Below, in pieces: positions 1-60,974 of a stretch of 60,974 nt of DNA (positions are counted from its first letter, which is position 1; each line of letters begins with the position of its first letter). The position numbers and the translations under genes were made by a program. Below the pieces are notes generated by a model, which was not told the origin of the DNA, searched no databases, and saw nothing but the letters and a program-made list of their open reading frames with translations. The stretch spans positions 1 to 60,974 of the IMG/VR virus record IMGVR_UViG_3300043775_003665; one strand, written 5' to 3'. Source of the DNA: a virus.

Positions 1-433
1 TACTAATCGATACTGTCGCAGTTGAATCACTTGTTTGAACAACTGAACTTTGGGCATTAATAATAGAATCTTTTACTTTAATTTCGGCTCTTAGTAGAGA
101 ATTTACACCTTTAAGGTCTTTATTAAGACCGAGGGCTTTTTGATACTCTGCAATAACTTTCTTATTTTCAATGGTTAAAGTGTTAATATCAAACTCATAG
201 CCTAGTTTAATAGCAACTAATTCACCATTCTTATTTCTTTCAAATTTAATAGTGTCTTGAGATGCTTTAAGATTATTATAATTTCTGGTTGCAATCTTTT
301 GTGCAGATTTAGCATCCTGTTTGAGAGTTGAATTTCTATCACATTGGTATGTTAATATAAAAACAAGAACTATTAAGATTATAAATTGAATAGCACTCCA
401 GTTTGTCGGTATGTATTTTTTAAAGTCAGTCAT
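1..433 (-). CDS. Membrane-anchored coiled-coil protein, partial (C-terminus beyond window)
   Basis: An open frame begins with ATG at 431-433 and runs off the left edge, giving about 144 codons without a stop. The protein starts MTDFKKYIPTNWS and has one strongly hydrophobic segment at about residues 14-30, ending in a cysteine (TYQCD). A long charged region rich in Lys, Glu, Asn and Gln follows and looks alpha-helical or coiled-coil. A short cytoplasmic head, one membrane segment and an extended helix resemble inner-membrane spanins or other anchored phage proteins, but no family motif is visible. It lies downstream of the tail-fibre genes, where lysis genes are often found, so a lysis role is possible but unproven. 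Confidence 0.7.
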   Translation of the reverse strand, partial: MTDFKKYIPTNWSAIQFIILIVLVFILTYQCDRNSTLKQDAKSAQKIATRNYNNLKASQDTIKFERNKNGELVAIKLGYEFDINTLTIENKKVIAEYQKALGLNKDLKGVNSLLRAEIKVKDSIINAQSSVVQTSDSTATVSIS

Positions 434-617
434 AATTATTTTATATTTATCTTAGTTTTATTAGTGTACTTTTCGCACACTATTTAATTTTTACTATCTA
501 TTACATTTCTCCAATCTGTCACCTTAAAGTTAATTTATTTAGTACTCTATACATTTAACAATTTTATTAAACCAATTTATAAAAGACATAATTAAATATT
601 ATGCGCTATTAATATTA
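434..617. other. AT-rich intergenic leader between the tail-fibre gene and the membrane protein
   Basis: These 184 bases hold no convincing gene; the longest minus-strand frame with an ATG I noted is 16 codons (538-588). On the minus strand several TATAAAT-like stretches occur, including one just before the downstream start at 433, so a promoter for that gene could lie here. No strong terminator hairpin is apparent. Confidence 0.4.
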
Positions 618-3600
618 TTAAAAAACTCTAACCGCACGAACTCTACAGAGTTTAGTTTTTAGATTCCCGAAGCCGTCGTCATAGGCCATAGTTAAAGTAG
701 TAGTGGCATAGTAATTGTGGTTATAGCTACTGGGAGCATGTGCCTCCAGTTTATCAGTAGGGTTTTGGGTTGAGGACCACCAATAAAAATAGTCGTCGAA
801 CCCGGTGCCGTCGCCAGATATACGGGGAAGATTTTCAAATGATGGAATATTCCAGGCATTGTCTAAAATTTCTTTTAGTTCATATCTACTTGGCAAGAAC
901 CAATCATTATAAGTCTTAAGTACAGCCTGTCCATTTTCTATCACCGTATATGGCACACTATAATCTGCACAAAGTCTTGCAGCTCCATTCGCATCTGGAC
1001 AGTTTTTTACTATGGCTTCGGTGTTTTTTCGGCCGTAACCAAACCCATCACGTGTCATCACTCGATTATTTTCGTTTAGTTGGCCAGCGCCGCCGCCTCC
1101 TATATCCAACGTAGGGCATCCCCACGGTGCTCCGGCCGGGGCAAGCTCACCTGATACAATAAATCCATGTTGTTTATTATCCGTAAACCCATAGTCATAA
1201 CCTTGAGAAGGATTGAAGATATATCCAATTGTTCCACCTCCATACGCATCACCTACCTTAAGAACTACATTCTCCGGTGGTGGTGGAGTTACAATTACCG
1301 GCGGCGGATTTGGCGGCGGCGGCGGTACATAAGTCTTATCATACATGTATATAAATGGGCAATTTGTAATACTATTGCTAGTATCATCATGTCCTCCAGA
1401 AGTGATTCTAATAACAGCATTAGGATTTACTGCATAATCGGCTGCAGTATATTTCCACCACACTGCAATTTTCTGGGGATTACTGAAGTACCGGTATATG
1501 GCCTGCAGGTTCTTTTCCACAGTATCATAATAGTTACCATACAATCTTAGATTGTCTTTGGCAACAAAATCTAGAAAAGGGTACTTACCCTTTTCCGGAG
1601 CGTCGTACATAACGGGTATACCATTGGCTGGGTTAATTATTCCAGTTTCTGCTAATAATTCAGCACTCTCAAGAGGCAAACTCAACACTCGATCATTATC
1701 TGCTCCACTCGAACTATCTGTCGGGGCCCCATAATGCCATTGATTTTGGTCGCCATCAGCATTTACGTAATTAAAGGTGTATTCTGTTTGCCGTAATTGT
1801 TGAACATCATCATTATGAGACCCTCGATTATCAAATGGACCTGCGTTTGTGAAATACCCTTTCCTTCGTCCTGGTTCACTAATGGAGGTCGCTTTTTTAT
1901 ATCCAGCATGAATAATCTCAAACTTAGATTCACCGGCTGGATGGGACAAAGTGGTGAATGCCCCAGGATTATGCCGTTTATGAATAAATAACATAACACC
2001 GCCAGTAAAATCTAATGGTACTGTATATTGAATAACATGAGGTGATGTATTATGGGGTACTATAATGATTTTTCCAGGTTTGATTGTGAGGGTGATGGGC
2101 AACGGTAAATCTTTATCTTGTACTAATCTTACATATGCACCTTCCCACGGGTACATCAGAGCAAATGCGGAATTAATTTTGACATCAGAACTGTTGTTAG
2201 TAAGGCTTACGCCTAAATTCTTAGGGTAACCATCGGTCCCAAAGGGGCTGTAGGTATATTCAGTACCTTTTATTTGTTCTTTAGCCCAGAATTTGCAACT
2301 TTTTCCGGCACGCCAGAATTCTATAGTCTTCTTGTAAAATAGTATCCCACTGAGCCTGTAAGGTGTTTCTGTTTCTTCGGTTAAACCACCTGGAAGGGCT
2401 GTAAAACCAGTCTCATTAGTTGCTTTAGTTGCTTGGGGATTCCATAGTCCTATTGTATCCCCAATACCTGTTGATTTTAATTTATCACCGACCCCGACGC
2501 CTAAGTATTCAGCGGATGATCCCGCTGATAAATGGGTGATTAGTCTACTCCATTCCCTTTGTGAAGGCACATGGTAGCCTAATGGAGCCAATATTTTCCT
2601 TTCATTAAAACGAGTGAATGTCATGTATAATTCTCTTTGCTCTAGGGGTAAACTTTTTTCTTTTGCACTTTCATCTTCATGGATCCCCATCACAGCGTAC
2701 CAATTGTACATTCTTCCATAAACTTTCCCATGTGCAAAGTCCTGATTATACCAGCACCAAGCTCCTGTTTTAAGCTTTGCCCAATCTTCGGCATTACCTT
2801 TGTGTTGAGGTATTCGGGTGCCATCTCTATATGTTGTAACATTTAAGTTTTTGGTTGTCCACGTTTGGGTACCTATGGTAACTGTAGGAGGAATTGCAAA
2901 AAGCTTTAAATCGAATTCGTAATCTATCTTCGTTGGATATCCTATATTTGGAATTCCTTCTACCTTAATAAATATTGTTAATGTTTCTCCTAAATTACTT
3001 ACAGATGAACCTGTAATTGTCATATATTGAGAACTACTTGTTAGTATAGGTGGAGTGGTTTCTTTGAATTCATATCCTTCTTTAGCAGTATAAACCAATT
3101 GAAAGGTATATCCCGTTTGAAAATTATATGTTATATTTGTTGATAGTGCAGTGTCGCATGTTACAAATTCGGAGTCTACTCTAACAAAATTAATAGGAAT
3201 AGTAAAAAGAACAATAGAATTAAGCGTGTTAATACCTAAATTTACAATATTCCCATTACCATCCGGATGATCGCTTACTGCAATTAATATACTAATTTTA
3301 GTTGGATTTGCTCCAGTGCCTACCGGGGTTATACTACTAATTGTAGCCCATGATGGAACTCCAGTAATACTTGATGTAGGTGGAATAGTTGACCACCAAT
3401 ACCCACTAGGTGCAACTACTTCATATGCAACTGAATAGGAAGCATCAGCAGACTTGTCAATTACAGTACCTAAAAAGTAAGGATTTGAAGTTAATTTCGA
3501 TGGGCTCGTATTTATATCTATTAAATTAAATGTTAATCCTACAACAGGATTCTGTCCAGTTCCTTTATCTGACCAATATAAATCATTTCTCCCTAAATAA

Positions 3601-4880
3601 ATAATTTGAGGAAGTTTTTTAATCTTATATGATGTTCCATTTGGTAGGTTTAACCCACAATTCAAATTTGTTAAAGAATCACCCGTATTAACTTCGCTAG
3701 TAACATTATATATTTTAGAACCGGTCTCTAGATTTGAAACAAAACTTGATACTGTTCCTGTTGTTGAACCTCCATTTATGTGCTTACTATCAGTATCTAT
3801 ATCAACAGTTCCTTGGCTATTTGGAAGTTTTGAATTAGGGTCTTCTTCAATATTAATTTTAAAGTTTCCTAGCATCGGAACTTGATACGTAATATCATCA
3901 TCATCATTTTTCCATTCTTTTCCATTACATAGATACCATCCTGTGTAATCTCCAATCCCTTTCCCAACAGTTATTTTTAATGAAGTATTATCCGTTACAC
4001 TTACTGATTCTTCACTTATAAAATTATTAGTATAACCAAAAATCTCACTCTGAATCGAAACAATTGCTCCACCTGGAACATTACCTAAAAGTTCATTAAT
4101 TTGTTTAAATTTAACAAGTCCATCATTATTTTGAGAAATTATAATACTATTCGTCTTCGCTCCTGCATTTTCAATAATTAAGTTTCCTTTAATATTAACT
4201 GGAAGATTAAATTCGGTTTTGACTTTAAATTCAGCACCTTGAGGACTTATATTAAAATTATCTTCTCCAATACTTGAGCTCTTAAATGTAGTTTTATTAG
4301 AATCGATGCTAGTGGCGGTTTTTTTAGGTAATCCACCACCGGAAGTATCAATAAATCTCATTGTTAACCCATCTGCTACATCGTTTCCTCTTGGTTTATC
4401 CAATTTAAAATCATATGAGTGGTCTGGTGTTGCCTGATTTTTAAATCTTAAATTAGAAACTACATGGCTTTTTCTGTAAATAACCCATTGATACGGGGTT
4501 TTACCATCAATTAGCGCCTGCTTGTTCTTGTATTCATCATCGCTTTCTAAATGTCCAATATTTATAACTGGTGCCCATTGATCCCCTGTCGTGTGAATAG
4601 GTACTAGAGTTACAGCATTGATTTTATCAGGTTGTGCCGCGATTTGTTTCCAATAACTGACATTTGCTGGAGATGCAGGTCCTTGATTTCCAAGGGTCCC
4701 AGCTAGACCCCGGGATCCTTGGTATCCTGTTATTCCTTGAGGTCCACTCTGTCCAATACTACCTTGAGGTCCTCGGGGTCCTCCACCATTTGCGACAAGT
4801 TGATCAAAATTATAATTGATTGCATCAATTTTAATCTGATCAGAATCTAGGATGTTTATGTGTTTAAAGGTAATTGGCAT
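618..4880 (-). CDS. Large collagen-like tail fibre / receptor-binding protein
   Basis: This 1420-residue protein is probably a distal tail fibre that contacts the host surface. Residues 1-31 match the N-termini of the proteins at 5616-7013 and 7084-9573 (INYNFDQL...NGG) and probably attach it to the virion. Gly-X-Y collagen-like repeats follow at about 32-70. A collar-type GWYLCNG motif lies near 315. From about 665 to 915 there is a Fibrobacter succinogenes major paralogous domain (VTIGTQTW, YNWYAV, GYHVPSQREW). A proline-rich linker (about 1183-1202) leads to a C-terminal DUF1566-like domain, C-type-lectin-like, with DWFLPS, WWSST and a final CRVRAVRVF. The coding sequence for the second half is visibly richer in G and C than the first half, which suggests domain acquisition. 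The fold assignment is from memory of family patterns. Confidence 0.88.
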   Translation of the reverse strand: MPITFKHINILDSDQIKIDAINYNFDQLVANGGGPRGPQGSIGQSGPQGITGYQGSRGLAGTLGNQGPASPANVSYWKQIAAQPDKINAVTLVPIHTTGDQWAPVINIGHLESDDEYKNKQALIDGKTPYQWVIYRKSHVVSNLRFKNQATPDHSYDFKLDKPRGNDVADGLTMRFIDTSGGGLPKKTATSIDSNKTTFKSSSIGEDNFNISPQGAEFKVKTEFNLPVNIKGNLIIENAGAKTNSIIISQNNDGLVKFKQINELLGNVPGGAIVSIQSEIFGYTNNFISEESVSVTDNTSLKITVGKGIGDYTGWYLCNGKEWKNDDDDITYQVPMLGNFKINIEEDPNSKLPNSQGTVDIDTDSKHINGGSTTGTVSSFVSNLETGSKIYNVTSEVNTGDSLTNLNCGLNLPNGTSYKIKKLPQIIYLGRNDLYWSDKGTGQNPVVGLTFNLIDINTSPSKLTSNPYFLGTVIDKSADASYSVAYEVVAPSGYWWSTIPPTSSITGVPSWATISSITPVGTGANPTKISILIAVSDHPDGNGNIVNLGINTLNSIVLFTIPINFVRVDSEFVTCDTALSTNITYNFQTGYTFQLVYTAKEGYEFKETTPPILTSSSQYMTITGSSVSNLGETLTIFIKVEGIPNIGYPTKIDYEFDLKLFAIPPTVTIGTQTWTTKNLNVTTYRDGTRIPQHKGNAEDWAKLKTGAWCWYNQDFAHGKVYGRMYNWYAVMGIHEDESAKEKSLPLEQRELYMTFTRFNERKILAPLGYHVPSQREWSRLITHLSAGSSAEYLGVGVGDKLKSTGIGDTIGLWNPQATKATNETGFTALPGGLTEETETPYRLSGILFYKKTIEFWRAGKSCKFWAKEQIKGTEYTYSPFGTDGYPKNLGVSLTNNSSDVKINSAFALMYPWEGAYVRLVQDKDLPLPITLTIKPGKIIIVPHNTSPHVIQYTVPLDFTGGVMLFIHKRHNPGAFTTLSHPAGESKFEIIHAGYKKATSISEPGRRKGYFTNAGPFDNRGSHNDDVQQLRQTEYTFNYVNADGDQNQWHYGAPTDSSSGADNDRVLSLPLESAELLAETGIINPANGIPVMYDAPEKGKYPFLDFVAKDNLRLYGNYYDTVEKNLQAIYRYFSNPQKIAVWWKYTAADYAVNPNAVIRITSGGHDDTSNSITNCPFIYMYDKTYVPPPPPNPPPVIVTPPPPENVVLKVGDAYGGGTIGYIFNPSQGYDYGFTDNKQHGFIVSGELAPAGAPWGCPTLDIGGGGAGQLNENNRVMTRDGFGYGRKNTEAIVKNCPDANGAARLCADYSVPYTVIENGQAVLKTYNDWFLPSRYELKEILDNAWNIPSFENLPRISGDGTGFDDYFYWWSSTQNPTDKLEAHAPSSYNHNYYATTTLTMAYDDGFGNLKTKLCRVRAVRVF

Positions 4881-4913
4881 ATCTATCTATATTTAGATTA
4901 TATATTTTAATTT

Positions 4914-5591
4914 TTAAGAAGTATATGGAAAAGTTATTTTTTGAATAAATAGGGTAACTATAGATGGCTGCATATTATTGTGTGGTTGACCACTTCCAAT
5001 TGAGGTTGTTTTGTAAATTTTTCCGCCTTGATTGGTGCTAGCAGGAACATCATAATTTATTGGGGTTGTGGTACCAGATACAAGAGTTTCATTTTTCCAC
5101 CCATCTTTATTATCAAAAGGACCTAAGTCCTTTTCTCCTGGAAAGCCATGACTATGCGCAGGTATTTCTGAAGTCCCCAACGTGTGCTCTTTTGTACCGA
5201 GGGTAACTGGAGAATTATCAGTATTTTTCATCTTTGATTGAGTAATACTAGTATTATTGAGATCTGTAGCTGTAGCTGTTCCCCATCCAATAGGAACACG
5301 ACCGGTTCGGTTTACTGTACCATTTAAACCATTGCAGATAGCCCATCCCTCTCGGTCTGAATTGTTCTTTCCCCTTCCAATGAAATTTCCGGTGGATTCA
5401 AAGTTGGCGCTTATATATGCATCAGTACAATCAATCATTTTTATGTCTCCAGTCTTCCATTGACTTTCTGCAATTTGTTTTGCATATGCTAATAGAGTCA
5501 TTTCAACTTCTTGATGTAAAGCTGCTGTTATTTGAGAACCTGTGGCTAAATTCTCCTCGATTGTGTCCATTACTTCTTGGTATGTTGGCAT
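4914..5591 (-). CDS. Phage tail collar-domain protein
   Basis: The 225-residue product carries the hallmarks of the phage tail collar family: EGWAICNG near residues 80-88, followed by a short variable stretch, GRVPIGWG, and a histidine motif (PAHSHGF) near 143-148. The C-terminus (NNMQPSIVTLFIQKI) matches the usual PPYxxLxxIIK-type ending of collar proteins. The N-terminal 60 residues are helical and may trimerise. It sits between two collagen-like fibre genes and probably forms a short fibre or connector in the same adsorption apparatus. The start at 5591 follows an A/T-rich leader and no competing start is evident. Confidence 0.82.
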   Translation of the reverse strand: MPTYQEVMDTIEENLATGSQITAALHQEVEMTLLAYAKQIAESQWKTGDIKMIDCTDAYISANFESTGNFIGRGKNNSDREGWAICNGLNGTVNRTGRVPIGWGTATATDLNNTSITQSKMKNTDNSPVTLGTKEHTLGTSEIPAHSHGFPGEKDLGPFDNKDGWKNETLVSGTTTPINYDVPASTNQGGKIYKTTSIGSGQPHNNMQPSIVTLFIQKITFPYTS

Positions 5592-5615
5592 AGTTTAAAT
5601 TTTTATTTTTTATTT

Positions 5616-7013
5616 TTATGGGATTGTTCGGTAATCTGAAATCTTATAATCACTAGCTGAATAATCACCTGAAACAAGTTGTCCGGTTCCTAACTGTGAC
5701 CACCATAAATCACCAGCTCCTAAATAAATAATTTGAGGAAGTTTTTTGACTTGGTATATTATTGTTCCATAGCTAGAACTATTAAAAGTACTTTCAGTTA
5801 TTGAAGTCTCATTAGTAATATTATACTGGGTTGGTGATGTTCCTACAACTTCTGCATTTAATAAAAAATCAGCACCTCCAATTAATCGTGTTCCACTGCT
5901 GTTCTTTCTTTTAAACCCTTGGCTATAGGGATCTGTTGTAACTGGATTTGCGAAAATTGTATATTTAAAGCCATTAGTATCTGGAGCATCAAAAGAAGTG
6001 TTTCCATTAGTCCATTCCTCTCCATTACAAATATACCAACCTGTATATTCATCTATTCCAGCTCCAATTCTTATCTTTAGTGGTATATTCTCATCCGGTT
6101 TGCCAACACCTGCGTCTATATCTTGATACATAATAAACTTACCAGAAAGAAAATATATTGAAGGTAATATTGAAATAACAGTACCTATTCTAATAAAACC
6201 TCCAAAATATGATGGTGATTTAAAAGTCAAAAGACCAGTATCATCAACTGACGTTACAACTTTATCTAATCCTGCTTCGGGATTTTTAAGACTTAATTTT
6301 TTATTAAATCTAACAGTATCTTCAAAAGTGGAATTAGTCCGTATTTCTCCTGTGGTACCGGTTTCGCTAATATCAGTTTTTAATAAAATGCTTCCATCTA
6401 CTGTACTATTGATTTCAAATTCATCAGACTCTATTGTTAATTGAGTAGGTGATGGTTCGCCAGATGCTTCATCGCTTTTAAATTCTAAATGTAGTTCTTT
6501 AAAAGAATTACATTCAGAATTACACATCTTAATATTAAATGTATTTTTAACTGATTTAGCATTAAAACTTATATTAGATAAAACATTATCTTTTCTATTT
6601 ACAACCCATTGGTATATTGGAAGTCCAGTATCAGTACTCTGCTGGGAATTATATTGAGTGTCGGGGTTGGTTGATGTATATCCTGCAGTAACAATTGAAA
6701 AATATTCTAAATCAGCATCGTCACTATTTTTTGGAAATAATGTTGCCTTTTTTCCGGCAAGAGGAATGGATGGTCTAGATGTCCAAAAAGAATCTGCTGA
6801 ACTAGTTTCACCACCTTGAGCACCTGTAGCACCTTGAGCACCTTGAGCACCTTTAGTGCCTTGAAATCCTTGAGGACCTGTAAGTCCATTTGTTCCTATA
6901 TATCCTTTTGGACCTCCTCCATTAGTAATTAACTGGTCAAAATTATAATTAATTTTGTCCAGAATTATATTATTATTGTCTAATATCGATATTTGCTTAA
7001 GGTTGATTGTCAT
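5616..7013 (-). CDS. Collagen-like tail fibre protein with collar-type motif
   Basis: The 465-residue protein begins like its larger neighbour (INYNFDQLITNGGGPKG), then has Gly-X-Y repeats at about 33-70, including several GAQ triplets. A middle part probably beta-rich ends in a collar-like GWYICNGEEW motif near 323-333. The C-terminus (KLPQIIYLGAGDLWWS) closely matches an internal segment of the 1420-residue fibre (KLPQIIYLGRNDLYWS). It therefore looks like a shorter paralogue that lacks the lectin-like tip. A duplication, or a fibre whose tip is supplied by another protein, would explain this. Tail-fibre function is inferred from architecture and position. Confidence 0.82.
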   Translation of the reverse strand: MTINLKQISILDNNNIILDKINYNFDQLITNGGGPKGYIGTNGLTGPQGFQGTKGAQGAQGATGAQGGETSSADSFWTSRPSIPLAGKKATLFPKNSDDADLEYFSIVTAGYTSTNPDTQYNSQQSTDTGLPIYQWVVNRKDNVLSNISFNAKSVKNTFNIKMCNSECNSFKELHLEFKSDEASGEPSPTQLTIESDEFEINSTVDGSILLKTDISETGTTGEIRTNSTFEDTVRFNKKLSLKNPEAGLDKVVTSVDDTGLLTFKSPSYFGGFIRIGTVISILPSIYFLSGKFIMYQDIDAGVGKPDENIPLKIRIGAGIDEYTGWYICNGEEWTNGNTSFDAPDTNGFKYTIFANPVTTDPYSQGFKRKNSSGTRLIGGADFLLNAEVVGTSPTQYNITNETSITESTFNSSSYGTIIYQVKKLPQIIYLGAGDLWWSQLGTGQLVSGDYSASDYKISDYRTIP

Positions 7014-7083
7014 TTTTATTTATATATTTAACTTATATATTTTTTATGTTATTTATTAAAGTATATATTTACACTACCGATAT

Positions 7084-9573
7084 TTAATCTTTTATTAATC
7101 GAACTGAAAGTCCAGCACTAATCGCTTGGGTTGCAATATAGAGAATGTCTCTACCACCGTTTATATATGGGGAGTAGATATAACCTTTACCAGGCTGTTG
7201 TTGAAAACCCTGTCCCGCATCAGCGCTCATCCAATTTGCAGCGTAGCCACTCTGTTTATAACAGTTTTGGGTTCGATTAAATTCAGGGCTAAAATAAAAT
7301 CTTTTATCAACATCGATAGACACAATACCGCCTGTACGCATTCCAGCTGGCACTGCTCCAAACCCGAATCTATCAGTTGCTATCTGAGCGCTGTCATTCC
7401 ATATTGGTGTATCCCGACCAAAACCGCAATCTTTTATATTCATTGTTGATTTTAACTGATTACCAGCTTTATATCCGGCCTCCACTACTTGTATCAAATT
7501 GGCTCCATCATCTTGTTCAATACCCCCGTTTAAAAACTTTCGAAGAGTTTTCCATTCCGCGTTTACAGGAACATGATACCCATCCGGAGCAAATTGTTTC
7601 CTTGCAGCTAATTCAGCAGAGGTTGGGATTAAACTATTAACCTCTTCCTGCCAAATACCCATAATAGCATACCAATTGTAAAGTTTACCAAAAATTGGGC
7701 CATTTTCTGAATAGTTTTGAGGATAGCACCAAGCTCCTGTTTTAAGATTATTCCATGGGTCAGTTTGGCTGGACGGCACAGTTGGTCCTATATATTCCGG
7801 AATAGAGGTGCCATCAGTATATGAGTCAATATCAAGATTTTTCTTTGTCCAATCTTGAGTTCCTATTTTCACCGTACTTAATGGAACAGTAAATGATTGA
7901 TTTTCACCATAAGATATTCCTTCTTTGTTAATAGCATAAGCTCTTACATAGTATTTCTTTCCTTGAGATAACCCTGTCAATTGGCTCGTAAATGGTGCAT
8001 CTCCACTACCATTATCAGTCATTGTATCGACCAATGATATAGTTGGATCTTTAACTCCACTCCAAACAATTCCTTTTTTGGTTATTGGAGAACGTCCATC
8101 AGTGACTATATTTCCACCAGATGCGGCAGTGTTAGTATCTCCAAAAACTATGTTGGTTACTGGCGACGTTATTATTGTTGGTGTTGTTGGCGGAATTGGT
8201 GCTACTACATTATTTTGCCATGTCAACGTTGAATCTTCTAAGTAAACTATATGAATCATCTTACTTTCACACAAATTAACAGCATCCTGCGAAGTATCAA
8301 TGCTAAATGTACTTAGCGTGGTATCATTATCTGCATATGATGTATCATCAAGTATTCGATACTTTCCATCTTTATCAGGATTTGCATTCATTGATAAATC
8401 ATATGCTCCGATAACTATCCTATCATTAAAAGGTGAAAAAACTTCAACTTGAGTAATTTTATCCCCTGCTGTAGTATAATAAAAGTTATTTAGATTCGGC
8501 GTTAAATACGTTTTTGTTAATCTTTGCGCGGGTTTACTCATCCATGTTTCTCCATTACATAAATACCATCCTTCAAAATCAGTACCTACCTTGCCTCTTC
8601 CATATATATTATTTAAGGGTGAACCTTCTATTACATCTATCGATCCGTCTAGATAAAAATTATCTTCATTAAATTCTTCTTCTCTAATTGAAATTATAGA
8701 ACCAATTGGAAATAATCCGAAAACATATCCAGTAGGTCTCCAAATAAGATCGCCATCTTCATTTGCCGATAATAGAATATCGTTAGTAATATCATTAGTA
8801 CTATCGGGTTTATATTCTAAAACACTTTTTGACTTTGCATATCCATTCACATCATTTTCTTTTCCCAAATTAAATATACTAGAATTAACATCTGATATAT
8901 TACCAATTTTAATCAAAGAACTATCGATACTAATAATATTTTGAGTATTGATGCTACTTGTGTTTATTAATATTTTTTGTGCTGTAAAAATAACGTTTAA
9001 ATCATCACCAGACATTCCCGGAAAAATTCGCAAATTACTGGCAATACTAATGGGCTCCTGTTGCTCATTTAAAATTATTTGATTTAAAAATTCAAAATTA
9101 TAACCGTAAGGTGAACCATTATGTTCAACTCTTAAATTAACGCTAGGAGCATCGGGAATAGGGTTTGTTGTTACTATTTGAGCAGGATCTGTATCTTCGG
9201 AATCAAGAACCTCTTGTTCACGCTCACCTATTTTTAAAGAAACCGTAGATGATTGAATTGTATTTGGTGGGTTTTTTCTAGGAAATAAATATCCTGGTAG
9301 GCCATTACTCTCTGGAAAATATTCCCATTCATTTATATCAATCTTACCTTGAGGACCTTGAGCTCCTTGATTACCTATTTCTCCATTGTTTCCTTGAGAA
9401 CCTTTAACGCCAGTAATACCATCAACACCAATACTTCCCTGAGGTCCTATCATTCCTCCATTTGAAAGCTGTATAAAATTGTAATTAATCTTGTCAACTT
9501 TATCTTTAGACCACCAGTAGTTACCGGTTGGATCCAGATCTGTTACGAAAAGTTCTTTTATATCAATAGCCAT
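7084..9573 (-). CDS. Collagen-like tail fibre protein with FN3-like and Fib_succ tip domains
   Basis: The 829-residue protein has the shared N-terminal adaptor (KINYNFIQLSNGG), collagen-like triplets at about 41-76, a collar-type GWYLCNGETW near 334, an FN3-like domain at about 458-565 (YYVRAYAINKEGISYG, a pattern very common in Bacteroidota surface proteins), and a C-terminal Fibrobacter succinogenes major paralogous domain from about 566 to the end (VKIGTQDW, LYNWYAIMG, GYHVPVNAEW, final SVRLIKD). The tip domain is clearly related to the one in the 1420-residue fibre. The likely role is receptor recognition on a Bacteroidota host. Confidence 0.85.
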   Translation of the reverse strand: MAIDIKELFVTDLDPTGNYWWSKDKVDKINYNFIQLSNGGMIGPQGSIGVDGITGVKGSQGNNGEIGNQGAQGPQGKIDINEWEYFPESNGLPGYLFPRKNPPNTIQSSTVSLKIGEREQEVLDSEDTDPAQIVTTNPIPDAPSVNLRVEHNGSPYGYNFEFLNQIILNEQQEPISIASNLRIFPGMSGDDLNVIFTAQKILINTSSINTQNIISIDSSLIKIGNISDVNSSIFNLGKENDVNGYAKSKSVLEYKPDSTNDITNDILLSANEDGDLIWRPTGYVFGLFPIGSIISIREEEFNEDNFYLDGSIDVIEGSPLNNIYGRGKVGTDFEGWYLCNGETWMSKPAQRLTKTYLTPNLNNFYYTTAGDKITQVEVFSPFNDRIVIGAYDLSMNANPDKDGKYRILDDTSYADNDTTLSTFSIDTSQDAVNLCESKMIHIVYLEDSTLTWQNNVVAPIPPTTPTIITSPVTNIVFGDTNTAASGGNIVTDGRSPITKKGIVWSGVKDPTISLVDTMTDNGSGDAPFTSQLTGLSQGKKYYVRAYAINKEGISYGENQSFTVPLSTVKIGTQDWTKKNLDIDSYTDGTSIPEYIGPTVPSSQTDPWNNLKTGAWCYPQNYSENGPIFGKLYNWYAIMGIWQEEVNSLIPTSAELAARKQFAPDGYHVPVNAEWKTLRKFLNGGIEQDDGANLIQVVEAGYKAGNQLKSTMNIKDCGFGRDTPIWNDSAQIATDRFGFGAVPAGMRTGGIVSIDVDKRFYFSPEFNRTQNCYKQSGYAANWMSADAGQGFQQQPGKGYIYSPYINGGRDILYIATQAISAGLSVRLIKD

Positions 9574-9575
9574 AA

Positions 9576-12500
9576 TTATGCTTGTATTTTAATAAGTATT
9601 TTAAAATGGTTTGAATATCCAAGTTTTTTATTATATATTAATCTAAAACCTAAACCATCATTTTGATAACTCTGAATGTTAAAATTGGTTAATTCTTGAA
9701 AATTATCATCAGTTAATTGAGAGGCTTGAGTAATTGAAACAAATTCTGTTTCAACTCCTTTGTTTTCAATACCATATATCTTAATTGAATCTATAATAAA
9801 TCTATTTGATATATTTGATTTAGAATATACTTGTAAATCATCATCAATCGATGATTTATCGCCATAAGAATCTACGGCTTTAATATATTTTTTAAAATGC
9901 GTTTTAATTCCATCTTCAATTAATTCATTTAATATTGCAGAATATAAATAAAAATCTGCAATAACCTGTGAATCATCTTCAAACCAATGTATCGCCGATA
10001 TATTTGATTTAGTATATCTTATTTTATCTAATTTTTCTAATGAATTCTCTTTAGTATTTGTGTAGCTTGTTATTTCGTAAGAATCTTTAACTTTCATAAT
10101 AGTTGAAGTCATAAAGGCTTTCTTTTCCACCGGACTCAAAGTCCCATTTGTTAAAAAAGACTCTCCAATACTTAGCGATCTTGTAAAATAATCTTTTGCA
10201 TATTTTGATTTAAAAACATTAATCTCTTTTTTATCAATAGCAATCTCACCAATTAAAGGGTATAATGGCAATTTATCCGTAGTTTGTGAAAGTTTTAATA
10301 CATTTTTAGAGTCTTTCTCATTAACTTTATGATAAAAATAATTACTAATAACTCCATATTTATCTGTATTTTCTTTAAAAGAATCAAACGCAATTCCCTT
10401 TCCATTATAAAAATTATAGATAATATTAGAAAAAATTAAGTCATCAGTTCCATTTAATATTTTTCTATCTGAATAAATATCAGAAAATGTTACAATATCA
10501 TTAAAAAGAGGATTATAATCGCCATTCATCCTTCTTAAAATAGTAGCGTATCCTCCATCTTCTCTTTTTTCTATAATATTTCCAATTTTATTTGAATATA
10601 TTTTAAATGCCTTTGGCCTATCCGGATCATCATTAGATATTACAATCGATGGCTTAACAACATCAATTCCAGATTCTACTGAAAGAACAAAATCATTTTC
10701 TGTTTCTGTTCCATCTTCTGCAATTGTAACATAGTTAACTTGCCCAAAAGAATTTAATCTTTCTGCATACTTATATGCGCTAATTGAATCTAATAAATTA
10801 GCAAATTCATTTTCTCCTCCCCTATAATAATAAAATGGTCCACTAGGTGAAACAATAGAAAGATTATTATCGGAGATTCTAGAATTATCATCAGCTTCAC
10901 CTGTTTTTTTATCAAATTTATAAGGCCATCCACTTACTATAATTGAAGTATCATCAATAACATCCAGTATTTTTAACGCATAGGTTGTTTTAGCATAATC
11001 AAAATATATCCATGAATAGCTTCCAGTTGAATCTCGTTTAACAAATTCTGTAAATTTAGCATCACCTGCTAAAATTGAAATTTGCGCAGCATTAATAATA
11101 AATTGAGTATCTTTGTCTGCGGTTGGCTCAGCTCCATCAAAATCAATTAAGAAAGGAATTTTAGTATCGATAATTCTAGGATTGTAATATGGGTCATATT
11201 CAGGTCCAGGACTTAAATGTATATCTTTTAAAGTATATAATAAATACCTATTTAGTTCATTTTCTTCTATATCATTTTTAACAACGGTCAACTCAATATT
11301 AATGCAAATAAATTTAAACTTGTCATTTTTAATACAGTTAAATACAACCGAATTTTTTATAATATCAGTTGATGTGTTATAAGAAAGATACGATCCAAAT
11401 TTATAATCACTAATATCGACTCCTTTTAAAAACTCAGTTGGAATAGGATTTGTTACTTCTTTTCTTTTTTGAAAAATGTATCTAAGACCCCTAAAAACCG
11501 CCGATGAATTTTTTTCAAAATTACCGATATCAAACTTAGAGTATAGTTTTTTTGATTTATTATAATTCCAAACTTGATTATCTAAATATCCAGTCCAATT
11601 AAAATGACTTTCAAAAAAATTAAATTCAATATTTTTTAATTTATCAAGGGTTAACCCGCCATCGCTTGCAAAATCTAAATAATTATTTAAGTTGTTTTTA
11701 GTATTTTGTGTTTCTATTGGGATACGATTCAAATGAAAATGCTCCATGTTTAAAAATTCAACATCTCTCTTTGAATCCGATTCTATATTTGGCGATAAAT
11801 TATCATCTCCAAATGCTTCATTAACATTTAAAATATATGGCAAATTTCTAGCATTAGACGAGTTTTTAAGCTCATATTTACAAATAGTTGGAACAACTCT
11901 ACTTAAAAGAGCAGTTTCTTTAAGATTATTTTCTTTAAGACGGTCATATTCATTTAAGAGTTGATTTTTAACAACGGTTTCTGCAGTTTCAGTAGATAAA
12001 ATATCTCTAAGACCCGAGTAAAATAATGGAGCATCGACTGATAAATGTTTAGATGCATTTGTGTCTATAATCTCATCCAATTTATTTTTTTTGCCGTATT
12101 CAGGATTTTTATAAAAATCATACGCAAGGTCTCCTAAATCTGAGTTTCTTGTTGAATAAAAATCAAAATCAAAATCTTTAAAGTCATACGCGGCAAATTT
12201 ACCATGAATTGTTTTATATTCTTCATAAACCTCAAAAACTTTATCATTTGCTATTTTTGAAACACCATTTAATACTACTCGAAAATAATTATTATCGAAT
12301 GGGTCCTGATTAATCTCTATTATCTTAATAAATTTATTAGAATCTTTTTGTTTTAAATATTCTCCAACTTGAAGATTTCCAATTTCTGAAGATTTAACAA
12401 GAATTGATTGACCTTCTATTGAGCCAGAAATAGTAGTCCATGTATTCCAATCAACTTCAATGCTAGGAATTAGACCACTTTTATTAAATTCAGCATCATT

Positions 12501-14408
12501 AATATCAATAAAATCTTCTAAATTATTTTTATAAACTCCAAACGCAGTTTGTCTTCTCCTATTTCCCGCAACGATTTCTTCAATAATTATTGAAGTGTCT
12601 ATTACTTTAGTTTTATAAGTTACAATCTCTCCATTATTAATTGCCGAAGCAATTGCAATTGCTATTTGTTGTAAACTTCCTTGATTTGAAAATTTATTAT
12701 CAACAGCCCTTGCAGGTGGAATTAAAGAGTCTGCAATAATTAAATAATCACCCAAGTTATTGTTAGAAATTTTAATTTCAGTTTTATCACCAATAAAAAT
12801 TCTATCATTAGTACTTGGAACTCCTTTTACCGTTATCTTAATAAATCCTTTATAACTTGGTTCTTTTAATTCTGCAGTTATTTTTTTACCATTCTTAGCA
12901 TACCCTGCAAAAGAATCAATACTATTATTGTTTGTAGATATTAATAATTTATATAGTAAATTTTGACGGGGTTCTGCTCTTTCTAGCACAGTTATTGTTC
13001 CAGACATACTATCATGTAATCCACTATTGTAATAAAGAATAGGTGGGGCATCGTTTCGTACATTAAAAACTATTGTATTAATATCTGTAACATTACCAGT
13101 AACTCCATCATTATATTGATTTTCAAATCCTACTCCTGGAGTTGTTTTTATACAAAATGGATGGCCAACTGCCTGTACATTAAATATATAAGTCTGTTCT
13201 TTTATCACAGTTATTGGTCGATTAATCCAATTAGATTGTCCATTTATAATATACCCCTTTGAACCGCTATTAGTCACATTAAACACAGTTGGCTCGGCCT
13301 CTATTATATTTCTAATAGTTTTTAAAGATGAATCTTTTATATTATAAAAAACTCCAGATTTGTCTTTAACATATTGAATTGTTGGAATTTGAAATTGTTG
13401 AGTTTCCGGAAATATCTCAATATCTTGTATCGAAGTGCCTGTTAAATTAAGAAATGTTTTATAACTATTACAGTCAATATTTAATTCGCCTTTAGAATCT
13501 AATTCTAATGAACTAAAAACGCCTTCATCAATATCATCGGCATAAATTCCAAAATACCTATATATTTTATAATTTTCAGCGGTAGTATCGTCAAATAAAA
13601 ATTCTAAGTTAACTATATTTGCAGATATAATTCCATTTCTTTCAAATCCATTAGTAATTGTTTGATTGCTAAAAATTTCAGGATTGTCAACCTGTATATA
13701 GTCTCTATCTAGTTGTTCAGACTTAGATACAAATCCACCATTAACTATATCAATTCCATTAAAAGAAGATTGAGAAGATTCTTTAAAATTTATAGTTAAT
13801 GCTGAGCTTGGAAATCTTTTATCATTAATATGATTGTTTAAATATTCTCCAATTTTTGAAGATTTACTTAAATCAAAGGTTTTAATTATAGTAGCGTTTT
13901 TAAGAAGCTCTAAAATCCTAGAATTCTGCCCGGTAGTATCTTCTGTATACTCATTTTTATAATCAACATCCTCAATTCTATAAATTACAAATTTAGAAGG
14001 TACTTGTTTTTCAAGCCAAATCGGAGCAAATATCTTATATTGCTCATCATAAATTTTAGTAGTATTCTGGATTGCACCATAATGATATTGATCTTCATAT
14101 TGAAATTCATATTCAGAAAAAATTGTAATATCTGAATAATTTCTAAGAGTTTCATATCTTTGCGTTAGTGGAATTTTTTTAAAAAAATTCGCAATGTCTA
14201 TCGAATATACTCCATTAGATTTAACTTCGTATTTTTGGTATTCAATTTTAGAAAGTTCATTGTTTGCTCTAAAAGAACTTAAAAATAAGTCACCGACTGA
14301 GTTGACGAGTAGTTTTACATTACTCGTCAACTTAGGGTTTGTTCTTAATAGAGCAAAAGACTTATTATCTATTGAATTGTTTACGGCGCTAGTATTAATT
14401 GTAGCCAT
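9576..14408 (-). CDS. Very large tail/baseplate structural protein with cupredoxin-like segment
   Basis: This 1610-residue protein has no motif that names it. It is rich in Asn, Ile, Lys and Asp, like the other structural proteins here. Near residues 395-480 a segment runs from ITVIKEQTYIFNV through GHPFCIKT to LYYNSGLHDSMSGTITV. That pattern resembles the beta-sandwich repeats with a cupredoxin-like outline often seen in structural proteins of marine phages. Three bases separate it from the fibre gene downstream. The position, directly between baseplate-wedge genes and fibres, suggests a peripheral baseplate or fibre-attachment protein. A T4-late-like TATAAATA sits just upstream of the start. 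Confidence 0.8.
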   Translation of the reverse strand: MATINTSAVNNSIDNKSFALLRTNPKLTSNVKLLVNSVGDLFLSSFRANNELSKIEYQKYEVKSNGVYSIDIANFFKKIPLTQRYETLRNYSDITIFSEYEFQYEDQYHYGAIQNTTKIYDEQYKIFAPIWLEKQVPSKFVIYRIEDVDYKNEYTEDTTGQNSRILELLKNATIIKTFDLSKSSKIGEYLNNHINDKRFPSSALTINFKESSQSSFNGIDIVNGGFVSKSEQLDRDYIQVDNPEIFSNQTITNGFERNGIISANIVNLEFLFDDTTAENYKIYRYFGIYADDIDEGVFSSLELDSKGELNIDCNSYKTFLNLTGTSIQDIEIFPETQQFQIPTIQYVKDKSGVFYNIKDSSLKTIRNIIEAEPTVFNVTNSGSKGYIINGQSNWINRPITVIKEQTYIFNVQAVGHPFCIKTTPGVGFENQYNDGVTGNVTDINTIVFNVRNDAPPILYYNSGLHDSMSGTITVLERAEPRQNLLYKLLISTNNNSIDSFAGYAKNGKKITAELKEPSYKGFIKITVKGVPSTNDRIFIGDKTEIKISNNNLGDYLIIADSLIPPARAVDNKFSNQGSLQQIAIAIASAINNGEIVTYKTKVIDTSIIIEEIVAGNRRRQTAFGVYKNNLEDFIDINDAEFNKSGLIPSIEVDWNTWTTISGSIEGQSILVKSSEIGNLQVGEYLKQKDSNKFIKIIEINQDPFDNNYFRVVLNGVSKIANDKVFEVYEEYKTIHGKFAAYDFKDFDFDFYSTRNSDLGDLAYDFYKNPEYGKKNKLDEIIDTNASKHLSVDAPLFYSGLRDILSTETAETVVKNQLLNEYDRLKENNLKETALLSRVVPTICKYELKNSSNARNLPYILNVNEAFGDDNLSPNIESDSKRDVEFLNMEHFHLNRIPIETQNTKNNLNNYLDFASDGGLTLDKLKNIEFNFFESHFNWTGYLDNQVWNYNKSKKLYSKFDIGNFEKNSSAVFRGLRYIFQKRKEVTNPIPTEFLKGVDISDYKFGSYLSYNTSTDIIKNSVVFNCIKNDKFKFICINIELTVVKNDIEENELNRYLLYTLKDIHLSPGPEYDPYYNPRIIDTKIPFLIDFDGAEPTADKDTQFIINAAQISILAGDAKFTEFVKRDSTGSYSWIYFDYAKTTYALKILDVIDDTSIIVSGWPYKFDKKTGEADDNSRISDNNLSIVSPSGPFYYYRGGENEFANLLDSISAYKYAERLNSFGQVNYVTIAEDGTETENDFVLSVESGIDVVKPSIVISNDDPDRPKAFKIYSNKIGNIIEKREDGGYATILRRMNGDYNPLFNDIVTFSDIYSDRKILNGTDDLIFSNIIYNFYNGKGIAFDSFKENTDKYGVISNYFYHKVNEKDSKNVLKLSQTTDKLPLYPLIGEIAIDKKEINVFKSKYAKDYFTRSLSIGESFLTNGTLSPVEKKAFMTSTIMKVKDSYEITSYTNTKENSLEKLDKIRYTKSNISAIHWFEDDSQVIADFYLYSAILNELIEDGIKTHFKKYIKAVDSYGDKSSIDDDLQVYSKSNISNRFIIDSIKIYGIENKGVETEFVSITQASQLTDDNFQELTNFNIQSYQNDGLGFRLIYNKKLGYSNHFKILIKIQA

Positions 14409-14424
14409 GCAAGAAACCTCTTTT

Positions 14425-14432
14425 TATTTATA
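14425..14432 (-). promoter_or_regulatory. TATAAATA box, T4-late-promoter-like
   Basis: Read on the minus strand, the octamer TATAAATA lies 17 bases upstream of the ATG at 14408. It matches the T4 late promoter consensus exactly. It is followed by AAAAGAGG, one of the very few purine-rich Shine-Dalgarno-like stretches in this window. Chance occurrence is possible in such AT-rich DNA. Confidence 0.35.
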
Positions 14433-14474
14433 TTATATATCACATATAATAAATCAATATAAAAAAGTAATTTA

Positions 14475-17400
14475 TTAAAACTGATTAATATCTGGAAATG
14501 ATAAATCAAACGAATTACTCGATAAATATCCTCTTCTACCAGTTCCGCTACTATAATTATTTACATAACTTGATAACATAGTACTTGTAATATTATTAAC
14601 ATTTCTGCCTTCAGTTTTATATTTAGCAGTAACTTCAACATCAAATTGAAACTCATCAATACCATTTTGAAGTATATCAATCCCTATTTTTTTAGCGTAG
14701 GTTAAGTTTGTAAACGTGTTATTTAATACTCCTCCAATTCTACCGGTTCCTGTATTTGAAGGTCCATAATAATCAGTCATTCGGTATTGAAATACTAAGT
14801 CAACTGATATTGCATTTGCACTGCCTCCTGGAATTAATTTTTTACCGCTCTTATTAGAAGCATCTACCGATAATGAAGTAGTATTTAATGGAGAAAGGTA
14901 AAGAAAAGAACCACATGATCGACCTCCTAGTAGGTATTGATCTTCTGGAGAGAAGGCAGATTTACCGGCTTGTCTGATTCCTTGAACACTTTTTGCAGAA
15001 GTAATTGTGCTTATAGTATTAATTATTCTAAGAGGTGTTTGTTTTTTGCCATGTATGTCATCTGCTCTTAATGTTGCGGTTTTAGGCATGCCAATTATTC
15101 CATTACTTGCAATTTGTAATGCAGAAGGACCGGATACTGGTTGGTTATTTGAACTACTTAGTTTTAAAAGAGGATGGTCAACGTGTAAATAAATACCATT
15201 TGAATATTCGCTATAATCAATAGCAAATGTATATATTTTTTGAGGTATTTTAGTGGTAGGATTATAAGTACCATTCCAAATAAAATCATTTGGACTAGTT
15301 GAGTTATAATTACTGTAGGAGTATGAAGCACCTACTGGATTCGTAGTATTCAAGTTAGCTGACGAAAAGTCTTTTGATCCGTCTGTTGATGTTTTTATTC
15401 CTTCAAAATTATATGAGATTCCATATTCATATTTATCATACGCACTATTTAAACCAGCGCTTCCTACTGGCCGTGTTGTTTCAGTTCCAATATAAATATT
15501 TCCATCTTTATTGATCCCTTCATTAATTACATATAGATTATCACTATTTGCAATATTTCTAAATCTAGAGTAGATAAATTGTCCTTTTAATTGAGAAGAC
15601 TGTTCCGGGCTATTATTAATATAGTCTGTATCAATACTATTAATATTTTGATAAACAACCGGGACTAAATCATATTTAGCTTCTGTTGTGTAATACGCGT
15701 TGCTACCATAAACAGAATCAATTGAATCACTTCCTGTTCCAAGTCCAAACATCACGTTACTTGAAGAAACTGGAGCTGGTTGCGTTGTATCTCCTACAAT
15801 TCTAGCGATTAACTCAAGATCTGTTGCTTTAGTATTTGATAATTCAATTTTAAAGTTTTTAGTAACTATAGATCCTTTTCCATTAAATGTCGGAATCTCT
15901 TGACTATAATAGCCCGCAAACAACTGGACTGTTGTGTTATTTGTCACTGGTGTAACGTTTCCATTTTCATCAATAATTCTTACAAGTAATTCTCCAGTTG
16001 TTTTTTCAACAACTCCTTTTAACCCTAGAATTTCATTTTGAAGAGCTAACAGTTTTTCATAGACAGTAATCGGTGATTGATTATCAGTTATAAATCCTGA
16101 AGATATTGTATTTGCGCTATGAGCAAATGTTTGATTACCAACTGTAAAAGATTCTCCAACATGAGAAAATACACCTGCAGATTCTAAGTTTTGTTGAATT
16201 TGCACCTTTAAAATATCAAGTTCATTATTTTTAATAACATTACCCAAAGGATCTGTATTAATTTCTGCTTGTGGAAACTCTATTTTTTGAATTGATGACC
16301 ATTCAGATTCTAGCGGATTCGCGGGGAATCCAGCTTCTGAAATTGATTTAATCATAAATTCAATAACTTCACCAGGATTAATTGCAATATCGAAAGAGTT
16401 AAAGTTTACTGCATTAGCATCTTCTTCACTTTCTAAAACCCAGCCAAATTTACCACTAGAATCCATTTCTCTTTTTCTAACAGGTCCACTAACTTCTACC
16501 CAATTTGAAAAAGCTGCTGTTTTTTCTGTTTGATTTGTTGCATCTATGAATTTTATTTGGTCAACCTCTGAAGTTTTTCCTGTTGTTGATGCATATCGGT
16601 ATCTAATCTTAAACTGAACAACCTCCTGCGATACTTGATTTCCAATTGTTTTTGGTTCTGGAACTGACCAAAAACCTCTAGCCTTATATTTTGGTGATGC
16701 TGTTTGTAAATCCGCAGATTCTGCAGAAGATTTAATCTCACTAACTATAGAAGAAAAAAGTTTAGATTCTAAATCTCTTTGAGAAACTAATGAGCTTAAT
16801 TCATTTTTATTGGTATCTCTTTCTGCTTGAGACGCGAATTTTTTACTATTAATTAAAGATTTTTTCTGTTTAATAGATTCATCGAGTTGTTTTAATGATT
16901 GCTCTGTTGTTGATTTATCCGACTTTAACTGTTTAATTTTATCAGTTGCGGTATTATCAGTCAAATGTTTATTAATTTGAACAACTTTAAAATTTTCAAT
17001 ATTGATAACAGGAGGCGTTGGCGTTATTCCAGAAGCAGCAGGTGGAATATAATCAACTTTTAATGATTTAAGAAATTGTCCAAAATCTGCAACTTCATTT
17101 TTATAATATTCTGCCAATTTCATTTTATTACCAGCAACATCAACTGTTTCTAAATCATTAGAATAGAATCCAACACCTGGTGAAAAATCTTCAGCAGGTA
17201 TTTTTGAAACTGGGTCTATTGGTTTAACAAAAATAACCTGTCTTTCATTAAATGCAACGTTAATTTCGATATTTATGTCAGTATCAACATCCTTATAAAT
17301 TCCAAGTTGGTTAACTCCAAGTTTAATAGCTTCAGAACCTTCTAACAATAGCAATTCTACCTGTGATGTTGAAGAATCAATAGAAATAATTTTATATCTT

Positions 17401-18224
17401 GTTCTATAATTACCGGAGTTTATAATAACAGAATCTCCAGTTTTTAATGTTTCAGTATCTTTAAGGCTTTTAGTTGAATCAGTAAACGATAATTTATTAA
17501 GTGTGAATAATTTAACTGTTTTAGTTTGAGTTATTCCATCAATAACAATATTCTTTTGGGCATTGTCTATTTTAACTACATCAAAAAATCCAGTATATTG
17601 AATAGTTCTAATAGGCATATCAATAACTTGCGAATCTAAGTAATATACGAAGTTATTACCACTTAATCGCGTTTTAAAATCAGTATATGATATTTCGCTG
17701 CCACCTTTATAAATTTCATCAAATGATGTAATTGATGGCAAGTCGTTCTCATTAAATATGTATCTTTCAACATATACCTTTTCCGTCTCTACGGGTATTT
17801 GTCCACTTACATCTAAATTAACGGTAAGTAATGGATTTAAAAAGTTTTCGAAAAAATCATTTAATTTAGTTGAAAATTGAGTAGGAGATGTAAGAGATGT
17901 TATAGAAGGAGATGGTCCTTTTAATCTAGAAGTATGGATAGTTCTAAAAGTACCATCCTTTAATCTTACATTTGCATTAGAACCTTCAAGTCCACTAATA
18001 GAACTAACATTTTTATTTAAACGATCAATTTCTCTTTTCAAATAACCAAATGCAGGTATTTGAATAGTTTCCATTTTTCCAGTTTTGGTATCAAAAAGAT
18101 CAATGCTAACGGTCTCTTTATCAGTCGTTATAGCTTCATTAATTTTTTTAAACGTTTCTAATGAGTTTGTGTTTAACTCAAGAAATTGTTCAAGTAGGTG
18201 TGATATCGAATTGCTAGCGCTCAT
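14475..18224 (-). CDS. Large tail/baseplate structural protein with central coiled coil
   Basis: The product is 1249 residues long and not recognised as a named family. A long charged helix at about 420-500 (many Lys, Glu, Ser and Gln, with a KQLDESIKQKKSLI-type pattern) looks coiled-coil. It is followed by an FN3-like segment (about 510-640; FKIRYRYAS, then a WSSIQKIEFP ending). The C-terminal third is beta-rich and Asn/Ser-rich. The gene follows the 648-residue gene by one base and precedes the 1610-residue gene, so all three probably belong to one late operon that builds the outer baseplate. No enzymatic motif was seen. Confidence 0.78.
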   Translation of the reverse strand: MSASNSISHLLEQFLELNTNSLETFKKINEAITTDKETVSIDLFDTKTGKMETIQIPAFGYLKREIDRLNKNVSSISGLEGSNANVRLKDGTFRTIHTSRLKGPSPSITSLTSPTQFSTKLNDFFENFLNPLLTVNLDVSGQIPVETEKVYVERYIFNENDLPSITSFDEIYKGGSEISYTDFKTRLSGNNFVYYLDSQVIDMPIRTIQYTGFFDVVKIDNAQKNIVIDGITQTKTVKLFTLNKLSFTDSTKSLKDTETLKTGDSVIINSGNYRTRYKIISIDSSTSQVELLLLEGSEAIKLGVNQLGIYKDVDTDINIEINVAFNERQVIFVKPIDPVSKIPAEDFSPGVGFYSNDLETVDVAGNKMKLAEYYKNEVADFGQFLKSLKVDYIPPAASGITPTPPVINIENFKVVQINKHLTDNTATDKIKQLKSDKSTTEQSLKQLDESIKQKKSLINSKKFASQAERDTNKNELSSLVSQRDLESKLFSSIVSEIKSSAESADLQTASPKYKARGFWSVPEPKTIGNQVSQEVVQFKIRYRYASTTGKTSEVDQIKFIDATNQTEKTAAFSNWVEVSGPVRKREMDSSGKFGWVLESEEDANAVNFNSFDIAINPGEVIEFMIKSISEAGFPANPLESEWSSIQKIEFPQAEINTDPLGNVIKNNELDILKVQIQQNLESAGVFSHVGESFTVGNQTFAHSANTISSGFITDNQSPITVYEKLLALQNEILGLKGVVEKTTGELLVRIIDENGNVTPVTNNTTVQLFAGYYSQEIPTFNGKGSIVTKNFKIELSNTKATDLELIARIVGDTTQPAPVSSSNVMFGLGTGSDSIDSVYGSNAYYTTEAKYDLVPVVYQNINSIDTDYINNSPEQSSQLKGQFIYSRFRNIANSDNLYVINEGINKDGNIYIGTETTRPVGSAGLNSAYDKYEYGISYNFEGIKTSTDGSKDFSSANLNTTNPVGASYSYSNYNSTSPNDFIWNGTYNPTTKIPQKIYTFAIDYSEYSNGIYLHVDHPLLKLSSSNNQPVSGPSALQIASNGIIGMPKTATLRADDIHGKKQTPLRIINTISTITSAKSVQGIRQAGKSAFSPEDQYLLGGRSCGSFLYLSPLNTTSLSVDASNKSGKKLIPGGSANAISVDLVFQYRMTDYYGPSNTGTGRIGGVLNNTFTNLTYAKKIGIDILQNGIDEFQFDVEVTAKYKTEGRNVNNITSTMLSSYVNNYSSGTGRRGYLSSNSFDLSFPDINQF

Positions 18225-18225
18225 A

Positions 18226-20172
18226 TTATCTTATTATTTCAAGTTCAAATGTCTTGTTTATTTCATCTATACATATTAATTCAAAATAAGGTTTTTTACT
18301 TAAAATATTATTGCTATCAATAAAAGATTTTAATACATAACCTCTGTTTTTGTCAGTGTATATATTTATTTTGTAAGTTCCCAGGCTTGGCAATTGATTT
18401 TTAAAAGAAAACTTAATAGTTTGCCCATTTTTCCAAGAATTAATAGTATCATCTAAGTATATATTCAAGTCTCCGGTCATTGTACCAGAATTAGTATTTA
18501 TTCTAATTAAATTATCGAATGGACGTATTCTTGTGATTAATCCAGTTGATGCGGTAAGCGACATGTTAAATGGATTTGTTAAAGTAATTAAAGAACCAGT
18601 TGTTGGAGACGTTGTTGTAAAATCATAATCAAAAATAGAATTTAAAACATATCCAGTATTATCATTAACGATTTTAATCATATTAGGATTTGATTTATCA
18701 ATTTTCATTCCATCTCCTGCGCTAAGAACATTAGTATTATACTGTATTTCTGCTGGAATAACCCCACTAATTACTTGATTTAACCTTGAATTTACCGAAG
18801 TAATCATGTCTAGGATTGAAGTTGATGATGCATAATTTAAAGCAGCATTTTCAATTGCAGTTTCTAAAGTTGCAATTCTATCAGAAAAGTCAGTAGAACT
18901 ACTATATACTAATAGATTTTCTAAGTCAACAACTCTTTGTGCAATTCCAGCATAAGAATTACTAGCATCAACCAGTAGTTTTGCAGCATTTTCTAGAGCA
19001 GTTGTTGTGTCTAAAAAAATATCCATTGAAAATGTAGAATAGTCATTGATATTTAACTCAACACCTACATTATCTAAAGATGAATTAAATTTCACATTTA
19101 ATTTAAGTGCAAACGCATTACCATTTAATCCAGTAACATCATTAGGTTTATATTTCGTAATTTCAGGTATATACCATCCTTCATTATTTGGACTATCTTT
19201 AAAGTTATCTAATATTAATATACCATATAGATTGGTTGACTTATTGCCAATATTTGACTTTGAATATAAATCATAGTAAACTAATATCGCATTAAATCTA
19301 AAATCTCCTCCTCTTTTAGAATATTCTAAAAAATTATTTAATTTAGGGTCATTTGAAATTTTAGCATAAATCGACGAGTTCCATTCAATTCCATAATTAT
19401 ACAATCCTTGAGGATCTAGGTTTATTTTGCCATTAATATTATCTGCAATAGAATCTAAATTTAAAAAAGCATCAGGGTGCGTTTGACCACTCCTACCATT
19501 TATAATATCGACCGGTTGATATGATGTTGCAGTTGTATTATAAATTGTTGACTTAAATAATATTTCTGGAGTATATCCTACCGAAGATGGAACATTTACA
19601 AATATTTCATTATATGTATTTCCTTGATAATTTTTATCATTTGAAACGTCGATATTTCCAATATACTTTACAACTCTAGAGTAATTGTTACCAGTATCTG
19701 TAGTTTCTTCTTTTTCTATAGCTCTAGAATATTCCCCCACGACTTGTTGAGAATTTGCAGTTTTAACTTCAAACGCACCTATATGATGTAACCACTTAAA
19801 TAATATTTTTTCAGCATCAGTAGAATACAGTGTATTATCAAAGTCATCATCGGTTAGGATAAAATTCTCGAAATTAAGAGCATAATTTTGTAAAGTCTGT
19901 GCAAAATCAACATTTGCATTTCCATCAGGAGTATATTCAGGAGCTTGTCCTCCCTCAGAAACTGCTCCACCTTTATATAATTTATTAAATTCAATAAAGT
20001 TTTCTCCATTACTTGGTTCTGATACTGCTGGAATATCTATTAATGCAAACTTAGAGTACTCAAAATTTATATCGGGATTATAATAAGCCCTTGTTAAATC
20101 TCGAGCAGCACTTGAAAATGCATACAATGTACCTCCCTGCTCTTGGGGTATTCTTATTAATGGTGTTGCCAT
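18226..20172 (-). CDS. Putative virion structural protein, baseplate region
   Basis: The 648-residue product is unrecognised. It starts MATPLIRIPQEQGGTLYAFSSAARDLTRA, a type of N-terminus common in phage structural proteins. Short helical, coiled-coil-like stretches occur at about 385-470 (RVVDLENLLVY, DRIATLETAIENA). The C-terminal part is beta-rich. It ends next to the 1249-residue gene and starts 19 bases from the end of the 191-residue gene. A trimeric baseplate or fibre-connecting protein is the best guess, from composition and context only. Confidence 0.75.
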   Translation of the reverse strand: MATPLIRIPQEQGGTLYAFSSAARDLTRAYYNPDINFEYSKFALIDIPAVSEPSNGENFIEFNKLYKGGAVSEGGQAPEYTPDGNANVDFAQTLQNYALNFENFILTDDDFDNTLYSTDAEKILFKWLHHIGAFEVKTANSQQVVGEYSRAIEKEETTDTGNNYSRVVKYIGNIDVSNDKNYQGNTYNEIFVNVPSSVGYTPEILFKSTIYNTTATSYQPVDIINGRSGQTHPDAFLNLDSIADNINGKINLDPQGLYNYGIEWNSSIYAKISNDPKLNNFLEYSKRGGDFRFNAILVYYDLYSKSNIGNKSTNLYGILILDNFKDSPNNEGWYIPEITKYKPNDVTGLNGNAFALKLNVKFNSSLDNVGVELNINDYSTFSMDIFLDTTTALENAAKLLVDASNSYAGIAQRVVDLENLLVYSSSTDFSDRIATLETAIENAALNYASSTSILDMITSVNSRLNQVISGVIPAEIQYNTNVLSAGDGMKIDKSNPNMIKIVNDNTGYVLNSIFDYDFTTTSPTTGSLITLTNPFNMSLTASTGLITRIRPFDNLIRINTNSGTMTGDLNIYLDDTINSWKNGQTIKFSFKNQLPSLGTYKINIYTDKNRGYVLKSFIDSNNILSKKPYFELICIDEINKTFELEIIR

Positions 20173-20191
20173 TTAAGCGATTGTGTTTTTG

Positions 20192-20767
20192 TTAGTATGT
20201 TATAGTGCAATTAACTGCAGATACTATATAGAAATCTCCACTTATATATCTTAATGTAATTGAACCGTTTTGTAATATTATAACGTTTTGAGTAGGTCCA
20301 AAAATATTCGTATTGTCAAGAGTAATACTTTCTTCTAGCGGTATCAATGTAATTTCTTGTCCTTCTTCTGCTGCAGATAACACTATTACATTAGAAAAAT
20401 CGGATGCATCCAATAGATATGTTGAACTATTGTAAGGAGTACCTGCAGATGGTAAAGAAGCCACAGATAATTTAATTGATTGAACTTGTTGAATTATTCC
20501 CCTTTTGATAATAACATTATTATCAAATTCTATTGGTAAATTTACTTTAACGTTAGTTTCATTTACTCTAAAAAGATCTCCTCCATTACTACTAATTTTT
20601 AAAGTTCCTCCAGATATTAATCCTCCTAATGTAAGAGTTCCATTATCAGCATTTAATGCAACTGAGATGTCTGCTAATTCATTATTAAGTGATGCAAAAT
20701 TATTATTAATTACGATTCTAGAAGAAGAAACACTATCGGTTCCTAAGATTGTTGTTATACTTGCCAT
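20192..20767 (-). CDS. Small beta-rich structural protein
   Basis: The 191-residue product begins MASITTILGTDSVSSSRIVINNNFASLNNELADI, a helical start with repeated small and Asn residues like the N-terminus of phage fibre or fibre-adaptor proteins. It then becomes beta-rich (GTLTLGGLISGGTLKISSNGG). The C-terminus (EEITLIPLEESITLDNTN-like segment and ILQNGSITLRY) resembles phage fibre heads that display repeated strands. Its stop is one base from the start of the next upstream gene. Structural role likely; precise role unknown. Confidence 0.72.
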   Translation of the reverse strand: MASITTILGTDSVSSSRIVINNNFASLNNELADISVALNADNGTLTLGGLISGGTLKISSNGGDLFRVNETNVKVNLPIEFDNNVIIKRGIIQQVQSIKLSVASLPSAGTPYNSSTYLLDASDFSNVIVLSAAEEGQEITLIPLEESITLDNTNIFGPTQNVIILQNGSITLRYISGDFYIVSAVNCTITY

Positions 20768-20768
20768 G

Positions 20769-23639
20769 TTAAATGATTTTTAATATATTTTTATTTATTG
20801 TGTTTTTATTTCCATTAACGTCTGTCAATTCTAATTCAATAGTATAGTCGCCTTTATGTTTGAATAAGTATGTCAGCCATGTATTACTATAATATATATC
20901 ATTTACATTCTCATTATTATTTTTAAGAGTCCATTTTTGAGCAACAATTCCAGGCATATTTGTAATGTCATAAGAGAATGTAACATGATTTAATCTTTTA
21001 ACCTCCATGTGACTATCGATAACACATAAATCTTGATAGTCCGGATTAAAACTTTCAAAATGAGTTTCAGATTCATCTAGTATTTTTCCACCTATTGGAT
21101 TATTAAATCCAACACTAAAATAGTCATGTGTTCTTGCAGCTTCTTCAGCAACTGCTAAAATATAGGTACATATATCTTCAGTTCCATCAGTTCCAGCAAT
21201 ATCTAAATCAATTAATATCGGGTTATAATTAAATTTAGTTATTATTGGATGTTCTGATGGATCTAATTGAGAAAGTTCATTTGCAACAGCATTCCATGCT
21301 ATTAAATCATTAATGCCGTTAGGGTATGTTGATTGAATCTGATATGAATCTGTAATTAATAAATTTGAATCAACATCATATTGTGTTATATAAAAGTTAT
21401 ATCCATTATTATATCCATTAGATCGTAATAAATCTATCTTAAAAGATGAATTTATATCGCCACCGACTCTCATCATGTTCCAATTGATCTCTTCTCCATC
21501 TTCCCATAGCTGAGTTCTTAACTCTCTCCATTGATATGGTCCTGGAGTTTCATTAAAGCCAGTTGCCGTAGCCGGATCAATATATCTTCTTACTAGTGAA
21601 AATTCTGGACCATCCTCTTCATCGTGTATATAGTTGGCACGATCTAAAGTTAAATAATATGTTGCAATAATATCATCAACTTCCTTTGTATTCTCTCTAG
21701 CCCAATCCCAGTCACTACCTGCAACATCATAAGAGTACTTGTACTCATTCCAATTTAATTGAGGCAGCATTTTTTGGAATATTCCGTAAACTTCAACATT
21801 TTTATTTTTAACTTCAAAATAATCAGGCTTTCTATAAGAACTTCGCACATTATATAGGTCAAATATAGACAATTCAACCGAATATATCCCAGAGTAGGGA
21901 AGTACTATTGGAAATTTTTGGTACTCTGGATGAAAAACTCCAGTACTATCATAATAACCAACGCCTCCTCTAAAAGATTTTGAATAACCTCTAGGTCCAA
22001 GTATTGTCCATTCCATTTCATAGATTCCTTGTCTCCACCAATTATTCCATTGTAATAGATTGTAAGGGTCATTTGCCTTTAACAAATCATAATAATTTAT
22101 TGATGGATTTATGGGATCTTTAAAATCATTCTTAAAATTATTTACCCCATAAGGACCTGCATATTCTTTTCCTGCATCTATCCATGTAAATTTAGCAGAA
22201 TCCCAACTTCCTATGAACGAGTCTGCATTTAAAATAACAGGGCATCCTACTGGAATTCCAGCAAGCGTATTAAAACTTGACAAGTCTTCGATATAGTATC
22301 CATCATAGAAATTTATTATAGATTCTGAAATCTCTTCCCTGTTCGTATTACTAAGTGCTGAAAAATCTTGATCAATTCCAGTCAATCTCCAATCAACTTT
22401 TCTTAAGTCTTCAATATACAACTGTCTCTCTTTAGGATAGCGACTAAAATCAACCTCTTGTCCAGCAGTTTGGTCTTTAATAGAGTGTTGATTATTCCAA
22501 ACGTTTAAATTAAATTGTGCAAAATAATCACCTTCTCCTGTAATGTCTACAATTTTAGCTTGAAGTGGTAAATATTTTTCTTGTAGTTTGTTTTTAAGTC
22601 CATATAGTTTTATAAGTACCTCATCTGGACTATAATCAGTTGACTCAACTACTGTTGGAATATCCCATTCATCAACATTTCCATCAGCTTCATTTAATCT
22701 ATAAACAAGAGAAAATCTGCTAGTCTTTTTTAAATTTGAACTTGGCAGTTGGTTTCCATTATTTTTATTTGCAAGAAATCCAACAGTATCTTGATTTGGA
22801 AGGGCAATTGCTTGCAGCTTTCCAAAGTTTTCTGCCTGCTCATTAATATTCAACCAATATTCTTTGATCGTTATTTTATCATAACCATAAAAATCAATCG
22901 CATTTAGGAGAGCTTTATAAGTACCAACAAATGGCTTTATTTGAGAAGCTTGCAGTAAAAGTTCTTTTCTTTTTTGATTCATTAAAATCCAGTCTGGAGA
23001 CATCTCTAAAATGTTTGAATCTTTAAGTATTACATACTCTTCCTCAGATAGGGACATTCCCATATTTGATAGCAGAACTGATAACCTTTCATCTTCAGAT
23101 TCAGTCTCTCCATATATTCTAATACTTGCAATTAATACTTCTGCGCCGTTATCAACTATTTCATAAATATCAAGAATTCTTGTGTGATAATTATCTTCAT
23201 TACTCATAAGAGCAACATTACACTTAACAGGAATCATTGGAATATTACTATTAATAATTTTAAAACCATTAGAATGTGTTCCTATTGAAGTGCTTGAATC
23301 TAGTATTGGATATGTTTGAATTTCATCTTTTTGAATTTCAAGTATTCCATTAACGCTTTTAGCGCTGTACATAAATATGTCCTCGCTAAATTCATATCCG
23401 CTAAAAAATTTGAATTTTAATGTATTGTTAGAACTACCAGATCCGATTGGAGTGATAAACCTTTCTCCTCCTAATTCACTTTCTACTTGCTCTAATATAT
23501 AAATTGTCAGAGTCTCATATAGTCCAGTAGATACTTTCGGTAAATAACAAACACCCTCCCATATATTCGTTTCAGAATTATATAGAAGGTTTAGGTCATT
23601 TGATTCACTATCAAAAAATCTTAAATTTTGATTTGCCAT
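20769..23639 (-). CDS. Large baseplate wedge-like protein with C-terminal PKD-like domain
   Basis: The 956-residue protein follows the gp6-like gene and a small gene, the place where T4 encodes wedge protein gp7 (about 1030 residues). Size and order therefore suggest a functional counterpart, although no clear sequence match is visible. A stretch near residues 220-260 (PFVGTYKALLNAIDFYGYD) recalls tail proteins of the P2 I type. The last 80 residues (TFSYDITNM, KHKGDYTIELELTDVNGN) look like a PKD/Ig-like domain. Trp and Tyr are abundant. Confidence 0.78.
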   Translation of the reverse strand: MANQNLRFFDSESNDLNLLYNSETNIWEGVCYLPKVSTGLYETLTIYILEQVESELGGERFITPIGSGSSNNTLKFKFFSGYEFSEDIFMYSAKSVNGILEIQKDEIQTYPILDSSTSIGTHSNGFKIINSNIPMIPVKCNVALMSNEDNYHTRILDIYEIVDNGAEVLIASIRIYGETESEDERLSVLLSNMGMSLSEEEYVILKDSNILEMSPDWILMNQKRKELLLQASQIKPFVGTYKALLNAIDFYGYDKITIKEYWLNINEQAENFGKLQAIALPNQDTVGFLANKNNGNQLPSSNLKKTSRFSLVYRLNEADGNVDEWDIPTVVESTDYSPDEVLIKLYGLKNKLQEKYLPLQAKIVDITGEGDYFAQFNLNVWNNQHSIKDQTAGQEVDFSRYPKERQLYIEDLRKVDWRLTGIDQDFSALSNTNREEISESIINFYDGYYIEDLSSFNTLAGIPVGCPVILNADSFIGSWDSAKFTWIDAGKEYAGPYGVNNFKNDFKDPINPSINYYDLLKANDPYNLLQWNNWWRQGIYEMEWTILGPRGYSKSFRGGVGYYDSTGVFHPEYQKFPIVLPYSGIYSVELSIFDLYNVRSSYRKPDYFEVKNKNVEVYGIFQKMLPQLNWNEYKYSYDVAGSDWDWARENTKEVDDIIATYYLTLDRANYIHDEEDGPEFSLVRRYIDPATATGFNETPGPYQWRELRTQLWEDGEEINWNMMRVGGDINSSFKIDLLRSNGYNNGYNFYITQYDVDSNLLITDSYQIQSTYPNGINDLIAWNAVANELSQLDPSEHPIITKFNYNPILIDLDIAGTDGTEDICTYILAVAEEAARTHDYFSVGFNNPIGGKILDESETHFESFNPDYQDLCVIDSHMEVKRLNHVTFSYDITNMPGIVAQKWTLKNNNENVNDIYYSNTWLTYLFKHKGDYTIELELTDVNGNKNTINKNILKII

Positions 23640-23641
23640 TC

Positions 23642-23911
23642 TTACTTAACTTTTTTATCGTCTTTTCTAATTGTGTATGATTTGTATGCTTTTAAATATG
23701 TTACAGAATCAACCCAATCGGCGACAACATGTTGCATCATCGTAATGAAATCATACATTGTATTATTTCGTTGTATGTATTTCGATAATGAATTACTTAA
23801 TATATTTGTTCGATAATCATTACCTTCATGAAGTCTTTGGTCCATTGCTGAAAGTCGAATATCATAACTTTTTACTTTACGAACTTTAAATAAATTACTT
23901 AAAATACCCAT
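23642..23911 (-). CDS. Small protein between gp6-like and wedge-like genes
   Basis: The product is 89 residues, basic at both ends and probably helical (MGILSNLFKVRKVKSYDIRLSAMDQRL). It overlaps the last base of the gp6-like gene and ends two bases before the next start, so it is translated from the same message. No family was recognised. A small baseplate or assembly factor is plausible from position alone. Confidence 0.7.
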   Translation of the reverse strand: MGILSNLFKVRKVKSYDIRLSAMDQRLHEGNDYRTNILSNSLSKYIQRNNTMYDFITMMQHVVADWVDSVTYLKAYKSYTIRKDDKKVK

Positions 23912-25731
23912 TATAATGCTTTTCTATTTTGAGCCTGAATTCTGCTGAAAATGGTGTTTGGAACTGCAGGTTCATCAAAGTAAACTGATAGCGCTGCCAT
24001 TTCTCCAACTTTAGCATCATCAAGAACTGATGCTCCATCTCTATCAGTCCATCCTCCTCTAAATAAGGCAACCTCTTCTTTCTCTAATAGAATATCTCCA
24101 AAAGAGTCCAGATTAATTACATTTTCTGGAAGTGCTGCATTTGGTTCAAAATTAACCAAGGTAGTTTGTACGTTTCTTTTAAAGAAGACATATTTTTGTT
24201 TTCCATTTCCAATATCTTCAAGAGTTGTAGTTGATGGAGTTACCGTTACTGTTTCACTTACATAATATCCTAACCTTCTTGCTGTTTCCTCTTTTTCAGA
24301 AACAAATCTCACATTAACAGAGTCGATTCCTTCGATTCCTTCTAATAGGGCAATAATATCTGACTTTGGTAAACGATCTCTACGTGTTATGTTAATTAAG
24401 TATTGAGAGATTTTTGTTCGAATTTCTCCAAACAAGTTTGTCTTATTGTACCCTTCAAAATATCTTACCTTAACGTCCATTCTAAAATATTGAACTTTAG
24501 GTTCTACAATCTTAACTTCAGTCGTTACCATTTGTCTACCTGAATTTTCTAAAGTTCTAAGGATTCCATTCTTCTCCTCTTCTGAGAAAAAGAATTCCTC
24601 TTGATGTAGATTAAAATAGTCGTTATTTTTAGTCAGTTTTCTTTTTGTGTCTGGCAACATGAATAGGTATATCACGTTGTCATCATCAATATATCCGTCA
24701 TCGGTAGTGTTGTAAGCATCTAGATATGAAAACATACCATATTTTGATAGGAATGCCTCGTAATTGTCCGGAGTTGCTAGTACAAATGAGTGACTTTGTA
24801 AAGGTGCAATTAATTTAGTAAGTTCAATATTTTCAGGATCAGAACCCATAACAGGAGCAACAGTAAACGAAGACTCTAATAATTTATTTAAGTCACACGA
24901 ATTTCCAAGAGAATCAAAACCTTCAGTTTGAAATTTAAAATTAAGGTCTTTAGAACCTGTTAAATTACCTTTGCTTCCATCTGAAATAATATATTCAATA
25001 TCGATTGTAGAACCTTCAAGTGGAATCATTCCAAAAGAACCATTACCAAAATAAATATCAAGACCTCCAGTTATTCCAGTTTTAACTAGGTATCCCTTGG
25101 TTCCAACTTGCATATCATATAATGAATCATACTTGCTCCATAATTCGCTATTAACACTAATCCGAACTGAGTCATTATCTGTTGGTTTCTTAATAATCAC
25201 GTTAAATGATTGCAGTTTTTCACCAGTACCCGTTAGTGTCTGCTTTTCAATTTTACCTTGAATAACAGGAATATAAAGATAATCTGGGCTGCTTTTTTGA
25301 ATTACAAATTGGTCATTGTTTGTTTTTAAGATATATTCTAAACCATTTTTACTTGCTTTAATTACTGAATTTGCAGGAATATTTAGTGTGTCTCCTTCAA
25401 TATCATTAAAAGCACTAGTATTTAATCTTATTTTTAATTCACCTAGGGCAGATGAACCTCTAAATGCATCATGTCCTGCAAGTCTTGCAAGTCCATATAT
25501 AGATTCTGGGTCCTGTGCTGTTAGGATATTTTGTTCAACTGTAGCATCTTCAATATAAAAGAATACTAAATTAGTAATTTCAGCTAGTACTTCAAGTATT
25601 TGAGAATATGGCGAAGCTGTTGTAAATAAATCGCTTGATCGGCCATACACTCTTGAAATATATGTTCGAGTATCGGCAATCATTTCAGTAGCCTTAATCC
25701 TGGCCTTTGATAAAAATTTTAATTCAGTCAT
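23911..25731 (-). CDS. Baseplate wedge protein, gp6/baseplate J-like
   Basis: The 606-residue protein lies directly after the gp25-like gene, as gp6-type proteins do in many contractile-tail phages. Its N-terminus (dense helices, ATEMIADTRTYISRVYG), a central beta-rich part with LKIRLNTSAFNDIEGDTLNIPANSVIKAS, and a late segment with RRDRLPKSDIIALLEGIEGIDSVNVRFVSE fit the baseplate J/gp47/gp6 family. In that family the final helix and strand recur as a lid before the C-terminal arm. It would form the wedge ring around the hub. Assignment rests on pattern, order and size. Confidence 0.78.
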   Translation of the reverse strand: MTELKFLSKARIKATEMIADTRTYISRVYGRSSDLFTTASPYSQILEVLAEITNLVFFYIEDATVEQNILTAQDPESIYGLARLAGHDAFRGSSALGELKIRLNTSAFNDIEGDTLNIPANSVIKASKNGLEYILKTNNDQFVIQKSSPDYLYIPVIQGKIEKQTLTGTGEKLQSFNVIIKKPTDNDSVRISVNSELWSKYDSLYDMQVGTKGYLVKTGITGGLDIYFGNGSFGMIPLEGSTIDIEYIISDGSKGNLTGSKDLNFKFQTEGFDSLGNSCDLNKLLESSFTVAPVMGSDPENIELTKLIAPLQSHSFVLATPDNYEAFLSKYGMFSYLDAYNTTDDGYIDDDNVIYLFMLPDTKRKLTKNNDYFNLHQEEFFFSEEEKNGILRTLENSGRQMVTTEVKIVEPKVQYFRMDVKVRYFEGYNKTNLFGEIRTKISQYLINITRRDRLPKSDIIALLEGIEGIDSVNVRFVSEKEETARRLGYYVSETVTVTPSTTTLEDIGNGKQKYVFFKRNVQTTLVNFEPNAALPENVINLDSFGDILLEKEEVALFRGGWTDRDGASVLDDAKVGEMAALSVYFDEPAVPNTIFSRIQAQNRKAL

Positions 25732-25744
25732 CTCATTTATTTTT

Positions 25745-26098
25745 TTATATAGCGATTGTTATTCCAAACCTGTAGTCAATAGCAATATCTATCGTAACCA
25801 TATTTCTTTCAGTCATTTGCGCAAATTCAACAGTAACATGTACCGGTATTTTTGCAGCTAAAGGAACATATCGCGAAATAGCGCTTTGAACTACTCCTTG
25901 TAACATCGTATCATTGTACATAAAGGAATACACATAATCTTCAAGGTTAAGCCCAAATTCAGGGTCTCCCATCACATCACCCTTTTCGGTAAATATCAAT
26001 GTTTCGATTTGGGATATTATTAGGGCAATATCTTCATCGATTTGTAATTGATCTTCATCATAATTAGGGTCTTCTAGTGATTTTATGTACAATTCCAT
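25745..26098 (-). CDS. Baseplate wedge protein, gp25-like
   Basis: The 117-residue protein has the compact size and signature of the gp25/lysozyme-like baseplate family: EDIALIISQIETLIFTEKGDVMGDPEFG followed by NLEDYVYSFMYN, and a C-terminal strand pair (MVTIDIAIDYRF). In T4, gp25 joins gp6 and gp53 in the wedge core. The gp6-like gene follows after 13 bases, so the usual gp25-gp6 order is kept. Confidence 0.88.
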   Translation of the reverse strand: MELYIKSLEDPNYDEDQLQIDEDIALIISQIETLIFTEKGDVMGDPEFGLNLEDYVYSFMYNDTMLQGVVQSAISRYVPLAAKIPVHVTVEFAQMTERNMVTIDIAIDYRFGITIAI

Positions 26099-26114
26099 AA
26101 TATTATATATTTGT

Positions 26115-26945
26115 TTAAGAATGGAACATCCAGTCGGTACCCTCGTCGCTTTTTATTTCTTCAATTAATGAAGATAGTTCCTCTTCACCAAGTCCTTTAA
26201 TTAGGTCTGGATTAATTTGAATATTTCCAGGAAGAGCAAATCCAAATATTCCAAGTTTTTGTCCTAGCGAAATTTTAATCTTTGCAGAACAATATCTAAA
26301 AAATGCTTCATCTCCAAATAGAGCGCATTCCGGAATTGTTTGGTAAACTTTTAGAATTGTATCTTTTTTAGGTGTTTCTCCTGTGAATTTTAATTCATGC
26401 GTTAGTTGACTATAATGAAAACTATAAGGATTATTAAAAATTTGTCGTGCTAAATCAAAAAACGATTCATTGATTACATAGTATTGCAAATTTTCTGCAG
26501 CCTGTCCCGTTTTAGAACCTCCATAAATTCCACCCATTAACATTCTCTCAATTGCAAAATCTCCTTGCGTAAAGTTTATATCCATACTTCCTCCCCAAGA
26601 ACTTCCTCTTTCCATGATTGCAAATACTGAAAATACTTCACCGCCACCTGTTAGGGGATTCATTGCTGGAAGAGTAAAACTTCTAGTTAATTTAAAGTGA
26701 GGGCTTTGAAACATCGCAGCTGGAATTACCAAGAAGTTTTCTTGAACTGAATACTCGTAATTTTTATAAAACCATTTCTTTGCTCTTTTAACTATATTTT
26801 GAACCTCTTGTTTTGGAAGATTCATCGGAATCATACATGAACCTGTTATGTCAGCCGCAAGTTCATCTACAAATTTATTAAAACAGTCAGTATCCCATGT
26901 CGGATCTAGTAGACTTGAATTTCCAATTGCTGTTATATCACTCAT
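26115..26945 (-). CDS. Putative neck protein, gp13-like
   Basis: The 276-residue product has an N-terminal helical part (PKQEVQNIVKRAKKWFYKNYEYSVQENF) and a C-terminal segment, CSAKIKISLGQKLGIF followed by LPGNIQIN. The latter resembles the conserved ALIKRQWGxNLxKF...LPGGV stretch that I recall from T4/cyanophage neck protein gp13. That would place it at the head-tail junction. The identification is moderate: it rests on this segment and on overall size. Its neighbours are the gp25-like gene and an amidoligase-like gene. Confidence 0.72.
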   Translation of the reverse strand: MSDITAIGNSSLLDPTWDTDCFNKFVDELAADITGSCMIPMNLPKQEVQNIVKRAKKWFYKNYEYSVQENFLVIPAAMFQSPHFKLTRSFTLPAMNPLTGGGEVFSVFAIMERGSSWGGSMDINFTQGDFAIERMLMGGIYGGSKTGQAAENLQYYVINESFFDLARQIFNNPYSFHYSQLTHELKFTGETPKKDTILKVYQTIPECALFGDEAFFRYCSAKIKISLGQKLGIFGFALPGNIQINPDLIKGLGEEELSSLIEEIKSDEGTDWMFHS

Positions 26946-26960
26946 CTTTTTATTTTATTT

Positions 26961-28253
26961 TTATATTGCTCTAGACTTAACAATTTCAACATCGTTAAAT
27001 TTAGCCAGTTTTTTATCAAACGAACCCTCTCTAAAGATTCCTCCATTCATTGTTCCTTTAAAAGTTCCTTTTCCATATACATAACAATCATGTGCGGTAC
27101 AAGTTCCATGAACATAAGAGCCATCTAATTTAGAACTATTAAGCTGTGTTGATTGGTAGAAATTACAATAATGAATATCAGAACCATTAACGTCGCATCC
27201 ATACATATCGCATTCAGTAAATTCTCCTCGTAGGAAACAACTTACAAACTCATAACCTCTAAGGTCAACACAATATTCTAGACGACCTCCATTTACTTGA
27301 ATTTTACCAGCATCTGTGTCATAGTTAATATGTCCTTTACTAAGGTCTCCGTGTGTAAATAATTTCATTACGCGTTCTTTGACTGAATTCCAGTATAGGT
27401 CAACTACTTTAGGATTGTCATCCATATCGACAGTGAACTTAACATTTTTCCAATTATCTTTAATTGTTTTCCAGTCCCTTCTAGCATCGATTATTCTTTG
27501 ATTATCTGCAACTATCTTTTTTAATTCAATTGCATTTAATTCCGTAAAGTCTGGATTTTCGGTTGATTTCCATAATTGAAGTAGGAAACGGTCAACTAAG
27601 TAGAGAATTGTAGTTGTTTTCTTTTCCCAGTCCTCTCCTCCAATATAACGAAATTCAAGATAATTTTTATGTCTTTTATCAAAATTTATCCCGTAGTATT
27701 TTGTATCAGGGTAAATAAAGTTCTGTTGATTGATATGTTTTCCATCAAAGAAATATGTGTCCTCTTTTGGTAGGATAAATTTGATAGATTTTGCGTAGGC
27801 TGAGTTTTCTCTTTTAGGAAAGAATTTGAATACTTGCTCTTCGTTAAAATCCAAAATGAACTTAAGAACATTCATCTTAGAGATACGGTACTTGTTTTCA
27901 ATTTTTGATTTATCAAATGAAAGATTTAAGTGAATCGAAGTCCTATCATTTGTATATCCATTTTCTTGAATCCATTGACAAACATTAATTATCATCAGTC
28001 TGGCTGCAGTATATGGAAGGGCTCCGGTAACCAATTCAAGAAGTTTTGCTCCACCTGACATATCAGGTTCTATTTTAAATTCATCACGAGTTACTTCAAA
28101 ATCGCTATGCGCTTTAGTCTCGACATGAATCTTTTTGCCCAATAACTTTTCAAGTTTTTTTGCAGTTTCTTCAGCGCTAAAATTTGAGTAGAACTCAAAT
28201 TCTACCCCGATTAGGGCATTCTGCAAAATATTAGATTCATTTAGATTATTCAT
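26961..28253 (-). CDS. Amidoligase-like enzyme (COOH-NH2 ligase superfamily) with pentapeptide-like tail
   Basis: The 430-residue product starts with a GVEFEFY motif (about 16-22), then has SGGAKLLELVTGALPY, SIHLNLSFD near 125 and NYLEFRYIGG near 200-210. This set matches the amidoligase_2 branch of the glutamate-cysteine-ligase-like superfamily, whose members join carboxyl and amino groups using ATP. The last 100 residues (about 325-430) consist of short repeats such as FVSCFLRGEFTECDMYGCDVNG, with a pentapeptide-like rhythm that could form a right-handed beta-helix. Substrate unknown; peptide, cell-wall or protein tagging are all possible. It sits among virion genes, so it may be packaged or act on tail proteins. 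Confidence 0.8.
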   Translation of the reverse strand: MNNLNESNILQNALIGVEFEFYSNFSAEETAKKLEKLLGKKIHVETKAHSDFEVTRDEFKIEPDMSGGAKLLELVTGALPYTAARLMIINVCQWIQENGYTNDRTSIHLNLSFDKSKIENKYRISKMNVLKFILDFNEEQVFKFFPKRENSAYAKSIKFILPKEDTYFFDGKHINQQNFIYPDTKYYGINFDKRHKNYLEFRYIGGEDWEKKTTTILYLVDRFLLQLWKSTENPDFTELNAIELKKIVADNQRIIDARRDWKTIKDNWKNVKFTVDMDDNPKVVDLYWNSVKERVMKLFTHGDLSKGHINYDTDAGKIQVNGGRLEYCVDLRGYEFVSCFLRGEFTECDMYGCDVNGSDIHYCNFYQSTQLNSSKLDGSYVHGTCTAHDCYVYGKGTFKGTMNGGIFREGSFDKKLAKFNDVEIVKSRAI

Positions 28254-28305
28254 TCAATTTAGATATATTAACTTAAGTTAGAGTATATATCCAAGTAAAA
28301 AATAA

Positions 28306-29094
28306 CTATACCATAGAATCTCGTTTTGCTATAAGTTTTTGAAGTGATTTGTTAACGCTTACTAACCATTGTTGTTTTGAAATAACATTAATTCGTTTCC
28401 AACTATCAATTTGAGCTTGGATGCTTCTTTCTTGTTCTTGATAGTAGGATGCTTCGTCATTATTATAATTTTTAGCAGCATCTCTTTTTACAATTTCTTT
28501 CCAAGTCGGCCATACGTAAGTACTTTTTGCCTTTAACTCATCATCTGTTAATTTAGAGTTAACTTCAAGTTTTTCTTGTTCTATTTTAATACGAATCTCG
28601 TAACTATTTATTTCTTTATTAATTTGTTCAAGCTTAGACATTTTTTTAATTTTGTCTGCGTATTCTTTAGCAATTTCATTAGCTCCAGTTTTAGGAAGAC
28701 TTGTTTTAACAATGTATCTATAATGAAGTCTTTGGATATTATGTCCTCCTGCATAAATAGCTTCAGTTTGGAAACTATAAGTAGTTTCTCCTCTTTGAAT
28801 TTGGGCATCAATTTGAATATTTCCTTTAACACTCTTACGAATATTCATTGATAACAGTGAATCGGTTGGTTGCGTATACATTTCAATAGATTTAACCATA
28901 TCATAAGTTAAATTGATTCTATCATATTCTCTGTCATACTTCGTGTATTCTTGTTTAAAAGTCTCTACAAACCATTTTTCAGTTGCAGCTAACATCTCAA
29001 CGAGTGTAGGCTCTAATGCATCTAAAATAACATTAACAATATTATCTTGTTTAGACTCATTAATGAATTGTCCATATGTTTTAAATTTGTTCAT
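28306..29094 (-). CDS. Unknown helical protein with FKTYGQFINES-type N-terminus
   Basis: The 262-residue product begins MNKFKTYGQFINESKQDN. Similar short N-terminal motifs (a basic residue, then F..F..E) occur in several T4-like phage proteins that enter proheads, and the acidic protein at 41718-42200 starts in the same way. The middle has strands around QIQRGETTYSFQTEAIY, while the C-terminal 100 residues are charged and helical. It is transcribed from its own class I promoter (29122-29154). Function unknown; an internal virion protein is one possibility. Confidence 0.75.
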   Translation of the reverse strand: MNKFKTYGQFINESKQDNIVNVILDALEPTLVEMLAATEKWFVETFKQEYTKYDREYDRINLTYDMVKSIEMYTQPTDSLLSMNIRKSVKGNIQIDAQIQRGETTYSFQTEAIYAGGHNIQRLHYRYIVKTSLPKTGANEIAKEYADKIKKMSKLEQINKEINSYEIRIKIEQEKLEVNSKLTDDELKAKSTYVWPTWKEIVKRDAAKNYNNDEASYYQEQERSIQAQIDSWKRINVISKQQWLVSVNKSLQKLIAKRDSMV

Positions 29095-29121
29095 GTTTTA
29101 TATATCTGTTTTAATTATAAT

Positions 29122-29154
29122 GTAAATATAAACAAAAAAACCCAGACTGTAAAA
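29122..29154 (-). promoter_or_regulatory. Class I phage promoter upstream of the 28306-29094 gene
   Basis: Read on the minus strand, TTTTAC (29149-29154) is followed after 18 bases by TATATTTAC (29122-29130). Six other places in the window show the same spacing. The upstream hexamer falls in the loop of the terminator hairpin at 29134-29160. The pair resembles the Bacteroidota -33/-7 promoter (TTTG ... TAnnTTTG). Confidence 0.7.
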
Positions 29155-29160
29155 TCTGGG
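29134..29160 (-). terminator. Intrinsic terminator after the S1-like gene
   Basis: On the minus strand, CCCAGA and TCTGGG form a 6-bp stem around an 8-base loop, followed by seven T. It lies between the S1-like gene and the next gene and overlaps the promoter of the latter. Confidence 0.75.
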
Positions 29161-29190
29161 TTGTTAATTTTATGTTAAAGTTATTAACAA

Positions 29191-30405
29191 TTATAGTTTT
29201 AAGAATACCTTTCGGGTTGCAACATCCATTCTTGTAATTTGAACCGTAATGTTATCGTTCTTAGCAAGTGACTCTACTTTGATATTATCAGGAAGCTCTG
29301 AAACGTGAAGTAATCCAACAATTCCATCTCCAACATCTACGAATACTCCGTAATCTTTAACAGATTTTATTGTACCTTTAACTTCAACTGGAAAGCTTTT
29401 GTATTTGGTAGCAACATCTGCCCATGGGTCATTAATTTCAACATGCTCTAATTGAGTCAATGTGATTTTATCGTCATTAATTATTTCTTTAATCTTAAAT
29501 TCGATAACATCGCCTGGATTAATTTCTCGGGCTTTATGTTTTCTTGCCATTTCAGGGTTTAAATCATTTGCATGAATCATTCCGGTTAAACAACCATCAA
29601 ATTCAACAAATACTCCGTATTTTGTAGAACCTGTTACGTTACCCTCTTTAGTTTCTCCAGGAGTACTTCTAAGAGCTTCAATTGCCATTGGAATAAGAGC
29701 TTGAAGATATTTTCGGTGAGAAACAATTACAGTTCCTTTTTCAGGAGAGTAACTCATCGGTACGACATACATTTGTGTGTTGATTACAGAACCAAAGTCT
29801 GCAAGTTTATTAATACCCGCAAGAGATCCTGGCATAAAGCAATCAACTCCTTGTACATTAACAAAGTATCCTCCTCCCGGAATCATACTTGTTACGGTTC
29901 CCATATAGGCAGTATTTCCAGTTTCAGCAGAAGCTAAAATTTCTCTTAGGGTAGCAGCTTTAATACCAGCTTCTACAGAACCTAATACAAATCCTCTAGT
30001 ACTTTTACTTTTTTCTGCGGTAATTTCAACTGCAATTTCAGTTCCAGGAACTAATCGTGCTCTTGAGATTGCAGATTCTTTTGACAATTGGACATACACC
30101 ATTTCACGATATCCAATATCGATAGATGCCCATTCCATGTCTACTGCGTACACTTTACCAGTGTGCATTTCTCCAGCATGTATTACATGTGTTTGATTGT
30201 TTTCACTCCAGTGACTTTCCATTAAATTAAGAAGTTCTTGAGCATATGGTTCTCTTGAATAAACCTTAACACCGTCTGGCGCTTTTACATGGTGGTTTAT
30301 TTTTCTAAGAGTAGATGGGCAATCTGCAGAATACAAATCCCAATCGAAGTTAGAGATATCGCTAGATTGATTCTCTGTTTGTTTAGTTAAAACGTCTTGT
30401 GACAT
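29191..30405 (-). CDS. S1-type RNA-binding protein, ribosomal protein S1-like
   Basis: The 404-residue product consists mainly of four S1/OB-fold repeats at about 78-150, 165-235, 255-325 and 345-404. The last two are most typical (TGSTKYGVFVEFDGCLTGMIH and IKSVKDYGVFVDVGDGIVGLLHVSEL). Host ribosomal protein S1 usually has six repeats, so this is a shorter version with a distinct 75-residue N-terminus. S1 helps 30S ribosomes bind messages that lack a Shine-Dalgarno sequence. Here such sequences are nearly absent, so a role in favouring phage messages is a reasonable inference. An RNA-decay or replicase-like role remains possible. Confidence 0.88.
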   Translation of the reverse strand: MSQDVLTKQTENQSSDISNFDWDLYSADCPSTLRKINHHVKAPDGVKVYSREPYAQELLNLMESHWSENNQTHVIHAGEMHTGKVYAVDMEWASIDIGYREMVYVQLSKESAISRARLVPGTEIAVEITAEKSKSTRGFVLGSVEAGIKAATLREILASAETGNTAYMGTVTSMIPGGGYFVNVQGVDCFMPGSLAGINKLADFGSVINTQMYVVPMSYSPEKGTVIVSHRKYLQALIPMAIEALRSTPGETKEGNVTGSTKYGVFVEFDGCLTGMIHANDLNPEMARKHKAREINPGDVIEFKIKEIINDDKITLTQLEHVEINDPWADVATKYKSFPVEVKGTIKSVKDYGVFVDVGDGIVGLLHVSELPDNIKVESLAKNDNITVQITRMDVATRKVFLKL

Positions 30406-30446
30406 TGTTTTTATTTTAAAAGGTTAATAAGTTATATATTTGTTTT

Positions 30447-32357
30447 TTAGAAAGCGGTTGGAGAAAGACCAATCATCGGGACAGGACCTCCTGGGGTTGG
30501 TATTTGTCCATTATATATGAATTTTAGGTCTTTAAGATGTTTTGCACATGATACTGCAACCGCAGCTGCAACTGCTTTAGTAGCAGTTTTTAAGGTTGGC
30601 TCAAGTTTAAATTTTTTACCAGTATTCCATGCTTTTCTTAAATCTGCTCCTAATTTTGCTTCATCTCCATAGTATATTGGAATGTAATTTCCAGGAGAAG
30701 GTATTAAACAAGGTAATATTGCAGGAGCTGCTGCAAATGGCTGTACTGCAGTAGATTTCCAATAGTCAAGTATACATTTTGACATTACACAATATGCATC
30801 ATTAGCGCCACATACACTTGCTGTTTTTTTATTTTTATTTGCTTTTTGATTAATGTATCGTATTTTTAAGTCGGCATATTTTAGTTTTTCATTATTATAT
30901 TTTTCAATCTTTGCATTTAATCTTATTGGTTCAGTTCTTAAAGACCATTGTTCAAATGTTTCAACTTCCACAATTTCGGCCTCAGGAGATACTACAGGCG
31001 CGTTGTCATCTAAAACTGGTTCACTTTCAACAATTATTGGGTTTTTATCCGGAGCGCCAGATTCATCATCATCGATTTCTTTAATGTATGTAAATGCGCA
31101 TATAGTATTTGACGTTATCCAATCAGGTATACTATCAGGTCTGTCAGTATATTCTTCTTGGAATAACCTATCGTTAATACCAGTGTCATTTTTACTTGCA
31201 TTCTTAGCAGTAATTATATTACTATTTTCCATTGAATTAATAACTGGCGATATATTCTCAATCACTTTTTTACTTACATTATCTGCTAATGCATCATTGT
31301 ATGAAATTCTTTTAACCCAATTTAAGAATTCTATCGTCCCATCATTTTGTTTTAATACTCTATCTGCAATTGAATTAATTTTATCAGTTTCTGACATGGG
31401 TTTTACAAGTTGAAACGCCTGGGGAGAATCTACTTTAATTTTACCCACACTTAAATCTTCTTTTATTTCTATAGAAGCACTTTTATTAATATTTTTAATT
31501 TCTGCAAGTTTAGATGCATCCATTGCGCTAATAAAGGTGTACTCATATTTGCCAGGATCAGTAGGAGCCAAAAACTTTACAACTCCTGCGCTATCAGATG
31601 TTATAACTGGTTGTATTTCTCCATTTAATGAATATGTAAATTCATATGGAGAAGTTCCATCTCCTCCAATAACTGACATTGTGACATATCTTAGATTTGG
31701 TTGGGCATTTTGTCCATTTCCACTTTCAACATTTCCAGAAAGATTTGGTTGGCTATTTTGTCCATTTCCAGCACCGGCGCCACTTCTAGCATTTCCGCTT
31801 CCAGCATTTCCGCTTCCAGCATTTCCAGAAAGATTTGGTTGGCCATTTTGTCCATTTCCACTTTCAACATTTCCAGAAAGATTTGGTTGGTTATTAAAAT
31901 TTTCAGGAGTTATTACATCAATATCTCCAAAAAGATTTGTTTCCGGAACTATTGGCTTTGGAATTATACATGTCGTAGGAAATAGAGGATAAAATTCAAA
32001 AGGAGTTATTGTTGATTTATTTGCTATAGTCCACTCTTCAAAATCACAATCAGTGTCGATACTTAAATCTACACCAGGAAGTTTTTCAAGCATATCATCA
32101 TATAATGGGTCTCCAAATTTATCTTCTAATTGAGGTTCAAGAGAGTTAAATAGAATATTGAATGCCTTTTTAAATCCAGTTTCAAGTATTGATTTTTGTC
32201 CAGGCTCATGAATATTTCCAAATGGAGTCTGTGCGGTTTTAACAGCATTAAAATATTCATTAGCAATAAACGTGCCGATGTCATCTGGGCTTTTAGCAGA
32301 TTTACTGGCCAGTTTGCTAGAAACATTATTAATAAATACTGGCCATTGTGCAGGCAT
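30447..32357 (-). CDS. Putative virion structural protein with Gly/Asn-rich tandem repeats
   Basis: The 636-residue product begins MPAQWPVFINNVSSKLASKSAKSPDDIG, a helical start seen in tail-associated proteins. At about residues 155-222 there are tandem repeats built from GNGQN, QPNLSGN and VESGN, which probably form a flexible linker. After this comes a beta-rich domain, then a long helix and a C-terminal region with PCLIPSPGNYIPIYYG and small-residue-rich TATKAVAAAVAVSCAKHL. It lies just downstream of the S1-like gene's own start region and just upstream in sequence of the spike gene at 32395. Function unknown. Confidence 0.78.
   Translation of the reverse strand: MPAQWPVFINNVSSKLASKSAKSPDDIGTFIANEYFNAVKTAQTPFGNIHEPGQKSILETGFKKAFNILFNSLEPQLEDKFGDPLYDDMLEKLPGVDLSIDTDCDFEEWTIANKSTITPFEFYPLFPTTCIIPKPIVPETNLFGDIDVITPENFNNQPNLSGNVESGNGQNGQPNLSGNAGSGNAGSGNARSGAGAGNGQNSQPNLSGNVESGNGQNAQPNLRYVTMSVIGGDGTSPYEFTYSLNGEIQPVITSDSAGVVKFLAPTDPGKYEYTFISAMDASKLAEIKNINKSASIEIKEDLSVGKIKVDSPQAFQLVKPMSETDKINSIADRVLKQNDGTIEFLNWVKRISYNDALADNVSKKVIENISPVINSMENSNIITAKNASKNDTGINDRLFQEEYTDRPDSIPDWITSNTICAFTYIKEIDDDESGAPDKNPIIVESEPVLDDNAPVVSPEAEIVEVETFEQWSLRTEPIRLNAKIEKYNNEKLKYADLKIRYINQKANKNKKTASVCGANDAYCVMSKCILDYWKSTAVQPFAAAPAILPCLIPSPGNYIPIYYGDEAKLGADLRKAWNTGKKFKLEPTLKTATKAVAAAVAVSCAKHLKDLKFIYNGQIPTPGGPVPMIGLSPTAF
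31690..31895 (-). repeat. In-frame tandem repeats coding for a Gly/Asn-rich linker
   Basis: Near-identical blocks of roughly 50 bases containing tccatttcc and acatttccagaaagattt recur about three times, with a short variant block of repeated gcatttccgcttcca in between. They remain in frame and code for QPNLSGN/VESGN repeats. Such repeats can shrink or grow by slippage. Confidence 0.75.
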
Positions 32358-32394
32358 GATGCGATTGTATTAATTTATAGGATATTTATCCCAA

Positions 32395-33114
32395 TTATTT
32401 ACCTTTCTGTTGATACTTTATATGCGAACTTTTAAGACTTGAAACTGTCGATGGAGTTGGCGCTGAAGGAGGTCCTGAAGGTCCCGTTGGGGTTGGATGG
32501 ATATGCGCTTTATAATCATCCAATAATTTATTTAACCATTTTTCTAAAGAAACTCCACGAACCGCAGGTTCAGCTTCATCTTCACTTCCCTCTCCGGTAT
32601 TACTTAAGAATATGTTTCCAGAATCAAGGAATATTTTTTCACTTGTTGAAATTTTAATAAATCCCTTTTCATCAATTTGAATTAATGGACGTTCTTTAGC
32701 TCCGGTTCCTCGGGTAATTACCAATCCATCTTCAGGAGAATGATAGATTCTAATATTTCTTACTTCGTCGTATATTAATGAAACAACATTATGAGCGGCT
32801 CCTGATTTATCTAGAATATCTGTCTTAAGAGCCTTACTTTGATTAATTTGAAACCAATATTCGGGATGATATAGATTACCGTTATCAAAACGAACGGCAA
32901 CCACGGTTCCAACATTTGGAGTATTGTGAGCTCCTACTAGGTCTCGATTCATTGGTGTTGCCCATGGAATAGCATCATTAGGTAGTTTATCAAACTTTCC
33001 AAATACTTTAACTCTACATCTTCCCCAATTCTTAGGATCTGCATTATCTACAACTTCGCCTATCCAATGGGTTTCTCTAATATTATCCTTTTCTAATTCA
33101 GTATCTGTTGCCAT
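32395..33114 (-). CDS. Baseplate central spike protein, gp5 OB-fold type
   Basis: The 239-residue product starts with an OB-fold like the N-terminus of T4 gp5: HWIGEVVDNADPKNWGRCRVKVFGKFD, then IPWATPMNRD and VGTVVAVRFDNGNLYHPEYW (about 15-105). The T4 lysozyme domain is absent. The C-terminal part is short, ends in a Pro/Ser/Thr-rich stretch (HPTPTGPSGPPSAPTPS), and contains strands that may form the start of a beta-helical needle. It overlaps the upstream 402-residue gene by one base and belongs to the hub operon. Confidence 0.85.
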   Translation of the reverse strand: MATDTELEKDNIRETHWIGEVVDNADPKNWGRCRVKVFGKFDKLPNDAIPWATPMNRDLVGAHNTPNVGTVVAVRFDNGNLYHPEYWFQINQSKALKTDILDKSGAAHNVVSLIYDEVRNIRIYHSPEDGLVITRGTGAKERPLIQIDEKGFIKISTSEKIFLDSGNIFLSNTGEGSEDEAEPAVRGVSLEKWLNKLLDDYKAHIHPTPTGPSGPPSAPTPSTVSSLKSSHIKYQQKGK

Positions 33115-34322
33115 TATTTATAAATGTTACCTAGATTATTAATTGCAGCTTTATTAAGTCCTTGCCCTATTGTAGAACCGGGTTCTACTCCATAGACATT
33201 AGCTTGAATTGCAGCTCCTATATTTCGTCCTGAAGTTGCATTATTTAGTGCAGTAGTGGATGCTTGATCTGCTCTTCTTATAATATTTGAAAATACATTT
33301 TCAAATTTAGGAATTCTATTAATTGTTTCATCTTTTAATTTTTGAAGAAGTTCTGCTTTCTTTTTTTCAGCAAGAGCTTTAAGGTCTTCTTTTGCACTTG
33401 AAACTACACTATCAATTTTACCTTTAAGTTTGTCTTTAGCAAATTCAAGAGGTGTTTTTGAAGTACTTGAAAACATTTCTTGGTCAGGGGCGGGAGATAA
33501 TTGACCTTCTGCGTAGCTTTGTTTAATAATTCCATTTAATACTCTTGCTTCAACCTTTTCGATTTTTTCATATTTTATCGTAAGAGCCTCTTTTGCCATT
33601 CCAGGATTTTTATTAAGATCTGCAAAAACAGTAGTTCCTGATGCTAAATCAAACTCACAGTATTTTGCTCCTATCATAAAATAAGGGCGACCTTCTGGTC
33701 CAGAAATACCTGCATTTTTATTTTCAGTATCAATCTTTGGTTTAAAATTATCTGGAAACCCGGTTATTGCACTTTTATCTAGTTTCTTAGGAATTCCATT
33801 TACTTTTACATTTTCTAAAATTGCAATTGAACGTACTTCAGTAACATATACCCACATTCTAAACTTTCTTAAGTTAGCGGGAATTATATAACTCCATTTT
33901 CTCTCATCGAATATGGCTCTTCTATATAAATGCATTAAACCTGAAATTGTAAGATTTAAAGATTCTAGGGTTTCAATTTCAAATTTTGCATCATCACCTC
34001 CGATATATGCATTTTCAGGATTATATTGCTGCAATCTTTCAAGTCCCTTAAATGATTGCCAAAACCATGGCAATTCTCTATTAACTTCATTTAATGTTTT
34101 TATAAAATTCTTTAAGTCTTCAAGTCGATCATAATAAAAAGAATCAGATTCTCTGTCTGCTAAATCACGTAAAAATGACTCAGCCCCTCCAGCAAGAAGT
34201 GGTGAGCTTTCTATATCATAAAAATCAAATAATAGCGCAAAAGAAAGGTACGTTGGATCTTGGTAAGGAAATTTCCTATACGAACCCTTTCTAAAATCCA
34301 TTGGTGTTTTAAAATCTGACAT
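33114..34322 (-). CDS. Hub-region structural protein of unknown family
   Basis: The 402-residue product has an N-terminus with many aromatic residues (FRKGSYRKFPYQDPTYLSFALLFDFYD) and a conserved-looking centre (LNLTISGLMHLYRRAIFDERKW, then RKFRMWVYVTEVR at about 170-182). The C-terminal 130 residues are helical and Lys/Ala-rich. It lies between the hub gp27-like gene and the gp5-like spike gene, so it is likely a hub or tube-initiation component. No family was named with confidence. Confidence 0.75.
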   Translation of the reverse strand: MSDFKTPMDFRKGSYRKFPYQDPTYLSFALLFDFYDIESSPLLAGGAESFLRDLADRESDSFYYDRLEDLKNFIKTLNEVNRELPWFWQSFKGLERLQQYNPENAYIGGDDAKFEIETLESLNLTISGLMHLYRRAIFDERKWSYIIPANLRKFRMWVYVTEVRSIAILENVKVNGIPKKLDKSAITGFPDNFKPKIDTENKNAGISGPEGRPYFMIGAKYCEFDLASGTTVFADLNKNPGMAKEALTIKYEKIEKVEARVLNGIIKQSYAEGQLSPAPDQEMFSSTSKTPLEFAKDKLKGKIDSVVSSAKEDLKALAEKKKAELLQKLKDETINRIPKFENVFSNIIRRADQASTTALNNATSGRNIGAAIQANVYGVEPGSTIGQGLNKAAINNLGNIYK

Positions 34323-34351
34323 GTATTATATATTATTTTTATTTAACGGTA

Positions 34352-36313
34352 CTATTGTTTTGGAACGTCTACTACATTAAAGCTTATTGGTCCTTTTTTA
34401 AATGTTTTTCCTTCTGCCTTTAAGGTAACAATTAGTGTATATTTTCCTTCTTCCATAGAACTTGCTTCGGTCATCATATCTATAAGAATTCCACCATCTT
34501 TTTTAACCCGCATTCCATTACTTTCGTTAATATCGAAACTATCTCCTAAACCAGCAACCTGATCTATTGTTGCACTAAATGAATCAAATACCAATTCGCC
34601 TTGTGGTCTATTTGCTGTATAACTTCCAGTTAGCAGAACATATTTGTTTTGATTTTGGAATGGAGACCAAGTATCCTGTTGAACATCTCCACCATTCATC
34701 GTAATATCGATCTTTAATGGTTCTTCTTTTTTAGGCGGTGCTGGCGGCGGCGGTGGAACCGGTTCCGGAGTTGCAGGCGGCGTAGGAGGCGGAGTTGCAG
34801 GCGTTGGTTTAGCAGCAGGAGGAGCTACTGTTTCTGGATTAATATTATTAATTCTGCTTGGCCATTCTCTTCTTAACAATTTTAATTTTTGTTTAACCGA
34901 TGGATCTCCTGCCTTGAAGGTGTATTCAATGCCTCCAACGACATAGTATGCTGATAAAAATTCATCTAGTACATATTTTCCAGGTTCTACTGTTGATGAA
35001 TCTGGATCTACTGTAGTATCAAATCCTTTTTCTTTTTTAGCATCTTTAATAACTTTATCAGCTCCTAATTTATCTTGTTGATTTGTGTAAATTGCGATTG
35101 GTAATTTTTGGAACAAATGGATTGCAGGATTAAAGGATGCCAATGAAACTTCCAATGACATTTTTTTAACCTCGTCCATATTTTGTGCATTGCTTATTGC
35201 AGCATATTCATAATTTAGATGGGTGTGCGAAGTTTCTGGATCTGCGTTTTTTCTACCAGTATATTTTGCTTTAGTTTCACCCTTATAACGGTCTTCATCT
35301 CTTCGACCCTTCATAGGTTCTTCAATATCTGACATTTTCTTACTGGCAAGAGGTTCAATTTCATGGCTTACTAGTCCTTCATCTGAATCATTTTCAAAAA
35401 ATTGAAGAGTCCTTTTATAACCATTCTTTTTAATTTTGCTTCCAGCACTATTTTCTAAAGACTGCGCCTCAATAAATAAGTTTGTACCTGCATCACGTTT
35501 ATGATTGGTTAATATAAGTGGTTTTTTGGTTTGATTTGCTGAATCATCTGATCCATTTCCTGGCATATCATTAAGTTCTCTATCATATGCAGAAATCATC
35601 TCTTCAATAGTCTCTTCTGATTCTAATAAAGTGTTTAAATTAACATAATTTATATAATAGTATTGATCGATACAATATGACTGGAAACTATCCTCGTCAA
35701 TATAGGAGTGTTTAACTAAATCTTCCAATGTATCAAACCTACTACTATATGGTAAGATCAGGTTCATTTTATCATCAGCAGAATCAATGTTGGTTGCAAC
35801 TCCAAGTTTTAAGTCATTTGCAATTGATTCAATATGCTCTAAAGAAGTACCTACTCCATACGACTTACATTCATCTGCATACAAACCAGGAACTTTAATT
35901 CTTCCAGAAAAATTATATTTTCCTCCTTTAACATTTGAGTTTTGTCGAGGTTGATCTGCGCTTGTAATATCAAAATCAATTCTAATATCTTTATATGAGC
36001 CTTTTTCAAGGGTACCCATTCTAAAATTAATAACATCGCCATCTCTAGGAAAAGTATCAATAGTGAATAATCCTTGAGTATCTGCAAGAGTAAGGTCTAT
36101 TGTTGGAAGAGATCCATTACAATCTAATGTCATTTTCAAAACATCTCGGTCACTAAAAACGTATCCATTGATAGAAACCATTAGTATATAACCTTTACTG
36201 GTGTTTACTTTAGTTGCATCACCTTCACCTTCACCGAACGATTCAAAAATAACCTCATCTAATTTAATAGTAGGTTCTGTTATTGTAAGAATATGATTAT
36301 CAATTGATGCCAT
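34352..36313 (-). CDS. Baseplate hub protein, gp27/gpD-like
   Basis: The 653-residue product has the outline of a baseplate hub subunit. An early barrel carries VSINGYVFSDRDVLKMTLDCNGSLPTIDLTLADTQGLF and DGDVINFRMG (about 50-105). The central region has GTSLEHIESIANDLKLG and a DSFQSYCIDQYYYINY segment, as in VgrG/gp27/gpD hubs. A proline-rich linker near 500-540 (many PPP and PEP) leads to a C-terminal Ig-like or carbohydrate-binding-like domain. It is adjacent to the spike and gp53-like genes. Family assignment is from pattern and position. Confidence 0.78.
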   Translation of the reverse strand: MASIDNHILTITEPTIKLDEVIFESFGEGEGDATKVNTSKGYILMVSINGYVFSDRDVLKMTLDCNGSLPTIDLTLADTQGLFTIDTFPRDGDVINFRMGTLEKGSYKDIRIDFDITSADQPRQNSNVKGGKYNFSGRIKVPGLYADECKSYGVGTSLEHIESIANDLKLGVATNIDSADDKMNLILPYSSRFDTLEDLVKHSYIDEDSFQSYCIDQYYYINYVNLNTLLESEETIEEMISAYDRELNDMPGNGSDDSANQTKKPLILTNHKRDAGTNLFIEAQSLENSAGSKIKKNGYKRTLQFFENDSDEGLVSHEIEPLASKKMSDIEEPMKGRRDEDRYKGETKAKYTGRKNADPETSHTHLNYEYAAISNAQNMDEVKKMSLEVSLASFNPAIHLFQKLPIAIYTNQQDKLGADKVIKDAKKEKGFDTTVDPDSSTVEPGKYVLDEFLSAYYVVGGIEYTFKAGDPSVKQKLKLLRREWPSRINNINPETVAPPAAKPTPATPPPTPPATPEPVPPPPPAPPKKEEPLKIDITMNGGDVQQDTWSPFQNQNKYVLLTGSYTANRPQGELVFDSFSATIDQVAGLGDSFDINESNGMRVKKDGGILIDMMTEASSMEEGKYTLIVTLKAEGKTFKKGPISFNVVDVPKQ

Positions 36314-36804
36314 TAAATAATGATTTGACCGTTACCGATTTTAATATTAGTGTCTCCTTCTTTTAAGATATTTGGAGGCAAAATTTGTTTTGCTCCATTT
36401 GGTTTTTGTGCAGCTTTTCTTTGCAAATATTCAATTCGTTTCGCATCTTTAACTGGAAGTCTTTTAGTATCTATGAATTGATCTCTAATTGAAATCTCAC
36501 TTGTTGTATTTAAAACTTTAATTTCTTTAATAACTTTAATTGCTTCTCTATGGTTTGGAATTAACAAAACATCTCCAAATTTTATAGAAAATGGATTTGA
36601 AATCCCATTCCATTTTAATATGTAGTCGCAGTAGTCTGCGCTTCTATAATGTAGTAATGAAATTAAGTCAATTCTACCAACCTGATCTTCAGTTACAATG
36701 TGTTCATCAATTGTGTTATTGTCATCTAAAAATACAAGGGTAGGTTTGGTAAACTTAAATCTACCATTTACTATTTTTTTATTATTTAATGTATTAAACT
36801 GCAT
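36313..36804 (-). CDS. Baseplate wedge protein, gp53-like with LysM-type segment
   Basis: The 163-residue product contains HYRSADYCDYILKWNGISNPFSIKFGDVLLIPN in overlapping parts (about 52-85). This is the pattern of the LysM-like fold found in gp53-type baseplate proteins (a DYIL..N.I.NP..I..GD.L.IP outline). In T4, gp53 clamps gp6 and gp25. Its start and stop overlap the neighbouring genes by one base, suggesting coupled translation with the hub genes. Confidence 0.75.
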   Translation of the reverse strand: MQFNTLNNKKIVNGRFKFTKPTLVFLDDNNTIDEHIVTEDQVGRIDLISLLHYRSADYCDYILKWNGISNPFSIKFGDVLLIPNHREAIKVIKEIKVLNTTSEISIRDQFIDTKRLPVKDAKRIEYLQRKAAQKPNGAKQILPPNILKEGDTNIKIGNGQIII

Positions 36805-38651
36805 TATCCGTTACTTAATTTTCTAAAATTATTTACAAAAGTGTTTTTACCTGCACTTTTTCGATCTTTATTTCCATATTCATTAACATCAACCGTCTTA
36901 TTAATATCTGCAACATCGTCAGGTTGTAGGTAAAAACGTCCTCTTCCCGAGTTAAACATTGATTCAATTTCAGCCTTATCTCTTGGTCGACCTGGTTTTA
37001 ATTTAATAACTGCAGTCATATGTTCTGGAAAATCTTGTATTCCCATACCGCCTTCAAATGTAATTTCGCAATCAGTCATACATAAGTTACCAATTACCAT
37101 TATTGGATTGAGGGGGTTTCCAACTGTTAAATGCCAGTTTCCAGTTGGATCCCCTGTAAGTAATGAAGCGGCTGCCTGTCCTCCTTGGGGAGTGTTAAAC
37201 ATATCCATTGCCATACCTCCAATAAGATTATTTAGGAACTTATTATCTTTAAGAGCTCCTAAAGCACCTGAAACATCACCATTCATTAATGCTCCAGCGG
37301 CTCCACTAAACCCAGCGCCAGCTCCTTTAAACATTTTACCCATATCATCAATAATACTTCCGGCAAAACCAAGATAATCTCCTTCTCGAAGTTTACTTAA
37401 ATTACCTAATGGTTTTGCAACTGATCCATCGCTAATATATCTAACAGAACCTCCCCAAAAAGGAGCATTATTATATGTTAATGCCAAAATATTTGCAAGT
37501 TGGTCTAACATCATGATTTTAGGATTTGCTCCTTCAAATGCTCTAAGTTCATATTCAAACTTGATAGTAAATTCTTGTTCAAATTTAAGACCTTGCTCTC
37601 TAACCAATACGTTTTTAATAACGTTCATTGGTCCAAAAACATGGTTTGGATATGTAGCACTAAATGAATCGAATCCTGCATTTTGTTTATTAGCATTAGC
37701 AGCAACTGCGTCTCTACCAGACCCTGCATTTGCCATTGCAGAGAGTATTTTGTTTCCTTCAACCATACTACCAAATTTTCCGGAGCTGGCTCCTTGCTGG
37801 GAATTTAATGTTTGGACTGTTGATTCTGCATCTTTCCATGAATATCCATTTGAGAATTTTAGTATGTCTCCCATGTTATTACCTGGAGCTTCGCCAAGCC
37901 AAGTCACTGCTCTAGCAATATCTGGTTGTTGAATTTTTTCCATTGTTTTCCCGTCTGCAGAAAGTGCCTGCGGAGTTACAATATCATCCTTTGCTGGATA
38001 TGAAAATCTACGAAGAGTAATAAGCATATTGTTCGGTATTTTACCATAGAATTTTGCTAATGCAAAATCTGAGTATTGATATCTATACGCATAATTATCA
38101 GTAAGCGCTGAAGTTCTTTCTATAATCTGAGTTACTGTTGGATTTTTAAGGTCATTTATATTTATTTTTTGGTAAACTGTATCTCCTTTTACATTAGATT
38201 CGAATCCATTTATAGTAGAGTCTAACGGATTTCCTCTATAATTAATTAATGAATACTTATTAAAAGCAGAATATGGTCTTGGACCTATCGTTATTTTTTT
38301 ACCTTCTGTTCCGGGTTGAGTTGACTTATAAGTTTCAGAATCAACAATATCACTATAGTATTTAGACTTGCCAGCTTCAGCACCTAATATTGTAAAAGGC
38401 TCATCGCTAGCAGCAGCTCTTTTTTGTGTTTGATCTGCATTTTTTTTATTTGCACCAACTGCTGGTTTTTTACCCTTTGAACCTGAATGCACTCCATCTG
38501 GGTTAGACCCATCTAGATTATCAAGATCGTAGCCAGATACGTTTTTAACAGCACTAATAAACCCCTTTCCTATTGAAGAATCTTTAGTAGTTTTAAACGC
38601 AGATCCAGCCTTCTCTTTTACTTTATCAAAAAAGCCTTTTGCTTCAGCCAT
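36804..38651 (-). CDS. Tail-tube-end/baseplate structural protein
   Basis: The 615-residue product has a charged N-terminus and linker (KKPAVGANKKNADQTQKRAA), a beta-rich centre (KFEQEFTIKFEYELRAFEGANP, about 365-390), a Gly/Ala-rich helix (AGAGFSGAAGALMNG), and a conserved-looking end (GNPLNPIMVIGNLCMTDCEITFEGG in parts, then FPEHMTAVIKLKPGRPRDKAEIESMF). By position it could act like T4 gp48/gp54, which cap the tube at the baseplate, but sequence alone does not settle this. Confidence 0.75.
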   Translation of the reverse strand: MAEAKGFFDKVKEKAGSAFKTTKDSSIGKGFISAVKNVSGYDLDNLDGSNPDGVHSGSKGKKPAVGANKKNADQTQKRAAASDEPFTILGAEAGKSKYYSDIVDSETYKSTQPGTEGKKITIGPRPYSAFNKYSLINYRGNPLDSTINGFESNVKGDTVYQKININDLKNPTVTQIIERTSALTDNYAYRYQYSDFALAKFYGKIPNNMLITLRRFSYPAKDDIVTPQALSADGKTMEKIQQPDIARAVTWLGEAPGNNMGDILKFSNGYSWKDAESTVQTLNSQQGASSGKFGSMVEGNKILSAMANAGSGRDAVAANANKQNAGFDSFSATYPNHVFGPMNVIKNVLVREQGLKFEQEFTIKFEYELRAFEGANPKIMMLDQLANILALTYNNAPFWGGSVRYISDGSVAKPLGNLSKLREGDYLGFAGSIIDDMGKMFKGAGAGFSGAAGALMNGDVSGALGALKDNKFLNNLIGGMAMDMFNTPQGGQAAASLLTGDPTGNWHLTVGNPLNPIMVIGNLCMTDCEITFEGGMGIQDFPEHMTAVIKLKPGRPRDKAEIESMFNSGRGRFYLQPDDVADINKTVDVNEYGNKDRKSAGKNTFVNNFRKLSNG

Positions 38652-38694
38652 TCCTATTAAATATATTTGTTTAAGTATATATCATCGAAACTGG

Positions 38695-39282
38695 CTATTC
38701 TAAATTATCGTAGTCAATAGATAGAGGTCTATATAATAATTTATCGAAGTAATCCTTTTGCATTCCGGCTCTTTTATCTAAAAACTTTTTAATATGAGCT
38801 TCAAATACTCCTCGACTTTCATAGTAATATTTACCCTTTGAATAGGCTGATCTAGTTGTAAGTTCATAAAGGTCTCTAATAGACTTTTCAACTAAGAAGT
38901 CTTGGATATTGTTCTGCAACTCATTAAGTTCATCATAAGTTCGAACACACATTACCGAGTCGACAACTATTAAGAAAGTTTCCCATTTTGAATCAATATA
39001 ATTCTGAAGTTCTTTTATATTGGGTATGTTTGTTCTAGAAATTCTAAAGATTGTATGTCCACCTTCGAAATTTCGGTCAAATTTCATATCAAACATATAT
39101 CTTTTAAGAAAGTCTATGTCGTCGTAAAACTTAACGATTCGGATTTGATATCTAGGCATTTTATCATTAAACTCAATATCGTGGATTATTGCCTTAACTG
39201 GGAAAACAATATTACTATATCGATTGTTAGTTATTAAAACATTGATATATTCACCCTTTGAAAAAAGTTTATGTCTAATCAT
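38695..39282 (-). CDS. Unknown protein of 195 residues
   Basis: The product has a beta-rich start (LFSKGEYINVLITNNRYSNIVFPVKAIIHDIEF) and a more helical C-terminal half with many aromatic and basic residues. It overlaps the upstream 135-residue gene by 8 bases. It is the last of a chain of small overlapping genes between the dCMP deaminase and the tail genes, a region where T4-like phages encode baseplate assembly factors. No family recognised. Confidence 0.72.
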   Translation of the reverse strand: MIRHKLFSKGEYINVLITNNRYSNIVFPVKAIIHDIEFNDKMPRYQIRIVKFYDDIDFLKRYMFDMKFDRNFEGGHTIFRISRTNIPNIKELQNYIDSKWETFLIVVDSVMCVRTYDELNELQNNIQDFLVEKSIRDLYELTTRSAYSKGKYYYESRGVFEAHIKKFLDKRAGMQKDYFDKLLYRPLSIDYDNLE

Positions 39283-39682
39283 TTTGTATTAATTGAATAC
39301 TGTCGAATTGAGATAATATTTTATCATCAATCTTTTTATTTTTATCGATGACAATTAAAGAGATAGAGAATTCTCTTTCTGTATTTGATTGAATTAATTT
39401 TTTGAAGTTACCTACAATATCATAATCAAGGTTTCTAAAAACATAAATTACGCGATCTACATCCTTTGTATCGGAACGTAGGCATCGCGTAATTTCATTT
39501 ATTATAGTTAATCCAATAATTGAGTCATTCGGGTCTCCACAGTATGGATCAGCCTTAATAAGTTTATTTTTAATACTAAAAAAGTCGATTATTTTAGTCG
39601 AATCTTTTATTGTACCTTTAATAAACCTGTTAAAATCTCTTCGTGAAGGGCACCAAATGCAATCAATTTGTAGGTTGTTCAT
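39275..39682 (-). CDS. Unknown protein of 135 residues
   Basis: The product shows alternating strands and helices (IDCIWCPSRRDFNRFI, RVIYVFRNLDYDIV, ISLIVIDKNKKID), which suggests a compact alpha/beta fold. It has no Walker motif and no recognised catalytic set. It overlaps its upstream neighbour by 20 bases and its downstream neighbour by 8 bases, so it is translated in a coupled series. Confidence 0.7.
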   Translation of the reverse strand: MNNLQIDCIWCPSRRDFNRFIKGTIKDSTKIIDFFSIKNKLIKADPYCGDPNDSIIGLTIINEITRCLRSDTKDVDRVIYVFRNLDYDIVGNFKKLIQSNTEREFSISLIVIDKNKKIDDKILSQFDSIQLIQND

Positions 39683-39998
39683 TAACTGTTAACTTGCCAC
39701 CCGATAATTTTTTAAGATCGGACTTAATAGCTTCTATTTTTTCATTTTTATCTTTATCATTTGGAATATAATCAATTCCCCATGATTCAATAATTTTGAT
39801 TTGGTTTTTACTTTTGGAATTACCAAAAGAAAGGCCTATGTCGATGCAAAGGTCTTCAATGAATTTAATTTTGGAAATTTGGTCAGAGAAATCATATACT
39901 ACTGTTGATTCATAACTTTCGCCTCCAGCATTTATATTATCATCTACTACCGTTTTAATAACACCATTATCTGCTAGTGTTATCTTAACTGTTTGCAT
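39663..39998 (-). CDS. Unknown protein of 111 residues
   Basis: The product begins MQTVKITLADNGVIKTVVDDN with an N-terminal beta-hairpin-like part, then a mixed segment (FIEDLCIDIGLSFG) and a charged tail. It overlaps the genes on both sides (14 and 20 bases). No family recognised. Confidence 0.68.
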   Translation of the reverse strand: MQTVKITLADNGVIKTVVDDNINAGGESYESTVVYDFSDQISKIKFIEDLCIDIGLSFGNSKSKNQIKIIESWGIDYIPNDKDKNEKIEAIKSDLKKLSGGKLTVNEQPTN

Positions 39999-40380
39999 TT
40001 AATCTTCTCTCTATTAGTGAATCTTTAGCGTCCTTCATTAATTTTCTAGCAGCTTTTTTATCTTCTCTAAGAGTTTGTTTATTTTTAACGGATGATATAA
40101 AAAATGCCTCGCTCAGCATTTCGATTTCGGCATCATTATATCCAATCCATTTCCAAGTGTCTTTTAAACTTTCAGCTTTTTGCGCTAATTGCTCTTCTAA
40201 TTGGTCCATAATTCTTTTTTCATGGGCCTCTTTTGCTTCTTTAGTGCTTGCACGTAAGCTTTCTCTTAGTTGAATTCCTTCAGGAGAAAGTGGACTTAAC
40301 ATGTTCTTGATTTTTAAATAACCCATTGCGCTCAATTGAGCTCTTCTTTGTCTTCTAGAGACTGTTGCTGTTTTAGTCAT
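39985..40380 (-). CDS. Unknown basic helical protein of 131 residues
   Basis: The product is highly helical and charged, with a very basic start (SRRQRRAQLSAMGYLKIKNM) and end (REDKKAARKLMKDAKDSLIERRLN). The middle contains WKWIGYNDAEIEMLSEAFF. It overlaps the 201-codon frame upstream by 8 bases. Size and position could suit a tail-assembly chaperone, but no motif supports this. Confidence 0.7.
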   Translation of the reverse strand: MTKTATVSRRQRRAQLSAMGYLKIKNMLSPLSPEGIQLRESLRASTKEAKEAHEKRIMDQLEEQLAQKAESLKDTWKWIGYNDAEIEMLSEAFFISSVKNKQTLREDKKAARKLMKDAKDSLIERRLNANS

Positions 40381-40897
40381 TATAGTAATTGTTTATAAAA
40401 ATTGATACTTCTTCAGTTAAATATTCTTGTAGTTTATGTATCTCAATTTGCGACACTGCCACTTTTGCGATAGTTTTAATTAGTTCTTCTCTGTCCTCGT
40501 CCGCGTTATCTATTAACATGTCAAATACTTTTTTATTTGGTATGTTTAAGTTAATTTTGGCTTCAAAAGGCTCAACGTTCTTTTTAGACAATTTGTTAAT
40601 TAATTGTTCTATTGGAGATTCTTTAGGTTCAACGTGTGCTATTTTAGCAGTTGTTAGTTTTTCATTTTTTGTTACGTTAATTCCTTGTGCCATTCCAGAT
40701 AATTGATCTATTCCTGGAAATGGAATTACTCCATCTATAATCTCTTCTAAAAATTCTGGTAAAACATTATTGAATATTCTACTGCCATCTGTAAAGTTTG
40801 TAAATTCTCCATCATTAGATTCGACTTCTACTATTTTACCAAAGTCATCTCCAGTTTTCCATTGATATTTTTTTACAGTATCTTTCACTAGTTCCAT
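40373..40897 (-). CDS. Unknown protein of 174 residues (start chosen at an internal ATG)
   Basis: The open frame extends to an ATG at 40978, but the start at 40897 (MELVKDTVKKYQWKTGDDFG) is preferred. It is preceded by an A/T-rich leader typical of this genome and avoids a 35-base overlap with the upstream gene. The first 27 codons of the longer form give an unusual very basic and aromatic peptide. The protein has a hydrophobic, Pro-rich patch (PEFLEEIIDGVIPFPGID) and a helical C-terminus. In T4-like gene order this neighbourhood can hold hub-assembly proteins. Function unknown. Confidence 0.65.
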   Translation of the reverse strand: MELVKDTVKKYQWKTGDDFGKIVEVESNDGEFTNFTDGSRIFNNVLPEFLEEIIDGVIPFPGIDQLSGMAQGINVTKNEKLTTAKIAHVEPKESPIEQLINKLSKKNVEPFEAKINLNIPNKKVFDMLIDNADEDREELIKTIAKVAVSQIEIHKLQEYLTEEVSIFINNYYND

Positions 40898-40943
40898 TTT
40901 TAATGTATTTTTATAATTATATTGTTTTTTGAAAAAATGTTTC

Positions 40944-41144
40944 CTAATCCAATTCAAAAAAAACTGAATCACTTTCATTTCGATATTTGTTTTTAAATTT
41001 ATCTATGTAATCTACCGACTTTGAACTACCAATTAATGCATCTACATTTTTCACATATCTTAAATAAAATAGTTCACTACCATTATTTTTAAGAAATTGT
41101 TTTAACTCTTTCTTTGCTGGTACAAATATATTATTAATGCTCAT
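40944..41144 (-). CDS. Small unknown protein of 66 residues
   Basis: A short basic product (MSINNIFVPAKKELKQFLKNNG) without a recognised motif. It overlaps the dCMP deaminase gene by 11 bases, consistent with translational coupling. Confidence 0.6.
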   Translation of the reverse strand: MSINNIFVPAKKELKQFLKNNGSELFYLRYVKNVDALIGSSKSVDYIDKFKNKYRNESDSVFFELD

Positions 41145-41649
41145 TCCATGTTATTACTTGTTCAACTTCAATTTCTGCCCTTTTAAGTAGTTCAACACCA
41201 CTCATATCTCTATAATCTTCTGTGTAGTATACCTTTTTTATTCCAGCTTGTATAATTAATTTTGCGCAATCAAAGCAAGGACATGTTGTAGTATATAAAT
41301 CAGCTCCATCGCAACTCATTGTAGACTTTGCAACTTTCATAATTGCATTAGATTCTGCATGTAAGACTTCTCTTTTTGTTACACTTCTATGGCATATACA
41401 ACTATTATCATGAGACAGTGTCCAACCCATATCTTCTAACATTTCGGCAGCGGCTGGATTATCATAATGCATAGTTTCAACATCTTCGCATTCATTTTCA
41501 AATCCATGGGGAGTACCATTATATCCAAATGAAATTACTTGTTTGTCTTTTACAATAACACATCCTACCCTTCTACGTTCAGCATAACTAAGTTTTGCGA
41601 ACTGATATGCAACTTGCATGTAAATTATCTCCGTCGGAATTTTTGGCAT
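41134..41649 (-). CDS. dCMP deaminase
   Basis: The 171-residue enzyme has the zinc-binding set of the cytidine/deoxycytidylate deaminase family: HAE at 97-99 and PCFDC with Cys125 and Cys128. It also has the family's upstream features (YAERRRVGCVIVKDKQVISFGYNGTP) and an extra Cys/His cluster near 53-88, as in T4 dCMP deaminase. It converts dCMP to dUMP, feeding thymidylate synthesis. A thymidylate synthase/dCMP hydroxymethylase relative is encoded at 53744-54598. The ATG follows directly after the T-run of a long hairpin at 41652-41688. Confidence 0.93.
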   Translation of the reverse strand: MPKIPTEIIYMQVAYQFAKLSYAERRRVGCVIVKDKQVISFGYNGTPHGFENECEDVETMHYDNPAAAEMLEDMGWTLSHDNSCICHRSVTKREVLHAESNAIMKVAKSTMSCDGADLYTTTCPCFDCAKLIIQAGIKKVYYTEDYRDMSGVELLKRAEIEVEQVITWNEH

Positions 41650-41651
41650 AA

Positions 41652-41688
41652 AAAAAGTCTATATATGTTTATTATATATAGACTTTTT
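41652..41688 (-). terminator. Long A/T-rich hairpin, probable terminator in front of dCMP deaminase
   Basis: A 15-bp perfect stem (AAAAAGTCTATATAT and its complement) with a 7-base loop ends in a T-run on the minus strand, immediately before the ATG of dCMP deaminase. It can terminate the message of the 41718-42200 gene. It could also act as a 5' stabilising structure. A second small hairpin with CCGGT/ACCGG arms lies at 41699-41711. Confidence 0.6.
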
Positions 41689-41717
41689 ATTTAGTTTACC
41701 GGTTGGACCGGATTTCT

Positions 41718-42200
41718 TTAATTTATATCGTCAGCATCAGTAGCAGCGGTAGCCTCTTTACTTTCATTAATTTTCTTAGTAAATGCTTCAGTCATTTTGT
41801 TTAAACATGCCTCATATGCTTCAGATGCCATGTCTTTTTTCATTTCCTTTACACAATTAGATGCCATACCTGCAACAAGCGATGCATTTTCAGCCATGTA
41901 AGTTTCTACAGTATGCTCATCATGGGCATCTTCTTCCCATGCTTTAGCCTCTGCAATAACTGCCTCATAACAGTCTTTTAATAGTTCTGAAACCGGTTTG
42001 GTCTCTTCTTTGATTTTTTCAGCGTCATCTCCAAGGTTTGCTTCTCCAGCTTCGTCTACTCCTTGAACCTCTTCTGCTTCCTCTTCTGTTTCCTCTTCGG
42101 ATTTAACTTCAGGAGTTCCTTTGTCAACAACGTCTTGTTCTATTTCCTCGGCTCTGTCCATTTCTGAAACAAATTCCTCGAATCTTTTAATACTTGCCAT
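41718..42200 (-). CDS. Acidic helical protein, prohead-core-like composition
   Basis: The 160-residue product starts MASIKRFEEFVSEMDRAEE and has a very Glu/Asp-rich segment at about 25-70 (EEETEEEAEEVQG). A helical C-terminal part contains several Met, Cys and Lys residues. The N-terminal basic-F..F motif recalls proteins that enter T4-like proheads and are cut by the prohead protease, but no capsid genes lie nearby. Function unknown. Confidence 0.72.
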   Translation of the reverse strand: MASIKRFEEFVSEMDRAEEIEQDVVDKGTPEVKSEEETEEEAEEVQGVDEAGEANLGDDAEKIKEETKPVSELLKDCYEAVIAEAKAWEEDAHDEHTVETYMAENASLVAGMASNCVKEMKKDMASEAYEACLNKMTEAFTKKINESKEATAATDADDIN

Positions 42201-42227
42201 AATTTTATTTGTATTTTTATTTAGATT

Positions 42228-42545
42228 TTATATATCTTTATTTTTTAAATAACTGAAACTGTCTGAAAGGAAGTAGTCTCGGAGTTTTAGATAGTGTATC
42301 AATATAAAAATTACTGAACCTCCAGGCATCAAGATTATTGTTGCTAATCCCAGCGTTTTAACCAGATTTTTTAATTGGTTTGCAAATTTCTTACCCTCTT
42401 CGTCAGTTAAAGGTCTGCGTTCGATTACGCATGTTGTTAACAAATTTGACATTGATTTTGTTTCAACGCCCTCTTTTTTAAGAGCATCTAAAAAAAGGTT
42501 AATATCCTTTTTAATCTTTTCTAATTCAATTGTTTTACTTTTCAC
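42228..42545 (-). CDS. Small membrane protein with LETM1-like PGG motif
   Basis: The 105-residue protein uses a GTG start (GTGAAAAGT). It has a helical N-terminus, the segment LTDEEGKKFANQLKNLVKTLG, and one strongly hydrophobic stretch at about 63-86 with MPGGS in its middle. This combination recalls the membrane-proximal part of LETM1-like proteins in bacteria, but the resemblance is short. A role at the inner membrane is likely; specific function unknown. Confidence 0.68.
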   Translation of the reverse strand: MKSKTIELEKIKKDINLFLDALKKEGVETKSMSNLLTTCVIERRPLTDEEGKKFANQLKNLVKTLGLATIILMPGGSVIFILIHYLKLRDYFLSDSFSYLKNKDI

Positions 42546-42558
42546 TAAGTATATATTC

Positions 42559-43482
42559 CTAAACTAATTGTAAATCGGCAATATAGTCTTTTTGATATTT
42601 TTGAAGAGCCAATTCCTTTGCTTTGGCTTCAATTTCAATATCAAGTTCCATACCATAAGTATCAATAAATTCGTATAGGTAATCGGCATGGGCTCTTATA
42701 ATAACAGAAGCATCCTCGTGTAATTTTTTAGCGCTTGAATAGTGACACAATTGACGAATACCTGTCGGCCATGTAGATGCTGCCAAAAGAAGAGCATCTT
42801 GTTCGGACATCAGGTCTTCATAACATCTATGGTGATGGTAGTCGAATGTGATTGGAGTACCAATTGCTTCGTAAATTCGATAAAGGTCATTTACAGAGTA
42901 TTGCGCAGGTTTATCGTCATTTTCCAGGATTAAACGGGACTGGGCAGAAGGTGATAACAATTTAAAGTTTTCGATGAACCTTAGGATTGCAGCCTCTTTG
43001 TCGCCGTACGAACCACCAACATGAATATTCATAGAATAGTATGGATTTGCCGGAAGGCCCATCGTATCCATAATAAATGCATGTTGATTAAGCTCCTTGA
43101 TAGAATTATCGACAGTTTTTTGATTTGGACTAGGAAGGACACAAAACTGGCCAGGATGGAAGCCAATACGCTGACCGTATTTTTGTACAAGAGAACCTGC
43201 ACCTTTTAGTAGGTTTGAAATTGTTGGCCAATTTGGCAAATCGGTAAGTTCATATTCAGACATCCATGGAAACATACTAGACGACATACGGTATAGTGTA
43301 ACGCCGTTTTTGTGATTCCATTTAATGATTTCTATCATGTCCCTGATATTTGCCTCTGCAAGTTCTCCAGCATATTTGATACCTTTTGCATCAAATGTTT
43401 TTTTAATCATTGAACGCCCGATTTTAATACCACTCTTGTCAAGAGTCAAATTTATGCAACAATATCCGTAGTTAGCTCCCAT
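42559..43482 (-). CDS. uvdE: UV damage endonuclease UvdE
   Basis: The 307-residue enzyme shows the TIM-barrel UvdE pattern: GYCCINLTL near the start, YRMSSSMFPW (64-73), RIGFHPGQFCVLPSP (105-119), MNIHVGGSYGDK, LILENDD and ITFDYHHHRCYEDL. These are the metal-binding His, Glu and Asp clusters of this family. It cuts DNA 5' to pyrimidine dimers and other lesions. A phage copy would protect infecting DNA from UV damage independently of the host. Length matches bacterial members. Confidence 0.93.
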   Translation of the reverse strand: MGANYGYCCINLTLDKSGIKIGRSMIKKTFDAKGIKYAGELAEANIRDMIEIIKWNHKNGVTLYRMSSSMFPWMSEYELTDLPNWPTISNLLKGAGSLVQKYGQRIGFHPGQFCVLPSPNQKTVDNSIKELNQHAFIMDTMGLPANPYYSMNIHVGGSYGDKEAAILRFIENFKLLSPSAQSRLILENDDKPAQYSVNDLYRIYEAIGTPITFDYHHHRCYEDLMSEQDALLLAASTWPTGIRQLCHYSSAKKLHEDASVIIRAHADYLYEFIDTYGMELDIEIEAKAKELALQKYQKDYIADLQLV

Positions 43483-43511
43483 GTATTTTATATAAAATTA
43501 ATTTAAAAAGT

Positions 43512-43820
43512 TTATAGTGTTTCTTCAGCAAAATATGGCATGCCAACATTATACATTAATTGACAATAGAATTTAAGAGCCCGAATGTTAGTACCATCCG
43601 CTCTACCTATTGCACCTTGTAAATCGTTGTCTACAACTGCTTGAACGAATCCACCACCTGCATATCCAACTTGCCATTTGGTACATAAGATTGAAGTTCC
43701 TATTTCAACAATGTGCGCATTTTGGCAATCTGCTTCAGATAATCCGGCATGAACGCCGTTTTCTTTAAGATATTTTGCAACTAGGTTTTTTACTACTTCT
43801 ATTTTTTTAAAAGTTTCCAT
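43512..43820 (-). CDS. Unknown protein of 102 residues (start at METFKK)
   Basis: The open frame extends further upstream to 43952, but that part overlaps the 86-residue gene at 43822-44082 in another frame. The start at 43818-43820 (METFKKIEVVKNLVAKYLKENGVHAG) lies just after the stop of that gene and fits the tight packing here. The C-terminal half has Gly- and Ala-rich segments (VGYAGGGFVQAVVDND). No family recognised. Confidence 0.68.
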   Translation of the reverse strand: METFKKIEVVKNLVAKYLKENGVHAGLSEADCQNAHIVEIGTSILCTKWQVGYAGGGFVQAVVDNDLQGAIGRADGTNIRALKFYCQLMYNVGMPYFAEETL

Positions 43821-43821
43821 A

Positions 43822-44082
43822 TTAATAATTTGTTTGAGGTTCGTATTTAGGGTAACGGTTACATGTATCGAAGATTTGCATAACTTTTGAAGCCATTTCG
43901 GTAGGTAATTGTAAGGCTTCAATTTGAATTTCGGCATATAAATATCCATCAAATAAACCGTACATCATGTTTTCCAGGTTTCTAGAGCAATCGTTATCTC
44001 TAAGTTCTCTAATGATATCCATAATTTCGCTTCTAGTTTCTGCGGTCATAAATTCGTGTCTTTCAAATCTTGTGTAACTCAT
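43822..44082 (-). CDS. Unknown protein of 86 residues
   Basis: The product is helical and acidic, with MSYTRFERHEFMTAETRSEI at its start and several Met, Tyr and Leu residues. It is expressed from a class I promoter at 44110-44142. It ends one base before the next start. No family recognised. Confidence 0.72.
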   Translation of the reverse strand: MSYTRFERHEFMTAETRSEIMDIIRELRDNDCSRNLENMMYGLFDGYLYAEIQIEALQLPTEMASKVMQIFDTCNRYPKYEPQTNY

Positions 44083-44109
44083 AATATTTCTTTGTTTTAA
44101 TTAGATATG

Positions 44110-44142
44110 TAAATATAATCAAAAAACTCCAGACTGTAAAAT
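44110..44142 (-). promoter_or_regulatory. Class I phage promoter upstream of the 43822-44082 gene
   Basis: On the minus strand TTTTAC (44137-44142), 18 bases, then TATATTTAC (44110-44118). The upstream hexamer lies in the loop of the overlapping terminator. The leader after it (ATCTAATTAAAACAAAG) is shared with other copies. Confidence 0.7.
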
Positions 44143-44149
44143 CTGGAGT
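44122..44149 (-). terminator. Intrinsic terminator within the 83-bp repeat, copy 1
   Basis: CTCCAGA and TCTGGAG form a 7-bp stem around an 8-base loop, followed by six T on the minus strand. It ends transcription from the 44162-44431 gene. Confidence 0.75.
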
Positions 44150-44161
44150 GTTAATTTTTTG

Positions 44162-44431
44162 TTAAAGTTTATTTTTTCTCTGTCCCAACTTTCTAGTACC
44201 ATATTCAATAGTTACTGCAGTATAATCAACCTCGTTTTCAAACATATATTTATCGTACTCTAATATACCTTCTCTAGTATAGATTTTAATGGTCTCATTT
44301 TTTTGCAATCTATTAAAGACGTCTTCGGTAACATTAAGAATGTTGCCTTTTGCAATACTTACTACTTCAATACCTCTACTAAATTCTTTGATGTCTTGAT
44401 TTGCTACTAAAATAAATTCTCTGTGTGTCAT
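44162..44431 (-). CDS. Unknown protein of 89 residues, flanked by direct repeats
   Basis: The product begins MTHREFILVANQDIKEFSRGIEVV and looks beta-rich in its first half, as if a small barrel (SIAKGNILNVTEDVF, ETIKIYTREG). Both flanks are copies of an 83-bp repeat with promoter and terminator, so it forms a self-contained expression cassette. No family recognised. Confidence 0.7.
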   Translation of the reverse strand: MTHREFILVANQDIKEFSRGIEVVSIAKGNILNVTEDVFNRLQKNETIKIYTREGILEYDKYMFENEVDYTAVTIEYGTRKLGQRKNKL

Positions 44432-44457
44432 TGTGTTTCTTTGTTTTAATTAGATAT

Positions 44458-44490
44458 GTAAATATAATCAAAAAACTCCAGACTGTAAAA
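44458..44490 (-). promoter_or_regulatory. Class I phage promoter upstream of the 44162-44431 gene
   Basis: TTTTAC (44485-44490), 18 bases, TATATTTAC (44458-44466) on the minus strand, as in the other copies. Confidence 0.7.
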
Positions 44491-44497
44491 TCTGGAG
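44470..44497 (-). terminator. Intrinsic terminator within the 83-bp repeat, copy 2
   Basis: Same 7-bp CTCCAGA/TCTGGAG stem, 8-base loop and T-run as copy 1, on the minus strand. It follows the membrane-protein gene. Confidence 0.75.
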
Positions 44498-44516
44498 TGT
44501 TAATTTTTTGTTAAAG

Positions 44517-44861
44517 TTATTTCCAAAATATTTGCACACAAATTATGATAAATGAAAGAGCTAAACATATCAATGTTTTAGTATTTAAAGCCTCACCTGT
44601 TATTAAATATGTTAAAAGAGAGAAAGAAATCATCCCCATTACAAACCCAATAAATCTTCCAGGCCATAATTGTCCATCATAATATTCTGCAATTAATCGA
44701 GTAGCCTCTATAAAAATATATGATATTGTAGAACCTCCAATTACAGCTACTAAAACGGGATTTCTTTTAAACCATGGCCACATAAACTGACCATTTGTCT
44801 GGAACCATATAAATGATTGTCCAAATAGGAACAATAAGATTCCATATATTAATGCTCTCAA
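44517..44861 (-). CDS. Small integral membrane protein, four predicted membrane segments
   Basis: The 114-residue product has hydrophobic segments at about 1-20, 33-52, 66-88 and 93-112, with short hydrophilic links (QTNGQFMWPWFKRNP, EYYDGQLWPGRF). The pattern recalls small transporter-like or holin-like proteins but no family was firmly recognised. It overlaps the RNase HII gene by four bases (start inside its end). Confidence 0.72.
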   Translation of the reverse strand: MRALIYGILLFLFGQSFIWFQTNGQFMWPWFKRNPVLVAVIGGSTISYIFIEATRLIAEYYDGQLWPGRFIGFVMGMISFSLLTYLITGEALNTKTLICLALSFIIICVQIFWK

Positions 44862-45490
44862 AATAGAGTTCCTGTTTCGGTTAAGAGATGAGAGATAAAA
44901 CTCATTCTATGTTGCTTGCTTGGACCCAACGACCTAATTGCATCAATATGCGAGCGGGTTCCATATCCTTTGTTTGAATTCCAACCATATCCCGGAATCT
45001 CAATATCCAAATCTTTCATTACTGAATCCCGTTCAGTTTTAGCTAGAATGCTGGCAGCAGCAATTGAAATATATTTATTGTCTCCTCCGACAACAGTCTC
45101 AAATGGAATTCCTTCAAAGCCATGGAATTGGTCTCCATCAACTAATATAAAATCAAATTGGGCATCTTTTTGGACCCCTTCTAGACAGCGTTGCATTCCA
45201 ATTAAGGTAGCTTTTAAGATATTAGTTGCCTCAATATCTTCGGGAGATATATGTTCAATGCGATATGCAATTGCGTTTTCCTCGATAATTCGACGAGCAT
45301 CTTTTCGCTGTTGCTCATTTAATAGTTTTGAATCTTTGATTAAGGGGTTTTCAAATCCAAATGGCATTATGCATGCGGCAACCGTAACAGGTCCACTTAG
45401 TGAACCTCGGCCAGCCTCATCAATACCAATTTCTATAATTGATTCATCTCCTGAATAGGAGTGTTTAAGTAGTATTTGTCTGGTTTCCAT
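44858..45490 (-). CDS. rnhB: Ribonuclease HII
   Basis: The 210-residue enzyme has the RNase HII signature IGIDEAGRGSLSGPV with Asp24 and Glu25, the later acidic residue in FILVDGDQF, and the conserved KYISIAAASILAKTERD stretch. It removes RNA from RNA-DNA hybrids and single embedded ribonucleotides. T4 uses an unrelated RNase H for primer removal, so this gene could fill that role in replication. Length matches bacterial RNase HII. Confidence 0.95.
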   Translation of the reverse strand: METRQILLKHSYSGDESIIEIGIDEAGRGSLSGPVTVAACIMPFGFENPLIKDSKLLNEQQRKDARRIIEENAIAYRIEHISPEDIEATNILKATLIGMQRCLEGVQKDAQFDFILVDGDQFHGFEGIPFETVVGGDNKYISIAAASILAKTERDSVMKDLDIEIPGYGWNSNKGYGTRSHIDAIRSLGPSKQHRMSFISHLLTETGTLF

Positions 45491-45535
45491 CTATATGTTT
45501 TATACTTATTATATAGATGGATTCCAGATAGTTTC

Positions 45536-46312
45536 TTATTTTTCAGGGTTTTCAACTCTCCATTTGTCGTATCGATCTACAACGTCTTGAAGTATTTTAG
45601 CTCTTACAATATCTTTATTCTCAAAAACATGTTCTCCTGTTCCTCTAATTCCTTTCATTAACTGCATGAATCCTGGAAGACCTGCGCTAGCTTTTGGTAT
45701 ATCATATTGACTAATATCACCAGTAACCAAGACCTTAGAATTTTTACCCATACGGGTGGTAAATAACATTAATTGTTTAAAAGAAGCATTTTGTGCCTCA
45801 TCTAGAATCATAAATGAATCATCAAATGTATCACCTCTCATAAATGCAAGCGGTTTAAATTCAATAGCACCTGAAGAGATTAATCCTTCGGTTAATTCGT
45901 CACCTACTATCTTTTTAAAATTTGAAATATAGGATTGCATGTATGGGTCAACCTTGTCTGCAATATCTCCAGGTAGGAATCCAAGTTTTTCTCCAGATTC
46001 TTGAATAGGTTTACATAGGATAATTTTTGAAACTGCTTTAGTTGCTAATAACCATAGTGAAGTATAACATGCAGTAAATGTTTTCGAGGTACCTGCTGGA
46101 CCTGAACAGAACGTTATTTCATTTTTTTTGATTTTTTCAAAATAATCATATTGAGATGGTTTTAATTGTACTCCTACTAAATCTAATTCTTTTACTACAG
46201 TTTTTTTAGGACGTCCAATTGGTGCTTTTGTGGCTGCAGGTTTTGCTTTAGTTGTTTTTGATTTACTTTCCACTGTTCTTTTTTGCATACAAATTTGTAT
46301 ATATTTAATCAC
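45536..46312 (-). CDS. phoH: PhoH-like ATPase
   Basis: The 258-residue product contains Walker A GPAGTSKT (71-78), KIILCKPIQESGEKLGFLPGD, a Walker B MILDEAQNA near 170 and LVTGDISQYD, which together identify the PhoH family. PhoH proteins are common in phages; host relatives are linked to RNA metabolism and stress. The N-terminal 40 residues are basic and carry an AT-hook-like GRPKK. A start at MQKRT (46288) is also possible. The annotated start overlaps the upstream small gene by 8 bases. Confidence 0.93.
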   Translation of the reverse strand: MIKYIQICMQKRTVESKSKTTKAKPAATKAPIGRPKKTVVKELDLVGVQLKPSQYDYFEKIKKNEITFCSGPAGTSKTFTACYTSLWLLATKAVSKIILCKPIQESGEKLGFLPGDIADKVDPYMQSYISNFKKIVGDELTEGLISSGAIEFKPLAFMRGDTFDDSFMILDEAQNASFKQLMLFTTRMGKNSKVLVTGDISQYDIPKASAGLPGFMQLMKGIRGTGEHVFENKDIVRAKILQDVVDRYDKWRVENPEK

Positions 46313-46562
46313 CGGTCATTATGACTAGTTCTTTTAATTTCTTGAGCGAATCGCATTTTTCATATTCCTCTAACTCAACAAAATATTCTATTAGGACATC
46401 TACGAATTTGCTTCGCTGTCCGATTCCATGTGGAATGTCTATTGTATGACTACCATCATTATAAACAACAAATCTATTAATGGTTTTTGTAAAATTTCTG
46501 GTAAGTATATAGTAGCTGGATCTCATCAGAGAATCTCTTTCCTCCCCTGTAATATCTCCCAT
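46305..46562 (-). CDS. Small protein with UVR-like YEKC motif (family member 1)
   Basis: The 85-residue product ends in FVELEEYEKCDSLKKLKEL. Three other small proteins in this window share the same C-terminal helix-turn-helix pattern (F..E..YEKC...KK...L). The pattern resembles the UVR motif of UvrB/UvrC, McsA and ClpC. Its N-terminal part (YYILTRNFTKTINRFVVYNDGSHTIDIPHG) looks beta-rich and differs from the others. It is coupled to the PhoH gene by an 8-base overlap. Confidence 0.75.
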   Translation of the reverse strand: MGDITGEERDSLMRSSYYILTRNFTKTINRFVVYNDGSHTIDIPHGIGQRSKFVDVLIEYFVELEEYEKCDSLKKLKELVIMTGD

Positions 46563-46583
46563 CTTGCCTTAATGTTTTTAAAA

Positions 46584-46597
46584 GTGGCTATAGCCAC
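46584..46597. promoter_or_regulatory. Palindrome in the leader of the 46305-46562 gene
   Basis: GTGGCTATAGCCAC is a perfect 14-base palindrome 22 bases upstream of the start. It could form a 5-bp hairpin followed by TTTT on the minus strand, or serve as an operator. The function is inferred only from symmetry. Confidence 0.35.
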
Positions 46598-46657
46598 ATA
46601 TAATATATATTTTTAGCTAAGCACTTTTAATATAACCGGGCTAAAAAGGTTACTATA

Positions 46658-46912
46658 TTATATTATTGACAACTTTTCGATTATTTTTTTGAGTTCTTTA
46701 CATTTTTCATAATCTTCTTTATCTTTAAAGAAATTAAGAACCGTTTTTACTCCTTCTATTTTTTCTTCAATGGTCCCATCATGCTTTAAAGCTCCCATTT
46801 TACCATTGACAATAGAAGAGTACATAACATCCATCATATCTTCTTTGGAGGCTTCGTGTAGTTTTTTTATAAATTTTCTTGATTCTTCCGGGCTTTCTTC
46901 AATGCTACTCAT
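46658..46912 (-). CDS. Small protein with UVR-like YEKC motif (family member 2)
   Basis: The 84-residue product ends in FFKDKEDYEKCKELKKIIEKL, the shared UVR-like motif. The N-terminal part is helical and acidic (MSSIEESPEESRKFIKKLHE). It overlaps the end of the DnaJ gene by 8 bases at its start, so both are made from one message. Confidence 0.78.
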   Translation of the reverse strand: MSSIEESPEESRKFIKKLHEASKEDMMDVMYSSIVNGKMGALKHDGTIEEKIEGVKTVLNFFKDKEDYEKCKELKKIIEKLSII

Positions 46913-47732
46913 TTTGATTTTTTATCTTTTTAAGTAATTCTATTTCGGTTTCGGTTAAAGTTACAGGAAGAGTTCTAAGCTTTACCATAAGATTTCCGAA
47001 TCCTTCTGAATTATATATTGGCATTCCTTGCCCAACAACTCGTAGTAGCTGCGACTCATGAGAACCTTGGGGAACTTTAATTTTAATAGTCTTAAGTTTG
47101 GTGCGGATTTCAAATTCTCCTCCAAGTAGTATATCAATCCAACTTAAGTTTAAGTCAACATAAATATCACTTCCGTTAACAATAAGTTCAGGGTCTGGTA
47201 AAACATTGACGGTTAATATGATATCACCGGGAGGTGCTGATGAATTTACAGAATGGTTAGCACCTCTACCTGGAATTTTGAGTTTAGTTCCATTCATAAT
47301 TCCTCGAGGTATATTGATATTAAATCCACCAGTACCAACATCAATATATTTTCGGGAACCTTCATAAGATTCTTCGAGTGTTATATTAAGTGCGACTCTA
47401 ATATCATATCCTTTTGCTTCTCCGCCGAATGCTTGATTAAACATATCAGCAAAATCTCCACCAAATCCGCGAAAAGCATTCGCAAATGGGTTTGATGTGT
47501 CTTGGTATCCATTAAAATTGTTAAAGGGATTATGTCCTCTGGATGGATTATCATATTGCTCTTTTTTGACATTGTCAGAAAGAGTTTCGTATGCTTCGGA
47601 TATTTTTTTGAATTGCGTGTCGTCTCCCCCTGTTTTATCAGGGTGATGCTCTTTTACAAGTTTCCTATAAGATTTTTTAATCTCTTCAGGAGTAGCATTC
47701 TTTGAAACATTAAGAGTTTCGTAGTAATTCAT
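46905..47732 (-). CDS. dnaJ: DnaJ/CbpA-type co-chaperone
   Basis: The 275-residue product begins with a J domain (MNYYETLNVSKNATPEEIKK, HPD at 30-32, ISEAYETLSD). A Gly/Phe-rich linker follows (about 65-105; GHNPFNNFNGYQ, FRGFGGDF). The C-terminal substrate-binding domains come next (YDIRVALNITLEESYEG, GGFNINIPRGI, PGDIILTVNV). The zinc-finger of full DnaJ is missing, so it is closer to type II (CbpA) co-chaperones. It would stimulate DnaK for folding of phage proteins or for disassembly of complexes during replication. Confidence 0.93.
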   Translation of the reverse strand: MNYYETLNVSKNATPEEIKKSYRKLVKEHHPDKTGGDDTQFKKISEAYETLSDNVKKEQYDNPSRGHNPFNNFNGYQDTSNPFANAFRGFGGDFADMFNQAFGGEAKGYDIRVALNITLEESYEGSRKYIDVGTGGFNINIPRGIMNGTKLKIPGRGANHSVNSSAPPGDIILTVNVLPDPELIVNGSDIYVDLNLSWIDILLGGEFEIRTKLKTIKIKVPQGSHESQLLRVVGQGMPIYNSEGFGNLMVKLRTLPVTLTETEIELLKKIKNQNE

Positions 47733-47738
47733 TAGAGT

Positions 47739-47948
47739 TTATTTTTTAGAATTTCTAACTCTAACTGTTTGCTTAACGACAGGAATCGTTGCAGATTTTA
47801 CCTGTTTCTTGCTAGCTTCTTTTTTCTCAGTAACCAACTGGGCTTGACCCTTTCTATAAGTTGCAATTTCTCTCAATTGCTTGTTTTCCATACAAATTGC
47901 AATTCTTTCCAGACTATCTGCAATCTTTTTTAATAATTCTTCGTTCAT
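47739..47948 (-). CDS. Small unknown protein of 69 residues
   Basis: The product has an amphipathic helical start (MNEELLKKIADSLERIAICMENKQL) and a very basic C-terminal tail (VVKQTVRVRNSKK), a form seen in small nucleic-acid-binding or adaptor proteins. It precedes dnaJ by 6 bases. No family recognised. Confidence 0.65.
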   Translation of the reverse strand: MNEELLKKIADSLERIAICMENKQLREIATYRKGQAQLVTEKKEASKKQVKSATIPVVKQTVRVRNSKK

Positions 47949-47983
47949 ATCGATATACTTTATTAGTACATTATATATTAAAG

Positions 47984-48006
47984 AAAAAAGGTCCTATTGG
48001 ACCTTT
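47984..48006 (-). terminator. Intrinsic terminator overlapping a stop codon
   Basis: On the minus strand AAAGGTCC and GGACCTTT form an 8-bp stem with a 4-base loop (AATA), followed by a T-rich run. The TAG stop of the 47994-48287 gene spans the loop-stem boundary. Confidence 0.72.
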
Positions 48007-48287
48007 GCTTTCTTAAGTATTTTATTTATCTTTGCGCACTTTTCATACTCTTCACGCTCTTCAAAGAGCTCTAACATATCTCCGAGAATTTTAACAATAG
48101 GTTTGATGTCAAGTTCTTGTTTTTCCATTAATTTAAAATCAACTCCTTTGGAAATTATTGATTCATAATTTTCATTTGCAAGTTTGATTTTTAAATCATA
48201 CATTACGTTATTCATTTCTGCTTCTTTTTTAATAGTGTCAATTTCGTTTTCTTGTTCTTCAAATAGATTGTTAAAGTCTTCGTCCAT
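47994..48287 (-). CDS. Small protein with UVR-like YEKC motif (family member 3)
   Basis: The 97-residue product is acidic and helical at the start (MDEDFNNLFEEQENEIDTIK). It ends in LELFEEREEYEKCAKINKILKKA, the same UVR-like motif as three other small proteins here. It has its own class I promoter and its own terminator, so it can be made independently. Confidence 0.8.
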   Translation of the reverse strand: MDEDFNNLFEEQENEIDTIKKEAEMNNVMYDLKIKLANENYESIISKGVDFKLMEKQELDIKPIVKILGDMLELFEEREEYEKCAKINKILKKAKVQ

Positions 48288-48311
48288 GATTATAAGGTTT
48301 TAATTTGATAT

Positions 48312-48344
48312 GTAAATATAATACAAATTCCTGACACGGTAAAA
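48312..48344 (-). promoter_or_regulatory. Class I phage promoter upstream of the 47994-48287 gene
   Basis: TTTTAC (48339-48344), 18 bases, TATATTTAC (48312-48320) on the minus strand. Upstream lies GTTAATAAC at the same distance (38 bases) as in the copy before the 59287-59712 gene. Confidence 0.7.
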
Positions 48345-48370
48345 CTTTTTATCAAAAAGTTATTAACAAT

Positions 48371-49102
48371 TTAGAACGGAACCTCATCAACCATATCCAT
48401 TCCTGAGATTTTAAGCATTACATTCATAGTTGCTTTAACGTCTCCTTCACAATATGTTTTTATTTTTTCAATATTACAATTCCAATACTCTTCAGTAGTA
48501 CTACTTGCCTCCATTATAGTTTTAGGAGATGGAATATTAAGAGTGTCACAGATTAAATCCAAAGATGCACTATTCCAACCTGCAAATTTCCAAATTTCAT
48601 AAGTATCTACAAGACAGTTTTCCCATGGTTTTTTCTTTTGCAAGTGGAATTGATGAGGTATAGCAACTCCATTTACAATCGATCTTTTTATTAGATATGG
48701 AAAATCAAAGTTTTTAATATTATGTCCAGTAAATTGAACAGAAGGACTTTGATTAAAAACAGCCTGAGCAGTTCCCATAAACTCTTTAAGAATTTCCATT
48801 TCACTACCTTTATAGAAAGAGCGAATTTTTGAGGTTGTAATATCATCTTGGAATTTAATCTGTCCCATAGAAATTACAATAACCTTACTAAATTCTGGAC
48901 TAAGAGCCGCCATGTGAGTATACATTTTAGCATCAGTAAGTTCTGTTAGATGTGATTCAGTATTTCTATGCTGTTCTGCTTTTTTTGCCCAATGCTTTAC
49001 AGCACCTGGTCTTTTAGTACAGAATTCTTCGTAAGTTTGGTATTCTGAAGAGGTTTCAATGTCAATAAATAACATTGACTTAAGTTCGCTATTACTATAC
49101 AT
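48371..49102 (-). CDS. PolB-type 3'-5' exonuclease
   Basis: The 243-residue protein has the RNase-H-like exonuclease motifs: FIDIETSS with Asp14 and Glu16, GHNIKNFDFPYLIKR (motif II) and a late YCEGDVKATMNV with the third acidic residue. This matches the family of stand-alone 3'-5' exonucleases related to the proofreading domain of B-family DNA polymerases. It may proofread, trim recombination ends or degrade host DNA. No polymerase domain is attached. Confidence 0.88.
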   Translation of the reverse strand: MYSNSELKSMLFIDIETSSEYQTYEEFCTKRPGAVKHWAKKAEQHRNTESHLTELTDAKMYTHMAALSPEFSKVIVISMGQIKFQDDITTSKIRSFYKGSEMEILKEFMGTAQAVFNQSPSVQFTGHNIKNFDFPYLIKRSIVNGVAIPHQFHLQKKKPWENCLVDTYEIWKFAGWNSASLDLICDTLNIPSPKTIMEASSTTEEYWNCNIEKIKTYCEGDVKATMNVMLKISGMDMVDEVPF

Positions 49103-49343
49103 TCTTTGTGTCTTTTAAATCTTTAAAAATCTTATAAATCGATATTGGATATATGCATTTTTTTGCACTCTTATCTAATTTCTCATTCATCCAATAATGT
49201 GGAACTCCATGTAATTTAGTCAATGAATCAATTACAGAAACTAATTGACCATACATAAGAATTCCTGCAAATTTAAAATAATAGTTCTCACCAATCTTTG
49301 GTTTAACTACATAAATTTTAGGTTCTTTTTTATCTTTTGCCAT
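49095..49343 (-). CDS. Small unknown protein of 82 residues
   Basis: The product begins MAKDKKEPKIYVVKPKIGENYYFKFAG and looks like a small beta-barrel (YGQLVSVIDSLTKLHG) followed by a Lys-rich helix. Its end overlaps the exonuclease start by 8 bases. No family recognised. Confidence 0.68.
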   Translation of the reverse strand: MAKDKKEPKIYVVKPKIGENYYFKFAGILMYGQLVSVIDSLTKLHGVPHYWMNEKLDKSAKKCIYPISIYKIFKDLKDTKNV

Positions 49344-49374
49344 ATATTAATTATACACAAGAAAATAAAAAAGT

Positions 49375-49599
49375 TTAAAGATGTGTAGTATCTACATGGT
49401 CATGAGACTGTCGAAGTTTAAGGTACATATCATATGATATTGTCATTTCAATCCATCCTCCTGTTATTGATTTAGGTACTTCTTTATAGTCAATTATATA
49501 GTGAGGTGGTTCTGTGACTCTATCTAATAAAAAATCCATCATTAGATCAGATTCTCTATTATGAACCCATATTTTTACAAATGTATTATTCATATTCAT
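49375..49599 (-). CDS. Small unknown protein of 74 residues, possible paralogue of 52558-52755
   Basis: The product contains FVKIWVHNRESDLMMDFLLD and a later WIEMTISYDMYLKL. The 65-residue protein at 52558-52755 follows the same plan (HFYIHEGELEYLDKIIKGK, then LVDISYSDFVRL), which suggests a common ancestor. The start overlaps the glycosyltransferase gene by 14 bases. Confidence 0.65.
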   Translation of the reverse strand: MNMNNTFVKIWVHNRESDLMMDFLLDRVTEPPHYIIDYKEVPKSITGGWIEMTISYDMYLKLRQSHDHVDTTHL

Positions 49600-51436
49600 T
49601 ATATATTATATTTGCTGCCATTTCTTCTTTGCCATATCTTGGAGTCGCGTTTAGTGGTGCTCCAGGATTTTCTTCGTATGCCCAATCTTTTAATCCTAAC
49701 TCTTCAAACCTATTTTTAATTTTTTCATTGTAATAGTATCCTATTGTTCTTACTCGTCTTTGAATATCTGCTCTAGATAAATTATGTGTATTTTGTCCAT
49801 TCGCATTATTATATAAGAATTGAACATATCCTAATTTTGGTATTTTGCAGGTTATTGTTTTTAAAAAAGTTCTTACAACTAACTCGTAATCATCTGCAAT
49901 TACAAGACTTCTATTATGTCCTCCAATTTCAAAATAAGTTGATCTTCTCCATGCTCTTACATGGTTAGGAACTCCAACAATATGCCGAATTGTTTTCGGA
50001 TTAATATTATGCTGTGTTGAGACTTTCATCATTTTTCCATTATATATTTCATCTCTATATGAACCATACGCAAATGCAAATCCTTCAGGATATGTTAAAG
50101 AATTCCAATTCTCATCAACCTCTAATGTGTCATTAAAAAAGAATCCGGCCTCTGGATGTTTTTTAGCTGCTTTATAAAGGTCTTCAGTACACCATGGGAC
50201 TAATAAATCATCATGGTCTAATTCGGCTAAAATAAAACCTTTCGACATGGCGCAGCATCTCCATTTAACCTCACCAATATTTCCACCACTTTTTTCTCTA
50301 AAATCATAAAGACGTACTCTTGGGTCTTTTGCTGCAATAGATTCTGCTATTTTTAATGTTTTACCGCCATCTGTGGAATCATTTACTAATACCCATTCCC
50401 AATTACCATAGGTTTGGTCCAGTAAGGATTGATAGGTATTGAATAGTTTTTTACCAGTATTGTATATTGGAGTAAAATATGAAATCATTGAACTATCTTC
50501 TAATCCATCTGGGTTCAACATACTTTCCATCGAACATTGATATGCTGTCTGACCAACATCTCCGGTTGAGAAGTCATTATTAAGGTTTAACCATTTTCTA
50601 CGAAATTGAAGTGGCATACTTGCCATTTCTGGAAAGTTTTCCCAAGATTCTCCTCTAGTTATAATAACATCTGGTTTAAATGAAGCTAATGATATTGCAA
50701 TATCATTATCATTCTTTAAGTATTTAATTTCTAGGCTATCATCCTCATAATTCAATATTTTAAGTGATTTTAATTCAGGTTCATCATCTCCAATATATAA
50801 TACTTTAGGAAGTTTTGCTTTTGAGTTTTTCTGAAGATAGTTGTAGTGCGATAACGTTAATTCGGTAAATGTAAACCATTCAGGATGTTCTTCGTGGATA
50901 GTTCCTATAAGAATTCCATCTGCTCGATAGTTAGGTAAATATGTATATCCATATTCATTGTAAACATCAATACTAACAATATATTGCGCTAAATCTACAC
51001 ATTGTACTTTTGTATATTTAGGGGCTGCTTTTCTATATGTTAATTTGGTAAAATCTTTTCCAGCAACATTTTGTGAAACTACATGAACTTTTTTATCTGG
51101 ATTTTCTAATGAAGATTGTAAAACATATTCATAGAAACCTTCATGTATAATATTGTCATCATCTAAAAAATAAACCCAACCTTCTCTAAATTTTGAAATT
51201 ATAACGGAACATTCAGGATATAGCATTCCAATATCGTCTCCTTTTTCAAAGTTGTATGATGTTGAATCATCTTTTAAATCAAATAGTAATTCTGCATCGA
51301 TATCTTTAAGATTTTTAGTATCAAATACTAAGTGCCAATTAATTTCACATCCGTTTGGAATATTATTAAAAACAGATTCTTTAACCGTTTTTAAATTCTG
51401 AAGACGAGTAGCTCGAGTTATTATATTAATTTTCAT
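49586..51436 (-). CDS. Two-domain glycosyltransferase
   Basis: The 616-residue protein has a first GT-A-type domain (about 1-140) with a DDDN metal motif at 92-95. A middle Rossmann-like part follows (about 210-290; KVLYIGDDEPELKSL). A second, clearer GT2 domain begins near 315 (MISYFTPIYNTGKKLFNTYQSLL, WEWVLVNDSTDGG) and has a LDHDD metal motif near 406. It also has a typical W...R...G acceptor-end region. Roles in decorating phage proteins, DNA bases or the host surface are possible. The presence of a dCMP hydroxymethylase-like enzyme makes DNA glycosylation worth testing. Both domains look intact. Confidence 0.85.
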   Translation of the reverse strand: MKINIITRATRLQNLKTVKESVFNNIPNGCEINWHLVFDTKNLKDIDAELLFDLKDDSTSYNFEKGDDIGMLYPECSVIISKFREGWVYFLDDDNIIHEGFYEYVLQSSLENPDKKVHVVSQNVAGKDFTKLTYRKAAPKYTKVQCVDLAQYIVSIDVYNEYGYTYLPNYRADGILIGTIHEEHPEWFTFTELTLSHYNYLQKNSKAKLPKVLYIGDDEPELKSLKILNYEDDSLEIKYLKNDNDIAISLASFKPDVIITRGESWENFPEMASMPLQFRRKWLNLNNDFSTGDVGQTAYQCSMESMLNPDGLEDSSMISYFTPIYNTGKKLFNTYQSLLDQTYGNWEWVLVNDSTDGGKTLKIAESIAAKDPRVRLYDFREKSGGNIGEVKWRCCAMSKGFILAELDHDDLLVPWCTEDLYKAAKKHPEAGFFFNDTLEVDENWNSLTYPEGFAFAYGSYRDEIYNGKMMKVSTQHNINPKTIRHIVGVPNHVRAWRRSTYFEIGGHNRSLVIADDYELVVRTFLKTITCKIPKLGYVQFLYNNANGQNTHNLSRADIQRRVRTIGYYYNEKIKNRFEELGLKDWAYEENPGAPLNATPRYGKEEMAANIIYNEYE

Positions 51437-51486
51437 ACTAATTATATTATAAAAATAAAATTAGTTTATATATTTTGGTACTTATT

Positions 51487-52188
51487 TTAGATGCCGTGTT
51501 TGATTCGGTTGAAGAGCATGCTCTTCATTATTGGTAACATGCAATCATTATATGGAGGTAGCAAAGTTTTGAATTTTGTATCGAATCTAAAAAATCTGTA
51601 AGAAGTACTTTCTAATTCTGATCTTTTAATAAACTCGGAAATCTTTTTGGTTGAATTTTCTAACTCTTCAACTTTCTTTAAATTAAACTCGCTCCAATTT
51701 ATTTTAAAAGATGAAGGTTCTATATAAGAATAGACGTGAATTTTTTGATTTATTATATCAATGTAAAAAATGTACCCTTTAGTATTGAGATGCTTTTTCT
51801 CTGGAATCTCGGTAATAGTACACTGTGATTCAACTAGTCTCCATTTATCTCTAATAATTCGGTATAGGTCTTCTAGTTTTTCAATTGCAATATCGCAAAC
51901 ATCATACATTGAGTTGACACCATCAATTTCTTCTGGATAGTCATATTTTAAAGACATTGTATCAATATCAATTCCAGTAATTATTCTAGTTTTGCTTTCG
52001 ATCTCGTCTTTTCCATATTTAATATTGTATAGTTTTTCAAGTTCATTCTCTACTTCTAAGATAGCAGAATACAAGCTATTAGCAGAAATCAATTTTTTAA
52101 TTTTATCGATTCCGGCTAATAGCTTGTAGTACTTTAACTCATAGTCATGAGGTGGCTCTGTTAGCCAATTTGGTGTAAAGACGTTCAT
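51487..52188 (-). CDS. Unknown protein of 233 residues
   Basis: The product begins MNVFTPNWLTEPPHDYELKYYKLLAGIDKIKKLI, an aromatic and acidic start, and has a helical middle and a beta-rich segment (GYIFYIDIINQKIHVYSYI). No motif named. It has an A/T-rich intergenic leader of its own. Confidence 0.72.
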   Translation of the reverse strand: MNVFTPNWLTEPPHDYELKYYKLLAGIDKIKKLISANSLYSAILEVENELEKLYNIKYGKDEIESKTRIITGIDIDTMSLKYDYPEEIDGVNSMYDVCDIAIEKLEDLYRIIRDKWRLVESQCTITEIPEKKHLNTKGYIFYIDIINQKIHVYSYIEPSSFKINWSEFNLKKVEELENSTKKISEFIKRSELESTSYRFFRFDTKFKTLLPPYNDCMLPIMKSMLFNRIKHGI

Positions 52189-52249
52189 ACCTATATCTAT
52201 CTTAGATTTACTAAATTATATAGGTATTTCTATTTTATATTACTATAAT

Positions 52250-52561
52250 CTAGGATTTGGTTCTTTTAGTAGCATTGCTCTGCACTCTGGTTGGTGTTTT
52301 TCTAGGATTAATAGTAGTTAATCCCCATTGCAAAATAAACCAACTTGCCTCTTTTTCGGCAGCAACTTTTGAAATTTTAAGCACTTCTCTTATTCTTTCA
52401 ACAGAATATTTAATAAATGCTTCTTCTTTCTCTGGAGTAGTTTTATAATCCATGTACCATGATGGATTTGTTTTAACATCTTCATACGTTACTCCATGGT
52501 CTTTAAGTTGATAGTTAATCAATTCAACAAAAAGTTCTCTTTGTTTTTCTCGGTTTGTCAT
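52250..52561 (-). CDS. Unknown protein of 103 residues
   Basis: The product has a charged helical core (EKEEAFIKYSVERIREVLKIS, EKEASWFILQWGLTT), which I have seen described only as a conserved hypothetical in T4-like phages, and a basic C-terminal tail. It overlaps the next upstream gene by four bases. Confidence 0.7.
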   Translation of the reverse strand: MTNREKQRELFVELINYQLKDHGVTYEDVKTNPSWYMDYKTTPEKEEAFIKYSVERIREVLKISKVAAEKEASWFILQWGLTTINPRKTPTRVQSNATKRTKS

Positions 52562-52755
52562 AATGAAATTAATGAAATAAATGTATTTTTATCGTTTAAT
52601 CTTACAAAATCAGAGTAGGAAATGTCCACTAAATATGAATCTTTAAAGTAGGTTGGGGATATTGTAATTGGATACAACTCTGCATCTAATTTTCCTTTAA
52701 TTATTTTATCCAAGTATTCAAGTTCTCCTTCGTGTATGTAAAAATGAATTTTCAT
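52558..52755 (-). CDS. Small unknown protein of 65 residues
   Basis: Short, beta-rich product (MKIHFYIHEGELEYLDKIIKG, LVDISYSDFVRLND) that resembles the 74-residue protein at 49375-49599. It lies directly before the ClpP gene end. No family recognised. Confidence 0.65.
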   Translation of the reverse strand: MKIHFYIHEGELEYLDKIIKGKLDAELYPITISPTYFKDSYLVDISYSDFVRLNDKNTFISLISL

Positions 52756-53442
52756 TTATTTTCTAGATTTTGATTTAACTGGATTAATAATCTCGTCGAT
52801 TATACCATACTTAAGAGCCTCTTCTGCGCTTAACCATAAATCTCTAGTAGCATCTGCCATTACTTGTTCGGGTTTTTTATCACAATAAGCACCTAATAGG
52901 TTAAATAGTTCTTTATTTACTTTTTGCCATTCTGCCCAGTCGATTTCGGCGTCTTGAATATTCCCACTGAATCCTCCTGAAGATTGGTGTAGCATAGTTG
53001 TCGAGTGTCTTAGTGAACTTCTCTTGCCTTTAGTTCCAGCGCCTAATAATACTGAACCCATAGAAGCTGCCATACCAGTGTTAACCGTTTTAATATCGGA
53101 TTTAATCCATTCCATAACGTCAACCATAGAAAGTCCAGATTTTACTGACCCTCCAGGACTATCAATATGCATTGTTATGTCTCGGTCATCGGTACTATCT
53201 AAAAACATTAATTGAGCCTGAACTATTGTAGACATATTGTCATTAACAGGTCCTGCAACCCATAATAATCTATCCATCATTAATCTTGAGAATATATCCA
53301 TCTGAGTAGCTCTCAATTGTCTCTCTTCTAGGATATAAGGTGTCATTGAAGATTCAATTTGGTTTTTATAGTAATGCATGTTCATTGAACTTATGCCCTT
53401 GTCTAGCATTGCATATCTTTCAAATTCTTTTCCGTGATTCAT
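52756..53442 (-). CDS. clpP: ClpP-type serine protease
   Basis: The 228-residue protein has the full ClpP catalytic set: Ser127 in GMAASMGS, His152 in MLHQ, and Asp201 in TRDLWLSAEEALKYGIID. It also has DSPGGSV near 94-100. ClpP forms a 14-subunit chamber that works with a Clp/Hsp100 unfoldase. A ClpC-like unfoldase is encoded at 54625-56595, only 1.2 kb away. A short UVR-like protein gene overlaps its start by one base. The leading 20 residues before the core are longer than usual for a mature ClpP and may be processed. Confidence 0.94.
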   Translation of the reverse strand: MNHGKEFERYAMLDKGISSMNMHYYKNQIESSMTPYILEERQLRATQMDIFSRLMMDRLLWVAGPVNDNMSTIVQAQLMFLDSTDDRDITMHIDSPGGSVKSGLSMVDVMEWIKSDIKTVNTGMAASMGSVLLGAGTKGKRSSLRHSTTMLHQSSGGFSGNIQDAEIDWAEWQKVNKELFNLLGAYCDKKPEQVMADATRDLWLSAEEALKYGIIDEIINPVKSKSRK

Positions 53443-53747
53443 TATAGTTTCTTTAATAGTTTTTTAATTTGCGTGCATCTTTCATATTTTTCATGAAAGG
53501 TATAAAATTCTAGGCTTTTTAATATTGATTGTTTATATGAACTCTTTGGAAGTTCTGCGTGTTGAATAGCTCCATTTTCATATATAAAATAACAGAGCAA
53601 GGTTTCGTTGCATTCTTTTTTAATATTCATCTCGATAAAATCGACAATTCTATCATGGAATTCAAAATCGCCCTTGATTGAATCGAAATTCTTTCCATTA
53701 ATATAGAATTCTGGAATATTTAATTTGGGTTTCATGCACTCAATCAT
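53442..53747 (-). CDS. Small protein with UVR-like YERC motif (family member 4)
   Basis: The 101-residue product ends in FYTFHEKYERCTQIKKLLKKL, matching the C-terminal motif of three other small proteins here. The N-terminal half (MIECMKPKLNIPEFYINGKNFDSI) is distinct. It overlaps clpP by one base and the thymidylate-synthase-like gene by four bases, so it is translated within the protease operon. Confidence 0.78.
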   Translation of the reverse strand: MIECMKPKLNIPEFYINGKNFDSIKGDFEFHDRIVDFIEMNIKKECNETLLCYFIYENGAIQHAELPKSSYKQSILKSLEFYTFHEKYERCTQIKKLLKKL

Positions 53748-54598
53748 AGCTCTTTTATATTAAGATATTCTGATAATATGTTAATATATTCATCTTTAGG
53801 CAATTCATTATCGATTGCAAAATTAATATTATTTATCATCGAAACTCCGCATTTAGTTAATTGCATTACGCTGTTTTCAATATTAAAAATAGGTTCTAAT
53901 AATTCCATTGAGTATTGTTTCTCATGAAGAGGCTCATTAACAATTTTTTCGGCTAATTCAAAGTGTCTTTCGTAAAAGTGAATGTTATCTGCCCAGTGGT
54001 GATATACTCCAAGTTCTAATTCTGGGTAAGTTGACTTTAACCAAAGATAAACATGTTGATGAACAAATGCAAAGAAAGGAGCATCAAATGTAAGTCCATA
54101 AAATATATCGTTAGAACGCATTTGAACTTTCATATCTAACTTGTTGCGCCTGATTGAAAAGTTCAGGTACATAGTACATACAAAATCTTTATTACCTTCA
54201 AACTGGTATTTTGGCTGATTTAAGAAAGCAATTGCCTGTCTAGTGTTCTTGTCTGCTTTAAGAGAATCGACTACCCATTGTAATTGTTCTCCGAAAAGAA
54301 GAGAACCGTAATTTGAATTAATTTCGTTTGTTCCGGGATTTGTTATGTTTTTCCAAAATCCAGAAAACTTATTAATGTAATCAATATTGGTATCTTTATA
54401 AAGGTACCACGCTAATTCTCCGGCAAAATACTTCCAATTAAACTCTCTACTATTAAAATTAGCAAATGGTTCTTTTGGATTAATTTGATATCCAGCATAG
54501 AGTAATTCGGTAACTTCAAGGTCTCTTGGTTTAGAGACCTCTCCGTGTATTTTTATATCTGAGATTATGTGTTTGAATTGGTGTGAAAAGGTTTTCAT
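53744..54598 (-). CDS. Thymidylate synthase/dCMP hydroxymethylase family enzyme
   Basis: The 284-residue protein belongs to the thymidylate synthase fold: EINSNYGSLLFG (92-103), a catalytic Cys141 in DFVCTMYLNF, and MRSNDIFYGLTFDAP (160-174). T4 dCMP hydroxymethylase gp42 has MRSNDVVFGFRNDYAW and Cys148 in DFMCTN; here the segment aligns well. The residue at 172 is Asp, not the Asn of thymidylate synthases; in gp42 Asp179 at this place selects dCMP. It may therefore make 5-hydroxymethyl-dCMP, but only biochemistry can settle this. Confidence 0.9.
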   Translation of the reverse strand: MKTFSHQFKHIISDIKIHGEVSKPRDLEVTELLYAGYQINPKEPFANFNSREFNWKYFAGELAWYLYKDTNIDYINKFSGFWKNITNPGTNEINSNYGSLLFGEQLQWVVDSLKADKNTRQAIAFLNQPKYQFEGNKDFVCTMYLNFSIRRNKLDMKVQMRSNDIFYGLTFDAPFFAFVHQHVYLWLKSTYPELELGVYHHWADNIHFYERHFELAEKIVNEPLHEKQYSMELLEPIFNIENSVMQLTKCGVSMINNINFAIDNELPKDEYINILSEYLNIKEL

Positions 54599-54624
54599 AT
54601 TTCTAATTTTATTATATTATATGA

Positions 54625-56595
54625 TTATTTTACAGAAAGTTTCTCATCTCCTTTTTTATGAGATATCGTGTATGCTTTATTTCCTTTAACAATTTCTTTG
54701 GCTAATATACCATCTGCTAATAAGTCTTCAACATATGTTTGAATTGCTCTTTTAAGAGGTCTGGCTCCATATTGTGCATCATATCCATGTTCTGCTAAAA
54801 ATACTACTGCAGTTTTTGCAATTTTAATAACATAATCTTGCTCTGCCATTCTTTCAATTACTTTTTGAATTTCTATTTCTGCAATTTTAGCAACATCTTC
54901 TTGTTTTAATCCATCAAACAATACTATTTCATCCAGTCTATTTAAGAATTCTGGTGCAAATTTGTTTTTAAGTTCTTTTCGAATAACTGTTTCCATTTCC
55001 ATTTTATGGGAAGTAGTAGAACTTGAACTTGAGAATCCGATTCCAGCTCCAAATTCTGCAACTCTTTTTGCTCCAACATTACTTGTCATAATAATGATAG
55101 TATTTGTAAAGTCAATAGTTCTACCAAGAGTATCAGTTAAACGACCCTCATCCAGAACCTGCAATAAGACATTAAAAATATCTGGATGCGCCTTTTCAAC
55201 CTCATCAAATAGGACTACAGAATATGGTTTGCGTCGGACTTGCTCTGTTAACTGTCCGCCATCTTCATGTCCTTCATATCCTGGAGGAGAACCAATAAGT
55301 CTACTTACATTAAATTTCTCTTGGTATTCTGACATATCGATTCTAATTAAGGAATCTTCGCTTCCAAAATAGTATTCAGAAAGGGCTTTAACAGTTTCTG
55401 TTTTACCAACTCCAGTAGGTCCGATAAACATAAATGAACCGATAGGTTTTTTAGATGAACTTACACCAGTTCGGCTTCTTTTAATAACTCTACATAGACC
55501 TTCAACTGCAGTATCTTGCCCAATAATCATAGATTTTAATTCATTTTCCATATCAATAACAATTCTGCTCTCGTCATCGGTCATTCTTGTTACTGGAATC
55601 CCGGTAGATTCTGAAATTACTTCAGCAATATCTTCATAAGTTACTGCCTTCCGATTTAACCGGAGAGTCTCCTCCCATTCCTTGGTTCTTTTTGTTATAT
55701 CTTCTCGTTTACTTATTTCAAGGTCTCTTAATTTTCCGGCTTTTTCATAGTCCGTAGAATCTGCTGCTTTTAATTTTTGGGATTTTAATTTATCAGCTTC
55801 AATTTCAAGTTCTTTAATAATTTCTGGGATTTTTACCTCTTTTAAATGCACCTTTGCTCCAGCCTCATCCATAACATCAATTGCTTTGTCCGGTAATTCT
55901 CTTTGAGTAATATATCGGTCAGATAGCATTACGCATGCTTTAATAGCCTCGGCAGTATATGATACCGAATGGAAGTCTTCGTAGTTTGGTTTGATTCTAT
56001 CTAATATTTCAATAGCATCTTCAAGGGATGGTGGGTCTATAAAGATTTCTTGGAATCTTCGGGTAAGAGCCCCATCAGTTTCAATATTTTCACGATATTC
56101 ATCGATTGTTGTAGCACCAATACATTGTACTTGTCCTCTTGCCAATGCAGGTTTAAGGATATTACTAGCGTCTAATGAACCACTTACACCACCAGCACCT
56201 ACAATCGTGTGAATCTCATCAATAAAGACAATAACATCTGGGTTTTCTTTAAGTTCATCAACGATGTTTTTCATTCGTTCCTCGAATTCTCCACGGTATT
56301 TTGTACCTGCAACCACATTGGCTATATTAAGCGCGATTATACGTTTATTAAGAAGAGTCATTGCAACTTTCTTTTCAACAATTCGCTGGGCAATTGCTTC
56401 AACCAGGGCAGTTTTACCCACACCAGGATCCCCTAAAATAATTGGATTGTTTTTCTTTCTACGAGATAGGATTTGACATATTCTATAGACTTCTTTCTCC
56501 CGTCCGATTATAGGGTCAAGTTTCCCATCCGCCGCTAATTTAGTTAAGTCCTCTCCAAATTGGTCAATGAATGGAGTATTTGTTTTCTTGGTCAT
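54625..56595 (-). CDS. clpC: ClpC-like AAA+ unfoldase without N-domain
   Basis: The 656-residue protein has two AAA+ modules. The first has Walker A GDPGVGKT (55-62), Walker B VIVFIDEIHT and a sensor region. The second has Walker A GPTGVGKTE near 389 and VVLFDEVEKAHPD. Between them lies a UVR-like helix (STDYEKAGKLRDLE, about 275-290), as in ClpC. Near 515-521 an IGF sequence (GAGIGF) matches the ClpP-binding loop of Clp unfoldases. The usual N-terminal domain of about 145 residues, which binds adaptors and substrates, is absent: the D1 module starts almost at the ATG. It should pair with the phage ClpP. Confidence 0.93.
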   Translation of the reverse strand: MTKKTNTPFIDQFGEDLTKLAADGKLDPIIGREKEVYRICQILSRRKKNNPIILGDPGVGKTALVEAIAQRIVEKKVAMTLLNKRIIALNIANVVAGTKYRGEFEERMKNIVDELKENPDVIVFIDEIHTIVGAGGVSGSLDASNILKPALARGQVQCIGATTIDEYRENIETDGALTRRFQEIFIDPPSLEDAIEILDRIKPNYEDFHSVSYTAEAIKACVMLSDRYITQRELPDKAIDVMDEAGAKVHLKEVKIPEIIKELEIEADKLKSQKLKAADSTDYEKAGKLRDLEISKREDITKRTKEWEETLRLNRKAVTYEDIAEVISESTGIPVTRMTDDESRIVIDMENELKSMIIGQDTAVEGLCRVIKRSRTGVSSSKKPIGSFMFIGPTGVGKTETVKALSEYYFGSEDSLIRIDMSEYQEKFNVSRLIGSPPGYEGHEDGGQLTEQVRRKPYSVVLFDEVEKAHPDIFNVLLQVLDEGRLTDTLGRTIDFTNTIIIMTSNVGAKRVAEFGAGIGFSSSSSTTSHKMEMETVIRKELKNKFAPEFLNRLDEIVLFDGLKQEDVAKIAEIEIQKVIERMAEQDYVIKIAKTAVVFLAEHGYDAQYGARPLKRAIQTYVEDLLADGILAKEIVKGNKAYTISHKKGDEKLSVK

Positions 56596-56646
56596 ATTGT
56601 GTAGATTAATTTATTATGATAGTATTATAATATGCGCGGATCCCTA

Positions 56647-56856
56647 TTATGAATGGGTACGGATATTATTAACGGAACGTTGAACACATTCAGGACATAG
56701 AGATGCAGTAGCTTCAGGGCTTACAATAGTCCAGTTCTCGCATGGGCCATCTTCAGGCCCGTATTCTGCCCATTTACTCGCTTCTGGTTCTGAATTCTGA
56801 CAAATCATCGATACGACCTTACGGCCTTTAACTTCGGTCTCTTTAGTTTTCCACAT
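56647..56856 (-). CDS. Small cysteine-containing protein of 69 residues
   Basis: The product has a basic start (MWKTKETEVKGRKVV), an acidic middle (SEPEASKWAEYGPEDGPCENW) and cysteines arranged C...C...CPEC, which could bind zinc. The ATG at 56856 follows a TATAAATCTAAAAT motif that is also found before the plus-strand gene at 60326. The gene is followed by clpC after 51 bases. No family recognised. Confidence 0.65.
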   Translation of the reverse strand: MWKTKETEVKGRKVVSMICQNSEPEASKWAEYGPEDGPCENWTIVSPEATASLCPECVQRSVNNIRTHS

Positions 56857-56865
56857 AGTATATTT

Positions 56866-56903
56866 ATTTTAGATTTATACTGAGAACTTCCAGTTTGTTT
56901 CAG
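56866..56903 (-). promoter_or_regulatory. Class II upstream element before the 56647-56856 gene
   Basis: On the minus strand CTGAAACAAAC (56893-56903) is followed after 13 bases by TATAAATCTAAAAT (56866-56879), close to the ATG at 56856. The same two words with the same 13-base gap precede the plus-strand gene at 60326. Confidence 0.55.
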
Positions 56904-57090
56904 GGTAGACTTGAAGAACCTTTGAGTCCGATGAAAATTTTTATTTCTGTAATTCTGACCCGGTCCACCCTCGTATTGCGTGGGAAAATTTGGGTTTCAA
57001 TCATCAAAAAAACCATAAAATCCACCAGAACGATTGACCCGTTGAGGTACTCTAAATACCATTGAGGACCATTGGGCGGCCCCTCCAAAT

Positions 57091-57115
57091 ACACTTCGTG
57101 CCTGACACAGTACCC
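57091..57115. repeat. 25-base direct repeat, copy 1
   Basis: Begins acacttcgtgcctgac and recurs exactly at 57488-57512. A weaker match continues on the left of each copy (actctaa near 57045 and 57465), so a longer duplicated unit of perhaps 60-80 bases may have decayed. Confidence 0.8.
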
Positions 57116-57487
57116 ATTAGACCTCCATCCGTCACGTGACACTGACCGCCTTTTTAAAAGTATCAGAGTTTGTGTGTCCCTCCTGTAGGTTCTTTATATA
57201 ATAACGACGGTATACCTATAGGGGTTTTACTAATATCGTATACTATTAGATAGAATAGTTCTATCAGTTTTTAAATCCCTACAGCGCGCCCCCACCCCGC
57301 CCCTTTGGGACTATGAGATAGAGGTCAATTTATTTTTTTCTACTGGGATTTTTTGACTTGGAGACTTTAGGTACCTCAGATGGATGAGAGTTTGGTGAGT
57401 CCCTCCTCCTTTCACCTTTGAGACCCGAACATCTCTTATACCCTCATAGGACCCATTTGTTTCAAGATACTCTAAGTAATTCACAGT

Positions 57488-57512
57488 ACACTTCGTGCCT
57501 GACACAGTACCC
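57488..57512. repeat. 25-base direct repeat, copy 2
   Basis: Exact copy of 57091-57115, on the same strand, about 400 bases away within the gene-free region. Confidence 0.8.
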
Positions 57513-58180
57513 TCAGGTCAATCTGAGCCAACCATCCCCCATTGGTAACGGTCTTATTGGTTTATTATAGGTTCTATCTGATTTTTGTAACGGTGGTAAC
57601 CATTCTATCGGTCGTGATTGGTCTTTTGGTCACCTCCCGCTCCGGGTAATATTTTGGGTAGGGGCAACATTGAGACTTTGGGGGTGGCGGTAGGACCATT
57701 GGAGAGCCATTCGAGGACCATTGGGTACTGGAGGGTCGGTCAATGCTCGGATGGCACTATTCCCGGACGGGGATAACTAGTGCACTTCTATGAAACACAT
57801 TTATCAAAGGTCTATATTAGTTAGGAAGTCTCTAGAGTCCTAGAGAGTCATGTACCCCTCCCCTAGAGCCCTTTGAAAAATTCTAGACCTGCCCCAGCCT
57901 TTTTCCGGCAATTGAGAGCTGCTACGGCTTCTGGTGCTCTAGGGCCCTGAAGACCCTGGGCCTTAGGGACACTGTAGGGTCCTCCTGTAGTGCAGGGCCC
58001 TCAGGTACTACAGGTACTACCTGTTCTATAGGTCATATTAATGTATATACTGTGCAGGTAACAACCTGCATTGAAATACATTGACCTGCGTTGCCTGTGC
58101 CAACAGTTGATTGGTGTACTACAGGTTGGACAATATATTGCCTATAGTGCATATTACACCTGTAAGCATATTGCACTTAT

Positions 58181-58432
58181 TGAATATTATTGAAATACAT
58201 TGAATATTGTTGATATGCATTGAAATACATTGAAATACATTGAATATTGTTGATATGCATTGAAATACATTGAATATTGTTGATATGCATTGAGCCGGGC
58301 ATTGAATATTGTTGATATGCATTGAGCCGGGCATTGAGCCGGGCATTGTTCTAGGGCATTGATCCTGGACATTGATCCGGACAACTTGCCGGGCATTGAT
58401 CCTGGAGATTGTTCCCGGAGCATTGATCCCGG
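58181..58432. repeat. Array of short repeats phased at about 10 bp
   Basis: The plus strand reads as consecutive units that start with TG: 13 ten-base units of three kinds (TGAATATTGT, TGATATGCAT, TGAAATACAT). About nine 10-14-base G/C-rich units (TGAGCCGGGCAT, TGATCCTGGACAT and variants) are mixed in towards the right. A few more units lie near 58071-58095. Ten-base periodicity equals one DNA helical turn, so the array could be bent or could present binding sites on one face. The lengths are not multiples of three overall, which argues against coding. Confidence 0.8.
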
Positions 58433-59116
58433 CTATTTAAACTTGGGAGAGTTGAATCTGGGAGAGTTGAACTTTACGTTAGGGCTAGTGACCTTGGGAC
58501 TATTGAGCACTTTTGGTTTATATGCTGGACCAAAGTCCTGATCAGGTGCCTTATAAGGTCCTGTAGTATCTTTTTTATCGAAACTGGAAATAGGAAAAGG
58601 GGCTGGTTCCTTTACCTTATTATTACTATTATTATAGGGGTACATTTTATCCCTTCTGATAGGTTGTGCCTCGGGTTGTTTTTGTATATCGGGTTCGGGT
58701 GTATTATGCCCATAATCCCTATCTGGTGCTGGATGATCCCCTCCTGTTTTATCACCTATCATACTGGACATTTGAGAATCTATTAGTGATTCTTTAAACC
58801 CTTTAGATTTTGGTGGTTGGGTGTTTGCTAATTCCTTTTCTGTAGGTGCTGTTGGGGCCTGGTCCTCTGCTGATACTGTTTGAGTATCATATTGAATCTT
58901 GGATGACTCTCCAGATTGTGTCTTACGGGCACTATCGGTGGTTGCCTTATTACCCTGTTGGGCCTGTCCATTTATATCGGCTCCTGCCCTATTAATCCCT
59001 CCTACATCTGGAGGAGATATCGAACTGTCGCCTGGGGAAGGGTTAATATCACTTGGTACTGCTGAGGTATCGGTTGCATTCGGAGATGTTTTAGCAGCAT
59101 TGACCCTGTCCGCCAT
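58433..59116 (-). CDS. Proline-rich, probably disordered protein
   Basis: The start at MADRVNAAKTS (59116) is chosen because it follows the stop of the small upstream gene by one base; a longer frame begins at 59143. The protein of 227 residues is rich in Pro, Ser, Asp and Gly and lacks a hydrophobic core, so it is probably disordered. The motif APDRDYG/APDQDFG occurs twice. The C-terminus is basic with repeats like NSPKV, NSPRF and NSPKF. It might be a scaffold, linker or host-interaction protein. Base composition is unlike the main block to the left. Confidence 0.65.
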   Translation of the reverse strand: MADRVNAAKTSPNATDTSAVPSDINPSPGDSSISPPDVGGINRAGADINGQAQQGNKATTDSARKTQSGESSKIQYDTQTVSAEDQAPTAPTEKELANTQPPKSKGFKESLIDSQMSSMIGDKTGGDHPAPDRDYGHNTPEPDIQKQPEAQPIRRDKMYPYNNSNNKVKEPAPFPISSFDKKDTTGPYKAPDQDFGPAYKPKVLNSPKVTSPNVKFNSPRFNSPKFK

Positions 59117-59117
59117 A

Positions 59118-59258
59118 CTAATCTGTGTTATACCTATCTGCATATAGTTTGTCCAGTTCCATTTGGAGCTTTCTGATTTTTTGGAAGTTATTAGGGTCCT
59201 CCAGTTTGGTTTCTAATATCTCCTTGTTAAGTTGAGCAATCCTTGATTCGATATCCAT
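59118..59258 (-). CDS. Small coiled-coil protein of 46 residues
   Basis: An ATG at 59256-59258 opens a 46-codon frame that ends in TAG at 59118-59120, one base before the next gene's start. The peptide MDIESRIAQLNKEILETKLE is a clear amphipathic helix, followed by IRKLQMELDKLYADRYNTD. Tight coupling to the next start supports it as a real gene. An ATATATAAG word lies about 24-32 bases upstream. Confidence 0.55.
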   Translation of the reverse strand: MDIESRIAQLNKEILETKLEDPNNFQKIRKLQMELDKLYADRYNTD

Positions 59259-59286
59259 GGGTAAGGTTTTAGTTATACCTTATATA

Positions 59287-59712
59287 TTAAGCAACTACTG
59301 GAACTTGGTAAGGAACATATGCTCTATCAGCCCAAGTCTTGGCTCCTACTGCAGTATATTGTGCCATATTATATAGGTTTGTATTTGAGTATATTTGGTT
59401 GATAGTACCTACTGTTAGGTGACCTAGGATGGTTTCGTCGATTATTACGATTTTGTTCCCTTTACGGGCGAAGATGGTTAACCATGTATCAAAACCATCT
59501 AGACAGAATTCAACCGTCTGTAAGGCACCTTTCTTATACCCTGTGATAATTGATTCTGGATGTTCCATAAAGTATGTGTTATCCCATTCTCTGGCATCGT
59601 TGATCGTCATGAACCCGGCTCTACACTTGGTGATGAATCTGAATTTCCCTTTTTGAAAGTCTTTTAAGTAGTTTACTGTGTTGATTCCGGCAATGTTTAC
59701 TAAATTTGTCAT
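59287..59712 (-). CDS. Unknown protein of 141 residues
   Basis: The product (MTNLVNIAGINTVNYLKDFQKGKFRF) looks like a mixed alpha/beta protein with several aromatic residues (EWDNTYFMEHPES, FDTWLTIFARKGN). It is expressed from a class I promoter at 59742-59774 and is the first minus-strand gene left of the divergent region, so it is probably made early. No family recognised. Confidence 0.75.
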   Translation of the reverse strand: MTNLVNIAGINTVNYLKDFQKGKFRFITKCRAGFMTINDAREWDNTYFMEHPESIITGYKKGALQTVEFCLDGFDTWLTIFARKGNKIVIIDETILGHLTVGTINQIYSNTNLYNMAQYTAVGAKTWADRAYVPYQVPVVA

Positions 59713-59741
59713 AATGGTGTGTTTTTGTTATTATTAGATAT

Positions 59742-59774
59742 GTAAATATAATCAATTTCTATGAATCCGGAAAC
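59742..59774 (-). promoter_or_regulatory. Class I phage promoter upstream of the 59287-59712 gene
   Basis: GTTTCC (59769-59774), 18 bases, TATATTTAC (59742-59750) on the minus strand, with GTTAATAAC 38 bases upstream of the latter, as before the 47994-48287 gene. Confidence 0.7.
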
Positions 59775-59828
59775 TGTTTTTGCAAAAAGTTATTAACAAT
59801 TTTTTGTTCATAAGTATTTTGAGCCGCT

Positions 59829-59861
59829 GTTTCGGATATCGTTTAAATTGATTATATTTAC
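59829..59861 (+). promoter_or_regulatory. Class I phage promoter for the structured RNA candidate
   Basis: GTTTCG (59829-59834), 18 bases, TATATTTAC (59853-59861) on the plus strand. Transcription would begin near 59866-59869. It is divergent from the promoter at 59742-59774, which makes this the point where transcription parts. Confidence 0.68.
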
Positions 59862-59865
59862 ATAT

Positions 59866-60037
59866 GAAAAATAACAATATGACATAACGCTCCCACGGGA
59901 AAAGAATCGAAAGATTCGACATGGGCGGTCCTTTAAACCAGGGGAGGAAGAGTAGACTCCGACCTGCTTTATAAAAAGATATAGGCCGCCACTAGGAAAC
60001 TTTAACAAAACTTTAACACTTAAAAGTTTCCCCTTTT
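59866..60037 (+). ncRNA. Candidate structured non-coding RNA
   Basis: Between two class I promoters lie about 170 bases without a real frame but with several strong helices. GAATC-GAAA-GATTC (59904-59917) is a hairpin with a GNRA tetraloop, closed further out by CCCA (59892-59895)/TGGG (59922-59925). CAGGGGAG (59939-59946) pairs with CTCC (59957-59960) and CCTG (59963-59966), leaving a two-base bulge. GGCGG (59924-59928) can pair with CCGCC (59986-59990) around that hairpin; this competes with the CCCA/TGGG stem, so two folds are possible. A terminator follows (59995-60037). I recognise no known RNA family. A short peptide message (7 or 17 codons) cannot be fully excluded. Confidence 0.55.
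59995..60037 (+). terminator. Intrinsic-terminator-like hairpin after the RNA candidate
   Basis: GGAAACTTT (59995-60003) and AAAGTTTCC (60023-60031) form a 9-bp stem with a 19-base loop, followed by CCTTTT. Its 3' arm contains the upstream hexamer of the next class I promoter, as in the other terminator-promoter modules. Confidence 0.6.
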
Positions 60038-60058
60038 GAAACTATTGATTATATTTAC
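60026..60058 (+). promoter_or_regulatory. Class I phage promoter upstream of the 60082-60276 gene
   Basis: GTTTCC (60026-60031), 18 bases, TATATTTAC (60050-60058) on the plus strand, followed by the common leader ATCTAATTAAAACAAAG before the ATG at 60082. Confidence 0.7.
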
Positions 60059-60081
60059 ATATCTAATTAAAACAAAGAACT

Positions 60082-60276
60082 ATGAAAATCACTATCAACA
60101 TCCTTCCAGCCCTAGGTTCCCTAATCGCGTTCGGGGTTACGTATCTCTTATTAACTGGAACCGCTCAAAAATTCGTACCGTTTGCTGGTACCCTTAATGA
60201 ATTTTCAACTGCTATGTGCACCACTATGATAGGTGTTGGATTACTCATCTGCTCATTCGAAAAAATTAACAAATAA
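60082..60276 (+). CDS. Small membrane protein of 64 residues
   Basis: The product has two hydrophobic segments, about 7-26 (LPALGSLIAFGVTYLLLTGT) and 42-57 (TAMCTTMIGVGLLICS), separated by a short loop with FVPFAGTLNEF. It is the first plus-strand gene after the transcription divide and has a complete class I promoter. A role at the inner membrane early in infection is plausible. No family recognised. Confidence 0.75.
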   Translation: MKITINILPALGSLIAFGVTYLLLTGTAQKFVPFAGTLNEFSTAMCTTMIGVGLLICSFEKINK

Positions 60277-60278
60277 TA

Positions 60279-60316
60279 CTGAAACAAACCCAACTTTTAA
60301 TATATAAATCTAAAAT
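60279..60316 (+). promoter_or_regulatory. Class II upstream element before the 60326 gene
   Basis: CTGAAACAAAC (60279-60289), 13 bases, TATAAATCTAAAAT (60303-60316) on the plus strand, 10 bases before the ATG. Both words and the spacing are identical to those at 56866-56903. Confidence 0.55.
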
Positions 60317-60325
60317 CTTATAACT

Positions 60326-60974
60326 ATGGCAATTGCAACTCTTTCTAACTCATTAATCGAACAACGTAAAGTAGCTACATTGGAGGCTCAAAACCTTCGT
60401 AAGGTAGTACCTTTCCGCGATATCAATTTAATCGATGGAGAATCTATCGAATATAATGGTCAAAAAATCAATTTGACTCCAAACGCATTCAAAAACCTAC
60501 TAGGTCTATTAGGAATGTCAAATCAATTTGCAACCAAATTCGAAACCCTTTTTACTAAAGAGGCCAAGTCTCAGTTTATTAACACTATGAAAAATGCAAT
60601 GGCATCTAATAGTGGTAAACTTTCTGAAGTAACCCTTGTACTTAACCCTATTAGTAAATCGGTAGTGGCTATCACTAAGAAAGATCAATTTGGTATATCC
60701 AATCAACAATTCATGGGAGTTGCTGAGAATATCATCGATAACCACGGAATGGACGTAACTAACTGGTCAGTAGATCCAGGAACTGGTATAGTAACCATTA
60801 ATGCTTTTAACCCAAATGCAAACTTTGCAGTACAGGGTTTATCTAACGAGGTATTTACTGGAGGAGTTACCTTTAAGAACTCTCCTAAAGATGGTTTCCA
60901 AGTCCTTCCTTATATTAACCGTCAGTTTTGTACTAATGGTTTAACCACTGCTATGGCTGAGGAGTCTTATACTC
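60326..60974 (+). CDS. Unknown protein, partial (C-terminus beyond window), possibly DUF932-like
   Basis: The frame opens at 60326 (MAIATLSNSLIEQRKVATLEAQ) and stays open for about 216 codons to the window edge. The part seen has helices (NAFKNLLGLLGMSNQFATKF) and then strands (TLVLNPISKSVVAITKKDQFG), and ends with YINRQFCTNGLTTAM. An R..CTNGL motif of this kind occurs in DUF932-type phage and plasmid proteins, so that family is possible. Codons more often end in C or G than in the late genes to the left. Confidence 0.82.
   Translation, partial: MAIATLSNSLIEQRKVATLEAQNLRKVVPFRDINLIDGESIEYNGQKINLTPNAFKNLLGLLGMSNQFATKFETLFTKEAKSQFINTMKNAMASNSGKLSEVTLVLNPISKSVVAITKKDQFGISNQQFMGVAENIIDNHGMDVTNWSVDPGTGIVTINAFNPNANFAVQGLSNEVFTGGVTFKNSPKDGFQVLPYINRQFCTNGLTTAMAEESYT

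Follow-up and report, generated by a model that had tools for sequence, protein, structure and literature searches.

Near one end of a linear virus fragment of 60,974 bases, the whole of which was analysed and is here called the window, transcription divides: genes up to 59.7 kb are read from the minus strand, those beyond 60.08 kb from the plus strand. An earlier note had placed at this divide an independent, folded transcript of no recognised family, possibly a regulatory RNA, a decoy, or a switch acting on the downstream gene. Is there an RNA here at all, and if so, does it serve its neighbour or act elsewhere? We conclude that the segment at 59864-59970 (Table 1), a candidate stand-alone small RNA encoded by a Bacteroidota-infecting virus, is almost certainly one member of a real, uncatalogued family of small RNAs in Bacteroidota phages. 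The family comprises 56 distinct diverged copies spread over about 45 very different phage records, where the record counts are lower bounds derived from exact-match patterns and several records are near-duplicates.

Table 1. Features at the transcription divide (positions are those of the window).
Feature	Position	Strand	Remarks
Divergent 141-aa gene	59287-59712	-	own promoter at 59738-59756
RNA promoter, ATTGATTATATTTACATAT	59847-59865	+	exact repeat of the downstream-gene promoter
-7 box, TATATTTA	59853-59860	+	matches the sigma-A box of flavobacteria; start (+1) predicted near 59865
A-rich 5' leader, ATGAAAAATAACAATATGACATAAC	59864-59888	+	near-invariant in the window clade and in distant L071 and L073, both found by this leader itself
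P1, putative small hairpin UCC-CACG-GGA	59891-59900	+	seen by eye; short; moderate support
P2 hairpin, GAAUC-GAAA-GAUUC	59904-59917	+	GNRA tetraloop, kept in the clade
GGGCGG element	59923-59928	+	GGG near-invariant in aligned copies; GGGUU in type 2
P4 hairpin	59929-59945	+	UCCUU 59929-59933; 7-nt loop UAAACCA 59934-59940; GGGGA 59941-59945
Conserved strand, GGAAGAGUAGACUCC	59946-59960	+	in L071, L073 and Larrie independently of the core pattern
P5 hairpin	59949-59970	+	GUAG 59952-59955 with CUGC 59964-59967; loop ACUCCGAC
Variable 3' segment	59971-59994	+	poorly conserved in the clade; transcript extent uncertain
Candidate terminator hairpin	59995-60037	+	59995-60003 with 60023-60031, then CCUUUU; fold z -2.7
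Separate promoter of the downstream operon	60044-60062	+	ATTGATTATATTTACATAT, identical to the RNA's promoter
64-aa ORF	60082-60276	+	no Pfam or PHROG match; homologues in L011, L012 and L147
DUF932-like gene	60326-60973	+	truncated at the contig end; relatives have 378 aa

Close homologues occupy the same place in nine related contigs besides the window; these contigs were reached through neighbouring proteins, and a DNA pattern made from the RNA returned the same set. Across the nine, the RNA is far better conserved than its own flanks: some 65 nt hardly change in the window clade, whereas the flanking sequence, the distance to the promoter and the ORFs downstream all diverge. Homologues differ by indels of 1-3 nt, and the conservation is not that of a coding sequence. 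A covariance model gives one match per genome in the clade and none in 21 further records in which a relative of the DUF932-like gene occurs, in phage MA9V-2, or in contig G031, which ends near the site. The core hardly varies within the window clade, from which alone a structure is not provable.

More distant copies were reached by independent routes (a leader pattern, BLAST to a cultured phage, and a core pattern), and this convergence on the same core counts for the family. A pattern taken from the conserved leader only returned L071, L072 and L073, which retain the promoter, the leader, a P2 hairpin of other sequence, GGG, a hairpin, and GUAGACUCCGACCUG (L071 has GUAUACUCC where its relatives have GUAGACUCCGACCUG). 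BLAST from this set led to Larrie, a Tenacibaculum phage in culture: three copies lie in stretches of it without annotation, and a fourth, convergent one was recognised later. TAnnTTTG boxes stand near 16.9, 18.7 and 19.4 kb of the Larrie record. The second-round core-pattern search yielded 44 IMG/VR stretches, nearly all with the full hairpin and only L094 clearly a chance match, and one contig of a metagenome-assembled genome (MAG); in these members part of the core's invariance is imposed by the search pattern. That contig is the one real match among nine in the pattern search of genome contigs. Chance matches (L066-L070, L074, L094, L112, L113 and L115-L120) were removed. The MAG contig (L114, or G064:C5), 27 kb long and binned to a bacterium, carries three copies and a DUF932 gene, and is probably a mis-binned phage contig.

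As the earlier note had it, no known family is recognisable: Rfam 15 gave no match at the gathering threshold for the window and nine loci with other copies, and at E up to 10 only chance-level snoRNA and CRISPR matches below threshold. ARAGORN found no tRNA or tmRNA in the window or in the tested loci around copies, the single tRNA-??? in L075 lying away from the RNA copy. We found no open-access paper describing the family's RNA, and the paper on Larrie mentions no RNA at the copy sites.

The shared core runs from an optional 5' hairpin through GGG(CGN or UU) and P4 to (GGAAGRG or CAGAGGG)UAGACUCC-RACCURC, and occurs as type 1 (GGGCGN...GGAAGRG) or type 2 (GGGUU...CAGAGGG); the GGG was part of the second-round pattern, and its invariance there is partly by construction. 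P4 follows directly on the GGG; its stem is 5 bp long, its loop in most copies 7 nt, and the window copy has this form. In 24 type-1 copies 97.5% of its cells are paired and five of five pairs are compensated (50 compensatory cells); none of 500 shuffles reaches the covariation score, and slid versions are only 39-48% paired. The 17 type-2 copies show 97.3% pairing. Because the search pattern left the stem letters open, the test is not circular, and the acceptance of G-U (27 of 244 P4 pairs) points to RNA rather than DNA. The earlier note had proposed covarying pairs among homologues as a check; these are found in P4, which on this comparative measure is a proven helix.

Downstream of P4, positions 59950-59967 of the window fit the family strand GRGUAGACUCC-RACCURC, within which the 4-bp helix of P5 (GUAG/CURC) is 87.5% paired in 56 copies, compared with 48% in shuffled and at most 50% in slid versions; the variation is mostly one-sided, and P5 is therefore supported rather than proven. 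The window's P5 can be extended to AGAGUAG / CUGCUUU. We propose that a GGG:UCC pseudoknot, both sides of which are invariant, may link the 5' element to the P5 loop. Upstream of the core, the 3-bp stem of P1 is swapped in homologues for GCU/AGC, GCC/GGC, GUU/AGC or GGCC/GGCC. The GAAA-capped helix of the earlier note holds up: stem and GNRA loop are kept (GAAA, GGAA or GAGA in homologues) or are replaced by other hairpins, GGGA-CUAACC-UCCC in L071 and GGGU-UAACC-ACCC in L073. The upstream hairpin scores above shuffles (mean 10.3 versus 6.0) in the 39 copies long enough. One clade (L084, L085, L086, L107 and related copies) seems to lack P2.

Several other pairings did not survive the comparison. 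The 8-bp stem with a two-base bulge described earlier (CAGGGGAG / CUCC-GA-CCUG) is the fold preferred by energy for the single window sequence, and over 24 members it is 51.0% paired, compared with 50.5% when shuffled. The two mutually exclusive pairings claimed for 59923-59928 do exist thermodynamically, but GGGCGG is near-invariant and the switch is unsupported; since energy folding favours the bulged stem and yet that stem is not conserved, we read the two pairings as a folding artefact, with no demonstrated switch. A GGGCGG/YYGYYU helix, 100% paired in the window clade, fails in distant copies, and a GGGUU/AACCU helix, 86% paired in type 2 with no covariation, conflicts with P5; both were dropped. 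Fold free energy by itself is weak (z of -2.1 to -2.2 for the window, about -0.1 to -1.4 for homologues), and it is the comparative evidence, drawn from sequence, that makes the RNA real.

The dedicated promoter of the earlier note is confirmed. Flavobacterial sigma-A promoters carry TAnnTTTG at -12 to -5 (PMC9723704), and this spacing predicts the RNA start given in Table 1. The RNA sits between two identical plus-strand copies of ATTGATTATATTTACATAT, with a divergent copy at 59738. Across the family, a TAnnTTT(G/A) box lies no more than 110 nt upstream of 54 of 56 copies, the window's included (28% expected), and the strict box precedes 50 of the 56 (7% expected); the distance from box to core is 8-31 nt in a short form and 58-65 nt in a long form, to which the window belongs, with one copy at 97 nt. 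Homologues, covariation and promoters together strongly support an independent folded transcript, its transcription being predicted.

Where the window copy ends on its 3' side is uncertain. The terminator proposed earlier exists as a hairpin with CCUUUU, but it overlaps a AACTTTAACA-type block, which this phage also has ahead of other promoters, and the hairpin at 59995-60031 may belong to the next promoter instead. A clear U-tract follows the core in 18 of 56 copies (12.5% expected by shuffling), the window copy having none directly after it. The minus-strand blocks at 44084-44170 and 44437-44518 are near-identical units of AACTTTAACA...TTAACA, a terminator-like hairpin CTCCAG...CTGGAG-T6 and the promoter GATTATATTTACATAT, a terminator fused to the next promoter. 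In the window leader, a very short ORF (ATG-ACA-TAA, 59879-59887; TAG in L017) precedes the structured part, and tiny ORFs such as ATG-GAT-AGA-TAG and ATG-GGA-CCA-TAG or TAA stand in the long-form leaders of L084, L085, L086, L093, L096, L099, L104-L107 and L111. These recall minigenes of two to four codons, and could be chance in such AT-rich DNA.

How the copies are placed bears on what the RNA might do. There is one in the window, two in G047, four in Larrie, five in G050/G056 and about ten in G045, and in multi-copy records they sit in unrelated contexts. Copies occur in both orientations, often antisense to neighbouring genes (at least three in Larrie oppose a block of minus-strand genes, as most in G045 oppose their neighbours), and genes directly after a copy have their own promoter. 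From these three features we infer action in trans, and consider it probable, on sequence grounds, that the RNA is stand-alone and trans-acting. Host copies were sought with the type-1 model in 399 Flavobacteriaceae genomes, none of which gave one; few candidates were scored per genome, and the result is weak evidence.

Some further arrangements deserve record. Type-1 and type-2 copies are often convergent, about 80-100 nt apart (L084, L093, L104, L105, L081 and L075:2521-2639), such that read-through of either would yield a near-perfect hairpin. In the 256-kb phage G047, a tandem duplication of about 1,045 bp takes in the RNA together with two ORFs (L147:5500-7470). On the minus strand of the window, GTTAGAGTAGACTCC at 3171-3185, followed by GAAT, has two mismatches to the core strand and is possibly a core remnant, or chance (2 of 100 shuffles match as well as the window), and overlapping ORFs with repeated INNIQC/ISTIFNVFQC units adjoin the divide at 58119-58423.

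We propose that the host RNA polymerase would transcribe the RNA from its own sigma-A-type promoter, and that the RNA would fold into an optional 5' hairpin, the covarying P4, and a P5 presenting the conserved ACUCCRAC loop, possibly joined by a short pseudoknot to the GGG before P4. Acting in trans, its near-invariant strand (GGG ... GRGUAGACUCC-RACCURC) would be recognised by one conserved protein of host or phage, so that the RNA would work as a protein-binding regulator or decoy, two roles named earlier that are compatible with the evidence. We prefer protein binding because an invariant strand across such different phages asks for an invariant partner. A protein partner we hold to be a somewhat better bet than a complementary RNA, and we lean, by a similarly modest degree, towards the explanation as a whole, a stand-alone, trans-acting, protein-binding phage RNA predicted from sequence.

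The partner might instead be an RNA. Conserved single-stranded segments beside variable scaffold hairpins are typical of antisense RNAs, and here about 20 nt of conserved, largely single-stranded sequence lies beside such a hairpin; the GUAGACUCC-RACCU strand would be a seed pairing with a conserved host or phage RNA, presented by the P5 loop ACUCCRAC. Against this, complementarity to flavobacterial 16S or 23S rRNA does not exceed shuffles (rRNA antisense or mimicry was rejected on the same result), window sites for GTAGACTCCGACC are not in excess, and a seed that stays constant over phages so different would require a target that is equally constant. We rate an antisense role as rather unlikely.

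The neighbourhood of a DUF932-family gene raises the question of control in cis. Such a gene (PF06067 or phrog_1362) stands at most about 3 kb from a copy in the MAG contig and in most of the 12 records with a PF06067 match, together about five clades, and a DUF932-like gene lies directly downstream on the same strand in four (the window clade, G045, G035 and G064:C5), with one small ORF between in the window clade and G064; the association was noticed post hoc and is only a lead. The downstream genes outside the window are at G045:13095-13742, G035:48623-49285 and L146:7572-8468. That of the window clade is homologous to phrog_1362, with a weak PF06067 match in G003; its predicted protein structure (mean pLDDT 48) is unusable. 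A RecA/RadA-like ATPase gene (L147:10248-11381) is also nearby in relatives of the window clade. A cis-acting leader, attenuator or switch for the DUF932-like operon, the last of which the earlier note had suggested, is nevertheless improbable: in place of the shared promoter and 5' UTR of a riboswitch or cis-leader, a second promoter separates RNA and gene in all those cases, most other copies have no DUF932-like gene downstream, many run antisense to their neighbours or lie at a distance from any such gene, and homologues do not keep the alternative stems.

The compact core, near-invariant strand, variable helices and possible pseudoknot would suit a small ribozyme that cleaves itself, or a processed guide-like RNA, of a class not yet recognised. 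However, no Rfam ribozyme family matched even below threshold, and among the gene families shared by these loci, not all of them annotated, no nuclease or reverse transcriptase beside a copy was conspicuous; we think this reading very improbable. Finally, a DNA-level element (replication origin or recombination site) whose palindromes merely look like RNA, as the position at a transcription divide and the near-palindromic convergent pairs might suggest, is scarcely credible given up to about ten copies per record, G-U pairs in P4, a promoter on the sense side, and a GC skew that falls along all of the 234-kb relative G003 and, apart from a small plus-strand island, does not turn at the RNA; on this skew a replication origin was rejected.

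The family's core is near-constant in phages that range from about 40 to 350 kb and whose gene contents are unrelated, and one of them has it up to about ten times; such a core must touch something constant in Bacteroidota cells or in these phages. As a speculation that we hold unlikely, the RNA could be a widespread multi-copy effector, made early by the host polymerase and including the convergent type-1/type-2 pairs. It would capture or inhibit a single conserved machine of the host, such as the polymerase, a regulator that binds RNA, or a nuclease of defence systems. Both phage Larrie and its Tenacibaculum host are in culture and offer a testable handle. Beyond a few model systems, little has been done to catalogue structured phage RNAs, and the two covariance models could annotate dark intergenic DNA in many metagenomic phages.

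Among known systems, the type III toxin-antitoxin RNAs (ToxI-like) are, as small folded protein-binding RNAs, a working analogy only: the window region has no tandem repeats and no Rfam match, and no ToxN-like or other toxin gene was recognised among the scanned neighbours. 6S RNA is a small RNA that touches a conserved protein, as this one would, again as analogy only, whereas this family has no long rod with a central bubble and no Rfam match. The antiterminator RNAs of the put/EAR type are also structured, lie just 3' of a promoter and have a conserved sequence core; here, by contrast, a gene that follows the RNA has a promoter of its own, and behind many copies there is no gene in sense. 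GOLLD, ROOL and OLE are likewise structured RNAs derived from phages or bacteria and of unclear function, but they are several hundred nt long, whereas the core of this family, without an Rfam match, is about 60 nt. Stand-alone phage small RNAs are short intergenic transcripts with their own host-type promoter and a proposed action in trans, the very layout predicted here from sequence; this family differs from them in being common to many phage groups, with one core and often in many copies.
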